Below are positions 1 to 64,000 of a DNA stretch of 64,000 nucleotides, in pieces. Origin of the DNA: Bacteroidales bacterium (GTDB lineage: Bacteria > Bacteroidota > Bacteroidia > Bacteroidales > JAQUTK01). A program made the translations under genes and the position numbers. The stretch's first letter is position 1; each line of letters opens with the position of its first letter. The stretch lies in contig JAQUTK010000004.1 in NCBI GenBank assembly GCA_028709785.1, forward strand, positions 62,001 through 126,000. Direction: 5' to 3'. The notes under the pieces were generated by a model. The model was not told the DNA's origin. It worked only from the letters and a program-made list of their open reading frames with translations, and ran no database searches.

Positions 1-1489
1 TGCTGTAATGCGACACAAAGGTAATATCCAATGGACAATTGGTCTCTTTTTTCACTTTGTCCAGCACGGCACGGCACAATTGAATTGCATCAATGTTTCT
101 ATAATTAAAATGTATTTCACGAGATTCGAGTCGGGATATGTCAAGAACATCGTTGATTAGTTTATGCAAAAGCATCGAGTTTCCTTTGATCTGTTCGACG
201 CATTGAAGTCTGGTTTCTTCATCCACTTCGCCGATACTGGAAAGAACAGATGAAAAACCCAACAAACCATTTAATGGAGTACGAATTTCATGAGTCATAT
301 TCATCAAAAAGAGACTCTTGACCTTGATAGATATTTCAGCCTTTTCTTTTGCTTTGATCATCCTTTTCTTAGAAATCACAAGCTGCTTAATCTGATGCTT
401 CAGGAACAAAATGAATGCAAGAACCAACAGTAACAGAATACTCCAGATAACAATCAGCAGTCGTATCGTCTGAGAGTTTTCCAAACGACTTTGAAATTTT
501 ATCCGATCAGCTTGATATTTGGCCCTCAAGGCATCAATCTGACGAACAGTACTGTTAATATTCAAGTTCTCCTTATATGTATAGATCTTTTGATAGATAT
601 CGCATGCTTCATCAAGTCTGTCCATTCGTACCAAAAGTTCGGCTTTACCAAGCAACAGTACAAAGTAAGAAGATGGTAGGATTTCATTATACTTATTTCC
701 AAGCAGATAATTATATTTATTCAGCACTTGTTCATTTTCACCTTGATCCTCCAGATAAATAAGATCCAGATAATCTACATGATAATTTACACTTTCAATT
801 TTCAGACTTCTTCCGGTTTTTATAGCCTGATCACGATACCAGAAAGCTCGTTCCGTATTGTTAATCTGATCATTATAGAAGAAAGAATAATAGTGGCAAT
901 AAAACCAAAAGATATTATCGGTTGATTTAAGGAGAGCTTTGAAGTCTTTTAAGTAATTACCGGCCTCTACTGTCTTGTCTAAGTGAAGGTCACAATAGAT
1001 CATTTTCATCAACAACGGCTTCAAAAATATTTTTGCTTCCGAAATCTCTTTCATAATATTATAAGCTTCGATGTAGGATTCTCTTGCCTGAGGTATCAAG
1101 CCTGAATACAGATAGGCATCTCCTATTGCCCGGATGGAAATTGCAATTCCAGTCTGATAGTTTTTCGACTGGGCCAGATCATACATAGACTGTGCTTTTT
1201 CAATTCCGACAACCATCTGACCTTTGACAATGTAGGCAAGCACTTCCATCCGTTTCAATTCAAAAAGAGCACGTTTGCTGCCATTGTTTTCAAACGTTTT
1301 TGTCATTTTTCGGGAAAGCGCAAAGACAGAGTCAGACGGAATAAAATTCTGTCCATGAACATCTATTTCAATTAAACTCTCAAGTATCTTATCTTCGCTC
1401 TCGTCTTTAAATTGTGCTTTGGTTGAGAAAGCAACAAAAGACCAAAAAGTCAAAGCAAACACTATTTTACAGATGACAATATGCCGCAT
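1..1489 (-). CDS. TPR-containing membrane sensor histidine kinase (3' end outside window)
   Basis: Reading the minus strand from an ATG at 1489 gives about 496 open codons that run off the left edge. The N-terminus has a hydrophobic signal-like segment, followed by about 300 residues of TPR-like helices. Next come one strong membrane segment (around LLIVIWSILLLLVLAFILF) and a HisKA dimerisation domain with the H-box MTHEIRTPLNG, whose His is the autophosphorylation site. The ATP-binding HATPase domain, and any receiver or AraC output, would lie beyond base 1. This layout is common for Bacteroidota sensors with a periplasmic TPR sensor and cytoplasmic kinase. The signal and response partner cannot be inferred. 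Several small plus-strand ORFs here are antisense shadows. Confidence 0.85.
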   Translation of the reverse strand, partial: MRHIVICKIVFALTFWSFVAFSTKAQFKDESEDKILESLIEIDVHGQNFIPSDSVFALSRKMTKTFENNGSKRALFELKRMEVLAYIVKGQMVVGIEKAQSMYDLAQSKNYQTGIAISIRAIGDAYLYSGLIPQARESYIEAYNIMKEISEAKIFLKPLLMKMIYCDLHLDKTVEAGNYLKDFKALLKSTDNIFWFYCHYYSFFYNDQINNTERAFWYRDQAIKTGRSLKIESVNYHVDYLDLIYLEDQGENEQVLNKYNYLLGNKYNEILPSSYFVLLLGKAELLVRMDRLDEACDIYQKIYTYKENLNINSTVRQIDALRAKYQADRIKFQSRLENSQTIRLLIVIWSILLLLVLAFILFLKHQIKQLVISKKRMIKAKEKAEISIKVKSLFLMNMTHEIRTPLNGLLGFSSVLSSIGEVDEETRLQCVEQIKGNSMLLHKLINDVLDISRLESREIHFNYRNIDAIQLCRAVLDKVKKETNCPLDITFVSHYS

Positions 1490-1664
1490 ATAGATGCTAA
1501 TATGTTCTTTGTATTAATATGCAACCACAAATGTACTAATTTTACTGAATGACAGGGGTTAAATAGTACTATTTTTAGAATTACAGTATAGAAAGGAAGA
1601 AACTTCAGGTCGTTTTATGTAAAGAGTGCCTATCCAACGTAAAAGATATACTGAAGAGTTTATA

Positions 1665-1726
1665 TTTTCATACGGACGCGTTCTCCGTTTCACAGTTGTG
1701 AAACGGAGAACGCGTCCGTATGAAAA
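1665..1726. repeat. Perfect 29-bp inverted repeat, 4-nt loop
   Basis: Arms 1665-1693 and 1698-1726 are exact reverse complements around AGTT. The core reads CATACGGACGCG...CTCCGTTTCAC. Three blocks recur, partly inverted, near 48.4 kb: CGTCCGTATGA (48355-48365), CTCCGTTTCAC (48391-48401) and GATCAGGACGATTT (48421-48434, matching 1731-1744 inverted). It therefore looks like a member of a dispersed intergenic repeat family. As RNA it would make a very stable hairpin. Confidence 0.9.
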
Positions 1727-1846
1727 AAACAAATCGTCCTGATCCCTTCGGCAACGGATAAGGATCGTTTGCCAAAGCGTTAAGCGGAAACAGATGTTGT
1801 TGAATAAACAGGTTGAAGCATTTCCAAACATTATAGAACCATTTAT

Positions 1847-1880
1847 TTTGTCGGTTGTTCGATATCTTTATTTATCTTTA
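1847..1880 (+). promoter_or_regulatory. Candidate Bacteroidota promoter for the DUF2148 gene
   Basis: TTTG at 1847-1850 is followed after 22 bases by TATCTTTA at 1873-1880. This resembles the -33 TTTG / -7 TAnnTTTG promoter, though the spacing is slightly long. The start codon is at 1908. Confidence 0.4.
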
Positions 1881-1907
1881 CACAGAAAACAAAAAAACAG
1901 ACATAGT

Positions 1908-2471
1908 ATGATACTCAATGAAAGAGAAACGCGTCACGAGCATGTTCTTGATGTCGTTAAGCAGATGATGACAGCTGCTCGCACCGCTCCTAAAGGTAAA
2001 GGGTATGATATCATTGAAATAGCAATGATAACAGATGGCGATATAAACAGAGTTTCTTCGGAAATGATCAACATCAATAAAGAAACGGGGCTGAAGTTTC
2101 TGTTGAGAGATGCCGAGAATATTATGGAAGCAGAAGCTATTCTGATCATCGGCACCAAACAAAAAGTGCATGCTTTGAACTGTGGTCACTGTGGCTTTGC
2201 AACCTGTGCTGAAAAGCCAACAAGTGTTCCTTGTGCGATCAATATCGTGGACGTAGGTATTGCCATCGGTTCGGCTTGTGCGACTGCGGCAGACAACAGG
2301 CTAGATACCCGCGTTATGTTCTCTGCCGGACTGGCTGCTCAACGTTTGGGTTATCTGGCCAATTGTACTTGTGTGATGGCTATACCTGTAAGTGCTTCGT
2401 CCAAGAATCCATTCTTCGACCGCAAGCGAAAAGAAACTACACAAGAGAACTTCCACTCGGAAATATATTAA
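1908..2471 (+). CDS. DUF2148 (COG4739) ferredoxin-domain protein
   Basis: This 187-residue protein matches the DUF2148 family of uncharacterised cysteine-rich, ferredoxin-like proteins of anaerobes. It has a cysteine cluster LNCGHCGFATCAE, then PCAINIVDVGIAIGSACATA, and a later NCTC. These suggest one or more Fe-S clusters, and the spacing of the first set (CxxCxxxxC) is ferredoxin-like. I chose the ATG at 1908 rather than an upstream in-frame start at 1794 because family similarity begins at MILNERETRHE and the candidate promoter lies between the two. No reaction is established for the family. The gene is followed at 68 bases by addA on the same strand, but nothing ties it to DNA repair. Confidence 0.8.
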   Translation: MILNERETRHEHVLDVVKQMMTAARTAPKGKGYDIIEIAMITDGDINRVSSEMININKETGLKFLLRDAENIMEAEAILIIGTKQKVHALNCGHCGFATCAEKPTSVPCAINIVDVGIAIGSACATAADNRLDTRVMFSAGLAAQRLGYLANCTCVMAIPVSASSKNPFFDRKRKETTQENFHSEIY

Positions 2472-2506
2472 CACGCATACGAATATCCACAGCATGACAC
2501 TCTTCT

Positions 2507-2531
2507 GTCTGTTTGTGGAATAGAAACAGAC
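2507..2531 (+). promoter_or_regulatory. Hairpin just before the addA start
   Basis: GTCTGTTT (2507-2514) pairs perfectly with AAACAGAC (2524-2531), leaving a 9-nt loop. The 3' arm ends 7 nt before the addA ATG at 2539, so it covers the ribosome-binding region. It could limit addA translation or act as a weak terminator of the gene before; there is no U-run, so I favour the former. Confidence 0.4.
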
Positions 2532-2538
2532 TGCATCA

Positions 2539-5500
2539 ATGTCTCAACTGACGGTATATAGAGCTTCTGCAGGATCAGGTAAGACTTTTCGTCTTACGGC
2601 TGAATACCTCAAACTGATACTCAGAGATCCACGAAATTATACGCATATTCTCGCGGTCACCTTCACCAACAAGGCTACCAATGAGATGAAACAAAGAATT
2701 CTCAGTGACTTGTATGGTCTGGCATACGGCTGCTCTTCAAATATCCTTGAAACATTGTCAAAGGAAACTCTACTGAGTGAAGAGGAAATACGGACCCGCG
2801 CAAAGGAGACTCTTTGTCACATGTTACATGATTACAGTCGGTTTAAAGTGGAGACGATCGACAGCTTCTTCCAATCCATTTTAAGATCGTTGGCGAAAGA
2901 ACTTGGTTTGGGTGCTTATCTTAATATAATACTGGATACTCAAGAGGTACTCAGCGATAGCGTCGAACGTCTGATCGATTCGACACATTCCAACAAACAG
3001 CTGCTCGATTGGATCAGTAAATATATTGAGGAACGAATCAGTGAAGGTAGCAGCTGGAGAGTAGACAAAGATCTGAAGGTGTTTGGAAAAACGATCTTTC
3101 TGGAAACATATCAGGCAAAGGAAAAAGAATTGGCTTTTAAGCTTTCTGATAAAAATTATCTGAACAAATACAGAGATGAACTTCGCATACTCGCTGATAA
3201 AGCAACGAAAGAATTGACGGATAAAGCCGAAGAGTTCTTTCGTATCCTTGACACGAACGGATTGGTCATCGAAGATCTTTCATACGGAAAGAGTGGTGTG
3301 GCCGGTTACTTTCTAAAACTTCGTGACGAACAGTTTTGCTCGGATATAGTTACTTCCAGAGCCATAAAAGCAATGGAAGATGCCGCGGGATGGTTTAGTA
3401 AAGCGAATCTGAAGAACGCTTCATTTCAATCGTTGGCAGATACAGTCCTTATTCCTTTTATTAAAGAGACGGAGGAGATAAGATCACGCAATGCACTGGT
3501 TATCAATTCTTCATTATTATCCACAAGACAAATAAACAACATCGGACTCCTCTCCGACATCGGAAAGGAAGTGCGATTGCTCAACAAAGAAAACAACCGT
3601 TTCTTACTTGCCGATACAGCATCTCTGCTCCATTCCATGCTTGGGGAGAGCGATGCGTCTTTTATCTATGAAAAGACAGGTACTGTATTGAATCATATCA
3701 TGATTGATGAGTTTCAGGACACGTCTCATATGCAATGGGAGAATTTTCGTCCTCTCTTACTTGAAGGCTTATCTCAAGGATATGAGAGTTTGATTGTAGG
3801 CGACGAGAAACAGTCTATCTATCGTTGGCGTAACAGCGACTGGCGAATCCTGAACAATATTGAGAAAGAACCTCGACTGAAGAAAAATGTTGTTTCAAAA
3901 CAACTGGATACCAACTGGCGAAGCGAACAGACAGTGGTAGAATTCAACAACGAACTCTTCAAAGAGGCGCTTTCAATGCTAAACAGCAAATTTGAAGCAG
4001 AATATGATGAGCCTTGTGCTGAGTTGGTAAGTGCTTACTCGACAATTCATCAGGAGCATTCAAAAAAAGAACGGAAAGGTTTTGCTGAAATCGAATTCCT
4101 CCTGGCCAACGAAGAGTATAGTTATGACGAGGTTGTCTGCAACGAACTCATCGCCAAAGTTGAGCTTCTTCAAAAGGAAGGTGTACGTGCAGGCGAAATT
4201 GCGATTCTGGTTCGCAAAAACAAATATATTCCCAGCATTGCAGCTTATTTCAGCACATATAAAGTGAAAGAAGGGAAACCCGGTTATTGTTATGAGATCG
4301 TATCTGATGAAGCCTTTCGACTCGATGCTTCCCTGGCCGTTTCATTGCTCATTGACTGCTTAAGATTGTTATCAGACAGCAGTAATCCTCTCTACATCAC
4401 ACAACTGCTGCTCACGTGGACGGAAGATGTAAAAAGTGAAATGAATGTTTGTCAGAAGCTGTTTCTCTCTCCTCATGCTCTACTTACACATTACAGAGAG
4501 CATCTTCCGTCAGAGTTTGTACGACGTATGGAGGAACTCAGGAGAATGCCGCTTTATGAACTTTTCGAGGAACTCTCCTTGTTATTTGAAATAGAGAAAA
4601 TTGCTAATCAGGAAAGTTATCTCTTTACTTTCTTCGACAAAGTCAGTGAATTTTTGTCTGATAACAAATCGGATATCCGCACCTTCCTCGATTACTGGGA
4701 GAAGAAACTGAAGAGTGTCACTATCGCCTCGGGCAACGAGGTGGATGGTATTCGTATTCTCTCCATTCATAAGGCGAAAGGATTGGAATACCATTCTGTG
4801 CTGGTACCTTACTGCGACTGGAAACTGAGTAGTGAAATATATAATAGTACGGTATGGTGTTCTCCACAAGATCATCCTTACAATGGATTGGACCTGTTGC
4901 CTATTCCCTACAACAAGTTTATGAAAGAATCAGTCTACGCCAAAGATCATAAACAGGAAACGGTTCAACTCTGGACAGATAGTCTGAATCTGCTGTATGT
5001 CGCACTCACAAGAGCACGTGCCAATCTTATAGTCCTTTGCAAAGGTCTGAGCCCGGACACAAAAAGCAAGGATAACTTTTCGACTATCTCCGACTTGATC
5101 CGTCTTACATTGATAATCGGCGAGAGTCCATTACTTTCACATGGATATAATGGAATGGATCAGCATTTTGAAGTCGGTGAGATTGTCTCGGGCAATATAA
5201 AACATACAGAGAGAAGAGTAGAGCAAGGCAAGATTAATAAGTTTGATTTCAAACCTGAAACACTGGAAGTTCCCTTCCGCTCCTACCCGGGAAAAGGTAA
5301 GTTCCGGCAATCGAACCAATCGAGACTCTTCATCGCTGAAGGGGTGTTGACTACACCTGTCAATCATCTGTTGGACCGGGGCAAATTGCTGCACGAACTT
5401 TTTGCTACTATCCGCACCAAAGAGGAAGCTGTCCCTGCTGTTCAGAAGTTTGTATCAGAGGGTCTGATCCGACTGGAAGAACAAGACGAATACATAAGCT

Positions 5501-5820
5501 ATGTCCGGGAAGCGCTCACTCATCCAATGGTTCAAGAATGGTACAGCGGCAAGTACAGACTGTTTAACGAGTGTACCATACTCTTCAAAGAGGGAGAAGG
5601 AATGGAAGTGCAAAGCAAACGTCCGGACCGTGTGATGTTAGGCGACGGAGCAATGATCGTGGTGGATTTCAAGTTTGGTAAACCGGAAAAGAAATACAAG
5701 AAACAAGTCGGAATGTATTGCCAACTCCTTCGTGAAATGGGCTATCAAAATATCTCCGGCTATCTCTGGTATGTAGACGATAAACAAATCGATGCAATTA
5801 ACACGGCTCAACTACTATGA
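2539..5820 (+). CDS. addA: AddA-type UvrD-like helicase/exonuclease
   Basis: This 1093-residue protein is the helicase-nuclease subunit of an AddAB (RecBCD-equivalent) complex, which resects double-strand breaks for RecA-dependent repair. SF1A helicase motifs are visible in order: Walker A ASAGSGKT at residues 9-16; motif Ia with VTFTNKATNEMK; Walker B IDEFQDTSHMQW; motif III VGDEKQSIYRWR; and the late LSIHKAKGLEY and LLYVALTRA motifs. The C-terminus carries a PD-(D/E)XK nuclease: an RGKLLHELF segment, then RPDRVML and VVDFKFG followed by a QVGMY helix. The stop overlaps the addB start (ATGA at 5817-5820), indicating translational coupling. A short hairpin covers the leader. The assignment is firm from motifs and partner. 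Confidence 0.93.
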   Translation: MSQLTVYRASAGSGKTFRLTAEYLKLILRDPRNYTHILAVTFTNKATNEMKQRILSDLYGLAYGCSSNILETLSKETLLSEEEIRTRAKETLCHMLHDYSRFKVETIDSFFQSILRSLAKELGLGAYLNIILDTQEVLSDSVERLIDSTHSNKQLLDWISKYIEERISEGSSWRVDKDLKVFGKTIFLETYQAKEKELAFKLSDKNYLNKYRDELRILADKATKELTDKAEEFFRILDTNGLVIEDLSYGKSGVAGYFLKLRDEQFCSDIVTSRAIKAMEDAAGWFSKANLKNASFQSLADTVLIPFIKETEEIRSRNALVINSSLLSTRQINNIGLLSDIGKEVRLLNKENNRFLLADTASLLHSMLGESDASFIYEKTGTVLNHIMIDEFQDTSHMQWENFRPLLLEGLSQGYESLIVGDEKQSIYRWRNSDWRILNNIEKEPRLKKNVVSKQLDTNWRSEQTVVEFNNELFKEALSMLNSKFEAEYDEPCAELVSAYSTIHQEHSKKERKGFAEIEFLLANEEYSYDEVVCNELIAKVELLQKEGVRAGEIAILVRKNKYIPSIAAYFSTYKVKEGKPGYCYEIVSDEAFRLDASLAVSLLIDCLRLLSDSSNPLYITQLLLTWTEDVKSEMNVCQKLFLSPHALLTHYREHLPSEFVRRMEELRRMPLYELFEELSLLFEIEKIANQESYLFTFFDKVSEFLSDNKSDIRTFLDYWEKKLKSVTIASGNEVDGIRILSIHKAKGLEYHSVLVPYCDWKLSSEIYNSTVWCSPQDHPYNGLDLLPIPYNKFMKESVYAKDHKQETVQLWTDSLNLLYVALTRARANLIVLCKGLSPDTKSKDNFSTISDLIRLTLIIGESPLLSHGYNGMDQHFEVGEIVSGNIKHTERRVEQGKINKFDFKPETLEVPFRSYPGKGKFRQSNQSRLFIAEGVLTTPVNHLLDRGKLLHELFATIRTKEEAVPAVQKFVSEGLIRLEEQDEYISYVREALTHPMVQEWYSGKYRLFNECTILFKEGEGMEVQSKRPDRVMLGDGAMIVVDFKFGKPEKKYKKQVGMYCQLLREMGYQNISGYLWYVDDKQIDAINTAQLL

Positions 5821-8720
5821 CACAAGATACAACCCCACGCTTCCTCCAACTGGTAGCAAATGATCTGTACCGTAAGTTTAACGGCGACCTGGCAGATATC
5901 GTTGTGGTTTTTCCCAACAACCGTGCCAGACTCTTTTTCAGTGAGGAACTGTTCCGCGCCGGCTCCGGCAAACCGGTATGGTCACCGTCTTACATGACTA
6001 TCAGCGAACTAATCCGCTCCGAGTCACCGCTGACTCTTGCCGATCCATTACAGCTCATCAGCATGCTTTATAAGGTCTATTGCAAAGAAACGGGAATGAA
6101 AGAGAGCTTCGACGAGTTTTATTTCTGGGGAGAGATCCTTCTGAATGATTTTGATGACGTCGATAAGAATATGACTGATGCAAAGCAGCTCTTTACTAAT
6201 GTAGAGGAACTGAATGCCTATCAAAACAATCTTGATTATCTCTCAGAGGAACAGAAAGAGGAACTCAAACGTTTCTTCGGTCATTTTGATCCGGAGCATC
6301 GTACCGAACTTAAAAACCGCTTCGCAAAAGTGTGGAACAAACTATTGGCTGTTTACCTCTCTTTCCGCCAGGCATTGTACGATGAAGGTAAAGCTTATGA
6401 GGGAATGGTTTACAGAGAGGCTGTGGAAAAGCTGCAACGGGAAGGAACAAAAGCTCTTACCTATCACACGTATGTCTTTGTCGGTTTCAATGTTCTGAAT
6501 GTGGCCGAGACCCGCTTCTTCAAACTGATGCAAAACGCTGGAAAGGGAATCTTCTATTGGGACTATGATCTGTACTTTCTGGATAATCCACAACACGAGG
6601 CTGCCACTTTTCTTCGTCGGAATCTGGAACTATTTCCGAATCAACTGGGGAAAGAACACTTTGATGTGTTCAGAAAACAAGAGAAGACAATTACGCTTAT
6701 CGCTGCCCCAACTGAAAACGCACAGGCGCGTTACCTGCCACAATGGGTGGATGAGCTTTCCAATACAGGCTCCTTTGTTGCTTCTAAATCTGCCGTTGTG
6801 CTCTGTAACGAGAACCTCTTGCTACCCGTTCTTCATGCCATTCCACAAGATATATCCGATATCAATGTAACAATGGGATTCCCTTTGGCACAAACCCCGT
6901 TATACGATCTGATTGATTCGCTTGTCTCGATGCAAACGAAAGGATACGATGCCTCATCCGGCAAATACCGCTATTCATACCTGCTTCCAGTACTACGCCA
7001 TTCATATATAACCAAACTTACATCCAACGCGATGGAGTTAGAACAGAATCTGACAAAGAGTAATGCTTTCTTTCCGAAAGCTACTGAGCTACATACGGAT
7101 GAAATGCTTACGCTGCTATTTTCTCCGGCAGAGACTTCTGCGTTGCTGGCAGATTATCTTTTGACCATTCTCACACAACTTACTTCTTGCTTTAAGTCCT
7201 CAGAGACTAACCCAAACGAACAGCCGGAGGAGGAAGACTTTCTCGGTAAGGAATCGCTCTTCAAAGCTTATATGCTAATCAATCGTCTGCGTTCACTGAT
7301 GCAACTGGAAGAAATCGAACTGAAAAATACAACATTCGTGCGATTGCTTCAACGCATGTTATCTGTGGCAACCATCCCGTTCAACGGCGAACCGGTACGC
7401 GGATTGCAAATCATGGGAGTCCTGGAGACTCGTAATCTTGACTTTGATAATCTACTCCTGCTTTCTGTCAACGAAGGAAAGCTGCCAAAGATGGCAAGTG
7501 AGAACTCGTTTATTCCCTATCTGTTGCGTAAAACTTTCGGACTGACCACCATCGAACATACCAATTCACTGTATGCCTATTACTTCTTCCGAGCGCTTCA
7601 ACGGGCCAAACATATCACACTGATGTATAATACAGCATCCGATGGCATGAATCGAGGTGAAATGAGCCGTTTTCTTCTGCAACTTCTCGCTGAAAGCGAC
7701 TTTCCGGTACGTCAAATGGAAGTGCACTCCGTTGTTGCTGCGCCAATGGAAAAGACAATCTCTATTCCTAAGACAGAGGAAATAATGGATTTTCTGCATC
7801 AGCGATACAATACAGCATGTAATCCAAAGGCAAGAACACTCTCCCCTTCCGCACTGAATAAATTGATTGACTGTTCGCTGCAATTTTATTTTCACTACAT
7901 CGCTGGACTGAAACAGGAAGATGAAGCTACAGAAGAAATTGACAATGCCATGTTTGGTACTATCTTCCATAAAAGTGCAGAACTGCTCTACCAAGACATC
8001 AAAGCACGCACCGGAGGAGTTGTTACAAAAGATTATTTGGAGGAGTATGAGAAGAGTCCAATAAAGATTGAGTCTCTTGTAAATGAGGCTTTTTCTCTCT
8101 CATTCTTCAAAAAAGAGACGCCGCTTGAAGATTACAATGGTCTGCAGCTTATCAATCGGAAAGTGGTGATTGACTTCATGCAAAATCTGATCAAACTGGA
8201 TAAAGAATATGCTCCATTCACCATTGTGGGGATGGAATATGATCAAGCACGTGAAATAATCCCAGTGGAAACACCTTCCGGCAAAGTCTCTCTGCTGATC
8301 GGAGGAACCATCGACCGAATGGATCTAAAAGAGGAAACATTACGGGTCGTTGATTACAAGACCGGAGGTACTCCTTCAAGACTATCCAATCTTGAAGGGC
8401 TCTTCGAACAAAAAGAGAAGCGTTCCAACTACATTTTCCAGGCCTTCCTCTATTGTTTGATTTTGCTGCGTAAAGGAGAATATGATCGGATAGCTCCTGT
8501 CCTGCTCTACATTCATAAAGCGGGAGTGTCCGGTTATTCTCCTGCGATTGAAATATCTGGCAATGGGCCCGTCACTGATATCAGAGATATCGAAGATGAG
8601 TTTATCCATTATTTGAATGAGTTGTTGAGCAATCTCTTCAACCCCGATATTCCTTTCGAGCAAACTAAGGCTGAGGATAATTGCCTGTATTGTGATTTTA
8701 AAAACATGTGCAGGAGATAA
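5817..8720 (+). CDS. addB: AddB-type PD-(D/E)XK nuclease, iron-staple
   Basis: This 967-residue partner of AddA provides the second nuclease and DNA scanning. The N-terminus (VVVFPNNRARLFFSEEL) lacks a Walker A loop, as expected for an inactivated helicase fold. The C-terminal third has the nuclease core: FGTIFHKSAELLY, GGTIDRMDL, VVDYKTGG and a QAFLYCLIL helix. It is bracketed by cysteines typical of the 4Fe-4S staple: one in LIDCSLQFYFHY and three in the terminal CLYCDFKNMC (CxxCx5C). The cluster would hold the nuclease domain together. The start codon overlaps the addA stop by 4 bases. Although sequence similarity in this family is low, the order, overlap and cysteine pattern make the call strong. 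Confidence 0.92.
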   Translation: MTQDTTPRFLQLVANDLYRKFNGDLADIVVVFPNNRARLFFSEELFRAGSGKPVWSPSYMTISELIRSESPLTLADPLQLISMLYKVYCKETGMKESFDEFYFWGEILLNDFDDVDKNMTDAKQLFTNVEELNAYQNNLDYLSEEQKEELKRFFGHFDPEHRTELKNRFAKVWNKLLAVYLSFRQALYDEGKAYEGMVYREAVEKLQREGTKALTYHTYVFVGFNVLNVAETRFFKLMQNAGKGIFYWDYDLYFLDNPQHEAATFLRRNLELFPNQLGKEHFDVFRKQEKTITLIAAPTENAQARYLPQWVDELSNTGSFVASKSAVVLCNENLLLPVLHAIPQDISDINVTMGFPLAQTPLYDLIDSLVSMQTKGYDASSGKYRYSYLLPVLRHSYITKLTSNAMELEQNLTKSNAFFPKATELHTDEMLTLLFSPAETSALLADYLLTILTQLTSCFKSSETNPNEQPEEEDFLGKESLFKAYMLINRLRSLMQLEEIELKNTTFVRLLQRMLSVATIPFNGEPVRGLQIMGVLETRNLDFDNLLLLSVNEGKLPKMASENSFIPYLLRKTFGLTTIEHTNSLYAYYFFRALQRAKHITLMYNTASDGMNRGEMSRFLLQLLAESDFPVRQMEVHSVVAAPMEKTISIPKTEEIMDFLHQRYNTACNPKARTLSPSALNKLIDCSLQFYFHYIAGLKQEDEATEEIDNAMFGTIFHKSAELLYQDIKARTGGVVTKDYLEEYEKSPIKIESLVNEAFSLSFFKKETPLEDYNGLQLINRKVVIDFMQNLIKLDKEYAPFTIVGMEYDQAREIIPVETPSGKVSLLIGGTIDRMDLKEETLRVVDYKTGGTPSRLSNLEGLFEQKEKRSNYIFQAFLYCLILLRKGEYDRIAPVLLYIHKAGVSGYSPAIEISGNGPVTDIRDIEDEFIHYLNELLSNLFNPDIPFEQTKAEDNCLYCDFKNMCRR

Positions 8721-8735
8721 AAGATCATTTGAATA

Positions 8736-8743
8736 TAACTTTG
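8736..8743 (+). promoter_or_regulatory. -7 element before the TIM-barrel gene
   Basis: TAACTTTG fits the Bacteroidota -7 TAnnTTTG exactly and lies 38 bases before the ATG at 8782. No clear TTTG sits at the expected distance upstream. Confidence 0.45.
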
Positions 8744-8781
8744 AACACCTATTAATCATACACTAAAAACTGAAGAACAAA

Positions 8782-9624
8782 ATGAGAAGAAAAGTATTTG
8801 TTTTTATGGTTGCTCTGCTGTCAATGACTGCGCAAGTCTCCATGTCACAGCAACAGCGACCCGGACCTCAACCTGCTCCGGAAACCGGAGAAAAGTTTAA
8901 AATTGGAATGGCAGGATATACCTTTGCAAAGTTTGACATAGACAAAACGCTTGAGACTATGCAGCGGGTAGATGTCCATTACCTTTGCATTAAAGACTTT
9001 CACCTTCCGCTAACAAGCACAGACGAACAGATCGCCGCATTTCATGCCAAACTAAAATCAAAAGGAGTAACAGGCTATGCGGTTGGTCCGATCTATATGA
9101 AATCAGAAGCTGAAATCGATCGGGCGTTCGAATATGCAAAGCGGGTTGGTGTCAAACTGATTGTCGGAGTTCCCAACTATGACCTTCTACCCTACGTGGA
9201 TAAAAAAGTCAAAGAGTATAATTTCCATTATGCCATCCATCTTCACGGACCTGATATTGCAACCTATCCCGACGCTGAAGATGTCTGGAATCATGTAAAA
9301 GGTTTGGACCCCAGAATTGGCATGTGCCTGGATATTGGTCATGATACAAGAAATGGCAAAGATCCGGTAGCCGATCTGAAGAAATATAAATCGCGTGTCT
9401 TTGACGTACACATCAAAGATGTAACAGGAAGCACAAAACTAGGATATTCACTTGAAGTAGGTCGTGGCATCATCGATTTTCCTGCATTTGTAAAGATGCT
9501 TCGCAAGGTGGGCTATTCAGGTATGTGCAGTCTCGAACATGAAAAAGATATGTCCGATCCTTTTATGGGTATTGCTGAATCAATTGGTTATTTTAGAGGA
9601 GTCATCCGTTCTGTCAAGAAATAA
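8782..9624 (+). CDS. Secreted sugar phosphate isomerase/epimerase-like TIM-barrel protein
   Basis: The protein has 280 residues. It starts with a signal peptide (hydrophobic to about residue 22, VSMSQQQ), followed by a Pro/Gln-rich linker and an AP-endonuclease-2/xylose-isomerase-like TIM barrel. Family-like metal-site segments include NYAIHLHGPD-type (here HYAIHLHGPDIATYP), GMCLDIGHDTRNG, VFDVHIKD and CSLEHEKD, giving the usual Glu/Asp/His ligands. These proteins usually interconvert keto-sugars or inositols, and exported versions are common in gut Bacteroidota. The substrate is unknown. It stands alone and shares a bidirectional terminator with ispG. Confidence 0.8.
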   Translation: MRRKVFVFMVALLSMTAQVSMSQQQRPGPQPAPETGEKFKIGMAGYTFAKFDIDKTLETMQRVDVHYLCIKDFHLPLTSTDEQIAAFHAKLKSKGVTGYAVGPIYMKSEAEIDRAFEYAKRVGVKLIVGVPNYDLLPYVDKKVKEYNFHYAIHLHGPDIATYPDAEDVWNHVKGLDPRIGMCLDIGHDTRNGKDPVADLKKYKSRVFDVHIKDVTGSTKLGYSLEVGRGIIDFPAFVKMLRKVGYSGMCSLEHEKDMSDPFMGIAESIGYFRGVIRSVKK

Positions 9625-9670
9625 ACACACAACGAACAGCCCCTTGAAAACAATCCAATTATACTTTTCA

Positions 9671-9712
9671 ATAAACAGAAAGAGCGGTATTTCTACCGCT
9701 CTTTCTGTTTAT
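9671..9712. terminator. Bidirectional terminator between convergent genes
   Basis: A 19-bp perfect inverted repeat (9671-9689 with 9694-9712, loop TTTC) ends in T-rich arms on both strands. It lies between the TIM-barrel stop (9624) and the ispG stop (9721). Confidence 0.85.
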
Positions 9713-9720
9713 TCTGTAGA

Positions 9721-11472
9721 TTATACCCGCTCTTTCCAGTCCCCATTCGCTTTAATCAGTGCGATCAGTTTATCAACAGCCTCCTCTTCGGGAATATTCT
9801 TTTCGATACAGACTTTCCCTTTATAAAGACTCACTTTGCCACGAGCAGCGCCCACGTAACCATAATCTGCATCGGCCATCTCTCCGGGTCCATTAACTAT
9901 GCAGCCCATAATTCCTATTTTCAAGCCGGTCAGATGTGAAGTTGCCGCTTTGATTCGGGCAATCGTCTGTTGCAAATCAAACAGCGTACGACCACATCCG
10001 GGACAAGAGATGTATTCCGTTTTGGTGACACGCTTACGTGCCGCTTGTAAAATTCCAAAGGAAAGCGAGATCAATGCCTCCGATGGTATTTTACCTTCAT
10101 TATGAAGGCACACTCCATCCGCAAGATCATCCATAAAGAAAAGGCCAAAATCCGCAGCAGCTTTCAACTGAAGATCTTCCAGACAATCCTCATGATAGGT
10201 ACGGGAAAGTACCACAGGCACATTACAATCTGCTTTCATCAGTTGGAAAATCGCAGCCCTTTGTTCACCTACCCCATTACGATGGTGGGTTTCAAGTAAT
10301 AATACAGCAAGTTCATCCTTTTGCATCGTTGCAATCAGTTCAGAAGTCAGTCCTGAATAATCACTCCGATAAAAATGCAACCCACCGGCATAGATAACAG
10401 TAGAAGAAACCTGATAAGGAAGCACAACATCCGCTTTCAGCAAATCGGAAAAATTCTGAGGATCACAACTCACAACAAGCGGAAAAGTCAGGTTGCATCC
10501 GGGGATCGTTCGCACCTTTCGACGAAATAAAGGACCATCCGTTAACGTAGAAAAGACCGGACAATAACCTGAAATATAGGGATGACCGACACGTTCAGAT
10601 AAATAGGTTACCAGTTTACGAGCCACCGGCACTTCCACTTCCGGTTCCTCGCTCAACGATACCCGAATCGTATCACCAATACCATCAGCGAGCAAGGCAC
10701 CGATACCGACAGCCGATTTCACACGGCCATCTTCACCGTCACCCGCTTCCGTCACACCCAAATGTAACGGATATCGCATCCCTTCCATTTGCATTGTCTC
10801 TACAAGCATACGTACGGTAGTCACCATAATGACTGTATTGGATGCTTTGATAGAAATCGCCACATCCGAAAAATTCTCTTCCTTGCAGATCCTCAGAAAC
10901 TCCATACATGATTCCACCATTCCACCCGGTGTATCACCATATCGGCTCATGATCCGATCAGACAACGAGCCGTGGTTGACACCGATCCGTAAAGCAGTAT
11001 GATGCTTTTTGCAAATATCCAGCAATGGAAGAAACCGAGCTCTGAGTCTGGCTAGTTCAGCTGCATACTCATCGTCCGTGTAGGTCAATTCAGTAAATAC
11101 ACGCGCAGGATCCACAAAGTTGCCGGGATTGATACGTACTTTCTCAACTACAGCAGCTGCAACTTCTGCCGCTTTCGGATTAAAATGAATATCTGCAACG
11201 AGCGGTTGATTATATCCCCGAGCTGTTAATTGTTTACGGATTTCAGCCAGATTCGTAGCTTCCCGTTCACCCTGAGCAGTCAAACGAACGTAATCAGCAC
11301 CCGCTTCAATAATCCGTATGCATTGTTCAACGCTCCCTTTTGTATCCATCGTTGACGTGTTTGTCATTGATTGAATACGTATCGGATGGTTACCACCCAA
11401 CGGAACAGTACCTACAGAAACTTCAGAAGAGAGTCTCCGTCTGTAATTAAACAAATCAACTACAAAGCTCAT
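9721..11472 (-). CDS. ispG: 4-hydroxy-3-methylbut-2-enyl diphosphate synthase (large form)
   Basis: IspG/GcpE reduces methylerythritol cyclodiphosphate to HMBPP, the penultimate step of the MEP isoprenoid pathway, using a 4Fe-4S cluster. At 583 residues it is the large form with an insert domain between the TIM barrel and the Fe-S domain, as in Bacteroidota and plants, against about 370 in E. coli. The N-terminal barrel includes QSMTNTSTMDT, VRLTAQG and VRINPGNF. The C-terminal cluster domain has CPGCGRTLFD and GIMGCIVNGPGEMADADYGY. It is the last gene of the lrp-rpoN-PAP2-purE-ispG run, 5 bases after purE. Confidence 0.95.
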   Translation of the reverse strand: MSFVVDLFNYRRRLSSEVSVGTVPLGGNHPIRIQSMTNTSTMDTKGSVEQCIRIIEAGADYVRLTAQGEREATNLAEIRKQLTARGYNQPLVADIHFNPKAAEVAAAVVEKVRINPGNFVDPARVFTELTYTDDEYAAELARLRARFLPLLDICKKHHTALRIGVNHGSLSDRIMSRYGDTPGGMVESCMEFLRICKEENFSDVAISIKASNTVIMVTTVRMLVETMQMEGMRYPLHLGVTEAGDGEDGRVKSAVGIGALLADGIGDTIRVSLSEEPEVEVPVARKLVTYLSERVGHPYISGYCPVFSTLTDGPLFRRKVRTIPGCNLTFPLVVSCDPQNFSDLLKADVVLPYQVSSTVIYAGGLHFYRSDYSGLTSELIATMQKDELAVLLLETHHRNGVGEQRAAIFQLMKADCNVPVVLSRTYHEDCLEDLQLKAAADFGLFFMDDLADGVCLHNEGKIPSEALISLSFGILQAARKRVTKTEYISCPGCGRTLFDLQQTIARIKAATSHLTGLKIGIMGCIVNGPGEMADADYGYVGAARGKVSLYKGKVCIEKNIPEEEAVDKLIALIKANGDWKERV

Positions 11473-11477
11473 ACTTC

Positions 11478-11984
11478 TCAGTTCGTTTTATACTCGTATT
11501 TTACCTGCTTCAGCTCCTCATTTGCTTTCACAATCTTCTTTTTCAAATCCTCTTTATAAGCAGCAAAGCGAGTTTGCAGTTCGGCGTCACCCAATGCCAA
11601 TATCTGTACCGCAAGAATAGCGGCATTTAACGATGCATTGATACCTACTGTCGCTACCGGGATCCCGGGAGGCATCTGCACAATAGCCAACAGCGCATCC
11701 ATACCATCCAGAGAAGCATTGATAGGCACCCCAATAACCGGTAGTGTTGTCATAGCAGCTATGACTCCAGGGAGATGCGCAGCCATTCCTGCAGCAGCAA
11801 TGATCACTTTAATACCCTGATCGGATGCATTTCGGGCAAACTGTTCCACATCTTCGGGAGTACGATGCGCAGACAAAGCATTTATTTCAAAGGGGATTTT
11901 AAAATCGTTCAACAACTCGGCGGCTTTGCTCATGACCGGAAGGTCAGATGTGCTGCCCATGATTATACTAACTACAGGTTTCAT
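11478..11984 (-). CDS. purE: N5-carboxyaminoimidazole ribonucleotide mutase
   Basis: This 168-residue class I PurE moves the carboxylate of N5-CAIR to form CAIR in purine synthesis. The signature is [12 protein letters not shown], then [13 protein letters not shown] and [19 protein letters not shown], which carry the phosphate- and base-binding residues and the catalytic His. The lysine-rich C-terminal tail is slightly longer than usual. No purK is in the window. Confidence 0.95.
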
Positions 11985-11996
11985 ATATCTAAACTA

Positions 11997-12626
11997 TTAA
12001 AATGATATCATTGAAAATAACGGACTTGCACCCACACAAAGCAATCCAACAACAAATCCGGCATATACCTGAGCTGGTGTGTGTGCCTGAAGCACTATAC
12101 GCGATGATGCCAGAAATCCTGCCAGTATGATGATGCTTACGATCAAAGACAAAGGCATCAGGTGCATCAGAACGCTCACAGAAATTACTCCACCAAGCAA
12201 ACCGCCAATTCCCGTCATATGCGCACTGATCTTCCATTTAAACGTTATGATTGTTACAACAACCAAAGCCAGCATAGCTCCAAACACATAGTGAATTACG
12301 AACACCGGCACATGCATGCGGTGGATAGTTGCAGCCAAAGCACCATACGAAAGTATAACGGTGATAAAGGGGAAAATGCGTTCCTTCCGTTCTCTGATTG
12401 AAAGCGTTTGAATCAGATGAAAAAGTCTCATCATCAAAAACATGAGAATAGGTATTGCTATTGTATAGCCTAGCAAGACAGCAGCAAAAATCAATTTGGT
12501 ACGAATATCAAGCATCGCCATAAATGTAAATTGCATCATCAGTAAGATGCCGTACGGCAACATAAAAAGCGGATGCACCAATGCAGAAAAGAAGGAAGCA
12601 CAAAACTTCTCAATAAGATTATTCAT
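11997..12626 (-). CDS. PAP2-like integral membrane protein with altered active site
   Basis: This 209-residue protein has about six membrane segments and resembles the PAP2 (type 2 phosphatidic acid phosphatase) fold. A RERKERIFPF segment sits where motif 1 belongs, ISAHMTGIGGLLGG matches the SGH motif 2, and ASSRIVLQAHTPAQVYAGFVVG matches motif 3 (SRxxxxxHxxxD). The Arg and His of motif 3 are kept, but the Asp that normally supports the His is Gln. It may be a divergent lipid phosphatase or a non-catalytic relative. It sits two bases after rpoN and 12 before purE, so it is co-transcribed. Confidence 0.7.
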   Translation of the reverse strand: MNNLIEKFCASFFSALVHPLFMLPYGILLMMQFTFMAMLDIRTKLIFAAVLLGYTIAIPILMFLMMRLFHLIQTLSIRERKERIFPFITVILSYGALAATIHRMHVPVFVIHYVFGAMLALVVVTIITFKWKISAHMTGIGGLLGGVISVSVLMHLMPLSLIVSIIILAGFLASSRIVLQAHTPAQVYAGFVVGLLCVGASPLFSMISF

Positions 12627-12628
12627 AA

Positions 12629-14101
12629 TTATAAGTTGTAAGACTCTTTTCTCACCTTTGAGGTAGGGATATTTAGTTGTTGTCTATATTTAGCCACAGT
12701 ACGTCTCGCCATTGTAAAACCTTTCTCCTGCATCATCGCAGCCAGCTGATCATCATTCATCGGATTATCGTGATCCTCTTCTTTTATCGCATCCAGTATC
12801 ATCTGCTCTAACTCTTTAAAGGAAGTCTCTTCTCCTCTGTCATTCAGCAGATACTCTTTAAAAAAGAACTTCAGGGGGAAAATACCATATCGTGTTTGAA
12901 CGTATTTATTGATCGTTGCCCGCGAAACAGTTGAAATATCATATCCGGTCATATCCGCGATATCTTTCAGGATCATCGGACGTAACAACGCCGCATCTCC
13001 CTCAAAGAAGAATTTGCGCTGAATCTTCGTGATGGCTACCATCACCGAAAGCAAGGTGGTTTGCCGTTGCTTAATCGCATTGATAAATCCCGATGCAGCC
13101 TCTAGTTTTTGTTTGATGTATGCCACCGCTGAACGTCTTTCCGCCGAACGGTTTTTCTCGTTCGACTGATAATCCGTTACCATCTCCACATAAGAAGGAC
13201 TGACTTTAAGTTCGGGTATTCTTGAATTGATAAGTGATACGGATAATTCTCCCTCATCATCCACCTCCACATTAAAATCGGGAATGATATGCATCAGTTT
13301 CTCGTTGTTACCTTCATCCATACCACCCAGCGGCTTGGGATCGAGCTTCTTAATGACATCAATCGCCTCTTTCAGTTCCTCTTCATTCAGAGTCAACTTG
13401 GTCATAATGGACTCATATCGTTGAGAAGCAAAGTCATCAAAAGCTTCTTCCAATATTCGAAAAGCATTCTCTCTGGCAGCCGTATAACGCAATCGTTCTA
13501 CCTGAAGCAACAAACATTCTTGCAAGTCACGTGCCCCTATGCCTGCCGGATCAAAATCCTGAATGACTTCCAACATGGCTTGCAGCTGATTGGTGGATAC
13601 ATCTACTCCGACTGAAAAAGCGAGGTCATCAGAAAGTCTTTCAAGAGGGATACGCAAATATCCATCTTCATCGAGATTACCGATGAGAAACTCACCGATC
13701 TTCATCTCTTCCTCTGTCAGTTCTCTGCTTTTCAGCTGGTCCAATACCCCTTCTATCGCAGAAACTCCGGCAGAAAAAGGAATCTCTTCCCGTTTTTCTC
13801 CTTTGGAGTAGTTATTTGTCTGTAATCTATAGTCCGGTATATCTTCTTCACTCATGTAGTCACCAAGAATCAGGTCATCAGCAGATTCCTGTCCGGCACC
13901 ACTCTCATTATCCTCCGTAACAATATCAGAAGAAGAGAGTGGATCATCAGTCTCTGACTCTTCCAATGCTTCGTTTTCCTCCATGTTCTTACGCACAAGG
14001 TCTTCCATCTCCACAGTAGTCGCTTCCAACAGTTTGGCAGCAAGTACCTGTTGCGGAGAGAGTCGTTGAACGAGCTTCTGCTGTAATTGTTGTTTGAGCA
14101 T
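12629..14101 (-). CDS. rpoN: RNA polymerase sigma-54 factor
   Basis: This 490-residue RpoN directs RNA polymerase to -24/-12 promoters that need AAA+ activators. Region I is the N-terminal Gln/Leu-rich segment (LKQQLQQKLVQRLSPQQVLAAKLL). It is followed by an acidic region II (DDPLSSSDIVTEDNESG), the core-binding region and the DNA-binding domain with the RpoN box ARRTVAKYRQQLNIPTS. It ends a few residues after the RpoN box, as expected. No enhancer-binding activator is in the window. It follows the Lrp-family gene by 8 bases. Confidence 0.95.
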   Translation of the reverse strand: MLKQQLQQKLVQRLSPQQVLAAKLLEATTVEMEDLVRKNMEENEALEESETDDPLSSSDIVTEDNESGAGQESADDLILGDYMSEEDIPDYRLQTNNYSKGEKREEIPFSAGVSAIEGVLDQLKSRELTEEEMKIGEFLIGNLDEDGYLRIPLERLSDDLAFSVGVDVSTNQLQAMLEVIQDFDPAGIGARDLQECLLLQVERLRYTAARENAFRILEEAFDDFASQRYESIMTKLTLNEEELKEAIDVIKKLDPKPLGGMDEGNNEKLMHIIPDFNVEVDDEGELSVSLINSRIPELKVSPSYVEMVTDYQSNEKNRSAERRSAVAYIKQKLEAASGFINAIKQRQTTLLSVMVAITKIQRKFFFEGDAALLRPMILKDIADMTGYDISTVSRATINKYVQTRYGIFPLKFFFKEYLLNDRGEETSFKELEQMILDAIKEEDHDNPMNDDQLAAMMQEKGFTMARRTVAKYRQQLNIPTSKVRKESYNL

Positions 14102-14109
14102 TATTGTCG

Positions 14110-14586
14110 TTACTTTTCAGATTCCAGATCATCCAGGGGCACTTGTTTGCGAAATGCCTCTTTGAATGCAATAATTGTTTCTGTCCGGGATAGTCCTAAC
14201 GGTTGAAGCTTGTTATGAATAATAGAGAGTAAATGCTGGTTGTTTTTTGAATAGATCTTTATGAACATGTCATATCCACCGGTCGTATAATAACATTCTA
14301 CTACTTCAGGTATCTTTTTCAATTTAACCAGCACCTCCTCGAAATGACTGGGATCCTTAAAAAAGAGACCAACAAAAGCGCAGGTCTGATACCCTACCAT
14401 CGTCGGATCAATGACAAACTCCGAGCCTTTTATCACCCCCAATGAAGTCAGCTTCTGAATCCGTTGATGGATGGCAGCGCCCGAAACGCCACACTCACGT
14501 GCAACCTCAAGAAAAGGTATACGCGCATTATCCACAATCATTTTGAGAATCTTTTCGTCTAATTCGTCCAGTTGATGATGTGCCAT
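14110..14586 (-). CDS. Lrp/AsnC-family transcriptional regulator
   Basis: This 158-residue protein has an N-terminal winged HTH (LDEKILKMIVDNARIPFLEVARECGVS, recognition helix AIHQRIQKLTSLGVI) and a C-terminal RAM ligand-binding domain (TCAFVGLFF, VVECYYTTGGYDMFIKIYSK). Such proteins bind amino acids and control metabolism. It is the first gene of the operon with rpoN, preceded by a good promoter, so it may be autoregulated. The effector is unknown. Confidence 0.92.
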   Translation of the reverse strand: MAHHQLDELDEKILKMIVDNARIPFLEVARECGVSGAAIHQRIQKLTSLGVIKGSEFVIDPTMVGYQTCAFVGLFFKDPSHFEEVLVKLKKIPEVVECYYTTGGYDMFIKIYSKNNQHLLSIIHNKLQPLGLSRTETIIAFKEAFRKQVPLDDLESEK

Positions 14587-14609
14587 ACTAATCCTCTTTT
14601 TATTTTAGG

Positions 14610-14640
14610 CAAAGATATATAAAATAAATTTAGCTACAAC
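14610..14640 (-). promoter_or_regulatory. Promoter of the lrp-rpoN-purE-ispG operon
   Basis: On the minus strand GTTG (14640-14637) is followed after 19 bases by TATCTTTG (14617-14610). This is the Bacteroidota -33/-7 layout, with a one-base change in the -33. The ATG is at 14586. Confidence 0.65.
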
Positions 14641-14657
14641 CCTTGGTTGATTCGTTC

Positions 14658-15830
14658 TCAGATCTCGGTAATATTCTTAAACGCATTCCATCCAGTGCTT
14701 CTCATATAGGCACCTTTTGATCCTTTTGGGACGGTCAGTTTACAAGTCGTTTTATCGACCTGATCAAACGTGCTGGCAGCTATGGACGGAGGAACCGAAC
14801 CGGCACAAACGATTTCAGACAAAGTCTTGCTGTTCTTGAATGCATCTTCGCCAATTTCCTTAACGCTGGCAGGGATATTCAGGGAGATAAGGAAGATACT
14901 CATTGGAAAAGCTCCTTTACCAATTGTTGTCAATCCCTCAGACAAAGAGAGTGATTTGATGCCCTGACATCCCCAAAAGCTACCTTCGCCAATCTTTTTC
15001 ACACCCTTTCCGATTACAATATCAGAAAGTTTCAGACAGCCTTCAAAACAAAAAAAGTCCAGAGAAACGACAGCATCAGGAACGTTCAGAGATGTCAACG
15101 CTGTGCAATTTTGGAAAGCAAAAAATTCTATTCTGTTCAAAGTAGCGGGGAAAGTGATACCGGTTAACCCTTTGCAACCTCTGAAAGAACCTCCACCAAT
15201 AGCTTCCACTCCTTCAGGAACGGCATATTCGCCTTTCTTTCCGGTTGGATATATTACCAATCTCTTTTTATCTTTCGAATAAACCACACTGTCCATCGAA
15301 GAATATATTTCATTATCAGGCGCAACAGCTATTCCGGTCAGACTATCGCAGCCATGAAAAGCACGGTCAGCAATTAATCGGACCTGAGAAGGAATATAGA
15401 TGGATTTCAGTCCAACGCAACTATCAAAAGCGGACATACCTATCGCAACGATATTTGAAGGCAGTGATATTGATTTCAGACCGGCACAACCAGCAAACAT
15501 CTTTTTTGTTATCTCATTCTCTTTCGCCCTTACATTTTCAGTCTTCTTTCCAAAAACGACTTCATATGTACCGTCTCCTACCAGAGTAGATTGCGACAGA
15601 TCCAGAAAAGACAGGTTTTTCAAACTTCGCAGAGTAGACACGTCATTTCCATTGAGCGGACCTTTTACTGTCAATTGTGTTATATCTTCAAGAGATTTGA
15701 AATCTTTCAATTGAGAAAGAAGTGTTCCAGCTTCTTTCACAGTAACCTCCGTATTCGGTTTACAAGAAGCAAAAATAGCACACACAACTCCTAACATTAG
15801 TGCTGAGATCAGTTTCGTCGGTTTCATCAT
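14658..15830 (-). CDS. BspA-like leucine-rich repeat lipoprotein
   Basis: This 390-residue protein starts with a lipoprotein signal (ALMLGVVCAIFASC, lipobox Cys at about residue 23). The rest is LRR_5 (Treponema/BspA-type) repeats of about 23 residues, with units such as FAGCAGLKSISLPSNIVAIG and FDSCVGLKSIYIPSQVRLIA. The C-terminal capping segment (TFDQVDKTTCKLTVPKGSKG...WNAFKNITEI) is shared with the protein at 18922-19698. BspA-like proteins are surface exposed and often bind host proteins or other bacteria; the ligand here is unknown. Translation may start at either of two adjacent ATGs. Confidence 0.85.
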   Translation of the reverse strand: MMKPTKLISALMLGVVCAIFASCKPNTEVTVKEAGTLLSQLKDFKSLEDITQLTVKGPLNGNDVSTLRSLKNLSFLDLSQSTLVGDGTYEVVFGKKTENVRAKENEITKKMFAGCAGLKSISLPSNIVAIGMSAFDSCVGLKSIYIPSQVRLIADRAFHGCDSLTGIAVAPDNEIYSSMDSVVYSKDKKRLVIYPTGKKGEYAVPEGVEAIGGGSFRGCKGLTGITFPATLNRIEFFAFQNCTALTSLNVPDAVVSLDFFCFEGCLKLSDIVIGKGVKKIGEGSFWGCQGIKSLSLSEGLTTIGKGAFPMSIFLISLNIPASVKEIGEDAFKNSKTLSEIVCAGSVPPSIAASTFDQVDKTTCKLTVPKGSKGAYMRSTGWNAFKNITEI

Positions 15831-15940
15831 TTTATCATTTTATCGTTGTCATTATTTAATTATCGTAGTGCAAAGATAAATATATTTACAAAAGTCACAT
15901 CCTTTACACTTGAATAAAAAGAATACATCATTCATCCATT

Positions 15941-17065
15941 TTACTTGCCTAGCAAGTTATACAGCCATTCCTTATCGGCATCATTACGAAGATCAATCAC
16001 TTTTCGGGACTTATCGGGAAGTACAAGAGTCATGTTTGGGATACCTGTCACCATATAATTATCGCGTACCTGACGGACCGTCAGATTACCTTCAACAGCC
16101 ATGCTGCGCCAAGGTATCTGTTCTTTTTCCATCAGTTCATACCATTGAGGGCGCGAATCGGGCTCATCCAGCGAAATATATGTCATATTGATATCCGTGC
16201 CCAGATCTTTATATATCTGCTTCATGAGAGGAATTGCTGCATGGCAGGGCCCACACCAGGAAGCTGAAAATAAGAGCAAGTTGGGTTTAGAGAAATCGCT
16301 GAGCACCAGTTCCTGTTGCCGGGTTTTGCAATTGGTCAGCTTTACATCCAACTGGAAAGCTTTGAAGAAAGGAACAGACTTGCCGATCATCTCTCCATAA
16401 TAAGTTGTCTGGGCCTCCTTAGAAAAGGCATTATAGACTCTTTGAAGGCTCTCCTTATCGGGGAATTTAGCCATGCTCAGATACACTTTTCGGACTAAAG
16501 CTCTCGACTGCGGAAACTCTTGAATCGTATTCAAGTACTCTTTTAGCAGTTCCTCTTTCGACTTTTGCGGATTTTCGGTATCTGTAAAAGTGCAGAACGA
16601 AGCAGGGACTGTTCCGACAGCGGTAAACTCAGAAGCAGGCTTGTCCATCTTGAATAAATCATTGGTCATTGCTCCGGATTGAACTTCATCCCGACGTACA
16701 AAACTGGCTTTAATATGCATTCCTGTCGATTCATCGGTCACAAACGGCAATGATCCGGAATGACCTTCAGTGGCAAAGCGAATAAAACCTCCGGGCTTAA
16801 AGTCACGAAGCCGAAGGTTGGATGTCATCCGATAAATAGAATCCGGAACGGAAAATGTCCAGTCGGAGCCATCTTTTGAGCTCCCCTTCACACGATATTC
16901 AAGATCTCGTCCCTCCGGATTCGGACCATAAAAGAGTACTGCCACCAAACTGTCGTACTTACAACCGATTAGTTCAAAGCGAAAACTAATCTCCTTGGGT
17001 GAGGCAACAAGTGAACTGGATGTAAGGAGAAAGAGAAGACTGAATACAAGAGTGTTTCTTTTCAT
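15941..17065 (-). CDS. TlpA/ResA-like exported thiol-disulfide oxidoreductase
   Basis: This 374-residue protein has a signal peptide (to about residue 21, LVASP). A DUF4369-like beta-rich N-terminal domain occupies residues 25-150, followed by a helical linker. The C-terminal thioredoxin fold has active site WCGPC at residues 270-274 and the cis-Pro loop TGIPNMTLV. Such periplasmic thioredoxins reduce or exchange disulfides, for example in cytochrome c maturation or stress response. It lies 10 bases after the YbjQ gene, so the two are probably co-transcribed. Confidence 0.85.
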   Translation of the reverse strand: MKRNTLVFSLLFLLTSSSLVASPKEISFRFELIGCKYDSLVAVLFYGPNPEGRDLEYRVKGSSKDGSDWTFSVPDSIYRMTSNLRLRDFKPGGFIRFATEGHSGSLPFVTDESTGMHIKASFVRRDEVQSGAMTNDLFKMDKPASEFTAVGTVPASFCTFTDTENPQKSKEELLKEYLNTIQEFPQSRALVRKVYLSMAKFPDKESLQRVYNAFSKEAQTTYYGEMIGKSVPFFKAFQLDVKLTNCKTRQQELVLSDFSKPNLLLFSASWCGPCHAAIPLMKQIYKDLGTDINMTYISLDEPDSRPQWYELMEKEQIPWRSMAVEGNLTVRQVRDNYMVTGIPNMTLVLPDKSRKVIDLRNDADKEWLYNLLGK

Positions 17066-17075
17066 AAATATCCTA

Positions 17076-17420
17076 TTAAATATTCTTGCGTTTGATCACC
17101 ACAGCCATCCCTATTGCAGAAACCATAAACATGGATTTACCTTTACCTGATATCTCATCAAAATCAATCTTTACTCCAACTATTGCATTGGCACCAAGCT
17201 CTATGGCACGCTGTTTCAGGTTACTGAAAGCTGTGTCATAAATCTTTTGTAGTTTGTTTTGATACGTTTGGGAGGTTCCACCAAAGAAGTCTGTTATAGA
17301 CGCTCCAAAATCTGAAAAGACATTCGTTCCAACGACTACATTTGTTGTAATCAGATCAATATACTTCTCTATTACGGCGTTCTCAATGGTATCGGTTGTT
17401 GTGATAAGGATGTTGTCCAT
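17076..17420 (-). CDS. YbjQ/UPF0145 family protein
   Basis: This 114-residue protein matches the YbjQ (DUF74) family: an ILITTTDTIEN start, VVVGTNVFSDFGASITDFFGG, and the typical RAIELGANAIVGVKIDFDEI. The family forms pentameric ring-like assemblies and has been called heavy-metal-binding, but its function is not established. A CAAAGATA (-7 on the minus strand) at 17455-17462 suggests its own promoter. Confidence 0.88.
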   Translation of the reverse strand: MDNILITTTDTIENAVIEKYIDLITTNVVVGTNVFSDFGASITDFFGGTSQTYQNKLQKIYDTAFSNLKQRAIELGANAIVGVKIDFDEISGKGKSMFMVSAIGMAVVIKRKNI

Positions 17421-17515
17421 GATATTCCTTTATTAATTATTGTTTTATAAAATACAAAGATAATCAACCTACTTTCATTTGACAGATATCTTATCGAGAT
17501 TAACACTATTCAAAC

Positions 17516-18427
17516 TCAGCCTTGAAAACCAAACTTTTTTGCGACCTTTTCATATACCGGTAGCTGCACGCCATACTGTTTGCCCATGCGAATCACCTCA
17601 AATACCAGTCCGTCAATCTCAGACTGCTTTCCCTGACGCATGTCCCGCTGCATGGAAGCAGAAGCCGTAGGTGCCAGATTGTCCAATATCTTCAAATTGG
17701 TCTGTAAGATATCCACCGTAAATCGAATACCGATTGCCTCGGCCACTTCCAGTATTTCACGCGTCAGAGCGACAAAGAGATCCCGTTCTTTACCCTCTAC
17801 CTGCATCGCTCCGGCATTTACATCATAGTAAGCACCACTGGCAGCCATAGCTGAAATATAGGTATACTTCTGAAAGGCATCCCTGAGTATATTATCAGAA
17901 AGTATAGCTCTGATTCCACTCTCTTGCAAATCTATTGCTATCTGTTGAAGTACCGGACGGTACTCCTCAGGCTTTCTGACCCCAAAAACAATCCGGAAGA
18001 TATCTCCAGACCGACTTATAACACCGGGTTCTTTGATTGTCGCGGCAATATAGATACACCCGTCTGTTACCAACAGATCAGGTAATTGTTGTTGCATCCT
18101 GCCGCCGGTACCATAGATATTGAGCACAGGTATGACAACCGTATTCTTATGCGCCACTCTTTGAATAAAAGGGATCGTTTGTGGGAGGGAATAACCTTTC
18201 ACACAATTAAAAATCACATCCGGCTGTTCATCATAATGCTCCATATCAGTCGCTTTGACCGGAACTGTAACGGATTCTCCTGAAAAACTTTCCATTTTCA
18301 GTCCGTTGGCACAAATCGCCTTGAGGTGTTCTCCTCTGGCAATGGCTGTAACATCCTTTCCGGCAGCAGTCATTTGAACGGCTATACTTCCTCCGGTGCC
18401 TCCGGCTCCAATAATCAAATACTTCAT
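17516..18427 (-). CDS. Ketopantoate reductase-like (PanE/ApbA family)
   Basis: This 303-residue NADPH-dependent reductase begins at MKYLIIGAGGTGGSIAVQM (ATG at 18427). I preferred it to a further-upstream in-frame start at 18595, which only adds non-family sequence. The Rossmann motif GAGGTGG is at residues 7-13. VIFNCVKGYSLPQT matches the family lysine-bearing loop, and the C-terminal helical domain has SSMQRDMRQGKQSEID-like text (here SASMQRDMRQGKQSEIDGL). It could supply pantoate for CoA, but no other pan genes are adjacent and the family includes paralogues of unknown substrate. Confidence 0.82.
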   Translation of the reverse strand: MKYLIIGAGGTGGSIAVQMTAAGKDVTAIARGEHLKAICANGLKMESFSGESVTVPVKATDMEHYDEQPDVIFNCVKGYSLPQTIPFIQRVAHKNTVVIPVLNIYGTGGRMQQQLPDLLVTDGCIYIAATIKEPGVISRSGDIFRIVFGVRKPEEYRPVLQQIAIDLQESGIRAILSDNILRDAFQKYTYISAMAASGAYYDVNAGAMQVEGKERDLFVALTREILEVAEAIGIRFTVDILQTNLKILDNLAPTASASMQRDMRQGKQSEIDGLVFEVIRMGKQYGVQLPVYEKVAKKFGFQG

Positions 18428-18921
18428 CTGAGTAGTTTTTACATTTCTGACAACAAATATAAGAAGATAATCTGTATCTCTGTTGTGACATAGTGATAAT
18501 ATCGTTCCTCCGAAAGAGTACTCAAAGTCAGAAATACGGTTGGAATGTCTGCTTGTATCAGCGTAATAATGATGAGTCAACCTGAGCAAAAGCATTTCTC
18601 ATACGGGAGAATAAATAGTCCTGACAGGAAGATAAACGCCATCCTCAAAGATGTATTAGTTATTCTGAACCGTAGAATAATCATTCTGAACTTTAGAACG
18701 ATCATTCTAAAGTTCAGAACAATCATTCCGTGCTTCAGAATGAATAATGTGTCAGGAGATAAGAAGTTTTACAACCTGACAACGAAACCTTTGACTCCTA
18801 TCAGATGGCAAAATAGATCAAGCAAGAAATAGGAAGGAAGCCATTTCTTGTTTGCAGCTGTACGTAATAAAAATTGTATAGGAGTTGTGGTTGCGTGGAA
18901 AGAGAACAGTCTGAGTCAGCG
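18428..18921. other. Intergenic region with a 21-bp palindromic tandem array
   Basis: This 494-base gap lies between two minus-strand genes. It contains the repeat array at 18662-18745, flanking CCTGACA (18620-18626) / TGTCAGG (18749-18755) inverted copies, and a small CAAGAAAT/ATTTCTTG dyad (18823-18850). A 95-codon plus-strand frame (18545-18832) crosses the array, and its 7-residue periodicity only mirrors the DNA repeat; I do not call it a gene. Confidence 0.65.
18662..18745. repeat. Four tandem 21-bp near-palindromic units
   Basis: Units start at 18662, 18683, 18704 and 18725, all exactly 21 bases apart. The consensus is approximately ATTCTGAAC-TTTAGAA-nnATC. Units 2 and 3 are close reverse complements, so the middle 40 bases form a larger dyad (TTCTGAACTTTAGAA / TTCTAAAGTTCAGAA). 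There are no unique spacers between units, so it is not a CRISPR. It could be an operator array, a transcription terminator or a repeat expansion. Confidence 0.85.
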
Positions 18922-19698
18922 TTATTCTTCCCGTATGTTTTTAAATTCTGCCCAGTCAATCACTTTTTCATAGATTGATTTTGAGTTCTTCGGCACATAC
19001 ACAACACACGTGCTTTTGTCTACTCTGTCAAAGACGTTCGAGCCCAATGTCGGCGGTGTAGCTCTCCGGACGTGAATCTCCTTCAGATTGCGACAAGAGC
19101 CAAAGGCATTCAGATCTATCTTGGCAACAGTTTCTGAGAGTGTGACGGAAAGAAGATCATTGCAATCACTGAATGCCCCCCACTCTATGGAAGAGACTCC
19201 TTGAGGTATTGTAACGGAAGTCAACCCGGTCATAGAGAATGTCTGCGGTTTGATCATTGTAAGAGCCTCGGGAAGTATTACTTTGGTCAGTTTTTCACAT
19301 CCCATGAAAGCAGCCTCATCAATCATTGCAACAGTCCGTGGAATAACTACTGAAACAATTTCTTCGCGCCAGAAAGCATCTTTTGCAATGCTGGTTACTG
19401 AATAAGTTTTACCTTCTGAGATGACGCTCTCCGGTATTTCCAGATCGCCGGAAAGAAGTTGTACTCCGGAATCTTCAGAAGAAGATCCGGAATTAGATGA
19501 AGTATCAGTCAAAACCCTGTCGACAGGATTGATTCGTTGATCAGAACCAAAGGAACGCTTGGAATCTGTCCGCTTTGCAACAGTTGCCGAAATCCCGTCA
19601 CTATTGATCGAATATCTTAGATTATTGTTCCAGATATCTGTCGCCTGTGATGCTAGAGCCAATGACAGGCAAAATGTGAGAAAAATGAGCTTTTTCAT
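18922..19698 (-). CDS. BspA-like leucine-rich repeat exported protein
   Basis: This 258-residue protein has a Sec signal peptide (to about residue 19, LALASQA; no lipobox Cys). An N-terminal region of about 85 residues is rich in Ser/Asp, followed by five or so LRR_5 repeats (FMGCEKLTKVILPEALTMIK, FGSCRNLKEIHV). The C-terminal cap NVFDRVDKSTCVVYVPKNSKS...WAEFKNIREE closely parallels that of the lipoprotein at 14658-15830, so the two are paralogues. It is presumably surface or periplasmic; the ligand is unknown. Confidence 0.82.
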   Translation of the reverse strand: MKKLIFLTFCLSLALASQATDIWNNNLRYSINSDGISATVAKRTDSKRSFGSDQRINPVDRVLTDTSSNSGSSSEDSGVQLLSGDLEIPESVISEGKTYSVTSIAKDAFWREEIVSVVIPRTVAMIDEAAFMGCEKLTKVILPEALTMIKPQTFSMTGLTSVTIPQGVSSIEWGAFSDCNDLLSVTLSETVAKIDLNAFGSCRNLKEIHVRRATPPTLGSNVFDRVDKSTCVVYVPKNSKSIYEKVIDWAEFKNIREE

Positions 19699-19932
19699 AA
19701 GAATTTACTTTTTAATAGCACTCTTCGGAATCGCTCCCATTTGATACGAAGACGTTATAATATATGCTTTATTGTTTGAGCCTCCACATAAGAGGAATGC
19801 AAATATACAACTTTATTCTAACATTCTCGCATTATACCTTCAATATCTTCATATTGCTGTTTGAGAAAGGGCATTGAATCTCAAAGTCGTATTTCTTATC
19901 GGGCAGTACATCTGTCGGAATAAAAATTGTGC

Positions 19933-19940
19933 TACCTTTG
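19933..19940 (+). promoter_or_regulatory. -7 element of dnaG
   Basis: TACCTTTG followed by C matches the Bacteroidota -7 consensus. It lies 19 bases before the chosen dnaG ATG (19959) and overlaps an alternative upstream GTG start (19929), which argues against that start. Confidence 0.55.
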
Positions 19941-19958
19941 CAGTATATACCCATTATA

Positions 19959-21968
19959 ATGATTGATCAGCTGACTATTGACAGGATTCTGAATGCCGCG
20001 AAAATCGTGGATGTTGTGAGCGAGTTTGTGACACTCCGCAAGCGTGGGGCTAATTTTATTGGCCTTTGTCCGTTTCACAACGAACGGACACCTTCATTCA
20101 GTGTCTCTCAGGCGAAAGGAATCTGCAAATGTTTTAGTTGTGGCAAAGGTGGTAATGTGATCCATTTCGTGATGGAGCATGAACAACTTTCCTACTATGA
20201 GGCTGCCAGATGGCTTGCTAAGAAATATGGTATCGAAATCGAAGAACGGGAACTGACAAACAAGGAAAAGGAAGCTCAATCGACAAGGGAAAGTATGTTT
20301 ATCCTGAACAGTTTTGCGAAGGATTACTATATGCGTGTGCTTACAGAGCACATTGAAGGCAAATCGGTCGGCATGGGATATTTCAGGGAAAGGGGATTCA
20401 GGGATGATATCATCCACAAATTCCAACTCGGATATAGCACGGAAGATCGCGACGCTTTGGCACGAGAGGCTCTCAAAAGTGGCTTCAAAAAGGAGCTGCT
20501 GATCAAGACCGGACTGTGTACTGAAAGCGAGCAAGGTCAACTCTTTGACCGCTACCGCGAAAGAGTAATCTTCCCAATACTAAGTTTATCGGGAAAGGTT
20601 GTCGCTTTTGGCGGACGTATATTGAAAAAGAATGAGAAACTGGCAAAATATGTCAACTCTCCCGAGTCGGAGGTATATCATAAGAGTAATGAGCTTTACG
20701 GTATTTTCTTTGCCAAACAGGCGATTGTTAAACAGGATCTCTGTTATTTGGTGGAAGGATATACGGATGTGCTCTCCATGCATCAGGCCGGAGTGGAAAA
20801 TGTGGTAGCCTCTTCGGGCACTGCTCTTACCGGCGGTCAGATCCGTCTGATACACCGGTTCACGGATAATATATGTGTGTTGTATGATGGTGATGCGGCA
20901 GGAATCAAGGCTTCTATCCGAGGTATCGATCTGCTGTTGGAGGAGGGTCTGAATGTCAAAGTGGTACTACTGCCGGATGGTGAAGATCCGGACTCTTTTG
21001 CTCACAAGCTGAGTGCAACTGAATTTACAGACTACCTGAAGAAAAGTCAGACAGACTTTATCCGCTTCAAGACCACCTTATTATTGGAAGAAGCAGGTAA
21101 GGATCCCATCCGTCGGGCTACATTGATTTCGGATATCGTAAAAAGTATCTCACTGATTCCGGATCAGATTATCCGTTCGGTCTATGTGAAAGAATGTAGT
21201 CAGATGTTGCAAATCAATGAGGAACTGTTACACAGGGAGGTCAATAAGCTGAAGTTGAATCAGCTGGAAAAACAACAAAACGCTACTAAAAGAGACGCTT
21301 CATACATCCCCCCCTTCACTCCATCTGAAGAGATGCCACAACTGCCGGAAGATTTTCGCCCGGCTTATATTCCCGGCGAGGAGCCCGCGCCACAACAACC
21401 TGTCACAAATTATCGCTATGCTGCCAATGAAAAGGAACTGATACGTGTGATCCTTAAATATGGTGAAGTGGAAATGGGAAAAGAGGAGGATGACGAGGAT
21501 AACATCACCGTAGTGCACGTATGCGATTACATTAAGCATCAGATGGACAGCAACGAACTGGCATTTGAGAATCCAATGTATCAGCAGATGATGATGGAAG
21601 CCTGGCAAGGTGTCTATGAGAATCCTTCGTTCGTTTGTATGAAATATTTCATGTCACATCAGGACGCGGCAATCAGTCGACTGGCTGCCGATCTGTTGAG
21701 TGAGAGATTTGTCCTGAGCAAATACCACACGCTAGTACAAAAAACAGAATCAAAAGAAGTACAGATAGTTGAACTGGTGTCCCGTGTTACAATGGAATAC
21801 CTGAGTGAGGTGCTAAATGATCAAATGAAAAATATTCTTGAGGAACTAAAACAAAATGTGGGAAAGGATCCGGAAAGAGAAGCAGAACTAATGCGCGAGA
21901 TGTGCTATGTGAACGAGGTCAAAGCTAAGTTGTCCAAAAGTCTGGGCGAACGTATCATACTCAAATAA
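19959..21968 (+). CDS. dnaG: DNA primase
   Basis: DnaG (669 residues from the ATG at 19959) makes RNA primers at the replication fork. The CHC2 zinc domain has CPFH at residues 37-40 and CFSC at 58-61. The TOPRIM core shows LVEGYTDVLSMHQAG with the catalytic Glu and LYDGDAAGIKAS with the metal Asp pair. The C-terminal third is the DnaB-helicase interaction region, including an acidic stretch (MGKEEDDEDNITV). I chose MIDQLTIDRIL because this is where the family begins and the promoter covers the earlier frame. Confidence 0.95.
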   Translation: MIDQLTIDRILNAAKIVDVVSEFVTLRKRGANFIGLCPFHNERTPSFSVSQAKGICKCFSCGKGGNVIHFVMEHEQLSYYEAARWLAKKYGIEIEERELTNKEKEAQSTRESMFILNSFAKDYYMRVLTEHIEGKSVGMGYFRERGFRDDIIHKFQLGYSTEDRDALAREALKSGFKKELLIKTGLCTESEQGQLFDRYRERVIFPILSLSGKVVAFGGRILKKNEKLAKYVNSPESEVYHKSNELYGIFFAKQAIVKQDLCYLVEGYTDVLSMHQAGVENVVASSGTALTGGQIRLIHRFTDNICVLYDGDAAGIKASIRGIDLLLEEGLNVKVVLLPDGEDPDSFAHKLSATEFTDYLKKSQTDFIRFKTTLLLEEAGKDPIRRATLISDIVKSISLIPDQIIRSVYVKECSQMLQINEELLHREVNKLKLNQLEKQQNATKRDASYIPPFTPSEEMPQLPEDFRPAYIPGEEPAPQQPVTNYRYAANEKELIRVILKYGEVEMGKEEDDEDNITVVHVCDYIKHQMDSNELAFENPMYQQMMMEAWQGVYENPSFVCMKYFMSHQDAAISRLAADLLSERFVLSKYHTLVQKTESKEVQIVELVSRVTMEYLSEVLNDQMKNILEELKQNVGKDPEREAELMREMCYVNEVKAKLSKSLGERIILK

Positions 21969-21994
21969 CCGGAGGCGACAGGATGTGCATACTT

Positions 21995-22029
21995 TTTGAA
22001 AGGATTACAAAAGAAAAGTGTTATCTTTG
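21995..22029 (+). promoter_or_regulatory. Promoter of tgt
   Basis: TTTG (21995-21998), then 23 bases, then TATCTTTG (22022-22029). The -7 match is perfect and the spacing somewhat long. The tgt ATG at 22047 is 17 bases on, so the leader is very short. Confidence 0.55.
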
Positions 22030-22046
22030 CGGCTTTAAAAAGGGTT

Positions 22047-23177
22047 ATGCAGTTTAAAGTCGAACATACAGATAGTCGCTCAAATGCCAGAGTGGGAATT
22101 ATCACAACGGATCATGGCACAATACACACGCCTATCTTCATGCCTGTAGGCACCGGAGGTAGTGTAAAAGGTGTCCATCAGACGGAACTAATCAATGACA
22201 TTCAGGCCGAAATAATCCTGGGCAACACCTACCATCTGTATCTGAGACCGGGTATTGAGATTCTCGAGAAAGCGGGAGGATTGCATAAGTTTAATGGCTT
22301 TGATCGCCCGATGCTGACCGACAGTGGTGGCTTTCAAGTCTTTTCTCTCGCGGAAAACCGCAAGCTGAAAGAGGAAGGAGCTGTGTTTCGTTCACATATT
22401 GATGGCTCAAAGCATTTATTTACGCCGGAGAATGTGATGGATATTCAGCGGAGTATCGGAGCTGATATTATTATGGCTTTTGACGAATGTACTCCAGGCG
22501 ATGCAGACTATGGATATGCAAAGAAATCAATGGAACTGACACACCGCTGGCTGGATCGCTGCGTAAACCGTTTTAATGAGACTGAACCGAAATACGACTA
22601 CTCTCAGGCACTCTTTCCTATTGTGCAGGGTTGTACCTTTACTGATTTGAGAAAAATATCGGCGGAGTATATTGCTTCAAAGAATGCGGAGGGCAATGCC
22701 ATCGGCGGACTGGCAGTAGGCGAACCAACAGAAGTGATGTATGAAATGATTGAAGTGGTCAACGAAATATTGCCTAAAGATAAGCCTCGCTACCTGATGG
22801 GAGTAGGCACCCCGGTCAATCTTCTTGAAGCAATTGAAAGGGGGGTTGATATGTTTGACTGCGTAATGCCGACACGTAACGGACGTAACGGAATGATTTT
22901 TACACGCAATGGTACCATGAATATGCGTAATAAGAAATGGTCTGATGATTTCTCCCCTATTGATGCGGAAGGCGCCTCCTTCGTAGACAAAATCTACAGC
23001 AAGGCATATTTGCGTCATCTGATGATCAGCGAGGAACTGTTGGCTCTCCAGATTTGTTCGATTCACAACCTGGCTTTTTATCTGTGGTTGGTTAAAGAGG
23101 CACGTAAACATATAATAGAAGGTGATTTCTCCTCTTGGAAAGCAGGCATGATCCCTCTGCTTTCACAACGCTTATAA
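22047..23177 (+). CDS. tgt: tRNA-guanine transglycosylase, zinc motif absent
   Basis: Tgt (376 residues, the usual length) exchanges G34 of GUN-anticodon tRNAs for preQ1 on the way to queuosine, or for a salvaged base in some gut bacteria. The active-site Asp pair is present: D92 in TDSGGFQVFS and the nucleophile D271 in MFDCVMPTRNGRNG, with GGLAVGEP for base binding. Oddly, the region that normally reads ECDCYTC reads AEGASFVDK at residues 308-315, so three zinc cysteines are missing, although the later His (H340 in SIHNLAFY) remains. I chose the ATG at 22047; earlier in-frame codons precede the promoter -7. Confidence 0.93.
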   Translation: MQFKVEHTDSRSNARVGIITTDHGTIHTPIFMPVGTGGSVKGVHQTELINDIQAEIILGNTYHLYLRPGIEILEKAGGLHKFNGFDRPMLTDSGGFQVFSLAENRKLKEEGAVFRSHIDGSKHLFTPENVMDIQRSIGADIIMAFDECTPGDADYGYAKKSMELTHRWLDRCVNRFNETEPKYDYSQALFPIVQGCTFTDLRKISAEYIASKNAEGNAIGGLAVGEPTEVMYEMIEVVNEILPKDKPRYLMGVGTPVNLLEAIERGVDMFDCVMPTRNGRNGMIFTRNGTMNMRNKKWSDDFSPIDAEGASFVDKIYSKAYLRHLMISEELLALQICSIHNLAFYLWLVKEARKHIIEGDFSSWKAGMIPLLSQRL

Positions 23178-23187
23178 TCTGACATCC

Positions 23188-24279
23188 ATGCTGCTGAAAA
23201 GATTAGATACATATATCATTAAAAAGTTCCTCGGAACCTATGTATTCTCGATTGCTTTGATCCTGAGTATCGCTGTTGTCTTTGATATCAACGAAAAGCT
23301 GGATAAGTTTATGAGTTACAACGCTCCGCTTCGGGCAATCATTTTTGATTATTATCTGAACTTTGTCCCCTATTTCGCCAATCTTTTCAGCGCTTTATTT
23401 GTTTTTATTTCTGTCATCTTCTTCACTTCCAACCTAGCGGGCAATTCTGAGTTTATTGCTATGCTAGCAAGTGGAACAAGTTTCAAGCGGATCATGCGTC
23501 CGTATATGATCTCCGCAGCTATCATTGCTGTTTTCAACTTCGCCCTGAGCGCTTTTATTATTCCACCGTCCAACCAGGCCATGCAGAACTTCTTGCAGAC
23601 CTATGTCAAGAAACGGCCTCAGACGGAAGCTCAGCTTGATATCCAGTTTGAAGTCGAAAAAGATGTGATCGTTTATATCAGCCGCTTTGAAAATGCAGAG
23701 AATACAGGCTATCGGTTCTCTCTGGAAAAATTTGACGGCAAACAGCTCAAATCACGTCTGACCGCCTCAACAATAAAATACGATTCAGGTAATGTTTGGA
23801 CAGTCCGGAATTATATGATCCGTAACTTTGACGGAATGCGTGAGAATATCATTAAAGGAGAAATAAACGCACCACTGGACACCACCATACAGATGGATCT
23901 ATCGGACATGAAATCGTCTGAAGGATTGAGTACGGAAATGACATCACCACAACTAAAGCGTTATATCGATAAACAGAGGAGAAGGGGGATCGGTAACCTG
24001 AGCGAATTTGAGATTGAATATCATCGGCGCTTTGCCCGTTCACTGGCAGCATTTATTCTGACAGCCATTGGACTCTCACTGGCTTCGCAAAAGAGAAAGG
24101 GAGGTATGGGTCTGCATCTGGGTATCGGACTGGGGTTAAGTTTCTCATACATACTTTTTGATACTGTATCCTCTACTTTTGCCGTAAATGGAGAAATGAA
24201 TGTCATATTGGCAGTTTGGCTTCCAAATCTTGTGTATTCACTTATTGCTATTGTGCTTTACCGCAACGCTCCAAAATAA
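23188..24279 (+). CDS. LptF/LptG (YjgP/YjgQ) family permease
   Basis: This 363-residue inner-membrane protein has two N-terminal membrane segments (LIIKKFLGTYVFSIALI-like, here YIIKKFLGTYVFSIALILS), a periplasmic beta-jellyroll domain, and a C-terminal membrane bundle from about residue 280. LptF/G with LptB and LptC extract LPS from the inner membrane for transport to the surface. I cannot decide between LptF and LptG by eye, and other lpt genes are not in the window. It begins 10 bases after tgt. Confidence 0.88.
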   Translation: MLLKRLDTYIIKKFLGTYVFSIALILSIAVVFDINEKLDKFMSYNAPLRAIIFDYYLNFVPYFANLFSALFVFISVIFFTSNLAGNSEFIAMLASGTSFKRIMRPYMISAAIIAVFNFALSAFIIPPSNQAMQNFLQTYVKKRPQTEAQLDIQFEVEKDVIVYISRFENAENTGYRFSLEKFDGKQLKSRLTASTIKYDSGNVWTVRNYMIRNFDGMRENIIKGEINAPLDTTIQMDLSDMKSSEGLSTEMTSPQLKRYIDKQRRRGIGNLSEFEIEYHRRFARSLAAFILTAIGLSLASQKRKGGMGLHLGIGLGLSFSYILFDTVSSTFAVNGEMNVILAVWLPNLVYSLIAIVLYRNAPK

Positions 24280-24286
24280 CAGAAAG

Positions 24287-24883
24287 ATGAAACTAATATC
24301 CAAAGTATCAATAGACTGCAGCAGATACATGCCATCCAAAGATGTGTTACTGTTTCTGATTCTGTTGTTTGGAAGTCATTTTTTGTGGAAAATTGTGATG
24401 AATGAGGATATCCAGGGAGATCGTATTGCCTTTTTGGGAATTGATCTGAGCAGTTCTTTCAGAATCCTTTCTCTGTTTTATGCCAAACTCACGGCTACAA
24501 TTCTTCAACTGTGTGGCGATGATGTACGTTTGGATCAAGGAACAAAACTGCTCTTTGGAGATGGTTTCAAACTCGTTGTTATATGGGGTTGTACTGCTGT
24601 CAAACAAGTGTATATGCTTGCAGTAATCCTTATTTTTAGCCGTGGTCCCAGAAAGCCGAAACTATGGTTTATACCGGTATGTTCTTTCCTGCTTGTAGTT
24701 TTCAATAGTTTTCGAATCACTCTTATTGCTCATTTTACAAGTATTGACCCTGCATTGTTTGACATATTACATGAAGTATTCCGAATTCTGTTTTATGGCA
24801 TTATATTTGTTATGTGGGTGATATGGGAAGAACGTTTTCACCTTCCGGCCATCTCATCTTATTCTATAAAGAAATCTGCATGA
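24287..24883 (+). CDS. Exosortase/archaeosortase-family membrane protein
   Basis: This 198-residue protein has about five or six membrane segments and the catalytic triad pattern of exosortases. Cys102 lies in VVIWGCTAVKQ, Arg143 in VVFNSFRITLIAHF and His162 in DILHEVFRILFYG. Exosortases are membrane transpeptidase-like enzymes that cleave sorting tails, so an XrtF-like role is possible. No PEP-CTERM-like substrate is seen here. The ATG at 24287 lies 7 bases after the permease stop; a further-upstream in-frame start inside lptF/G is unlikely. Its stop overlaps the DUF4105 start (ATGA, 24880-24883), so the two are translationally coupled. Confidence 0.75.
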   Translation: MKLISKVSIDCSRYMPSKDVLLFLILLFGSHFLWKIVMNEDIQGDRIAFLGIDLSSSFRILSLFYAKLTATILQLCGDDVRLDQGTKLLFGDGFKLVVIWGCTAVKQVYMLAVILIFSRGPRKPKLWFIPVCSFLLVVFNSFRITLIAHFTSIDPALFDILHEVFRILFYGIIFVMWVIWEERFHLPAISSYSIKKSA

Positions 24884-26064
24884 AAAGATTTGTATTTTTT
24901 TTCTTGATGCTCTTTTGCTTTTCGCTTTTCGCAAAGGCTCAGCAACTAAACGATGACACACAAATCAGTGTGCTAATTACTGCACCAGGCAACGAATCCT
25001 ATTCAGCTTTCGGGCACGCTTCTATCCGGGTAAAGGAGAAAAGTATAGATATGGATTATGTTTTTAATTACGGACTGTTTGATTTTAATGCACCAAACTT
25101 TCTCTATCGTTTTGTAAAAGGTGAAACTGATTACATGCTCGGCATACAGCTTTTCTTCGATGCAAGCATGGATGCCAAACTGGAGAACAGGAAGATGAGC
25201 GAAATGGTGCTCAACCTGACTCTCGAAGAGAAACAGGTTTTGTTTGATTCGCTGATCAAAAATGCACTTCCTGAAAACAGAGTCTATCGCTACAACTTCA
25301 TTTATGACAACTGTGCGACACGGATTCATGATATCATTGGAAAAGGAGTAGCAAAAGTGGATTATAGCTATGCATATAAAGGAAAAACATTCAGAGAACT
25401 GATTCATGAGTTTGCTCCTGCCAACACATGGATCGGCTTTGGTGAAGATCTGTTGATTGGTGCGGATGCTGATAAGCCTGTCGAAGGGAAATATTACAGC
25501 TTCCTTCCTGAGTATCTGCAAAAAGAAATTCAAAGCGGAACAATCAATCGCGAAGGAAAGAAAGAACCTTTGGTAAGCAGCACAAAGATAATTGTCACAG
25601 CAACTTCGCAGCCGAAAGAAGAATCTCCTTTTACACCAATCAATGTCAATTGGGCGTTATTAATTATTCTGTTTTTGGTTACCCGTTCAGGGATGATCCA
25701 TTGCAAAACGATGGTCGTATTGGATGTCATTCTCTTCTCCATCGCCGGACTTGCGGGATGCCTCTTCCTCTTCATGAATCTTTATTCAACTCATCCGCTC
25801 GTTTCTCCCAACTATATTATTCTGTTCTTCCACCCTCTTCTACTGTTGCTTTTACCAATGCTTGCCGTCTCTTCGATCAGAAAATATGCAAACTATTTTC
25901 ATGCGGTTAACTTAATCTGGACGGGATGTATTATCTTTGCGTGGCATTTTATTCCACAAACAATGAACCCTGCTGTATGGCCTCTTGTTGGACTTCTTGC
26001 AATTCGTTCTGTACACAAACTCTATCTGTGGTGGTTTTCATTGCATATTAAGAAATTAGATTGA
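24880..26064 (+). CDS. DUF4105 membrane protein (candidate lipoprotein N-acyltransferase)
   Basis: This 394-residue protein has a signal peptide (to about residue 20) and a soluble DUF4105 domain with an invariant-looking His46 (SAFGHASIRV) and Cys145 (FIYDNCATRIHD), consistent with a Cys-His papain/NlpC-like catalytic pair. Four or so C-terminal membrane helices follow. As I recall, unchecked, DUF4105 proteins of Bacteroides were reported as Lnb, the enzyme that N-acylates lipoproteins in place of Lnt. I chose the ATG at 24880 because the signal peptide starts there and it overlaps the exosortase-like stop. The downstream phosphatase-like gene overlaps its stop. Confidence 0.75.
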   Translation: MKRFVFFFLMLFCFSLFAKAQQLNDDTQISVLITAPGNESYSAFGHASIRVKEKSIDMDYVFNYGLFDFNAPNFLYRFVKGETDYMLGIQLFFDASMDAKLENRKMSEMVLNLTLEEKQVLFDSLIKNALPENRVYRYNFIYDNCATRIHDIIGKGVAKVDYSYAYKGKTFRELIHEFAPANTWIGFGEDLLIGADADKPVEGKYYSFLPEYLQKEIQSGTINREGKKEPLVSSTKIIVTATSQPKEESPFTPINVNWALLIILFLVTRSGMIHCKTMVVLDVILFSIAGLAGCLFLFMNLYSTHPLVSPNYIILFFHPLLLLLLPMLAVSSIRKYANYFHAVNLIWTGCIIFAWHFIPQTMNPAVWPLVGLLAIRSVHKLYLWWFSLHIKKLD

Positions 26065-27692
26065 AGGTGAAAAAAAAGAAGAAACACAACGATTTATACT
26101 TGTCGGAGAATGTACGCAAAGTGCTTTCCTCACTGATTGTCGTATTTACTATCAGTTCGATGCAGGCACAAGAGGTGCATCAGACTCCCAAACTTGTGGT
26201 GGGTGTTACCATCGATCAGTTGAGAGGTGAATATATCGAAGCTTTTTACGATGCGTTTGGAGAGAATGGCTTTAAGCGCCTGATGAGAGAAGGATTGGTC
26301 TATCGTAACGTTCATTTTGATTTCTCTAACCTGGATCAGTCTTCGGCAATCGCCTCCATCTATTCAGGCACTACTCCTGAATATAATGGCATCCCGGGCA
26401 ACAGCTGGTACGACAGCAAGACTCAACGTGTAATCTCCTCTGCGCAAGACGGTAATTATATCGGCTATTCAACCAATGACAACACCTCACCGGCACGTCT
26501 GTTGGTATCCACAATGACCGACGAACTGGAGAATGCGACCCGCGGAAGTGCTGATATCTTTTCTTTTGCACCGGATAAAGAGGCTGCCATACTTGCAGGT
26601 GGTCACTCAGCGACTGCCGCTTTCTGGATAGAAGACAATTCTGGGAAATGGGTCTCTTCTACCTATTACAAAGAGATGCCCTGGTGGCTCAAAAAATACT
26701 CAGAAAACTCACAGCTGTCGCATCGTGTCAATGAAAACAGATGGACTCCTCTCCTGCCCATCGAACGCTATACAATTGTAGAAGAGAAACCGGAAAAGTT
26801 TTCACACGATCTCGGAAATGGTAATTTCTTTTTGTTCAAAAGTTCGCCGCTGGTAAATACTGAAATTAACCGTCTGGTACAGGAATGCCTCCATTTCGGA
26901 GCTATTGGTAAGCGCAATACAACAGACTTTATCGCCATCACCTACTCCGCCCGCAACTTCCAGCAAATGAGCAGCAAACTCTATCCTTCAGAGATGATGG
27001 ACACATATGTTCGTTTGGACAAGGAGATTGAAGCGTTACTGAAAATGCTGGATGAAAAGGTCGGATTAAACAACACGGTTCTTTTCCTTACATCAACCGG
27101 CTACGCAAATTATCTGGATCCGATTGATGAGGATGACAAAACTATAGGAGGTACTTTTTTTACAGATCGTTGTACTTCGCTGCTCAATGTCTATCTGATG
27201 GCCCTCTATGGAAAAGACTCCTGGGTTCAACATGTGACAGAGAATCAGATTTTCCTGAACCGGAAACTGATTGAGGAACGCAAACTGGAACTGAAAGAGG
27301 TACAAGAAAAAGCCTCCCGATTCCTAATGGATTTCAGTGGGATTCAGAATGTAATTCCGTCTTATAAACTGATTGGTGGCAATGACAGCGAAAGCATCGA
27401 ACGCATAAAAAAAGGTTACTACTTTAAATATGCCGGAGATATCTTCTTTGAAGTTCAACCGGGATGGGTCATTGAATCTCCGGACAGCAAACCGCAAACG
27501 GTGCGCAAAGATGCATTCAATGTACCTCTTTTCTATTTTGGAGGAGGAATTGTAGCCGAACAGATCTATCGTCCGGTAAGCATTGGAGAAATAGCAACAA
27601 CTGTCAATCGTATCCTGCGAATCAGATCACCCAACGCGGCTTCTTCCACTCCATCCTATGAATTAAAAATGACGAATACGACAACTAAATAA
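26061..27692 (+). CDS. PafA-like alkaline phosphatase-superfamily protein, probable pseudoenzyme
   Basis: This exported 543-residue protein has the alkaline phosphatase superfamily fold (phosphodiesterase/PafA branch). Similarity is clear in VTIDQLRGEY, IASIYSGTTPEYNGIPGN, AAILAGGHSA, MMDTYVRLDKEI and VLFLTS. Compared with active PafA only the first metal Asp (D52) and the Asn (N114) are kept. The nucleophile Thr is Q93, the Lys/Arg pair is D172/E174, the Asp/His ligands are N299/M303, the DH pair is T346/G347, and the last His is N487. It is therefore probably non-catalytic. The start could be TTG at 26061 (overlapping the previous stop) or GTG at 26067. secA follows by 11 bases. Confidence 0.78.
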   Translation: MKVKKKKKHNDLYLSENVRKVLSSLIVVFTISSMQAQEVHQTPKLVVGVTIDQLRGEYIEAFYDAFGENGFKRLMREGLVYRNVHFDFSNLDQSSAIASIYSGTTPEYNGIPGNSWYDSKTQRVISSAQDGNYIGYSTNDNTSPARLLVSTMTDELENATRGSADIFSFAPDKEAAILAGGHSATAAFWIEDNSGKWVSSTYYKEMPWWLKKYSENSQLSHRVNENRWTPLLPIERYTIVEEKPEKFSHDLGNGNFFLFKSSPLVNTEINRLVQECLHFGAIGKRNTTDFIAITYSARNFQQMSSKLYPSEMMDTYVRLDKEIEALLKMLDEKVGLNNTVLFLTSTGYANYLDPIDEDDKTIGGTFFTDRCTSLLNVYLMALYGKDSWVQHVTENQIFLNRKLIEERKLELKEVQEKASRFLMDFSGIQNVIPSYKLIGGNDSESIERIKKGYYFKYAGDIFFEVQPGWVIESPDSKPQTVRKDAFNVPLFYFGGGIVAEQIYRPVSIGEIATTVNRILRIRSPNAASSTPSYELKMTNTTTK

Positions 27693-27703
27693 CAAAATAA
27701 AGA

Positions 27704-30700
27704 ATGAGCTTAAACGATATAATAAAGAAACTCTTTGGAAATAAATCGCAACGGGATTTAAAAGAAATACAACCTTTTATTGATAAAATCAAGGAAGTCT
27801 ATCCGCAGATCGAAGCGTTGGACAACAACGGTCTGAGAGAGCGTGTCACCTTACTGAAAAAAGAGATCAGTGATTATGTGGCATCCGAGGTGAAAGAGAG
27901 AGATGATCTGAAGGCCTCTATTGAAGAGATGCCTCTGGAAGACAGAGAGAAGTTATTCGAGCAGATCGATAAACTGGAAAAAGAGATTACAAAGAAACTG
28001 GAGATTGCTTTAGATGAAGCGCTTCCGGTTGCTTTTGCAGCCATGAAGGAAACGGCGAAACGATTTACTGAAAACAGTGAAATTGAGGTGTTGGCCACTG
28101 ACTTTGACCGTGACCTTGCGGCTAAGAAGGATTTCGTCCGTATTCAAGGAAACTATGCTATCTACAACAATCATTGGATAGCCGGAGGTAATGACCAGGT
28201 ATGGAATATGGTTCACTATGACGTTCAGCTGTTTGGTGGAGTCGTATTACACAAAGGAAAAATCGCTGAAATGGCTACCGGAGAGGGTAAAACACTTGTA
28301 GCAACCTTACCGGTATTCCTGAATGCTTTGACCGGAAATGGAGTACACATTGTAACAGTCAATGACTATTTGTCCAAACGTGACTCGGAATGGATGGGGC
28401 CACTGTATCAGTTCCACGGTTTGTCCGTAGACTGTATTGATAAACACCGTCCTAATTCTGAAGAACGTCGACAAGCTTATATGGCCGACATTACATTCGG
28501 AACCAATAATGAGTTTGGATTTGACTACCTGCGTGATAATATGGCTACTTCACCCGAAGATCTGGTGCAACGCAAACACAATTATGCGATTGTCGATGAG
28601 GTTGACTCCGTGTTGATTGATGATGCACGTACTCCTTTAATCATTTCGGGTCCCATACCAAAAGGCGAAGAACAACTATTTGATGAATTCTGTCCAAGAG
28701 TAGAGAAGCTTGTCAACGCTCAAAAAGCTCTTACCACCCGCCTGCTGGCAGATGCTAAAACATTGCTGAAAGAAGGTAACAGCAAAGAACAACTGGAGGA
28801 AGGATCACTCCTTCTCTATCGTTCGCACAAAGGTCTGCCAAAGAACAAACCTTTGATCAAGTTTCTCAGCGAAACGGGTATGCGCACAACCATGCTTAAA
28901 ACAGAAGAGTTTTACATGCAGGACAATATGCGTGAGATGCATAAAGTAACAGATCCGCTTTACTTTGTGATTGATGAGAAGAACAACTCAATTGAGATGA
29001 CAGATAAAGGAAATGATCTGATTTCCGCAGATCTTGGTGATCCAGACTTCTTCGTATTACCGGATATTGGCTCACAACTCTCTGAGTTGGAAAATATGGG
29101 ATTATCGGAAGAAGAAAAGATTGCCCGGAAAGATGAGTTAATGGCAGAATACAGCATTAAATCTGAACGGGTACACACTGTCAATCAGCTACTGAAGGCG
29201 TATGCCATGTTTGAGAAAGACGATGAATATGTGGTGATTGATAACCAGGTCAAGATCGTCGACGAACAGACCGGCCGTATTATGGAGGGACGTCGCTATT
29301 CAGATGGACTTCACCAGGCGATTGAAGCTAAAGAACGTGTAAAAGTGGAATCTGCCACACAGACTTTCGCAACAATCACTTTGCAGAACTACTTCCGCAT
29401 GTATCACAAGCTTTCCGGTATGACCGGTACTGCAGAAACAGAAGCAGGTGAGTTTTGGAATATATACAAATTGGATGTGGTTGTTATCCCTACGAACAAA
29501 CCGGTGACCCGTAATGACATGAACGATCGTGTATATCGTACAGCACGAGAGAAATATGCAGCCGTAATCCAGGAAATTATTGAGATGAACAAGCAAGGTC
29601 GTCCAGTATTGGTGGGTACCACTTCTGTGGAAATATCCGAGTTACTGAGTCGTATGCTTGTCATGAACAAAATTGACCATAATGTCTTGAATGCTAAACT
29701 TCACCAACGCGAGGCGGACATTGTCGCACAAGCAGGAAAAAGTGGTACAGTAACAATTGCTACAAATATGGCGGGACGTGGTACCGACATTAAGCTGAGT
29801 GATGAAGTAAAGGCTGCAGGTGGTTTGGCAATTATTGGTACCGAACGCCATGAATCGCGCCGTGTGGACCGCCAGTTGCGCGGTCGTTCAGGACGACAAG
29901 GAGATCCGGGATCTTCTGTATTCTTTATCTCTCTGGAAGATAATCTGATGCGCGTATTCGGTTCTGAACGTATTCAATATGTGATGGACAAACTTGGTTT
30001 TAAAGAAGGTGAAGTCATTGAGCACAAAATGATCTCAACATCTATCGAACGCGCACAGAAAAAAGTTGAAGAGAATAACTTTGGAATTCGAAAAAGACTG
30101 CTTGAATATGACGACGTAATGAATGCTCAACGTGAAGTCATCTACACCAAACGCAAGCATGCTTTGATGGGAGAACGTATCGGAACGGACATTGTGAATA
30201 TCTTGTATGACGTTTCTACTGACATTGTTCATGAAGCTCTGGAATCCAACAATCTCGAACTCATGAGAGAGGAAGTGATCCGTGTACTCGGTCTGGAGTT
30301 GAAGACTACGAAAGAGGAAATGCAGAATAAGAAAACGGATGCTCTGATTGACGAGCTCTTTGAAACGGCTCTCGAGACCTTTAAACGTAGAATGGATCGG
30401 ATGGCTACAGTCGCTTATCCGGTTATCAAACAAGTATATGAGAACCAAGGTCAGATGTACCAAAACATTCTTATTCCTGTTACAGATGGTAAACGGATGT
30501 ACAATATCACATGCAATCTGGAAGCAGCCTATAATACGGAATGTAAAGAGGTAGTCAAATCATTTGAGAAATCAATTCTGCTCCATACCATTGACGAACT
30601 TTGGAAAGAGCACTTACGTGAACTGGATGAGTTACGTAACTCAGTTCAGAATGCAAGCTACGAACAAAAAGATCCATTATTGATTTACAAGCTTGAATCA

Positions 30701-31027
30701 TACGGTCTCTTTAAGAAAATGGTAAACTCCATGAATAAAAAAGCAGCTTCTGTTCTGATGCGTGGACAGATACCTGTACGCGAACCGGAAGAGGTACATC
30801 AGGCTGCTCCTGAAAAGAAACAGGACTTCAGTAAATACAGAACGTCAAAGGACGAAACGGAACAGCCCAAAAGACAGTTATCTCCAGGACAACGTCCTCC
30901 GCTACCGGGAGAGCATCAGGAAATCAATCATGAGCCGGTACGTGTAGAAAAGAGAGTTGGTAGAAATGATCCATGTCCTTGCGGAAGTGGAAAAAAATAC
31001 AAAAACTGTCACGGAAAAGAAGAGTAA
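27704..31027 (+). CDS. secA: Preprotein translocase ATPase SecA
   Basis: SecA (1107 residues) drives protein export through SecYEG. Walker A is in [11 protein letters not shown], Walker B in [15 protein letters not shown], the second helicase domain in [10 protein letters not shown] and [18 protein letters not shown], and the C-terminal zinc/SecB-binding tail ends in [16 protein letters not shown]. It is longer than the roughly 900 of E. coli SecA because of insertions typical of Bacteroidota, including a charged one near residues 55-95. A strong terminator follows. Confidence 0.97.
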
Positions 31028-31046
31028 GAAATAACTGACAGCTCAT

Positions 31047-31088
31047 AAAAACAGGATATTACCGATAAACGGTGATATCCTGTTTTTC
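31047..31088 (+). terminator. Terminator after secA
   Basis: The stem AAAACAGGATATTACCG (31047-31064 region) pairs with CGGTGATATCCTGTTTT (31070-31086), with one G-U pair and loop ATAAA. It is followed by a T-run. Confidence 0.85.
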
Positions 31089-31106
31089 AGTTCAACACAG
31101 AAAGAG

Positions 31107-31592
31107 ATGAAGATACAAAAGACGAATGCAGCACGACTTCTTGAACAAGCAAAGATCCCCTATGAACTGATCCCTTATGAAGTGGATGAAAATGATCTGA
31201 GTGCTATTCACGTAGCAGAGTCACTGGGTGAGGATATCGACAGGGTATTCAAAACGCTTGTACTCAAAGGAGATAAAACCGGACACTTTGTTTGCATCGT
31301 TCCCGGGGAAGAAGAGGTGGATCTCAAACTCGCAGCTAAAGTTTCCGGAAACAAAAGTTGTGCGATGATTCCTTTGAAAGAATTGCTACCGACAACGGGA
31401 TACATAAGAGGAGCCTGTTCGCCAATCGGAATGAAGAAGCCTTTTCCTACCTTTATACATGAAAGTTGTAAAAATTATCCGGAGATATTTGTAAGTGCCG
31501 GAGTCAGAGGGCTTCAACTAAAAATTGCTCCCGAAGCTCTGATTAAACAAGTGAAAGCCACTGTCACACTCTTATTTGAGACAAAAGGATGA
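31107..31592 (+). CDS. ybaK: Cys-tRNA(Pro) deacylase YbaK/EbsC
   Basis: This 161-residue YbaK-family protein hydrolyses mischarged Cys-tRNA(Pro). The family core is visible: ESLGEDIDRVFKTLVLKGDKTGHFVCIVPG, the catalytic-pocket Lys in RVFKTL, GYIRGACSPIGMKKPFPTF and ISAGVRGLQLKI-like text (VSAGVRGLQLKIAPEAL). It stands free of ProRS, as is common. It is preceded by the secA terminator, so it needs its own promoter, which I could not place. Confidence 0.93.
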   Translation: MKIQKTNAARLLEQAKIPYELIPYEVDENDLSAIHVAESLGEDIDRVFKTLVLKGDKTGHFVCIVPGEEEVDLKLAAKVSGNKSCAMIPLKELLPTTGYIRGACSPIGMKKPFPTFIHESCKNYPEIFVSAGVRGLQLKIAPEALIKQVKATVTLLFETKG

Positions 31593-31653
31593 CATTCTTG
31601 ACAGAAAAGAAGTAATATCTTCTGCCAAAAAGAATATCACTGCCAAGCTGGCA
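31590..31653 (+). promoter_or_regulatory. Repeated TGACA/TGCCA elements before grpE
   Basis: The region between ybaK and grpE has TGACA (31590-31594), TTGACAG (about 31598-31604), CTGCCA at 31622-31627 and again at 31640-31645, the latter forming TGCCA-agc-TGGCA (31641-31653). The dyad and repeats before a chaperone operon suggest a stress-response operator or alternative promoter. This is inference from position only. Confidence 0.35.
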
Positions 31654-31711
31654 TTAGATTTGTAAGCATGAAAGCAATGAAACAGTATATATACAATTAA
31701 AGGAGATATTT

Positions 31712-32281
31712 ATGAATAAGAAAACGACGAATGCTGAGACAGAAGTTAAGGATGTAAAAACTGAACAGCAGGAGCCTGTATTGGATAATCAAACTACGCA
31801 GGAGGCTGCAGAGACGACAGAATCCGCTAAAGATCCGATCAAAGAGCTAACTGAAAAATACGACGAATTGAATGATACATACCTCCGTTTGAGAGCTGAT
31901 TTTGACAACTATCGTAAACGGACACTGAAGGAAAAGGCAGAACTTATCAAGAACGGCGGAGAAACCGCTTTGACATCTTTGTTACCAATAATCGACGATT
32001 TTGAAAGAGCCATTCAAGTAATGAGTCAGAGTGCTGTTTCACCTGCAGAAATGGACGGTATAAATCTTATTTACTCAAAATTCCAGGCCTATCTGAAACA
32101 GAATAATGTAAAACAAATGGAATGCATTGGAAAGCCTTTTGATGTTGAGTTTCATGAAGCATTGACTGTAGTTCCTGCTCCACAAGAGGAGATGAAAGGA
32201 AAGATCATCGATTGCATCCAGCAAGGATATATCCTGAATGACAAAGTGATCCGTTTCGCAAAAGTGATCGTAGGTGAATAA
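31712..32281 (+). CDS. grpE: Nucleotide exchange factor GrpE
   Basis: This 189-residue protein has an acidic, Glu/Thr-rich N-terminus, then a long coiled coil (LTEKYDELNDTYLRLRADFDNYRKRT), the four-helix region (LLPIIDDFERAIQ) and the beta-wing (GKPFDVEFHEALTVVP, VLNDKVIRFAKVIV-like). It releases ADP from DnaK. It precedes dnaJ by 18 bases; dnaK is not in the window. Confidence 0.96.
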   Translation: MNKKTTNAETEVKDVKTEQQEPVLDNQTTQEAAETTESAKDPIKELTEKYDELNDTYLRLRADFDNYRKRTLKEKAELIKNGGETALTSLLPIIDDFERAIQVMSQSAVSPAEMDGINLIYSKFQAYLKQNNVKQMECIGKPFDVEFHEALTVVPAPQEEMKGKIIDCIQQGYILNDKVIRFAKVIVGE

Positions 32282-32299
32282 TTATAGAAGATTCTGAAG

Positions 32300-33460
32300 A
32301 TGGCTACAAAAAGAGATTTTTATGAAGTGCTGGAGATATCCAAGAGCGCTACTGCTGAAGAGATAAAAAAAGCATACAGAAAGAAAGCGATTCAATATCA
32401 TCCGGACAAAAATCCAGGTAACAAAGAAGCTGAAGAGAAATTTAAAGAGGCTGCAGAAGCCTATGAAGTACTGAGTGATCCCGCTAAGAAGGAAAGATAT
32501 GACCAGTTTGGCCATGCTGGTGTCGGCACTTCAGCTGCCAGCGGTGGTTCATATGGTGGTGGCATGTCAATGGATGATATCTTCTCTCATTTCGGAGATA
32601 TTTTCGGTGGTCACAGTGCATTTAGTGGATTCGGAGGTTTTGGCGGAGGTCGCTCAGGCGGACAGCATGTAAACCGTGGTTCCGATTTACGTGTAAGGGT
32701 GAAACTCGACCTGCAAGAGATAGCAAAAGGTGTTGAGAAGAAAATCAAAGTAAAGAAATATGTAGCCTGCAAACATTGCAACGGTACCGGTGCTGAACAT
32801 GGAAGCAGCTACACTACTTGTTCGTCATGCGGTGGTAAAGGTGTAAAAACCCGTATAGTCAATACAATGCTGGGACAGATGCAGACAACTGCTCCTTGTA
32901 GTGCCTGTAACGGAGAAGGTAGAATCATTACGAATAAATGTCAGGAGTGTAATGGTGAAGGTATTGTACGTGATGAAGAAGTGATCACAATCAATATTCC
33001 GGCAGGTGTTGCTGAAGGAATGCAGCTCAATGCCAGTGGCAAAGGGAATGCAGCACGTCGTGGTGGCGTAAATGGCGATTTGCTGATAATGATTGAAGAG
33101 GAAGAGCATCCGGAACTGATCCGCGACGAAAACGATCTGGTCTATAATTTGCTCTTAAGCGTTCCTTCTGCCACATTGGGAGGAACTGTAGAAATCCCTA
33201 CCATTGATAGTAAAGTGAAAGTAAAGATTGAGCCAGGTACACAACCCGGTAAGGTATTACGTCTGAAAGGCAAAGGTTTGCCGAGTGTTAATCACTACGG
33301 AACGGGTGATTTGCTGATCAATATCAGCGTATACATCCCTGAGACATTGAGTCGCGATGAAAAGAAGACAATGGAAACCCTGATGGAATCTTCCAATTTC
33401 AAACCAAATCAAAGTGTGAAGAAGAAGATATTCTCTCATTTCAAAGAGATGTTTCAATAA
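32300..33460 (+). CDS. dnaJ: Chaperone DnaJ
   Basis: This 386-residue type I Hsp40 has a J-domain with HPD (QYHPDKNPG, about residues 32-40) and a Gly/Phe-rich linker ([16 protein letters not shown]). Four zinc CxxCxGxG units follow ([32 protein letters not shown]), then the substrate-binding C-terminal domains. It stimulates the DnaK ATPase. It is co-transcribed with grpE and ends at a terminator. Confidence 0.97.
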
Positions 33461-33481
33461 CTCTTTAATCTCATAATACAA

Positions 33482-33518
33482 TAGCCGGTCTTTCTGCATG
33501 AAGGACCGGCTACTTTTT
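33482..33518 (+). terminator. Terminator after dnaJ
   Basis: TAGCCGGTCTTTC (33482-33494) pairs with GAAGGACCGGCTA (33500-33512), with one wobble and loop TGCAT. It is followed by C and a run of T. Confidence 0.85.
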
Positions 33519-33541
33519 TACCAAAGGCACAAACTGAATGA

Positions 33542-34549
33542 TCAGTCCGCCGGATAACGTACCCCAAGCTGATGTCGGATCTGGTCAAGAATTTGCATCG
33601 TGATAAGAGAGTTGGCGTGACTATTGATCAGCGATTCTATTCTGCCAGACTGAATCAGATCTATAAACTCTGCCACCTCATAGTAATAGTCCTCTCCACA
33701 ATGAGGACGTGTCAACACTCTCTTTTCTCCATTTCGTAAAGAGAGTGTTACCTCTTTGATGATATTGATACGGTCCAGCCAAATCGTTCCATCCTCCCCC
33801 TGAATCTCAGTAGGGAGTGTGGAATCTGAAACTTTAGAAAACAGAATAGTTGCCGTCATATTGTCATAAATAAAAGAGACACTTCCCTGTGCATCAACAC
33901 CGGAAGAAAGTTTGAATCCAGTCGCTTGAATGGATTTTGGTGCACCGAAGAGCACCACCATCGGATAAATGGTATATACCCCGATATCCAGCAAAGCACC
34001 ATTGGAGAGTACCGGATTAAAAGCATTCAGCACAACACCCTCTTTGAATTTGTCATAACGCGATGAGTACTGACAGTAACAGGAAAAATAGTTGCGTACT
34101 TTTCCGACTGCAGGCAGTGCATCACAAACGGCTGCAAAGTTGGGAGTAAGCGTTGGCTTCATTGCCTCCATAAGCACCACTTTATGCGTAGTTGCGGTAG
34201 CAATCATCTCACGTACTTCACGGGCATTAGAGGCAAAGGCTTTTTCACACAACACATGTTTGCCGTGTTTCATAAAAAGAATGCTTTGCGATGCATGTAA
34301 TGAGTTGGGGGAAGCAATGTAAACGGCATCAATCAGAGGGCTCTCCGCCATCAGTTCCAAAGAAGTATAGGTATGCGGGATCGCATGTCTCGAAGCAAAC
34401 CAGTCAGCCTGCGCCTGTGTGCGCGAATAGACGGAGGTTAATACAAAACGAGGATCCAACAGGGCTCCTGCTATGACTTTGTCAGAAATAGTATTTGTGC
34501 CAACAACTCCAAATCGGATTTTCTTGACGGATTTTACAGAATCATTCAT
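33542..34549 (-). CDS. Gfo/Idh/MocA-family oxidoreductase
   Basis: This 335-residue NAD(P)-dependent dehydrogenase has an N-terminal Rossmann fold (RFGVVGTNTISDKVIAGA), the family motif HVLCEKAFASNAREV with the catalytic Lys, and a C-terminal alpha/beta domain (GALLDIGVYTIYP). No signal peptide is seen, so it is likely cytosolic. Its start codon overlaps the stop of the GH95 gene (ATGA, 34546-34549), so it is probably made with the fucosidase and may act on a released sugar; the substrate is unknown. Confidence 0.88.
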   Translation of the reverse strand: MNDSVKSVKKIRFGVVGTNTISDKVIAGALLDPRFVLTSVYSRTQAQADWFASRHAIPHTYTSLELMAESPLIDAVYIASPNSLHASQSILFMKHGKHVLCEKAFASNAREVREMIATATTHKVVLMEAMKPTLTPNFAAVCDALPAVGKVRNYFSCYCQYSSRYDKFKEGVVLNAFNPVLSNGALLDIGVYTIYPMVVLFGAPKSIQATGFKLSSGVDAQGSVSFIYDNMTATILFSKVSDSTLPTEIQGEDGTIWLDRINIIKEVTLSLRNGEKRVLTRPHCGEDYYYEVAEFIDLIQSGRIESLINSHANSLITMQILDQIRHQLGVRYPAD

Positions 34550-37500
34550 CTTACTACTATCTTAGTTGTATAAATTGTTCCATTTGTTCGTTTAACAGCC
34601 AGCAGGTAGTAACCGGCAGCCAAGGAAGCTGTGCTGAAAGTCGGTTCAAATGATATTAATTGCAGCGAACCGACAATGGATACGATCGATACCTGACATA
34701 TATCTTCTCCGGACACAGTCACAAGATCTCCCTCCTGATGCACCCGAATATCAGACTGTAACAGTTCGGAACGAGCATCCAATAAACCATCATAATGAAT
34801 AAAGTTAAATTCAAAATTGGAAGGTATATCAGACTGAGCACCTTTACTCAGACGATCGACATCAAAATAGAGAGGAGCAACTCCTGCTATTCCACCCGTC
34901 TGAATCGCATACTTCAACCCATTATAATAGATTGAGAAGGTGTGCATATCCGCATCATACGGAGTCGTTGTCTCTTTGGAGAAAGCTCCTTTCTCATTCA
35001 CATAACAGCTATCTTTCATGCTTGCGAGTTTATAACGATCTCTGTCAGCATCATACGTTAGAATCCATCCCTGTCTCTGATCGGTATCTTCAGCTTTCAG
35101 TGCTCTGAACTTCGGAGGAAGAGTTGAGCCTACGGTATGGTTATTGGTCAGGTACAATCCATCTTTCTCAATGTAATAGTTCCCATCCGCAAGACGATTC
35201 TTCTCCACGTAAGGTTCCAGGCGGAAATGCTCCAAATCGGTAGTACCTTCATCACCGGAGAGGATAATCGTATGCATTTCCGCTGCTAAGAAAAAAGAAC
35301 TTCCCAAGCTTATATCAGAGAAATCAGATGTCGTTGCTCCCGATAAAGTTCCTTTTGATACTCCATCAATGGAAACTCCTACCTTGGAAGTAGCAGCTTG
35401 AGAATGAGCAAATGCAGAGAGTTTATAAAAGGAACTGTCAGCAACAAACACCGTATAACGTGTCCACTCTCCTTGTCTCAAGGAGACGTAATAGTTATTC
35501 AGATAAGGACGGATGTAGATGCCATCATTACGATAGACTCCATCTTCGTTGATCACATCCAGGGCTTTGAAAGCCTCTCCCTCTACTCCATTGTTATAGT
35601 TTTCAGCTTCAACCAGTCCAACAGTACCCAGAGTAAAAGTATACGTCTTACCGGCTTCAGTTGGAAATTGAATGCGATTTCCGTCTATAATCTTGACCGG
35701 AATATACTTGTTTTCATCATCTCTCAGTTGGTAATTCGTGATACCCGGATAAGCGAGATCGCACAGTAATCCACCTTCGGAGAGAATAACAATTCGGGTT
35801 GCTTTTAGTGCCTCCCACTCGATGTCAACCTGAAAATCACCAACAGCCCGCAAACCTGTTACAGAACCTTTGGGCCATACAGATGGAAGCGCCGGAAGAA
35901 TCTGCAGGATATTCAATTGACTTTGAAGCAGCATTTCAGAGACGCCCGATGTCGCACCAAAGTTACCATCAATCTGGAACGGGGCATGCGCATCCAGTAG
36001 ATTCTCATAAATGCCACCGGCAGACTGATCCGTCGTGGTAGTTGTGGAAAGTCTTAATGCCGATTTCAAAATCTTATTTGCATGGTCACCATCCAGAGCG
36101 CGAGCCCATAAGTTGATTTTCCAACCCATCGACCATCCGGTACTGATATCACCACGGGCAGTCAGTGATTTGATGGCCGCATCAAAGATGGTCTTATCAA
36201 TCAACGGAGAGATCTGATTTCCGGGATATAGGCCCATCAAGTGCGAATTATGACGGTGTCCCGGTTCGCCAACAGACCTATCTGAATACTTCCACTCACG
36301 TAAATACCCTTCGGAATCAATATGCAATCCATTATCCAGATGTGCAAACTTAGCTTTCAGGTCAGTCACGAAAGCAGCATCTTCATTCAGTTCGTCGCCC
36401 AGTACCTCCATAGCCTGAAGCGTGCTGTTGAAGAGATCCCAAACCAACTGCTGCGAATGAGCAGTACCATCCTCTGCGGCAGGTCCGTTTTCGGGAGAAT
36501 ACTCATTCGGGCAAACCCAGGTACCATCTTTGACTACCCGATCTTGAATCAATCGTTCCAACCAAAAGTCACAGCAACTCTTCATGACCGGATAAGCCAC
36601 ATTTTTCAGATACGCTTTGTCCATCGTAAAACGGTAATGTTGCCACATGTGCATACAATACCAGGCATTGGCTATGACATAATTGTGCATAAAGCCACCA
36701 TGATAACCAAAAATATTATTCTCCGTATAGAGTGTCCAGCCCTTCGTCTGACCAGCATCTTTCGCATTCTGCTTCCACTGTGAATGAATCTGCGATTCAT
36801 TGTAGATATAGTTCAAAAAAGGTTTGTGCAAATCCGAAAGATTGGTTGGTTCGGCTGGCCAATAATTCATCTGCACATTGATATTACTGTGGATATCGCA
36901 GCTCCAGGGTGGATCATTACGATGATTCCAGATACCTTGCAAATTGGAAGGCTGATCGACACCACGCGAACTGCTGATCATCAGATAACGGCCGTAGTTA
37001 AAATAGAGTTGCTCCAGAAACATGTCCGAATAGGAAATATTATATGTCTTGATCAACTCATCGGTAGGCATCGTGTTTGTCGTACCATCGATCACAAACT
37101 TCACGCGATCAAACAAACCTTTATAATCGGCAATATGAGCAGATTTCAGATCCTCATAACTCTTAGACAAAGCATTTGCTACCTGTCGATCAACACGCGC
37201 TGGCAGTCCCGCCGTATTGGATATGTAGTTCATATTTTTTGCATCATAGTTTGTGCCACCACGCAGCACTATCAGCAACGAATTGGCCCCTTCCACGTGA
37301 ATTCCACCCTTCGGATTGACAGTAACTACACCACCATCTGTCTTGATCGCCATACGGGCATAATAGGAAACCAATGCAAGTTTGCCGCTAAAAGTCGCTC
37401 CTTCCGTCGTATAGTTGATTGCGGACGTATGTCCATCAACCAGCTGTAGGTCCGTCGTGATCTTTCCGGCCTCAGAAGCCGTTAAGCGAATAATAATAGC

Positions 37501-38376
37501 ACTATCGGGATTGCTGGCAAAATACTCACGGGTATAAGCCACGCCACCCGATTCAAACACGACCTTGGCTACAGAATTCTCAATATCCAGTTCGCGACGG
37601 TAATTCTGAGCTGCTGTAATCTGTTCGCTGGTAATATAGAGACTTCCAAAATTCTGATATGCGCCATAGGAGGTCTTATTGCCACTCCAGAGCGTCTTTT
37701 CATTCAGCTGGATCTGATCCTGACGCACTCCGCCAAACAGCATGGCTCCAAACTGGCCATCACCGATCGGTAAGGCAGAAGTCATCCATTCTGTCGCTGG
37801 TTTTCTATACCACAATGACAACTTGGATTCCGGCGCAGAAGAAGTGCCGGTCAGTTCAGCTTCAGCCAAAGTCAGAACACCCATTGAGGAAGGCAATACG
37901 AATTCCAACGGGTTATTCACATCTGAAGCACTCCATTCACCCAGTTGCCTTCCGGAACCTGCACCACCAAATTGATTCATACAGGTACTTTGACCTGCAC
38001 GTTGCAATTCCCAGGCCGGAGCATAGGTAGCATTGGTCGTAGCAATAAACTTAAACTTGATAGAGGAAGAAGCGTTGGTGGTGAAACGAGAGGCAGAGGA
38101 AGAATAGGATATGGATCGTCCGTATTGACTCGTAATCACATACGCATTGGCAGTACCGGTCACTTTCCAGAGTTGCGCTTTGTTTCCTGACGTAGCCGTC
38201 TGAGTCATCAGAATAGCACCTTCGCCCATGTCCTGAAGCACAGCGCCTCCATTTTTAAACTTAATATAGTACCACACAGTATCTGTTTCAGTACTGATCA
38301 CCGGTAGTGTTTGCGCCTTGAGCACCCCAAAGGGAAACAATATCGCCCATAGGAGAAATAGTAGTGTTTTCTTCAT
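34546..38376 (-). CDS. Multidomain secreted GH95 alpha-L-fucosidase/galactosidase
   Basis: The protein has 1276 residues. In order: a signal peptide (to about 21); a ricin/CBM13-like trefoil (about 30-160); the GH95 catalytic region (about 185-915); a CBM6/35-like module (about 921-1055, GLVEAENY..., YYVSLRQGEWTRYTV); another trefoil-like region; and a C-terminal type IX secretion-like tail ending GYYLLAVKRTNGTIYTTKIVVR (about 1250-1276). GH95 residues are recognisable: Asn pair N498/N500 in HSNINVQMNYWP, the acid Glu E629 in EYSPENG and Asp D803 in QIDGNFG. GH95 removes alpha-1,2-fucose (some members alpha-L-galactose) from host or plant glycans. It overlaps the downstream oxidoreductase. 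Confidence 0.9.
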   Translation of the reverse strand: MKKTLLFLLWAILFPFGVLKAQTLPVISTETDTVWYYIKFKNGGAVLQDMGEGAILMTQTATSGNKAQLWKVTGTANAYVITSQYGRSISYSSSASRFTTNASSSIKFKFIATTNATYAPAWELQRAGQSTCMNQFGGAGSGRQLGEWSASDVNNPLEFVLPSSMGVLTLAEAELTGTSSAPESKLSLWYRKPATEWMTSALPIGDGQFGAMLFGGVRQDQIQLNEKTLWSGNKTSYGAYQNFGSLYITSEQITAAQNYRRELDIENSVAKVVFESGGVAYTREYFASNPDSAIIIRLTASEAGKITTDLQLVDGHTSAINYTTEGATFSGKLALVSYYARMAIKTDGGVVTVNPKGGIHVEGANSLLIVLRGGTNYDAKNMNYISNTAGLPARVDRQVANALSKSYEDLKSAHIADYKGLFDRVKFVIDGTTNTMPTDELIKTYNISYSDMFLEQLYFNYGRYLMISSSRGVDQPSNLQGIWNHRNDPPWSCDIHSNINVQMNYWPAEPTNLSDLHKPFLNYIYNESQIHSQWKQNAKDAGQTKGWTLYTENNIFGYHGGFMHNYVIANAWYCMHMWQHYRFTMDKAYLKNVAYPVMKSCCDFWLERLIQDRVVKDGTWVCPNEYSPENGPAAEDGTAHSQQLVWDLFNSTLQAMEVLGDELNEDAAFVTDLKAKFAHLDNGLHIDSEGYLREWKYSDRSVGEPGHRHNSHLMGLYPGNQISPLIDKTIFDAAIKSLTARGDISTGWSMGWKINLWARALDGDHANKILKSALRLSTTTTTDQSAGGIYENLLDAHAPFQIDGNFGATSGVSEMLLQSQLNILQILPALPSVWPKGSVTGLRAVGDFQVDIEWEALKATRIVILSEGGLLCDLAYPGITNYQLRDDENKYIPVKIIDGNRIQFPTEAGKTYTFTLGTVGLVEAENYNNGVEGEAFKALDVINEDGVYRNDGIYIRPYLNNYYVSLRQGEWTRYTVFVADSSFYKLSAFAHSQAATSKVGVSIDGVSKGTLSGATTSDFSDISLGSSFFLAAEMHTIILSGDEGTTDLEHFRLEPYVEKNRLADGNYYIEKDGLYLTNNHTVGSTLPPKFRALKAEDTDQRQGWILTYDADRDRYKLASMKDSCYVNEKGAFSKETTTPYDADMHTFSIYYNGLKYAIQTGGIAGVAPLYFDVDRLSKGAQSDIPSNFEFNFIHYDGLLDARSELLQSDIRVHQEGDLVTVSGEDICQVSIVSIVGSLQLISFEPTFSTASLAAGYYLLAVKRTNGTIYTTKIVVR

Positions 38377-38493
38377 GCAAATAGTTCTTTAGATAGGTTA
38401 TTGTATTATTTCGGATCTGGACGCAAATTTAGTAAAACGAATATGAATCCCGCTATTTCAATCCGATTAATTGGTATTATCGCTGATTTACAC

Positions 38494-38501
38494 TACTTTT
38501 G
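38494..38501 (+). promoter_or_regulatory. -7 element of rlmB
   Basis: TACTTTTG fits TAnnTTTG, with ATTG at 38470-38473 about 20 bases upstream. The ATG is at 38525. Confidence 0.5.
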
Positions 38502-38524
38502 TGGATTCAAACTGAGACTACAAA

Positions 38525-39271
38525 ATGGAAACAAACGACATGATATTCGGTATCCGCGCCGTGATAGAAGCTATCGAAGCAGGAAAAGAGATTGATAAGA
38601 TTCTTGTTAAAAAAGATATGACAAGCGATCTCTCTCGCGAATTGTTTGAGGCTATCAGAGGGACAAATATCACTGTGCAACGTGTTCCTGTTGATCGTAT
38701 CAACCGGTATACAAACAAGAACCATCAAGGTGTGATTGCTTTTTTGCCGGCTATCTCTTACGCATCATTGGGCAATCTTGTCCCCACCTTGTTTGAAGAA
38801 GGTAAAACTCCTCTGATTCTGGTACTTGACGGCATTACTGATGTGCGCAACTTTGGTGCAATTGCCCGTACCTGCGAGTGTGCCGGTGTGCACGGCATCG
38901 TCATTCCCAAAAGTGGTAGTGTGACGGTAAGCGGAGATGCGGTAAAGACTTCAGCCGGTGCATTAATGACACTGCCTGTATGCCGTGAAAACTCTTTGAA
39001 AGAGGCTCTTCGCTACCTGAAGAACTCCGGTTTCCGCATTATCGCAGCTACTGAAAAAGCTTCTGCTAATTATACCGAGGTCTCTTATACCGATCCGGTC
39101 GCCATCATCATGGGTGCTGAAGACACCGGAGTTGCTCCTGAACATCTTAAAATGTGTGACGACCTGGTTTCAATCCCTCTGTTGGGAAAGATCGGTTCGC
39201 TGAATGTTTCCGTTGCAGCAGGTGTCTTGATCTATGAGGCTGTACGTCAAAAGCGGTTGGAAAACAGGTAA
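38525..39271 (+). CDS. rlmB: TrmH/SpoU-family rRNA 2'-O-methyltransferase
   Basis: This 248-residue SPOUT methyltransferase has the N-terminal RNA substrate-binding domain (DMIFGIRAVIEAIEAGKEIDKILVKKD) and the knotted SAM domain: motif 1 LDGITDVRNFGAIARTCECAGV with the catalytic Arg, motif 2 IIMGAEDTGVAPEHL and motif 3 IPLLGKIGSLNVSVAAGVLIYE. RlmB methylates G2251 of 23S rRNA in E. coli; close paralogues exist, so the exact site is inferred. Confidence 0.88.
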   Translation: METNDMIFGIRAVIEAIEAGKEIDKILVKKDMTSDLSRELFEAIRGTNITVQRVPVDRINRYTNKNHQGVIAFLPAISYASLGNLVPTLFEEGKTPLILVLDGITDVRNFGAIARTCECAGVHGIVIPKSGSVTVSGDAVKTSAGALMTLPVCRENSLKEALRYLKNSGFRIIAATEKASANYTEVSYTDPVAIIMGAEDTGVAPEHLKMCDDLVSIPLLGKIGSLNVSVAAGVLIYEAVRQKRLENR

Positions 39272-39273
39272 CA

Positions 39274-39298
39274 TCCTTTCTTCAAAGGACTCTTTTTT
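39274..39298 (+). terminator. Terminator after rlmB
   Basis: TCCTTT (39274-39279) pairs with AAAGGA (39284-39289) around CTTC and is followed by CTCTTTTTT. It is short but well placed, 3 bases after the stop. Confidence 0.65.
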
Positions 39299-39334
39299 CC
39301 TGTAAATAACGGTAGGTTATCAAAAAAAAACAGT

Positions 39335-39443
39335 TATCTTTGTAAATGAAGTCTGGCAAGCGGTCTTTGAGACTATGCCATGATTGTTAATATAAAGAAA
39401 AGTTATTATATAGAGAGGTCGATGCGAATCGCCCTCTTTTTTT
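39335..39443 (+). ncRNA. Candidate small RNA between rlmB and a sulfatase
   Basis: After the rlmB terminator there is a perfect -7 element, TATCTTTG (39335-39342). Then comes about 100 bases with a nested stem, TGGCA (39354-39358) / TGCCA (39376-39380) enclosing GTCT (39363-39366) / AGAC (39370-39373). It ends in a second hairpin (39412-39439, loop GCGA) followed by T to 39443. No open frame of use is seen. The U-run faces the plus strand, so it is not the terminator of the opposite-strand sulfatase. I know no RNA family that fits. Confidence 0.4.
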
Positions 39444-41046
39444 AATCCACAGTCACTTTACTTCCCCACCAATCCTGATTTGGTTCCCAGCCTTTAGTCA
39501 GCATCTTTTTACGCAACGTTTCCTGTTGTTGGAGCATCTTGGTCTTCCATCCTATCTTCACCTGTTTCTCTTCCAAAGGATTATACATAGGATCTGCCAC
39601 CGGCATTTTGGCATCAACTTCAATTAGCCAGGCATCAAGCAATGTTTTTAGTTCCTTTACTTTATCCGGATACATATGATTTAAAGGCTCACTCTCACTG
39701 ATATCTGTTGCAAGATTATATAATTCACAATGTTGATCTTCAAGATAATAGATAAGCTTCCAGTCACCCTTACGAATTATAGATGAAGGTTCTCCTCCTT
39801 GGTTGCCATAATGAGGATAATGCCAGAATAATGAACGTGAGGCAATCTCTTTACCTTCCAGTAAAGGCATTATGCTAACACCATCCATGTGCTGTTGTGG
39901 AACCAGAGGAAGAGCTGCAAAGTCAAGAATCGTAGGATAAAAGTCCGTCCCTATCACAGGTACATCGCAGTTGCTACCCGGAGATTTACAACCCGGATAT
40001 TCTATCAGAAGAGGTTCACGAATGCCACCTTCCCACTGACGTCCTTTGCCACCACGAAGAGGAAGCAAGGCAGTAGAAAAGGCATCTCCGGAAGTAACAC
40101 CACCGTTATCACTCGTAAAGATAATCATCGTATTTTTATCCAGACCCATTTCTTCTATTGCATCAAGTAGCACCCCGACAGCATCATCCATCTGTTGTAT
40201 TAATCCCGCATATACAGGATTGTCCTGCGTCTGGCGAACCGGCATTGTGCGATCCACTTCAAATGCGTTCTCTTTAATGCCCATCCGTTCAGCCTTGTCA
40301 CGAAAGTAACTCCATTTTTCCTGGGATGTCTGTATCGGTCCATGTACAGCATAAAATGACAAATAAGCAAAAAAAGGATTCTTCTTTTTCTTCTTGTACT
40401 GCTCACGAATGAAAGAAACCGTTTCTATCCCTAAACGCATAGAAAGGTTCTCGCCATCTTTCAGATCGGATAACCTTGGATTTTCATAAGGACTAAAATA
40501 TCCACCTTTAGGACTTCCAGCTGACCATCCGCCCTTATTGATATCAAATCCATGATCCTCAGGCCATGATCCTTCCTCTCCCAAATGCCACTTTCCTGCG
40601 AAAAAGGTAGAATACCCATATTGTTTCAGATATTCCGGCAAAGTCAATTCTTCTTTTGGTAGACTCAACACATAACAAGGAGGAAGCAACTTACTATGAC
40701 GTCCGAGTTTACGCCATTCTTCTCCGGAAGCTTCGCCAATCCAATCTGTAATACCATGACGAGGCGTATATTGACCGGTCAATATACTTGCACGGGAAGG
40801 GCTGGACACCGGACAAGTTGCATATGCATTTGTAAACAAGACACCACGTTTAGCCAGACGGTCAATGTTTGGCGTTTCATAATATCTGCTACCCATACAA
40901 CCTAAATCATTCCAACCCAAGTCATCAGCCAGAATAAATATTACGTTGGGACGCTCTTGTTTCTGTGCACACATGTTACTTGTAAATACAAGGAAACTAA
41001 ATGGCAGAAGAGATTTACTGGGAAAAATAAAATTTTTCATAATCAT
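39442..41046 (-). CDS. Secreted Ser-type sulfatase
   Basis: This 534-residue protein has a hydrophobic leader (to about residue 25, TSNMCAQ; Cys26 may make it a lipoprotein). The sulfatase fold starts at PNVIFILADDLGWNDLG with the Asp41/Asp42 calcium ligands. The maturation motif is SSPSR (Ser81), which an anaerobic radical-SAM sulfatase-maturing enzyme would convert to formylglycine. The GKWHLGEEGSWPEDHGFD and SDNGGVTSGD segments complete the site. It probably desulfates host mucin or glycosaminoglycan sugars. It lies 82 bases after a second sulfatase, in tandem. Confidence 0.9.
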   Translation of the reverse strand: MIMKNFIFPSKSLLPFSFLVFTSNMCAQKQERPNVIFILADDLGWNDLGCMGSRYYETPNIDRLAKRGVLFTNAYATCPVSSPSRASILTGQYTPRHGITDWIGEASGEEWRKLGRHSKLLPPCYVLSLPKEELTLPEYLKQYGYSTFFAGKWHLGEEGSWPEDHGFDINKGGWSAGSPKGGYFSPYENPRLSDLKDGENLSMRLGIETVSFIREQYKKKKKNPFFAYLSFYAVHGPIQTSQEKWSYFRDKAERMGIKENAFEVDRTMPVRQTQDNPVYAGLIQQMDDAVGVLLDAIEEMGLDKNTMIIFTSDNGGVTSGDAFSTALLPLRGGKGRQWEGGIREPLLIEYPGCKSPGSNCDVPVIGTDFYPTILDFAALPLVPQQHMDGVSIMPLLEGKEIASRSLFWHYPHYGNQGGEPSSIIRKGDWKLIYYLEDQHCELYNLATDISESEPLNHMYPDKVKELKTLLDAWLIEVDAKMPVADPMYNPLEEKQVKIGWKTKMLQQQETLRKKMLTKGWEPNQDWWGSKVTVD

Positions 41047-41128
41047 TGTATGGTGTTTCGACTATCAAACTTTGAATTTTCAAACAAGAAGTTGCATGTG
41101 TTTTATCTCTGACTACTTCTTCTGATTG

Positions 41129-42616
41129 TCATTCACTTTGACAACCCGTATACAATTCTTCGTACATAGATTTCATCATTTGTAACTGACGGGGATTCTG
41201 TTTTGACAGATCATTTTTCTGAGCAATATCCTTTCTCAGATCATACAACTCAGCCGATTTCTTTCCATATGCCGGCACATACGACCAGTTCATGTATCGG
41301 AATGAAACCTTGCGAAGATACCCTTCAAGAATAATCTTTTCACGCCCTTTATTGGATTTCCCCAAGAAAGCATTCATCACATTCTCACCATCTACAGAAA
41401 TACATTCCTGATTGAGAAATGAGGCAAAAGATGGAAGAAAGTCCAACTGACTAACCAATGCATTTGATATTCCCGGCTTTATATGAGATTTCCAGTTTAC
41501 AATAAACGGCACTCTTGTACCTCCTTCGTAATAATCACATTTCATTCCTCTGAATGGACCCGACGGCTTATGTAAACCGACTTTTTCGACTGCCTCATCC
41601 TTATAACCGTCATCGAGTACCGGACCATTATCACTGGTAAAGATGACAATCGTATTTTCGCGAATTCCACACTCGTCGAGATATTTCATAAATTCACCCA
41701 CACACCAATCAGCTTCAAGAATGGCATCACCACGAGTCCCCATCCCTGATCTTCCCAGAAAACGTTCATTTGGCAAACGTGGCACATGAGGTTCATGCAA
41801 AGCATAATACAAAAAGAAAGGTTTGTCCTTATTTATAGCAACAAAATCTTTTGCTTTCAAAAGAAAAGTATCTGCCATATTCTCATCGACAAAAAGAGCA
41901 TTCGTCCCTCCTTTCATATAACCGATACGAGGCACCCCGTTGTTAATTCCCTGATTGTGACCAACAGAAGGGAATAGCCTCAATAGCTCTGGATTATCTT
42001 TTCCTGTGGGCATCCCGGGAAAGTTCTTTTTGTAAGAGACTTCGATCGGATCGTTTGGATCAAGATTCACGACCGTACCATTTTCGACATACACATTGGG
42101 CATACGGTCGCAAGTAGCAGCCAATAGGTAGGAATAATCAAAACCAACTTCATTGGCTCCGGGAATAATTTGCTGATTCCAGTCTGTTTTCTCTCCTTTT
42201 ACACCCAATCCTAAATGCCATTTTCCAACAACCCCAGTAGTGTAGCCTGCCGATTTAAATATCTTCGGCAAATTCTGACGTTGCGTATCTATAATTAATG
42301 GCGCATCACCGGGAAGAACATTGGCATCTATATTGCGGGAAGGATAATATCCGGTGAGCAATGAATAACGACTGGGAGTAGAGGTCGCTGCCGAACTGTG
42401 CGCATCGTAGAAATTAAGACCCTCTTTGGCCAGCTTATCAATATTGGGAGTTAGTAGTGTCCGTTGACCATTGCAGGAAATATCGCCAAACCCGAGATCG
42501 TCTGCATTGATAATAATCACGTTCGGAGTCTTTACTTTTTGTGCATATCCTGCCTGAAAAGTATTTGCGCATGCTGCTATGCTAAAAAATTTTGTAATAA
42601 TCGAGTCTTTAATCAT
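41129..42616 (-). CDS. Secreted Ser-type sulfatase
   Basis: This 495-residue protein has a signal peptide (to about residue 25, GYAQ). Metal Asps lie in INADDLGFGD, the modification motif is STPSR (Ser79), and the catalytic segments are GKWHLGLGVKGEKTDW, LHEPHVPRLP and TSDNGPVLDD. It is distinct in sequence from the neighbouring sulfatase, so it likely belongs to another subfamily with a different sulfate position or sugar. A hairpin terminator separates it from the M6 protease gene upstream in transcription order. Confidence 0.9.
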   Translation of the reverse strand: MIKDSIITKFFSIAACANTFQAGYAQKVKTPNVIIINADDLGFGDISCNGQRTLLTPNIDKLAKEGLNFYDAHSSAATSTPSRYSLLTGYYPSRNIDANVLPGDAPLIIDTQRQNLPKIFKSAGYTTGVVGKWHLGLGVKGEKTDWNQQIIPGANEVGFDYSYLLAATCDRMPNVYVENGTVVNLDPNDPIEVSYKKNFPGMPTGKDNPELLRLFPSVGHNQGINNGVPRIGYMKGGTNALFVDENMADTFLLKAKDFVAINKDKPFFLYYALHEPHVPRLPNERFLGRSGMGTRGDAILEADWCVGEFMKYLDECGIRENTIVIFTSDNGPVLDDGYKDEAVEKVGLHKPSGPFRGMKCDYYEGGTRVPFIVNWKSHIKPGISNALVSQLDFLPSFASFLNQECISVDGENVMNAFLGKSNKGREKIILEGYLRKVSFRYMNWSYVPAYGKKSAELYDLRKDIAQKNDLSKQNPRQLQMMKSMYEELYTGCQSE

Positions 42617-42638
42617 ATTATAGGGGCTTTTTACTTCA

Positions 42639-42690
42639 AATAAAAGATATCCCCTAGATAAAGACTATTATCTAGGGGATATCTTTTATT
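42639..42690. terminator. Strong terminator after the M6 protease gene
   Basis: A 22-bp perfect inverted repeat (42639-42660 with 42669-42690, 8-nt loop), core CCCCTAGATA/TATCTAGGGG. It starts 9 bases beyond the protease stop and ends in AT-rich arms. It also lies 23 bases before the sulfatase start on the same strand. Confidence 0.85.
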
Positions 42691-42698
42691 CTAAAGTC

Positions 42699-45600
42699 TT
42701 ATTTCACAAGGATCTTGACTGTTTGTCGTTGTATCTCGCTATCACTCTGAATGGTCAGAATACCATAATAGATTCCACCCGTCAGACCCGGATTACTGTA
42801 CCTGAAGTTATTCACTCCCTGTTCGCAAGGCAAACCGGTCACACTGTCCATCAAACGTCCGTCGGTGTTGTAAATTGACAAACGAACAGACGAAGACGCT
42901 GAGGTCAAACTATACGTAAAGACTGTTTCATCTTCAAATGGATTGGGAGCATTGAACAGCGGTTGATCCACAGCCACCTCTTCGATACGCTCATCCGTCA
43001 GCAATTCAACCAAACGGAAGGAGGCATTATCCACATCAATCCACGAAGAACCTGTGTTCGTTCCCTTGAAACCGATCTGAGCAGAACCCGTGACTATGAC
43101 AGGTATGGATACCTTCACAAAAGCACCGTTAGTAGCAGAGGAACCAATGGCTGTCTGAACCTCAGAATCATCCTCCGAAGTATCTTTGGCATACATCACA
43201 AAACCACCGCTGCTACGCACATACGCCGTCATTACATATTTTCCGTATGGAAGCGAAGAGACATACTGTTTCATATCCAGCGTCAGACCGGAGTTATTAA
43301 GAACATGCGCATATTTGCCCACCAGAGGATTATTCGTATCCAAAATCGTCTTGGAAGTTACGGCAGTTGGAGTCGTGCTCACCGTCCAGTTGGTCAGTCC
43401 CGTTTCAAATGTCCCGTTCTTCAACAGATTGTTCTTTTCATAATCTTCCTCCAGCACCCATTGCTGATTTGCATTGGTCGCTGCCTGATAGGTATATTGA
43501 ATCACCTGACCCTTGTCTTTCGTTTTGCCCGAGTTGTCCAGTCCGTAGGCGGTCAAACGGCTGCGGATTCCGTACGAACCGTTGCTTAAAGGCAACAACT
43601 CAAACTGCTGTCCGTAGTCTATCTCACTCACGTTATTGGATTGGAAAAGCTGTACACCCAGGATCTTGAAGGAACGCACATCAAGCACCTTACCCGTTTT
43701 CACATTGGTAAAGACATATGCCATACTGTCGCTTGTCAAGGAAACCTTCCACAACTGTGCATCATCGGTTGACGCGGTCATCTGCTGAATCACATCACCA
43801 TCGGCAGTACCGGAAGGCTGAAGCGCCAAACCGGTGCTTTTGCTCTTGATCTTGTAATAGCCACCATCGCTGATCTGTTGCGCTTCGCCCGCCAATGAAC
43901 GGCCGGAAACTTCCTTCAGATACCAGAACTGAGCTTTTGTTCCTGCACGCTTGCGAACCACGACCGGACGCGAACCGGCGGTAGTCGTCGTCAGATAAAG
44001 ATCCGGATTATTCACATTGCGGATCATATAGCCCGCACCGTCTCCATACGTGAACTCCCACAACTGCCAGGGCTTCTTATCGGAAGAATTATAGGCTCCT
44101 ATACAAAGAGAATCATCGGCAGCGGCCAGAGAGTCAACCATCAGACAGAGATTAGAGTTATCAGAAGGATAGATCAGAAACTGGAACTTCGAATTACTCA
44201 CATACTTAATCTTGAACTTTTCAAACATACCATCAGTCACCGCCAGATCTTGCTTCGAAGAAAAACGGTTGCTCTCCGGAAGATATGTGAGAGCACCCAG
44301 AGACAAGCCGTTCATCAGACGGTAATTGGTATAGCTCGGACCAAGAGCCGGCTTGACGGAGTCTTTCTTCGAACGGATAGTCACTTTGAAAGTGATACGT
44401 GAAGAGTCGCTCGTGGCAGCGGAGATATCAGAAATATCAAGTCCGCCAAACCCACCATCCTGAAGGTAACTCGGAGGATTGGTATAATCGTTGATCGCCG
44501 GACGATCGACACCGGCAGCAGAAGAGAAATTGGCTTTGGAAGCATCACCTCCGCTACCCAAAGTACCTCCCGGACGCAAAATGAATAATTCATCTTTGTA
44601 CGGACCATTCTGAGTACCGGAATAGCGAGTATCGATACGGTAAACGATCAATCCATTTCCAGGCACATTACCTTCATAAAGCCCCTTCTTCTGGCGATAT
44701 TCCAGCATAAAATAAGACTTAGAGTCATAAGGAGAAGCAATCTTATAACAGTTACTATCAGGAGAAAGAACCGACTTCAGGGTATATGTGCCCGACTCTG
44801 TAATCTCCGGGACATTGGGTAACCAGACGTTTTGATATTTGTTTTTCTTGAAAGTCAACGTATATACATTATTATTGTTTTCCATCGGATCCCATCCGGT
44901 AACAGGGCTTCCATTGGGATACATATCATCATAGCGATAATAGTCCGGATCACCCAGCGTATGGTTCAATTCGTGACAGACCACATTCTTATCCAGCCAA
45001 TCACCAAAAAGCAAGATATAATTACCAATCTTTTTCTGTCCGGTAGTTGTATTTACATACGCATTGGTCGAATACAGACTCCATGCATGAGGCCACAACG
45101 TACTTCCCCAGGTAGTTGCAGCACCTGCTATAATAAAACAGGCATTATCCACATTACCGTCGTTATCTTTATCCACATTCATACCATCAGGCAGAGGCGC
45201 ATTGACATTTGCCCATTCTACAGCTCTACGCAAAAGACAATGTTCACGGTTTGCACCTTGTGCTGCCCAACTGGATTCTGGCACAGGAGGATTATTACCG
45301 CTATTCATATACGCACGGTCCATCTTATCCTCGTAGTAGCTGATTGCACCATTGGGAGCAGCACCGGGGATAAAATGTGCGGTAAAGCTGAAGTTGTTAT
45401 ACGAATTAGCCTCATAATAACCTTTGACTGAAGCGGTCGTTTTTGATGTTGAGTTGTAGAGCGAATTGACCTCGGCATAACTTTTGGTAAATTTATCGTC
45501 ATCAGCCAGTTTGATATAATAGACAAGCACATTTGTATTTCCAATCAGATAGGTCGAAGAGGCTGCTACTTGTCCCATTGACCTTGCAACAGTCCGGTTT

Positions 45601-45962
45601 GTACCGTCCGGCATCAGATAAGGAGAAGTTTTTCGCAAATTCTCATAGGTCGCGCCGGATATCAACGAACCACTCTTTAGTGCGCTGATCTGTTTGGGAT
45701 CTATTGTTCCGACTTTATAGTCTGAAGGGATAAGATTATTTCCTTCAGCACGCAATGCATAGTAATAATAGCCATCGTCACCTTTTACAATGGAATAGCC
45801 ATCCGCATCATGGAGGTAATTAAAAAATTCATCACCGGATGCCAGACAGTTCAGGATTTCTCCATTGGGAAGCGTCAGCCTGACAGGCATGTTTTTCAGA
45901 GGAGCTGCCATCAGCAGTAAAGGCAGTAGAAGGAGAAAAAGAAACGAGAATAATTTCTTCAT
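42699..45962 (-). CDS. Secreted M6-family metalloprotease with ricin-like and T9SS-like tail domains
   Basis: This 1087-residue protein has a signal peptide (to about residue 19). The M6 (immune inhibitor A-like) catalytic domain has the zinc motif CHELNHTLGDPDYY (HExxH at 330-334) and an upstream DKDNDGNVD calcium-like loop. Two or more ricin-type trefoil segments with QxW repeats follow (PWQLWEF, AQFWYLKE, DAQLWKVS, NQQWVLEE), then a carbohydrate-binding-like beta domain (NLLKNGTFETGLTNW). The C-terminal type IX-like sorting domain ends GGIYYGILTIQSDSEIQRQTVKILVK. M6 enzymes cut host or mucin proteins. A -7 element lies at 46010-46017 (minus). Confidence 0.88.
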   Translation of the reverse strand: MKKLFSFLFLLLLPLLLMAAPLKNMPVRLTLPNGEILNCLASGDEFFNYLHDADGYSIVKGDDGYYYYALRAEGNNLIPSDYKVGTIDPKQISALKSGSLISGATYENLRKTSPYLMPDGTNRTVARSMGQVAASSTYLIGNTNVLVYYIKLADDDKFTKSYAEVNSLYNSTSKTTASVKGYYEANSYNNFSFTAHFIPGAAPNGAISYYEDKMDRAYMNSGNNPPVPESSWAAQGANREHCLLRRAVEWANVNAPLPDGMNVDKDNDGNVDNACFIIAGAATTWGSTLWPHAWSLYSTNAYVNTTTGQKKIGNYILLFGDWLDKNVVCHELNHTLGDPDYYRYDDMYPNGSPVTGWDPMENNNNVYTLTFKKNKYQNVWLPNVPEITESGTYTLKSVLSPDSNCYKIASPYDSKSYFMLEYRQKKGLYEGNVPGNGLIVYRIDTRYSGTQNGPYKDELFILRPGGTLGSGGDASKANFSSAAGVDRPAINDYTNPPSYLQDGGFGGLDISDISAATSDSSRITFKVTIRSKKDSVKPALGPSYTNYRLMNGLSLGALTYLPESNRFSSKQDLAVTDGMFEKFKIKYVSNSKFQFLIYPSDNSNLCLMVDSLAAADDSLCIGAYNSSDKKPWQLWEFTYGDGAGYMIRNVNNPDLYLTTTTAGSRPVVVRKRAGTKAQFWYLKEVSGRSLAGEAQQISDGGYYKIKSKSTGLALQPSGTADGDVIQQMTASTDDAQLWKVSLTSDSMAYVFTNVKTGKVLDVRSFKILGVQLFQSNNVSEIDYGQQFELLPLSNGSYGIRSRLTAYGLDNSGKTKDKGQVIQYTYQAATNANQQWVLEEDYEKNNLLKNGTFETGLTNWTVSTTPTAVTSKTILDTNNPLVGKYAHVLNNSGLTLDMKQYVSSLPYGKYVMTAYVRSSGGFVMYAKDTSEDDSEVQTAIGSSATNGAFVKVSIPVIVTGSAQIGFKGTNTGSSWIDVDNASFRLVELLTDERIEEVAVDQPLFNAPNPFEDETVFTYSLTSASSSVRLSIYNTDGRLMDSVTGLPCEQGVNNFRYSNPGLTGGIYYGILTIQSDSEIQRQTVKILVK

Positions 45963-46080
45963 AACATCAAATTTATAGTTACAAATAATACATTAAGTAG
46001 ATTTAGTGGCAAAGATAGATAAAAGCTTTACAATCATCCAATCTTCAAAGATATTTTCCTCGTATAATGCAAAATGCTCA

Positions 46081-46111
46081 TTTGCTTGCTCAAAGAAAAG
46101 CCTTATCTTTG
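46081..46111 (+). promoter_or_regulatory. Promoter of the THUMP-like methyltransferase gene
   Basis: TTTG (46081-46084), exactly 19 bases, then TATCTTTG (46104-46111) is a textbook Bacteroidota promoter. The ATG is at 46131. A divergent CAAAGATA (46010-46017) serves the protease gene. Confidence 0.75.
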
Positions 46112-46130
46112 TCTTCTTAATGATAGACTG

Positions 46131-47312
46131 ATGGCACAAAATACGCTCGCTGATTTTATACAGGAACATTTGAAAGATGATGTACGCAAACTGGCACTGG
46201 AAGCAGGCAAATATCCCGATACAGATATAAAAGAAGCTCTCCGCCAGATTGCAGGAAGGCAGCGCATTGAAGAGAAAGTGCCTACCTGGTATGCCAATAA
46301 AGAGATTCTCCTCCCCGACCATCTTCCCCTCGAACAATGTTCGTCAGAGTTGACAGCCCGATATAAAGCGTCACTCCTGAGCGGTGATACACTTACCGAT
46401 CTGACCGGCGGACTTGGCATCGATTGTTCCTTTCTTGCAGAAGGCTTTCGATCTGTTACATACGTCGAACGACAAGCAGAACTTTGCCAACTGGCTCGTC
46501 ACAATTTCGAGGTACTGGGTCTGTCGTATATCCTTGTGAAAGAGGGTGACGGAGTGAATTATTTACAGGATATGACTCCCTGCGACTGCATCTTTCTGGA
46601 TCCGGCACGCCGCGATGGACAAGGAAAAAAAACAGTCGTACTGGAAGACTGCGAACCGGATATTACTTCCATTAAGAACCTTTTGTTGGAGAAAGCGCCC
46701 AACATAATGATCAAACTATCACCCATGCTGGATGTCACCGCTGCTCTTCGCTCACTGGGTCAGGTGAAAGCAATGTATATCCTTGCGGTACGCAATGAAT
46801 GTAAAGAGTTGGTGGCCGTGCTCTCGCGTGACTTTACTGGAGAAACAACCATCTATTGCGTGAACCTGCACAAAGAAAACCCTGCGCAAGAGTTTTCGTT
46901 TACTTTCGGGCAAGAGCACATTGCAGAATGCCAATGGGCGACATCGCTCAAGAAATATCTCTACGAACCCAATTCAGCAGTCATGAAAGCAGGGGCTTTT
47001 CGGACACTCTCTTCTTTGTTTGAGGTAGAAAAACTTCACCCCAACAGCCACCTCTATACATCAGACAGGTATGAGGCAGCATTCCCCGGACGAATCTTTC
47101 GGATCAAAGAATGGTGTACAATAAATCAAGTCAGGCAGTGTGCCTCATTAAAAGGAGTGACTCAGGCAAATGTGGCGGTTCGCAATTTTCCATTATCCGC
47201 AGAAGAACTAAAGAAACGATTAAAGCTCAAAGACGGAGGTGAGAACTATTTGTTTGGCACAACCACCTATGACAACCAGAAGGTACTGATTTGTACCAAA
47301 AAAGCAGAGTAA
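46131..47312 (+). CDS. THUMP-like SAM-dependent methyltransferase, uncharacterised
   Basis: This 393-residue protein has a helical N-terminus (MAQNTLADFIQEHLKDDVRKLAL), a Rossmann SAM-binding region (LTDLTGGLGIDCSFLAEGF, VTYVERQAELCQLARHNF) and a catalytic-type CIFLDPARRDGQGK motif, which resembles the DPP motif of base methyltransferases. The C-terminal THUMP-like part includes IKLSPMLD and the terminal NFPLSAEELKKRLKLKDGGENYLFGT. The substrate is unknown, possibly RNA. I used the ATG at 46131 because the promoter -7 lies inside the longer upstream frame. Confidence 0.82.
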   Translation: MAQNTLADFIQEHLKDDVRKLALEAGKYPDTDIKEALRQIAGRQRIEEKVPTWYANKEILLPDHLPLEQCSSELTARYKASLLSGDTLTDLTGGLGIDCSFLAEGFRSVTYVERQAELCQLARHNFEVLGLSYILVKEGDGVNYLQDMTPCDCIFLDPARRDGQGKKTVVLEDCEPDITSIKNLLLEKAPNIMIKLSPMLDVTAALRSLGQVKAMYILAVRNECKELVAVLSRDFTGETTIYCVNLHKENPAQEFSFTFGQEHIAECQWATSLKKYLYEPNSAVMKAGAFRTLSSLFEVEKLHPNSHLYTSDRYEAAFPGRIFRIKEWCTINQVRQCASLKGVTQANVAVRNFPLSAEELKKRLKLKDGGENYLFGTTTYDNQKVLICTKKAE

Positions 47313-47423
47313 TACAACTCAACCTACTTTGCAAATACCTCTCGTTAGTACCTGATAAGGAGAATTACTCTTCAATAGTTGGGAACGACTAATATGTATC
47401 AGAGGCACTTTCCCTATTAACAC

Positions 47424-47978
47424 TCAATTGTTCACATCCATCCAATAGTGAACCAACTCTATCAAACGTTGTTTTGTCAGATTGAGTGATTGTACAGACC
47501 TTCTGTTTGTTTGTATCGTCCCTCCTCCTGAATATTTGTCCTCCGACAAGAGATTGATCAGCTTCAGTTCGCTCTCCCTGAATTGTATCCAGTTGCGTTG
47601 AGCTTGTTTTAACAGTTCCTTGTCAGAATCCTTCAACTTTGCCAGTAACTTCTGATAATAGGTATTCAACAGTTGATCATACTGCTTGTTCAGTTCATTG
47701 ACAGCGTTGCTCATCCCTGCCGTTGAGAAATCAATCTTCATTTGTTCAGATGCAATTCGCTCAATCCGGCATGTATCAAGCGTAAAAGTAATGATCATCT
47801 TTTTCTTCGAGTCGGCCGGAAAAGTTTCTTTTTGAAGTCGCTCCTGCAAAAGGGCAAGATACTCTTTTGTTTGCTTTTCGATCTTAGCAGAATCTTGTTT
47901 GGTTAATTGTCTGGGTGACTGGCAAAAACCAGTTAAGCAATAAAGACTGATAAAGAGAAGGATTGCAATTTGTCTCAT
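47424..47978 (-). CDS. LprI-like (DUF1311) exported protein
   Basis: This 184-residue protein has a signal peptide (to about residue 19, LTGFCQ; the Cys could allow lipidation). A charged, Lys/Glu-rich middle is followed by the LprI-like motif pattern: LNKQYDQLLNTYYQKLLAKL, LLKQAQRNWIQFRESELKLI, then GGGTIQ and LTKQRLIELVHYW. LprI-type proteins have been linked to lysozyme inhibition in mycobacteria; the role here is unproven. A -7 element (CAAAGATA, 48002-48009) precedes it. Confidence 0.72.
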   Translation of the reverse strand: MRQIAILLFISLYCLTGFCQSPRQLTKQDSAKIEKQTKEYLALLQERLQKETFPADSKKKMIITFTLDTCRIERIASEQMKIDFSTAGMSNAVNELNKQYDQLLNTYYQKLLAKLKDSDKELLKQAQRNWIQFRESELKLINLLSEDKYSGGGTIQTNRRSVQSLNLTKQRLIELVHYWMDVNN

Positions 47979-48616
47979 GATCGTGTCACTTTTATTTTCA
48001 GCAAAGATATATAAAGTTACATAAAAACGCTCTCTTTTATGTTCAGATAGTTACACCTTTGCCAATAATACAATCCAGAAAATAGCAGAAAACAATGCAC
48101 TCCTTGCAGAAACAGATAACAAATTGCCTTGGAGCAAACATTTTTGTATTCAAAAAGGAAGCGAGCAAGTCAGCAATTTGCATTACGACAATGACTACAG
48201 GATACTGTGGGGCTGTCTTGGTGCACATGGTGCATTAAAATCAAGGGTTCCGCCTCTTTGGAAAATGGAAATAAAAAAATAATTATTTCCGGAGGAATGC
48301 CTGACAACAACAGCCTACAGTCTTTGACAAGACATACAGATGATCCAATCCTTTCGTCCGTATGAATGTATTTCCGCATAGGCATCCGTGCTCCGTTTCA
48401 CGTTTATGAAACGAAAGAAAGATCAGGACGATTTTTCCGAGATATCAGGATGTTTTTTCAAAGCGATACTTATCCATGGAGACAAACGTCCTGAAGACTT
48501 TTCCATTCTATCAGGACGTTTCTCTCGCTTCGCTGCAGTGAAGCGGAACTTTACCTGCAGCGAAACGATCAAGGCAAGAGGCTGTTTATTGGGGGTTTTC
48601 GGAGAGTTTGAAGGTT
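47979..48616. other. Intergenic region with a second copy of the palindromic repeat family
   Basis: This 638-base gap lies between two minus-strand genes. Bases 48355-48434 hold diverged, inverted copies of the 1665-1744 repeat blocks. Further on are an 11-bp inverted repeat (AAACGTCCTGA 48484-48494 / TCAGGACGTTT 48511-48521) and nested dyads CGCTTC/GAAGCG (48526-48545) and CGCTGCAG/CTGCAGCG (48531-48562). The last group lies just past the ammonium channel stop and may terminate it. Short frames in both strands have no family features; I see no gene. Confidence 0.7.
48355..48434. repeat. Diverged copy of the 1.7-kb palindromic repeat
   Basis: CGTCCGTATGA (48355-48365), CTCCGTTTCAC (48391-48401) with its own CGTTTCA/TGAAACG hairpin (48394-48413), and GATCAGGACGATTT (48421-48434) each match blocks at 1668-1744 exactly. 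Their order is inverted relative to that copy. Confidence 0.75.
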
Positions 48617-49780
48617 TTAATCCGCATCATAAAGCTCACTGCAATCGTTATAAATTTCTTTAGTCTTACCAAAAAGAGAGATGATCTTTCCACTAAGCAA
48701 ACCGGCAACAACAGCAAGGACGATTGTAATGAGCAATCCCGTCAATTGAGCCGTAATGTTCAGATCCGGAACCACAGCAATGGCGACAAGTCCTCCGAAG
48801 ATGCCGGGTATTCCATGCAGGTTGGATACACCGCAGGTATCTATGATCTTGTGAAACTTTTGTTGCTTGTCTTGAAGAATGGCAAATCCTATTGTAGAAA
48901 TGATTCCGGCTACACATCCAATAATCATCGCTTGGGGATGAGAAGCAAAATCACAAGTGGCTCCAATCGCAACTCCTCCTGCCAGAGACGCATTGGCAAT
49001 ATCGGCAATACAAGCTTTTCCGCGTATAATTAAAGACGTCAGATAGGTTGCCAACGTAGATCCACACAAGGCAAGAAAGACATTAACAACGGTATGAGGT
49101 ATTGCTTCAACGGGAACAAGCGCGGCACAGAAACTTGGCCAGAACACCCACAACACCATACTACCCAGAACAGAATATTTGTCAGTCGTAGCATCAGATA
49201 CGACGGGTACTTCCATATCTTTTTTGGATGTCAAAGAAACAGCTGCTGCTATACCAAAAAGAGCTCCAAAAGCATGGATAACAATCGAGCCTCCGGTATC
49301 GGCTACTTTTCCTACAAAGTGAAAATAGTCATCGAGTACGATCAGTTCATTCAATACATAAAAGGGGATAAACAACAAGCCCAGCACTAAATATTGATAG
49401 ATCTTGATTCGTCCGAGTATCGCTCCGGCAGCAATCAGCAAACTGGCTGCACCAAATTCTGCAAGAATGAGCTGTTCAATTTCTCCTTTCGATTCAAAAA
49501 CACCAAGTCCTTTGATGGACATGTAGAGGGGCAATGAGAGACTAACCAGCAAAAAAGTCGCGGTTAATGCTGAACGTCCGTATTTTTTTACAAATACCAT
49601 TAAGAAACCAAATCCTATCAATAACATCGCCATAATATGAATGGCTCTCTCATATTGTTGTACCTCCAACATGGATGAGATGTTGTGAACGTCTGATTCC
49701 TGCGCAAAAATGTTCATCGCTGAACAGAGGAAAAGAATGCTTACTGAAAGAAGTCTTGTACTAATTTTATTATTCTTCAT
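48617..49780 (-). CDS. Rh-type ammonium transporter/channel
   Basis: This 387-residue protein has a signal-like first segment and about 11 membrane helices. It belongs to the Amt/Rh superfamily and looks closer to Rhesus proteins than AmtB: DTGGSIVIHAFGALFGIAAA, GSMVLWVFWPSFCAALV and IDTCGVSNLHGIPGIFGG. Both pore histidines (IHAFGA, NLHGIPG) are present. It would conduct NH3/NH4+, perhaps CO2. No GlnK gene is adjacent. I chose the ATG at 49780 over a start at 49831 because the signal-like segment begins there. A TACATTTG -7 lies at 49913-49906, implying a leader of about 120 bases. Confidence 0.85.
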   Translation of the reverse strand: MKNNKISTRLLSVSILFLCSAMNIFAQESDVHNISSMLEVQQYERAIHIMAMLLIGFGFLMVFVKKYGRSALTATFLLVSLSLPLYMSIKGLGVFESKGEIEQLILAEFGAASLLIAAGAILGRIKIYQYLVLGLLFIPFYVLNELIVLDDYFHFVGKVADTGGSIVIHAFGALFGIAAAVSLTSKKDMEVPVVSDATTDKYSVLGSMVLWVFWPSFCAALVPVEAIPHTVVNVFLALCGSTLATYLTSLIIRGKACIADIANASLAGGVAIGATCDFASHPQAMIIGCVAGIISTIGFAILQDKQQKFHKIIDTCGVSNLHGIPGIFGGLVAIAVVPDLNITAQLTGLLITIVLAVVAGLLSGKIISLFGKTKEIYNDCSELYDAD

Positions 49781-49995
49781 TTGTTGATGAGTTAAAGGAG
49801 ATAAATATGTTTTATGATTATCGGAACACACGGTTGTTGACCTTCTGAAGAATGAGCCAGACTTACGCTTAAGCCGCTCTGTGCAATTTGCAAATTTAAA
49901 AGCTGCAAATGTACAACTATTTCTTATTAATCAGCATAAAGCAGTAAATAATGTAAGGAAACAAGCTAATATACTCTCAAAATGACAGAATAGAA

Positions 49996-50036
49996 ACAAA
50001 AAGCGCGACCTCCTGTTGGAAGATCGCGCTTTTTGT
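49996..50036 (-). terminator. Terminator after the rhamnose operon
   Basis: ACAAAAAGCGCGA (49996-50008) pairs with TCGCGCTTTTTGT (50024-50036), with a smaller TCC/GGA stem inside. It is U-rich on both strands and lies about 30 bases beyond the rfbB stop. Confidence 0.85.
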
Positions 50037-50064
50037 ACTTGTTTCTTAAACAAAGAGGAAACTT

Positions 50065-51126
50065 TTAGCTCCGATACATCATTTCGTAGTATTTCTGATA
50101 GTCTCCGGAGGTAACATTATCCATCCATTCCTGATGATCCAGATACCACTGTACTGTTTTTTCTATACCCTCTTCAAATTGCAGACTGGGCTCCCATCCG
50201 AGTTCATTCTTCAGTTTGGTGGAGTCGATGGCATAACGAAGGTCATGTCCCTGGCGGTCTGTCACGTAGGTGATCAGTTTGTCCGAGGTACCTTCCGGTT
50301 TGCCGAGCAGTCTGTCCACCGTCTTGATAATGACCTTGATCAGATCAATGTTTTTCCATTCATTAAAGCCACCTATATTATAGGTATCTGCCACCTTTCC
50401 TTTATGGAAGATCACATCAATGGCACGGGCATGATCGACTACATAGAGCCAGTCGCGTACGTTTTCACCTTTGCCATACACAGGCAGCGATTTGCCATGA
50501 CGGATATTATTGATGAAAAGCGGAATCAGTTTCTCAGGGAACTGGTACGGACCGTAATTGTTACTACAGTTAGTCACCAGCGTAGGCAAACCGTATGTAT
50601 CATGAAAAGCACGTACAAAATGATCGCTCCCTGCCTTACTTGCCGAGTAAGGTGAATGTGGATCGTACTTGGTGGTTTCCGTAAAGAAGGTGCCGTCAAA
50701 CTCTAACGCACCGTACACCTCATCGGTAGAGATATGATAGAAAAGTTTGCCGTCATACGCACCGTCCCAGCTCAACTTGGCTGCCTGAAGCAACGAAAGG
50801 GTACCCATCACATTGGTCTGCGCAAAGGTAAACGGATCCTTGATACTCCGGTCTACGTGACTTTCGGCTGCCAGATGGATCACACCATCAATGGCATATT
50901 GTTGGAACAATCCCATCACAAAATCAAAATCGCAGATATCTCCCTTCACGAAGGTATAGTTGGGCAACTGCTCGATGTCTGTCAGATTGGCCAGATTACC
51001 CGCATAAGTCAGCTTGTCCAGATTGATGATGTGATACTCCGGATATTTCGTTACAAAAAGACGAACGACATGGCTGCCGATAAACCCGGCACCACCCGTA
51101 ATTAATAGATTACGCTTAAAATTCAT
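50065..51126 (-). CDS. rfbB: dTDP-glucose 4,6-dehydratase
   Basis: RmlB/RfbB (353 residues) makes dTDP-4-keto-6-deoxyglucose, step 2 of dTDP-L-rhamnose synthesis. It is an extended SDR with the NAD motif TGGAGFIGSH, HLAAESHVDRSIKDP, the substrate region FFTETTKYDPHSPYSASKAGSDH (YxxxK catalytic pair) and CSNNYGPYQFPEKLIPL. I chose the ATG at 51126 because the Rossmann motif begins shortly after; a longer frame from 51204 overlaps rfbD. It is last in the rfbA-C-D-B operon. Confidence 0.95.
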   Translation of the reverse strand: MNFKRNLLITGGAGFIGSHVVRLFVTKYPEYHIINLDKLTYAGNLANLTDIEQLPNYTFVKGDICDFDFVMGLFQQYAIDGVIHLAAESHVDRSIKDPFTFAQTNVMGTLSLLQAAKLSWDGAYDGKLFYHISTDEVYGALEFDGTFFTETTKYDPHSPYSASKAGSDHFVRAFHDTYGLPTLVTNCSNNYGPYQFPEKLIPLFINNIRHGKSLPVYGKGENVRDWLYVVDHARAIDVIFHKGKVADTYNIGGFNEWKNIDLIKVIIKTVDRLLGKPEGTSDKLITYVTDRQGHDLRYAIDSTKLKNELGWEPSLQFEEGIEKTVQWYLDHQEWMDNVTSGDYQKYYEMMYRS

Positions 51127-51140
51127 ATCGATAAAATAGT

Positions 51141-52022
51141 TTAGACTGTTTGATTTGCTTTCTCTTCCAACTGACGGATACAAATGACAAGAGAGTCTTT
51201 CCAATAAGGAACTGTCACTCCAAAGTCGCGTTTCAGTTTGGTCTTGTCCAATACGGAGAAGCTGGGTCGTTTGACTTTACTCGGAAACTCGTCGGAATGA
51301 CAAGGCTGGATATCGCAACTATTGCCGGAGAGGGAAGCAATCTCCTTTGCAAAGTCATACCAGGAGCATACCCCTTCGTTGCTGAAGTGATAGATACCCG
51401 TATGTTGCAGATAGAGTTGCTCTTCAATCACCTTAAACAACAGAGCAGCCAGATCGCCCGCAAATGTAGGAGTGCCCACCTGATCGAAAACAACGGAAAG
51501 TTGATCACGTTCTGAAGTCAGGCGGCGCATTGTCTTCACAAAGTTATTGCCATACGAAGAGTAAAGCCATGCTGTACGGACGATCAATGAGCCGCATCCC
51601 ACCGTTGCGATAGCCTGTTCACCGGCCAGTTTGGTGCGGCCATAAGCGCCCAGCGGATTGGTTGGTTCCTCTTCTTTACAGGGAATATTCTTGTCACCCT
51701 GAAACACGTAATCGGTAGAGATATGAATCAGAAAAGCATCTGCTTCCTTGCAGACGATTGCCAGATTTTCTGCTGCCTTGTGGTTGATCAGATCGGCAGT
51801 CGCAGTGTCATCCTCCGCCTTATCCACATTGGTATAGGCGGCACAGTTGGCAATCACATCAATCCGATTGGCCTGCACGAAAGCGCGCACAGCTTCCAGA
51901 TCTGTGATATCCAGTTCGGCTACATCAGTCAGGAAGTAATGGTTTGCCGCACTTTGGGGTGCGAGGGTAGCCATCTCATTTCCCAACTGACCGTTGGCAC
52001 CGGTAATTAATATATTACTCAT
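51141..52022 (-). CDS. rfbD: dTDP-4-dehydrorhamnose reductase
   Basis: RmlD (293 residues) is the last step to dTDP-L-rhamnose. Visible are [40 protein letters not shown] and the YGRTKLAGE active site. The start at 52022 (MSNILITG) overlaps the rfbC end by 8 bases; the frame extends upstream inside rfbC. Confidence 0.95.
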   Translation of the reverse strand: MSNILITGANGQLGNEMATLAPQSAANHYFLTDVAELDITDLEAVRAFVQANRIDVIANCAAYTNVDKAEDDTATADLINHKAAENLAIVCKEADAFLIHISTDYVFQGDKNIPCKEEEPTNPLGAYGRTKLAGEQAIATVGCGSLIVRTAWLYSSYGNNFVKTMRRLTSERDQLSVVFDQVGTPTFAGDLAALLFKVIEEQLYLQHTGIYHFSNEGVCSWYDFAKEIASLSGNSCDIQPCHSDEFPSKVKRPSFSVLDKTKLKRDFGVTVPYWKDSLVICIRQLEEKANQTV

Positions 52023-52587
52023 AAAGGTTGGTATTAAAATCAAATGGAGTATCTATATCTTTGAGCAATGCATGATTCTTATCTTTTTCTGAAAGAAGAA
52101 TCTTATCAGCAGGCAGATGCCAGTCAATTGCCAATGCAGGATCATTCCATGCGACGGCACCTTCATACTGCGGTGCATAATAGTTGTCGCATTTGTACTG
52201 GAAAACGACCTCTTCACTCAATACGGAAAAGCCGTGCGCAAAACCTCTGGGTACAAAAAACTGAAGTTTATTGGTCTCATTCAGTTCGACGGCGACATGT
52301 TGCCCATAGGTCGGCGAACCTTTGCGTATATCAACCACAACGTCAAGTACCGCGCCTTTTACCACTCGTACAAGTTTGCTTTGGCAGTAAGGCGGCTTCT
52401 GAAAATGCAGTCCGCGAAGTACTCCATAACTTGACTTTGATTCGTTGTCCTGGATAAAAACCGTTTTACAAACTTTCTCTTCGAATTCCCGTTGAGAGAA
52501 AGACTCAAAGAAATAACCTCTGGCATCGGCAAAGACACGAGGTTCCAGGATCAGAACACCGGGTATCGAAGTTTCAATTACATTCAT
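52015..52587 (-). CDS. rfbC: dTDP-4-dehydrorhamnose 3,5-epimerase
   Basis: This 190-residue RmlC cupin has [27 protein letters not shown], the [12 protein letters not shown] motif with the catalytic His, [24 protein letters not shown], and [16 protein letters not shown] with the His-Asp/Tyr site. The start overlaps the rfbA stop (ATGA). Confidence 0.96.
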
Positions 52588-53459
52588 TTTTCAATCAGTT
52601 TTATCAGATACTGTCCGTACTGATTTTTCAGCATGGGTGCAGCGACCTTGCGTAAAGTATCGGCGGTAATCCATCCATTATTATAGGCGATCTCTTCCAG
52701 ACAGGCAACTTTCAGTCCCTGGCGTTTTTCTATCACTTCGATAAAAGTAGATGCTTCGCTCAAAGAGTCATGCGTTCCGGTATCCAGCCATGCAAAACCA
52801 CGGCTGAGCAACTGCACTTTCAGTTCGCCGGAGGCTAAAAACTCCTGATTGACCGTTGTGATCTCCAGTTCGCCGCGTGAAGAAGGTTTAATCTCTTTAG
52901 CGACCTTCACCACTTTGTTGGGATAGAAATAGAGTCCGACTACCGCATAATTGGATTTGGGCTGAAGGGGTTTCTCCTCAATGCTCAGCACGGTGCCATT
53001 GGCATCAAACTCTGCCACACCATAACGCTCCGGATCGGTGACGTAATAGCCGAAAACGGTTGCCTTCTTCTCTTCCTCGACATTCTTCACAGCCTCTTTG
53101 AGCATGTTTGTAAAGTTTTGTCCGTAAAAGATATTGTCTCCCAACACCAGACAGACAGGATCTGTACCGATAAACGACTCACCGATAATAAAAGCTTGAG
53201 CCAAACCATCCGGTGAAGGCTGTTCCGCGTATTCTAAACGCACGCCATAATCTGAACCATCGCCCAATAAACGGCGAAATCCGGGTAAATCTTGTGGTGT
53301 GGAGATAATCAGGATCTCACGAATGCCGGCCAACATGAGCACGGAGATAGGATAATAAATCATCGGCTTGTCAAAAACAGGCAGCATCTGCTTGGATACT
53401 CCCTTGGTGATCGGATACAAACGTGTACCTGATCCACCGGCCAACACGATACCTTTCAT
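52584..53459 (-). CDS. rfbA: Glucose-1-phosphate thymidylyltransferase
   Basis: RmlA (291 residues) makes dTDP-glucose. The nucleotide-binding loop is [45 protein letters not shown] and [21 protein letters not shown] bind sugar and metal. I chose the ATG at 53459 because the family starts [15 protein letters not shown] near-perfect promoter precedes it. Confidence 0.96.
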
Positions 53460-53482
53460 AGGAATTATATTAGTTTTATTTA

Positions 53483-53513
53483 CAAAGATAGATATAAATG
53501 AATAATGAGCAAA
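53483..53513 (-). promoter_or_regulatory. Promoter of the rhamnose operon
   Basis: On the minus strand TTTG (53513-53510), 19 bases, then TATCTTTG (53490-53483); the rfbA ATG is at 53459. It matches the Bacteroidota consensus exactly. Confidence 0.75.
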
Positions 53514-53607
53514 CAAAACGATCCTATTTGCATCGAAGAGAAAGGGTGAATCGCTAAAAAAGTTTACTTTTGCATTTCTATAAACATACCTTATATATTG
53601 CGTATTT

Positions 53608-55569
53608 ATGAAATTACTATGGACAAACCTCTTTCTGTTTGTTTGCCTCTCCTACTGCGTGGGACAGGACTGGAAACAACTGGAAGCAAAAACACAAAAG
53701 AAGAGTATCTATTCTTCGGCAGGTACTGTTTGCCTGCTAGACAGCACCGGAGTGGAAGTAAGAGATAACGGATCCGGTTCCTTTTACATCCGGAAAATCA
53801 TTCAAATCAAGAGTCAGGGAGATGCCCTGAATTATCGTGTACTGAAATATGACTACGATCCGTTGACAGCTTTTGCTGCTTTTAGGGATGTGACCATTTA
53901 TAAGACTGATGGCAGCAAGCGGCAATTGAACCTTTCTGCGGCAGTGGACTATGTGGCTCCTGCCCGATCCATTTACTGGGGTGCACGACAGATCATGATT
54001 GAGATTGGCAAGCTTGAGAAAGGAGATGTCATTGATTATTCAATAGACAAGAAGGGATTTACATATGCCCTGCTGACGGATGGAGAAGCTACTTCTGATG
54101 AAGATCGCTTTGTACCTCCCATGAAGGGTGAATACTATGATATCGTTCCTTTCTGGGTTACCGAACCGACGGTTCGAAAAGTCTATACAGTTTCTCTTCC
54201 GAAAGATAAGCCGGTACAGTTTGAGTTTTATCAGGGAGAATGTGCCACTTCGGTACGCAATGACGGAGATCGCCGGGTGTATTCATTTACTACCTCACAC
54301 CAGACACCTTTTATAAAAGAGGGAAATATGGTTGATCTGTTTGATGTTGCTCCCAAACTGATGTTTTCGACTACTCCAAACTGGAAGGAAAAGTCGTTGT
54401 GGTTTCACAAAGTCAATGAAGATTACGGAAGTTTTGAAGCAACTCCTGAAGCACAAAAGAAGGTGGATGAGCTGACCAAAGGGTGCAAGTCGGAGATGGA
54501 AAAGATTTCTGTCATTACGCATTGGGTAGCAGACAATATGCGCTATTCGGGTATTAGTATGGGAAAAGGAGAAGGATATACGCTGCACAATACGAAGATG
54601 AATTTCACAGATCGGTGTGGTGTCTGCAAAGATAAAGCCGGACTGGCGATCTCGATGCTCCGTATGGCGGGACTGGAAGCCTATCCGGCAATGACGATGA
54701 GCACTTCCCGAATAGAATCTATCCCGGCCGATCACTTCAACCATTGTGTTGCTGTCGTTAAATTGAGCAATGGGACGTATATGCCGATCGATCCTACCTG
54801 GGTTCCGTTTCTCCGCGAACTTTGGAGCAGTGCCGAACAGCAACAGAATTATCTCCCCGGAATACCGGAAGGATCGGATCTGCTGATTACTCCGGTTTCA
54901 TCTCCTGAAAATCACTATTTCCGCATCAACGCAACTTCAACGATCACTGCTGACGGTACTTTGAAGGGCCAGTTGGTTGTGTCTGCCGAAGGACAATCAG
55001 ATAAGAGTGTACGAAACATATTCACCAGTGGATTTCAAAGTGAATGGAGAAATGGTGTTGAGCGGGAATTATTGGCTATCTCTCCTACTGCAAGACTGCT
55101 CAGTGTGGATTTCGGAAAGGAGCCGCAAAACTACATCAAAGCTCCTATAAAAATTACTTTTCGATATGAGATACCGGATTATGCGCTGTGTGGCTCAGAA
55201 GAGATTCTCTTCAAACCGGTAACGATGTCGGGATTATATAGCAGCGTGCGTAGTTATCTTCGGATAAATACAGAGCTGGAAGAACGTACTTATGCATTTA
55301 AGGATGCTTGTTCGAGACTGGTTGAACTGGACGAGGAGATCATTATTCCAAAAGGGTTCAAACTGATTCAACCGGCGATGGATAAAAATCTGCAAGGTCA
55401 GGCGGCCGATTTTACAGGAACGCTCAATCAACAGGGCAATCGGATTGTCATGCACCAACGCCTTGCATTGAAAAAACGTGTCTATCAAGCTGCCGATTGG
55501 CAGAACTTTCGTGCTGCGGTCAATGCGCACAAATCATTTGGTCAGGATTATCTGATTCTCAAAAAGTAA
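53608..55569 (+). CDS. DUF3857 and transglutaminase-like exported protein
   Basis: This 653-residue protein has a signal peptide (to about residue 19), a DUF3857 beta-rich domain (about 40-250) and a transglutaminase-like core. The Cys340-His379-Asp395 triad is visible in [27 protein letters not shown] and YMPIDPTW, followed by a C-terminal beta domain. DUF3857 proteins are common, often in pairs, in Bacteroidota envelopes, and their substrate is unknown. A TACTTTTG -7 is at 53565-53572. The paralogue follows by 18 bases. Confidence 0.85.
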
Positions 55570-55587
55570 CTATTCATACGTATCACA

Positions 55588-57198
55588 ATGAAAAAGAATA
55601 TATATATCATCTTATTCGTCACTGCATTTACTCTCTCATTCACCGGTGTTCGTGCCGGAGAAGAGGCTGTATTCAACAAACTGGAGAAGTACTACACACT
55701 GCATGCCGATGGCAGCCAGGAAACACGTGTCAGAAAAGAGTTGAAACTTCTCTCACCGATGTCATTCAATAAGTTGTACGGAGAGACCTTCATCGTTTAC
55801 GATCCATCCTTTCAAAGTCTGAAGATCAATGAGTCTTATACCATCCAGGCAGATGGCACAATCATCAAAACGCCGGAAAACGCTTTTAACGAAGTACTTC
55901 CTTCTGATGCGGCCAATGCACCCGCATACAATCATCTGAAAGAGATGGTCGTAACTCATACAGGAGTGGAGATTGGTACTACAATTATTCTGGACTATAC
56001 ACTGACGAGCAAAGCAAATAGCGTTGCATGGCTGGATGTGGATGAATTGCTTCAGGAGGTGACCCCGGTGAAAGAATACACGGCAACCATTCGCGTACCG
56101 GAAGGTGTCAAACTGAAGGTTCAGTTTTCCGGCGCCAAGGCGAAGTATACCTGTCGATCAGAAGAGGGAACTGTAACCTATCAGTGGAAGCTGAAACAAA
56201 TTGCAGCAGCTTCTCATGAACCTTATCTACCGGAAAACGATAATAACATACCTCGTCTTACCGCGACTACTTGTCCTTCCTTGGAGGATGCTTTCACTTT
56301 CTTGAGCAAGAGCTTCTCTTCTCCCTCTTCAACCGCTCTGAAGAAACTGGCACTGAAGGTGACGGAAAAGGCCAAAACGGACGAAGAAAAGTGCAATGCA
56401 CTGCATAGATATGTTGTTTCGCAGATAGACTACTCTCCTCTCTCATTGCTTCAGACAAATTACAGTTTACGCACCCCCGAACAGGTCGTCCAAAGTGCTT
56501 ATGGCACTCAAGGAGAAAAGATCCGGCTATTTGCATCTCTGTTGAGTGTTATGGCTCTTCCCTATCAATATATCACAGTGTATCCGGGAACGCTTTCTTC
56601 AACAGAATGTGGATTGAAACCAATAAAGGCAATATATCTTCAAGCAGGAAACCGCTATTATTCTCTGCTTTCACTTTCAGAACCTGCTTTTATGAGAAGA
56701 GGTTCGTTGGATACCTACTTTAGCTTCACAGCCTCTTCCGCTACTCCTACGAAAATCAAGGTGGATAGAGAGGCTGATTCTGTGGTGCAGACTGTGAATG
56801 ATACGCTGACTGAAAAGCAGGATTTCAAAGATGGTTACTTGGTATATATGCTACCAGGCGCTAATAATGGTGTGGCAAGTTGGAATATGAGTCGATTGAA
56901 CAGGATTCGCAAAGAGATACTGGAACTGCCCTATCCGACAAAAGAAAAATGCACCTGGACCATTATACTTGCCCCGGGTATGACGTTAGAAAGTGCAACA
57001 AATGAAACTGTGATAAAGTCTTCTGTCGGATCATTGCGCCTATCTGTCACCCAAAAAGAGAATACGGTGACTGTAATCCGTGAAATAGATCTTTCAAAAC
57101 AGCAAATTACTCCCGAAGAGTATCCAAGTTTTCGTAAGATAATGATTGCCTGGTATAGTCAAAAAGGGAAAACATTGTTGATCAAGAAGGACAAATAA
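55588..57198 (+). CDS. DUF3857 protein with degenerate transglutaminase domain
   Basis: This 536-residue protein has a signal peptide (to about residue 23), a DUF3857 domain, and a transglutaminase-like domain (about 250-400). In the segment that normally reads RTPEEVW..YGDCKDK this protein reads RTPEQVVQSAYGTQGEK, so the catalytic Cys is Gln308. The His/Asp segment is not recognisable either. It is probably non-catalytic and a structural or regulatory partner of the preceding gene, with which it is likely co-transcribed. Confidence 0.8.
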   Translation: MKKNIYIILFVTAFTLSFTGVRAGEEAVFNKLEKYYTLHADGSQETRVRKELKLLSPMSFNKLYGETFIVYDPSFQSLKINESYTIQADGTIIKTPENAFNEVLPSDAANAPAYNHLKEMVVTHTGVEIGTTIILDYTLTSKANSVAWLDVDELLQEVTPVKEYTATIRVPEGVKLKVQFSGAKAKYTCRSEEGTVTYQWKLKQIAAASHEPYLPENDNNIPRLTATTCPSLEDAFTFLSKSFSSPSSTALKKLALKVTEKAKTDEEKCNALHRYVVSQIDYSPLSLLQTNYSLRTPEQVVQSAYGTQGEKIRLFASLLSVMALPYQYITVYPGTLSSTECGLKPIKAIYLQAGNRYYSLLSLSEPAFMRRGSLDTYFSFTASSATPTKIKVDREADSVVQTVNDTLTEKQDFKDGYLVYMLPGANNGVASWNMSRLNRIRKEILELPYPTKEKCTWTIILAPGMTLESATNETVIKSSVGSLRLSVTQKENTVTVIREIDLSKQQITPEEYPSFRKIMIAWYSQKGKTLLIKKDK

Positions 57199-57261
57199 GA
57201 AGGAGTTCGTACTTCTTGACTCCTGCTTCAAACAGGTTTACAGACATTATTTGTAGAGCTA

Positions 57262-57295
57262 TTTGAATCTGATTTCGAAAATTAATGTACTTTTG
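57262..57295 (+). promoter_or_regulatory. Promoter of the amidase gene
   Basis: TTTG (57262-57265), 22 bases, then TACTTTTG (57288-57295). The ATG is at 57314. Confidence 0.55.
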
Positions 57296-57313
57296 TCTAA
57301 ATATCGACTATAA

Positions 57314-58471
57314 ATGAAGCTTTGTCTCTTTTTAAAAGGTGTGTTTCTAGCAGTATTCATACTGATTTTCACACCATCAGTGGTAATAGGTCAGAACAAT
57401 AATCCTTTTGTTGTAGTAATTGATGCCGGACATGGTGGAAAGGACCCGGGTGCGATTGGATCATTTTCCAGAGAGAAAAATCTCAATCTGGATATTGCGT
57501 TGAAATTGGGTAAGTTAATAACAGATCACACCGATGCTACTGTTATTTATACCCGAAAAAGTGATGTTTTTGTTGAACTGAATGAAAGGGCTGCGATTGC
57601 CAACCGGTCGAAAGCTAATTTATTCATTTCCATTCACACCAATGCGCTTAAAAGCAAAAGCTATTCCGGCACTGAGACTTACTCATTAGGACTTGCCCGC
57701 TCAGAAGAAAATCTGGAGGTTGCCAAACGGGAAAATGCAGTTATCTTGCTTGAAGATAATTATTCGACCCGTTATGAAGGATTTGATCCAAACTCGACAG
57801 AGTCGTATATCATTTTTGAAATGATGCAAGGACAGTATATGGAACAGAGCATTAATCTGGCGAGCTATGTTCAACGAAACTTTGCATCACAATGTAAACG
57901 GATAAATCGGGGTGTCAAACAGGCGGGTTTTTTGGTTCTGCGTAATACAAGCATGCCAAGCATTTTGATTGAAATAGGATATATTTCAAACAGAGCAGAA
58001 GAAAGATATCTCAACACTGAAAGCGGAAAGAAAGCAATCAGTTCTTCTATATACAATGCCTTTGTTGAGTATAAAGAAGACTATGAAAAGAAACTAAACG
58101 GAAAGATCACGCAACGTGCGGAAATGATTTCCGTGGATAATGAAGAAACTGAAGTCGCTGAAGATCCTGTTGAAACAATTAAAACAACAGAAACAACGGC
58201 AGTCAGCAAATCACGCTCAACAGAAACAAAGAAGAATGAAACAATCTATAAGATACAGATCATAGCTTCCGTAAAACCACTCAAAAAGAACTCTTCTGAA
58301 TTTAAAGGATTGAAAAACGTCGATTATTTTAAGGATAAGAAATGGTACAAATACACATACGGGGCAACTTCTGATTATAATGAGATAAAAAGTTTAAAGA
58401 AGAAAATGGTAGACAAGAAATTTAAGAATGCATTCATCATCTCATTTAAGAATGGGAAATTATTAAACTAA
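57314..58471 (+). CDS. N-acetylmuramoyl-L-alanine amidase with SPOR-like domain
   Basis: This 385-residue exported Amidase_3 enzyme has a signal peptide (to about residue 26), then FVVVIDAGHGGKDPGAIG with the zinc His and ERAAIANRSKANLFISIHTNA (second His). The zinc Glu is likely in the STESYIIFEM region, and the C-terminal catalytic Glu is in SILIEIGYISNRAEE. After a Thr/Glu-rich linker (ETVEAEDP..TETTAVSKS), the last 75 residues (IYKIQIIASVKPLK) look like a SPOR domain that binds denuded septal peptidoglycan. It probably splits septal peptidoglycan in cell division. Confidence 0.9.
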   Translation: MKLCLFLKGVFLAVFILIFTPSVVIGQNNNPFVVVIDAGHGGKDPGAIGSFSREKNLNLDIALKLGKLITDHTDATVIYTRKSDVFVELNERAAIANRSKANLFISIHTNALKSKSYSGTETYSLGLARSEENLEVAKRENAVILLEDNYSTRYEGFDPNSTESYIIFEMMQGQYMEQSINLASYVQRNFASQCKRINRGVKQAGFLVLRNTSMPSILIEIGYISNRAEERYLNTESGKKAISSSIYNAFVEYKEDYEKKLNGKITQRAEMISVDNEETEVAEDPVETIKTTETTAVSKSRSTETKKNETIYKIQIIASVKPLKKNSSEFKGLKNVDYFKDKKWYKYTYGATSDYNEIKSLKKKMVDKKFKNAFIISFKNGKLLN

Positions 58472-58499
58472 AAAAACGGAACCACTTAAGACTGCAATT

Positions 58500-59402
58500 A
58501 TGGATAAGAATATGTTTTCTAAAGAAGGAAAAATCGGGCTAAGTACGATTATTGCTTTGTTGCTGCTTTTCTTCGGGTTTAATTTCCTGAAGGGAATCAA
58601 TATGCTGAAACCTTCCAATTACTATTATGCCAGAATTAATAATGTGACCGGATTAGCTGTATCTACACCCATCTTAGTGCATGGTTACAATATCGGACTG
58701 ATTCGTGACATTGAATTCAATTCAGAAAACCCATCTGAGTTAATTCTGGAACTGAACCTGAACTCTGATTTCAAGCTACCTGCCGGATCAAAAGCATATG
58801 TATTTACCGAACTGATGGGTACTGCCTATGTGAATCTTGAAATTGATGACTCACAAAGAACATATCTGAATCCTGGAGATACAATTGTGGCTATTCGGGA
58901 AAATTCCCTAACAGAAAAAGCTACTGCTGATATTTTGCCCAAAATTGAAGTCACAATGGCCAGGATTGACTCAGTACTCATTTCCCTTCAGAAAGTCTTG
59001 GAGAGCCCAACTATTACACGTACACTTGAGTATGTTGAACAGACAAGCAAACAACTAGAGCTGGCATCCACACAACTCAATCTAATCATGCGTAAAGATC
59101 TGCCCCAGACACTGGGTCATATCAATAATCTTTCTGCAAATCTGGAAGCTACTACCGGAAATCTGAAACAAATTGATTTTAATAAAACTATGGAAAATGT
59201 TGACGGTTTGCTTGTATCAATACGCACTGCTACTGACAAACTGAATCGAAATGATAATTCTCTTGGACTTCTGCTCAACGATGATCAACTTTACCGCAAT
59301 CTGTCTTTAACAACAGAAAAAGCCGGATCGTTGCTTATCGATTTGCAGGAACATCCAAAAAGATACGTTCACTTTTCAATATTCGGAAGAAAAGATAAGT
59401 AA
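58500..59402 (+). CDS. MlaD/MCE-family lipid transport protein
   Basis: This 300-residue protein has an N-terminal membrane anchor (TIIALLLLFFGFNFLKG), the MCE domain (about 40-120: YYARINNVTGLAVSTPILVHGYNIGLIRDIEF) and a C-terminal coiled coil (QLELASTQLNLIMRKDLPQTLGHINN). MCE proteins form periplasmic rings that move phospholipid between the membranes with an ABC ATPase (MlaF) and permease (MlaE); these are not in the window. It lies 28 bases after the amidase stop. Confidence 0.9.
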   Translation: MDKNMFSKEGKIGLSTIIALLLLFFGFNFLKGINMLKPSNYYYARINNVTGLAVSTPILVHGYNIGLIRDIEFNSENPSELILELNLNSDFKLPAGSKAYVFTELMGTAYVNLEIDDSQRTYLNPGDTIVAIRENSLTEKATADILPKIEVTMARIDSVLISLQKVLESPTITRTLEYVEQTSKQLELASTQLNLIMRKDLPQTLGHINNLSANLEATTGNLKQIDFNKTMENVDGLLVSIRTATDKLNRNDNSLGLLLNDDQLYRNLSLTTEKAGSLLIDLQEHPKRYVHFSIFGRKDK

Positions 59403-59728
59403 TTTCTTGTTTGTATTTATTCCATATAACAACTTATTCTCGCAAAGTGTTAAAAGAGTTGCTAAACGCTTGTTATTGCAGTAAAAAGTACGTTTGTACA
59501 AAAAGATAAGAGAAAAACTGTCCGAATTAATAAGGTGTTGTAAGTTAAGTGTTTACAAAACAAGAATAGACATTACTAATTAATAATCAAATGTTTACAA
59601 ATAACTTACTGAAAACAAAGAGAATAAAGAAGTTTCGATTTTCGCAAGAAAAAATAGATTTGTTTTATTGAAAAGTAAGTTGAATATTTGCATTCCCAAT
59701 AAAAATAATAGAGAGTTCAAGAAATAGA
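59403..59728. other. AT-rich leader region of dnaA
   Basis: This 326-base region before dnaA is very AT-rich. It has two exact copies of TGTTTACAAA (59550-59559 and 59592-59601). A related TGTTTACA (61184-61191) lies beyond dnaA. I found no TTATCCACA-type DnaA box or strong TAnnTTTG element, so neither an origin nor the promoter can be placed firmly. Confidence 0.5.
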
Positions 59729-61138
59729 ATGGAAACAGAGCACCTTAATTTATGGCAAAAATGTCTTAGCATTATACGTGACAATATCGCGTTAGATGCG
59801 TATAAGACTTTTTTTGAACCCATAATTCCAATACAGCTGAAAAACAACGAACTGCTTATCCAAGTGCCAAGTATGTTTATATACGAGTTCTTGGAAGAGC
59901 ATTACGTTGATTTGCTGCATAGTGCTCTCTACAGAGAAGGTGGCGAAGGCTTACGGCTCAAATATAAGGTTCGGATGGATAACTCTTCCAATTCAGATAT
60001 GGAATTGGAAGGTACTGCCCATACGGCTACCCTGCCCCGTCCAAATATCAATCAAGAAATAAAGAAATACGATACTCCTTTTGAGACAAGAAAATACCTG
60101 TCTAATCTCGATCCCCAGCTAAATCCGAATTATACATTTGATAATTTTCTGGAAGGGAGAAGTAATGCTTTGGCGCGAACTGCAGGAAAAGCTGTCTCAG
60201 AAAACCCAGGGAAAACAGCTTTTAACCCGCTCTTTATTTATGGGCCTTCAGGAGTTGGAAAAACACACTTAATGAATGCGATTGGTGTACAAGCAAAGCG
60301 GAAGGATCCTCGTACAAGAGTTCTTTATTTATCTGCTCAACTTTTTAAAGTTCAGTATACAGACTCTATTCGTCAAAACAGATTCAACGATTTCATGAAT
60401 TTCTATCAAACCATAGATTTACTAATCATGGATGACATTCAGGAACTTTCGGGCGTTACTGCGACTCAGAATACCTTTTTCCATATATTCAACCATCTTC
60501 AACAAAATGGGAAACAAATTATTCTTTCTGCAGATAAACCCCCTATTCAGATTCAAGGGCTTGAAGATCGGTTGCTAACCCGTTTCAAATGGGGTCTGAC
60601 TGCAGAAATGGAAAGACCCGACTATCTTCTGAACAAAGCGATTCTAACTCAGAAGATACAAAAAGACGGACTGAATTTCCCTGCTGAAGTTGTTGAATAC
60701 GTTGCCCGAAATGTAAAGGACAATGTACGTGATCTGGAAGGCGTTATTGTATCCTTAATGGCACATAGTACTTTTCAGAACAAGGAAATTACACTTGATC
60801 TGGCAAAGAAAGAGCTCAGCAGATGTGTGCAGATGACAGAAAACAAGATTTCAATTGATGACATCCAGGAAGTTGTATGTAGCCAACTGAAATTGGAACG
60901 GAAGTTGTTATTTACAAAATCACGCAAACGCGAAATCGTTCAAGCCAGACAAATCGCGATGTATCTTGCAAAAAAACACACGGAATATTCACTCTCTCGA
61001 ATTGGAGAGATATTGGGAAAGAAAGATCATGCTACTGTATTACATGCGTGTAAAACGGTTAAGAATCAAATGGACTATGATAAGAGTTTTTCAGGGTTGG
61101 TCAATGACATTGAGCAGACGCTTCATACCTGTAACTAA
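59729..61138 (+). CDS. dnaA: Chromosomal replication initiator DnaA
   Basis: This 469-residue AAA+ initiator has an N-terminal helicase-interaction domain (LNLWQKCLSIIRDNI), a linker, Walker A in FIYGPSGVGKTHLMNAIG, Walker B in LLIMDDIQELSG and the sensor motifs. DNA-binding domain IV has VQARQIAMYLAKKHTEYSLSRIGEILGKKDHATVLHACKTV, which contains the DnaA signature. It unwinds oriC and self-regulates transcription. Confidence 0.97.
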   Translation: METEHLNLWQKCLSIIRDNIALDAYKTFFEPIIPIQLKNNELLIQVPSMFIYEFLEEHYVDLLHSALYREGGEGLRLKYKVRMDNSSNSDMELEGTAHTATLPRPNINQEIKKYDTPFETRKYLSNLDPQLNPNYTFDNFLEGRSNALARTAGKAVSENPGKTAFNPLFIYGPSGVGKTHLMNAIGVQAKRKDPRTRVLYLSAQLFKVQYTDSIRQNRFNDFMNFYQTIDLLIMDDIQELSGVTATQNTFFHIFNHLQQNGKQIILSADKPPIQIQGLEDRLLTRFKWGLTAEMERPDYLLNKAILTQKIQKDGLNFPAEVVEYVARNVKDNVRDLEGVIVSLMAHSTFQNKEITLDLAKKELSRCVQMTENKISIDDIQEVVCSQLKLERKLLFTKSRKREIVQARQIAMYLAKKHTEYSLSRIGEILGKKDHATVLHACKTVKNQMDYDKSFSGLVNDIEQTLHTCN

Positions 61139-61348
61139 ATTTTTGTTATAATTGTTTGATGACAAAAATCTTTGATATTCCCCTGTTTACAGATTCTAGC
61201 TATCTCAGCGCTGATTTTTCTTAATTCTGTACCTAAAAGTGCTTTTAATAATTTTTTTTCAACTTTCCCCATCTTTTTATTGAAATTCTCTTTGCAGTCT
61301 CATTAAAAGAAGATATTTTTGGCAGAAATTCAAATATCAAAAAATACT

Positions 61349-61522
61349 ATGAAGGATTTATTGACTAAAATCAAAGGTGAAATTGCTGCTTTCTCTGAGA
61401 ATGCAGACAAACAAGTTGAGAATGGAAACAAGGCTGCAGGTACACGTGCACGCAAAGCATCCTTAGAGTTGGAAAAACTATTGAAGGAATTCAGAAAAGT
61501 TTCAATCGAAGCTGCAAAGTAG
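61349..61522 (+). CDS. Histone H1-like small protein (Hc1 family)
   Basis: This 57-residue basic, helical protein has a KNKAAG-type core (here ENGNKAAGTRARKASLELEKLLKEFRKVSIEAAK), matching the Bacteroidota histone H1-like family thought to bind DNA. I chose the ATG at 61349 (MKDLLTKIKGE); a longer frame begins with TTG at 61319 and adds ten atypical residues. A perfect terminator follows immediately. Confidence 0.8.
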   Translation: MKDLLTKIKGEIAAFSENADKQVENGNKAAGTRARKASLELEKLLKEFRKVSIEAAK

Positions 61523-61562
61523 AAAAATTAAAGGCTGTGAGTATTCACAGCCTTTAATTTTT
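61523..61562 (+). terminator. Terminator after the H1-like gene
   Basis: An 18-bp perfect inverted repeat (61523-61540 with 61545-61562, loop GTAT), core GGCTGTGA/TCACAGCC, with a T-rich 3' arm. Confidence 0.9.
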
Positions 61563-61597
61563 AAAACCTTTTTGTTAAAGTGATTATTTCTTAGCAT

Positions 61598-61646
61598 CTA
61601 TAACTAAAAGAGGGCATCTATGATAGATGCCCTCTTTTAGTTATAG
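61598..61646 (-). terminator. Terminator after carB
   Basis: A 23-bp perfect inverted repeat (61598-61620 with 61624-61646, loop TGA), core GAGGGCATCTA. It lies 16 bases beyond the carB stop. Confidence 0.88.
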
Positions 61647-61662
61647 GAAAGCACGGATCGTT

Positions 61663-64000
61663 TTAACGATATTCATCCCAGCTTTTAATCTGGATATCAT
61701 CCACATCTAACTTGCAGAAAGCATTGATAAAAGAGCTGGCCAGACGATCATTTGTGAGTAGCGGTATATTAAAGTCTATCGCGGCGCGTCTTACCTGATA
61801 CCCATTCTTCAGTTCACCTTGAGTCAGATTCTTTGGAATATTGATTACAAGATCAATATTCTTATCTTTGATGAGATCAATTGCCTGAGGCTTTTTATTC
61901 ATATCACTCGGCCAATAAACTAAGGTGGCTGGTACCCCGTTATCTACCAAAAATTTTTGAGATCCACCCGTAGCATACAGGTTATAGCCTTTCTCGGATA
62001 ATAATCGGGCAGCTTCCAATAGTTCAACCTTTGATTTTGTCGGACCTGTAGAGAAAAGAATATTCTTCTTTGGTATTGTAACACCTACAGAAAGCATCGA
62101 TTTCAGTATGGCTTCATAAAAGTTGTCCCCTATACATCCAACTTCACCTGTTGATGCCATATCAACACCTAAGACAGGATCTGCCTTTTGAAGCCGCGAG
62201 AAGGAGAATTGAGATGCTTTAATGCCCACATAATCGAGATCAAATTCGTTCTTATTGGGTTTTTCCACATTCTCTCCCATCATCACCCTTGTCGCAAGCT
62301 CAATAAAATTAATCTTCAACACCTTACTAACAAACGGGAAGCTACGTGAAGCTCTTAGATTACATTCGATAACCCGTACTTCGTTATTCTTTGCCAGAAA
62401 TTGTATATTGAAAGGACCTGATATATTTAGTTCCTGTGCAATCTGCTTGGCTACTTTCTTGATCTGACGCACTGTTTCAACATAGATTCGTTGAGCGGGG
62501 AACTGTATGGTTGCATCACCAGAATGCACACCGGCATATTCCACATGTTCAGAGATGGCATACACCACAATCTCACCTTTTGAAGCTACCGCATCAATTT
62601 CTATCTCTTTTGCATTTTGCACAAACTCGGAGACTACAACGGGGTGTTTCTTTGAAACATCAGCAGCCAATTGCAGGAATGATTCAAGTTCCTCTTTATT
62701 GGAGCAGACATTCATTGCAGCCCCTGAAAGCACATACGAAGGTCTAACCAGCAAGGGGAATCCTACCTCATCGACAAAACCAAATATATCTTTCAGACTC
62801 GTCAACTCTTTCCAGCGCGGCTGATTAATTCCCAGACGGTCAAGCATGGAAGAGAACTTATGGCGGTCTTCCGCATTATCGATACTTTGTGCAGAAGTGC
62901 CGAGGATATGAATATTCTGCTCATCCAGACGCATGGCCAGGTTATTAGGAATCTGTCCACCCACCGATACAATGACACCTTGAGGGTTTTCCAGATCAAG
63001 AATATCCATGACACGTTCAAAGGTAAGCTCGTCAAAGTAAAGGCGATCGCACATATCGTAGTCTGTGGATACTGTTTCAGGGTTATAGTTGATCATAACC
63101 GATCGGAAACCCATTTTGCGGACTGTCAACAAGGCGTTGACACTACACCAGTCAAACTCAACCGAACTACCTATCCGATAGGCACCACTACCCAAAACAA
63201 CGACGGAACGATGATCACCCAGGTACTTCACATCGTTGGATGTTCCATTATAGGTAATATACAGATAATTGGTTTGAGCCGGAAACTCTGCAGCCAATGT
63301 ATCAATCTGCTTAACAACAGGAGTGATTCCTCTTTTCTTACGTTCAGCACGTACCTTCAGTATCTCATCTTCAAGATCTTCAGAATCATTTTTTACAATA
63401 CTCCTGGCAATCTGAAAGTCTGAAAAGCCCCATTTCTTTGCCTGCCATAAAAGATCATCCGGCAATTCGGCGTAGCTCTTATAGTCACTGAGTTCCTTAT
63501 TGCAATCAATAATATTCTTCAATTTCTGAAGGAACCACCGGTCAATCTTAGTAAGTGCATGAATCTGATCAATAGTATATCCTGCCTGAAACGCTTGAGA
63601 GATAATAAATACCCGTTTATCTGTCGGTATGCTGAGACCTTTATTCAGATCCTCAATATTCAAGGTCTTGTTGCCCACAAATCCATGCATACCTTGTGCA
63701 ATCATACGAAGTCCCTTCTGAATAGCTTCTTCAAAGGTACGACCAATAGCCATGACCTCACCTACACTTTTCATGGATGAACCAATCTCTTTGGATACCC
63801 CATGAAACTTACCTAAATCCCAGCGTGGAATTTTTACGACGATATAGTCAAGAGCCGGCTCAAAGAAAGCAGGAGTTGTCTTTGTCACGGAGTTTTTAAG
63901 ATCTTGCAAACCATATCCTAGTCCTAATTTAGCGGCAACAAAAGCGAGCGGATAACCTGTTGCTTTTGAGGCAAGTGCAGAAGAACGGCTCAGACGTGCG
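61663..64000 (-). CDS. carB: Carbamoyl-phosphate synthase large chain (5' end outside window)
   Basis: CarB joins bicarbonate, ammonia and ATP into carbamoyl phosphate for arginine and pyrimidine synthesis. The minus-strand frame is open from 64000 to the stop at 61663, about 778 codons. The earliest readable residues (ARLSRSSALASKATGYPLA) continue the first ATP-grasp domain; the apparent TTG start at 63909 is internal. The oligomerisation domain, second ATP-grasp half (VVVLGSGAYRIGSSVEFDWC, VRPSYVLSGAAMNV) and C-terminal MGS-like allosteric domain (ILFSTGPTKSKVELLEAARLL, YNLYATGGSQKFL) are all present. The N-terminal third lies beyond the edge. Confidence 0.95.
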   Translation of the reverse strand, partial: ARLSRSSALASKATGYPLAFVAAKLGLGYGLQDLKNSVTKTTPAFFEPALDYIVVKIPRWDLGKFHGVSKEIGSSMKSVGEVMAIGRTFEEAIQKGLRMIAQGMHGFVGNKTLNIEDLNKGLSIPTDKRVFIISQAFQAGYTIDQIHALTKIDRWFLQKLKNIIDCNKELSDYKSYAELPDDLLWQAKKWGFSDFQIARSIVKNDSEDLEDEILKVRAERKKRGITPVVKQIDTLAAEFPAQTNYLYITYNGTSNDVKYLGDHRSVVVLGSGAYRIGSSVEFDWCSVNALLTVRKMGFRSVMINYNPETVSTDYDMCDRLYFDELTFERVMDILDLENPQGVIVSVGGQIPNNLAMRLDEQNIHILGTSAQSIDNAEDRHKFSSMLDRLGINQPRWKELTSLKDIFGFVDEVGFPLLVRPSYVLSGAAMNVCSNKEELESFLQLAADVSKKHPVVVSEFVQNAKEIEIDAVASKGEIVVYAISEHVEYAGVHSGDATIQFPAQRIYVETVRQIKKVAKQIAQELNISGPFNIQFLAKNNEVRVIECNLRASRSFPFVSKVLKINFIELATRVMMGENVEKPNKNEFDLDYVGIKASQFSFSRLQKADPVLGVDMASTGEVGCIGDNFYEAILKSMLSVGVTIPKKNILFSTGPTKSKVELLEAARLLSEKGYNLYATGGSQKFLVDNGVPATLVYWPSDMNKKPQAIDLIKDKNIDLVINIPKNLTQGELKNGYQVRRAAIDFNIPLLTNDRLASSFINAFCKLDVDDIQIKSWDEYR

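Follow-up and report, generated by a model that had tools for sequence, protein, structure and literature searches.

The DUF4105 family was identified in 2024 as the lipoprotein N-acyltransferase Lnb, according to the passages of two later papers that cite the discovery (PMC12994826 and PMC13103446, citing Armbruster 2024). No partner of Lnb was found described in the literature covered, which did not include the discovery paper itself, and a literature search by the gene names BT4363/BT4364 returned nothing. The periplasmic domain of the cardiolipin-binding protein PbgA/YejM has an alkaline phosphatase fold from which the catalytic residues are missing (PMC7018646). The substrates of the exosortase XrtF are predicted to differ from PEP-CTERM signals (PMC10936215).

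Here we describe a locus in which relatives of these proteins are encoded side by side. It lies in a 64,000-nucleotide stretch of a Bacteroidales genome, referred to below as the window. We give an even chance to the reading that it is a Bacteroidales lipoprotein-maturation locus, composed of lnb, a non-catalytic partner derived from the phosphatase PafA (“pseudo-PafA”), and secA, in front of which an orphan exosortase was added in this genus. Its features are as follows, L064 being a sister species and L067 a contig from a termite-gut bin.

23188..24279, + strand: gene of an LptF/LptG-type LPS export permease (PF03739, 6.5e-66, closest to LptG), given as context, directly upstream of the exosortase gene
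24287 (ATG)..24883 (stop), + strand: exosortase-family gene (xrt), 198 aa (PF09721, TIGR04178), with several transmembrane helices
24590..24592, + strand: codon of the putative nucleophile Cys102 of the exosortase, from sequence and alignment
24880..24883, + strand: ATGA overlap of the xrt stop and the lnb start, kept in L064 and present in L067
24880 (ATG)..26064, + strand: lnb, lipoprotein N-acyltransferase by sequence, 394 aa, with a signal peptide, an NlpC/P60-like domain with H46/C145, and a C-terminal Lnb membrane domain
26061..26064, + strand: TTGA overlap of the lnb stop and the PafA-like start, kept in L064
26061 (TTG)..27692, + strand: pseudo-PafA, a PafA-like phosphatase without catalytic residues, 543 aa, matching PDB 5tj3; predicted secreted periplasmic protein
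26061..26168, + strand: predicted signal peptide of pseudo-PafA, ending at the conserved Ala36-Gln37, a Q-rule signal peptidase I site
27704..31027, + strand: secA, conserved neighbour downstream of pseudo-PafA

The arrangement of three overlapping genes before secA is just as an earlier note on this DNA had it, in its coordinates, in the ATGA and TTGA overlaps and in the residues named, and both overlaps are retained in the sister species. Of the 970 co-directional gene pairs sampled in the window's genome, 170 overlap; such short overlaps are thus ordinary in themselves and hint, at most, at co-transcription. Genome-wide searches revealed a single Lnb, a single exosortase and a single PafA-like gene; no second member of any of the three was present in the 2.05 Mb read.

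To judge from its sequence, the gene at 24880–26064 is the lipoprotein N-acyltransferase Lnb. In the profile search its product matched NF051878 (E=4.5e-110) and was covered over its full length by the PF13387 (Lnb_N) and PF25221 (5TMH_Lnb) domains. The H46 and C145 residues of the permuted NlpC/P60 fold are invariant in an alignment of 31 Lnb proteins. Both the DUF4105/Lnb assignment and the Cys145/His46 pair proposed earlier are borne out. The active site is intact, and dN/dS of lnb against the sister species of the same genus is about 0.11, a value indicating purifying selection on this gene too. The score of 368 bits is below the NCBIfam NF051878 equivalog cut-off of 550, a naming threshold probably set for closer Bacteroides relatives.

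The downstream protein matches PafA by sequence (PDB 5tj3, E=7.4e-63; NF042991, E=2.4e-103), scoring 346 bits against an equivalog cut-off of 650, and its model superimposes on 5tj3 with Z 48.8 and rmsd 2.8 over 487 aligned residues at 28% identity. Compared to EmPafA, eight of the ten catalytic residues are replaced (T79Q, K162D, R164E, D305N, H309M, D352T, H353G, and H486Q), which justifies the label “pseudo-phosphatase” already given to it. Only D38 and N100 remain, D38 being the sole survivor among the nucleophile T79, the K162/R164 pair and the six metal ligands. In all 23 PafA-like proteins encoded next to lnb, T79, K162, R164, D305, D352, H353, and H486 are absent, H309 survives in one, and each protein lacks at least four of the six metal ligands. 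Two members of the same clade located away from lnb (L149 and L157) have likewise lost the catalytic residues; all ten are kept in 27 PafA proteins from other Bacteroidota classes, none of which is found beside Lnb. An active PafA phosphatase is therefore rejected for the window protein and for all its lnb-adjoining relatives, while some other catalytic activity, built on different residues, may exist.

In a phylum-wide sample, the profile scores of the pseudo-PafA clade (676–780 bits) are separated by an empty gap from the rest (at most 401 bits). The clade has 38 invariant fold residues in common with active PafA; of the residues that never vary in active PafA it has lost 22, and 17 are fixed in it alone, including Gly at the H353 position. 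Between two species of the window's genus, dN/dS of the pseudo-PafA gene is about 0.044, which means that it is strongly constrained. Q37 follows the predicted signal peptide in 18 of the 19 pseudo-PafA homologues, and cleavage at Ala-Gln represents the Q-rule of Bacteroidetes signal peptidase I, as given in the relevant passages of two papers (PMC5837995, PMC10653852). Since the signal peptide ends at this conserved site, pseudo-PafA is probably a soluble exported protein.

A second PafA-like group occurs in Bacteroidales (L166, L168, L170, L171, and L173), beside neither lnb nor secA. It is partly degenerate, with D38 changed to Glu and the other ligands mixed, and possibly represents another phosphatase lineage losing or changing its activity.

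The neighbourhood sample comprised 149 Bacteroidales genomes, 71 of them with Lnb. A co-directional PafA-like gene adjoins lnb in 23 of these 71, and at nearly all such loci secA is the next gene, within 1.5 kb of pseudo-PafA. No genome of the sample has pseudo-PafA without Lnb. About two thirds of the Lnb genomes do not have pseudo-PafA, and in the L051 lineage lnb directly adjoins secA, so pseudo-PafA is not universally needed; given this frequency of absence, it would be a helper of Lnb and not an essential subunit. In the family f30, pseudo-PafA is located apart from lnb (L149, L157). One genome of this family (G030; L040 and L157) has two Lnb genes, and its pseudo-PafA is still beside secA. 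Across the relatives, the conserved unit is lnb plus pseudo-PafA, with secA, and the exosortase gene is a local addition.

The exosortase gene product was recognised by PF09721 (E=1.3e-7) and TIGR04178 (E=1.2e-11; 44.7 bits with the cut-off at 23), and its AlphaFold2 model has a pLDDT of 86.8. The Cys-Arg-His triad pointed out in the earlier note (C102, R143, and H162) is intact and invariant in an alignment of 17 diverse exosortases, and dN/dS of about 0.17 against L064 indicates purifying selection. The protein probably works as a cysteine transpeptidase whose substrates are few or unusual, and it may be made together with Lnb. It scores far under the cut-offs of the named exosortases that it hits. 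Identity with XrtX (NF046081) was rejected at 61.5 bits against a cut-off of 170, below which ten of ten tested Bacteroidota relatives also fall, as was identity with XrtF (TIGR04128) at 37.3 bits against 90. Solved relatives were found neither by sequence profile nor by Foldseek at E ≤ 0.001.

Exosortase homologues are present in 56 of the 149 Bacteroidales genomes, and a tree of 80 homologues has two clades. The XrtX-like clade often occurs in polysaccharide loci, together with genes of the FemAB family and for polysaccharide deacetylases. The window gene belongs to the other clade, spread in Paludibacteraceae, Dysgonomonadaceae and their kin, which lies outside exopolysaccharide clusters and has no femAB context; its neighbours are tsaD, tamB-like, lptC, type III pantothenate kinase and lipid A acyltransferase genes. 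At L085:1174-1764, an exosortase gene has tsaD on one side and a type III pantothenate kinase gene on the other. This arrangement connects the contexts seen in Paludibacter and Dysgonomonas, which suggests that it is the ancestral neighbourhood of the clade.

Among the 149 genomes, the exosortase gene adjoins lnb in the window's genus alone, and a survey of 393 Bacteroidales genomes, in one of which the lnb position is not listed, added no further case. The proposal of a conserved three-gene xrt-lnb-pafA system is thereby rejected: in the sampled genomes outside this genus, the exosortase gene and lnb are apart. The narrower idea of the earlier note, a coupling of exosortase and Lnb through a shared substrate, fared better in one part, because a contig of the termite-gut bin Gx485_bin205 (L067) provides an independent second pair, while the genes are mostly unlinked and no shared substrate was found. 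In L067 an exosortase of the same clade, 43% identical, is followed by Lnb with an ATGA overlap. On well supported branches, the Lnb of L067 falls with those of the Symbiothrix-like genomes G150/G151 and away from the window Lnb. A single origin of the pair, which the exosortase tree alone would allow, is rejected since the Lnb tree forces two changes; the adjacency thus evolved twice. In G150/G151 lnb is beside pseudo-PafA and the exosortase gene near lptC, from which it follows that in L067 lnb moved beside the exosortase at the latter's usual site. The opposite move took place in the window's genus, where lnb stayed at its usual site and the exosortase moved beside it. That two derived pairs agree in gene order and in overlap lends modest support to a functional link, suggestive but post hoc.

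A caveat on the second pair is that the bin Gx485_bin205 (L067, L088, L294, and L303) has two exosortase genes as well as two Lnb genes, which belong to different branches, and is therefore probably a mixture of two organisms.

Lnb is present in 19 of 19 genomes with exosortases of the window's clade (15 close matches and four of the Dysgonomonas type, assigned by score and motif and not by tree) versus 188 of 393 in the whole sample; among the genomes whose clade members were reached by way of contigs, it is present in 14 of 16. The co-occurrence may be due to common descent.

As the earlier note had stated, there is no sorting substrate near the exosortase gene. The genome search that it proposed for C-terminal sorting tails yielded no tail family: in 2.05 of 3.55 Mb (58%), with proteins of at least 50 residues covered, we found no recurrent protein combining a signal peptide with a hydrophobic C-terminal helix and a basic end, only a few unrelated single proteins, and PID-CTERM gave nothing over threshold in the window's genome. 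Few large proteins of the sample look like a sorting substrate; one that does is the product of L194:11294-13855, which is 853 residues long and has a signal peptide and, at the C-terminus, a single transmembrane tail with Arg as its last residue.

One can suppose that the locus is only a housekeeping neighbourhood, where common inheritance and joint expression keep lnb, pseudo-PafA and secA together and the exosortase is present by chance. Indeed, the adjacency of lnb and pseudo-PafA may reflect expression with secA alone, gene overlaps are common in this genome, exosortases of the clade are found in relatives in unrelated contexts (tsaD/tamB-like, lptC/pantothenate kinase, lipid A acyltransferase), and the xrt-lnb pair is restricted to two lineages. 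However, this pair formed on two occasions, each time in the same order and with an ATGA overlap, and pseudo-PafA, which adjoins lnb in many families, does not occur in genomes that lack Lnb; we regard this explanation as plausible, though short of probable. The exosortase may also be an ordinary one, serving a conventional but divergent sorting system with substrates that were missed, which is compatible with the lipoprotein-maturation reading and to which we assign slightly less than an even chance. Its intact triad, purifying selection and TIGR04178 membership agree with such a role, and substrates could be encoded in the 42% of the genome, or among the proteins below 50 residues, outside the tail search; yet the searched 58% has no tail family, and the clade, unlike the XrtX-like one, has no exopolysaccharide or femAB context.

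The explanation that develops the earlier note's idea of a shared substrate, namely that the exosortase processes or anchors the C-terminus and Lnb acylates the N-terminus of the same lipoproteins, appears to us quite improbable. The two independent ATGA-overlapped pairings and the occurrence of Lnb in every genome with the closest exosortases (19/19 versus 188/393) are in its favour, and archaeosortase substrates are lipid-anchored (PMC7157517). However, xrt and lnb are unlinked in most relatives, the co-occurrence is confounded by phylogeny, and neither a recurrent tail in 2.05 Mb nor a PID-CTERM match over threshold was obtained.

Under the preferred reading of a lipoprotein-maturation locus, pseudo-PafA would be an exported, non-catalytic protein that works as Lnb's partner on the periplasmic side of the inner membrane. 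Its ligand could be the phospholipid acyl donor, the lyso-lipid product or the apolipoprotein; through such binding it would present the substrate or adjust N-acylation by Lnb. The exosortase, with few or unusual substrates, would be made together with Lnb. A bolder version is that pseudo-PafA is a dedicated pseudoenzyme, serving Lnb non-catalytically when lipoproteins are triacylated in much of Bacteroidales, and that an orphan exosortase was independently wired into the same transcript in two lineages, acting on the same envelope proteins; we consider this unlikely. The pseudo-PafA gene beside lnb in many Bacteroidales families offers a single-gene, directly testable lead on lipoprotein finishing and, if the proposal is true, a second envelope-lipid pathway besides that of PbgA/YejM would be served by a degenerate alkaline phosphatase fold. 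The orphan exosortase clade adds another case in which to study exosortases that have no recognised substrates.

In comparison with the described systems, the window Lnb resembles the Lnb (DUF4105) of Bacteroides in its full-length match, the same two domains and the invariant His/Cys pair, while its identity to the sampled Lnb proteins of other families is at most 41%. With XrtX and XrtF, the window exosortase has in common the Cys-Arg-His triad and the overall profile match, but it falls far below both cut-offs and is located outside exopolysaccharide clusters; XrtF (PMC10936215) is similar to it in having substrates predicted to differ from PEP-CTERM signals. Pseudo-PafA has the fold and the 38 invariant residues of the PafA alkaline phosphatase (5tj3) but not eight of its ten catalytic residues. 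In this respect it is comparable to PbgA/YejM/LapC of enterobacteria, where a periplasmic domain of the alkaline phosphatase superfamily without catalytic residues is tied to envelope lipids (PMC7018646). PbgA is membrane-anchored, whereas pseudo-PafA is predicted to be soluble, and the likeness is one of analogy only; by this analogy, PbgA/YejM would be a precedent for a degenerate alkaline phosphatase fold in an envelope-lipid protein.
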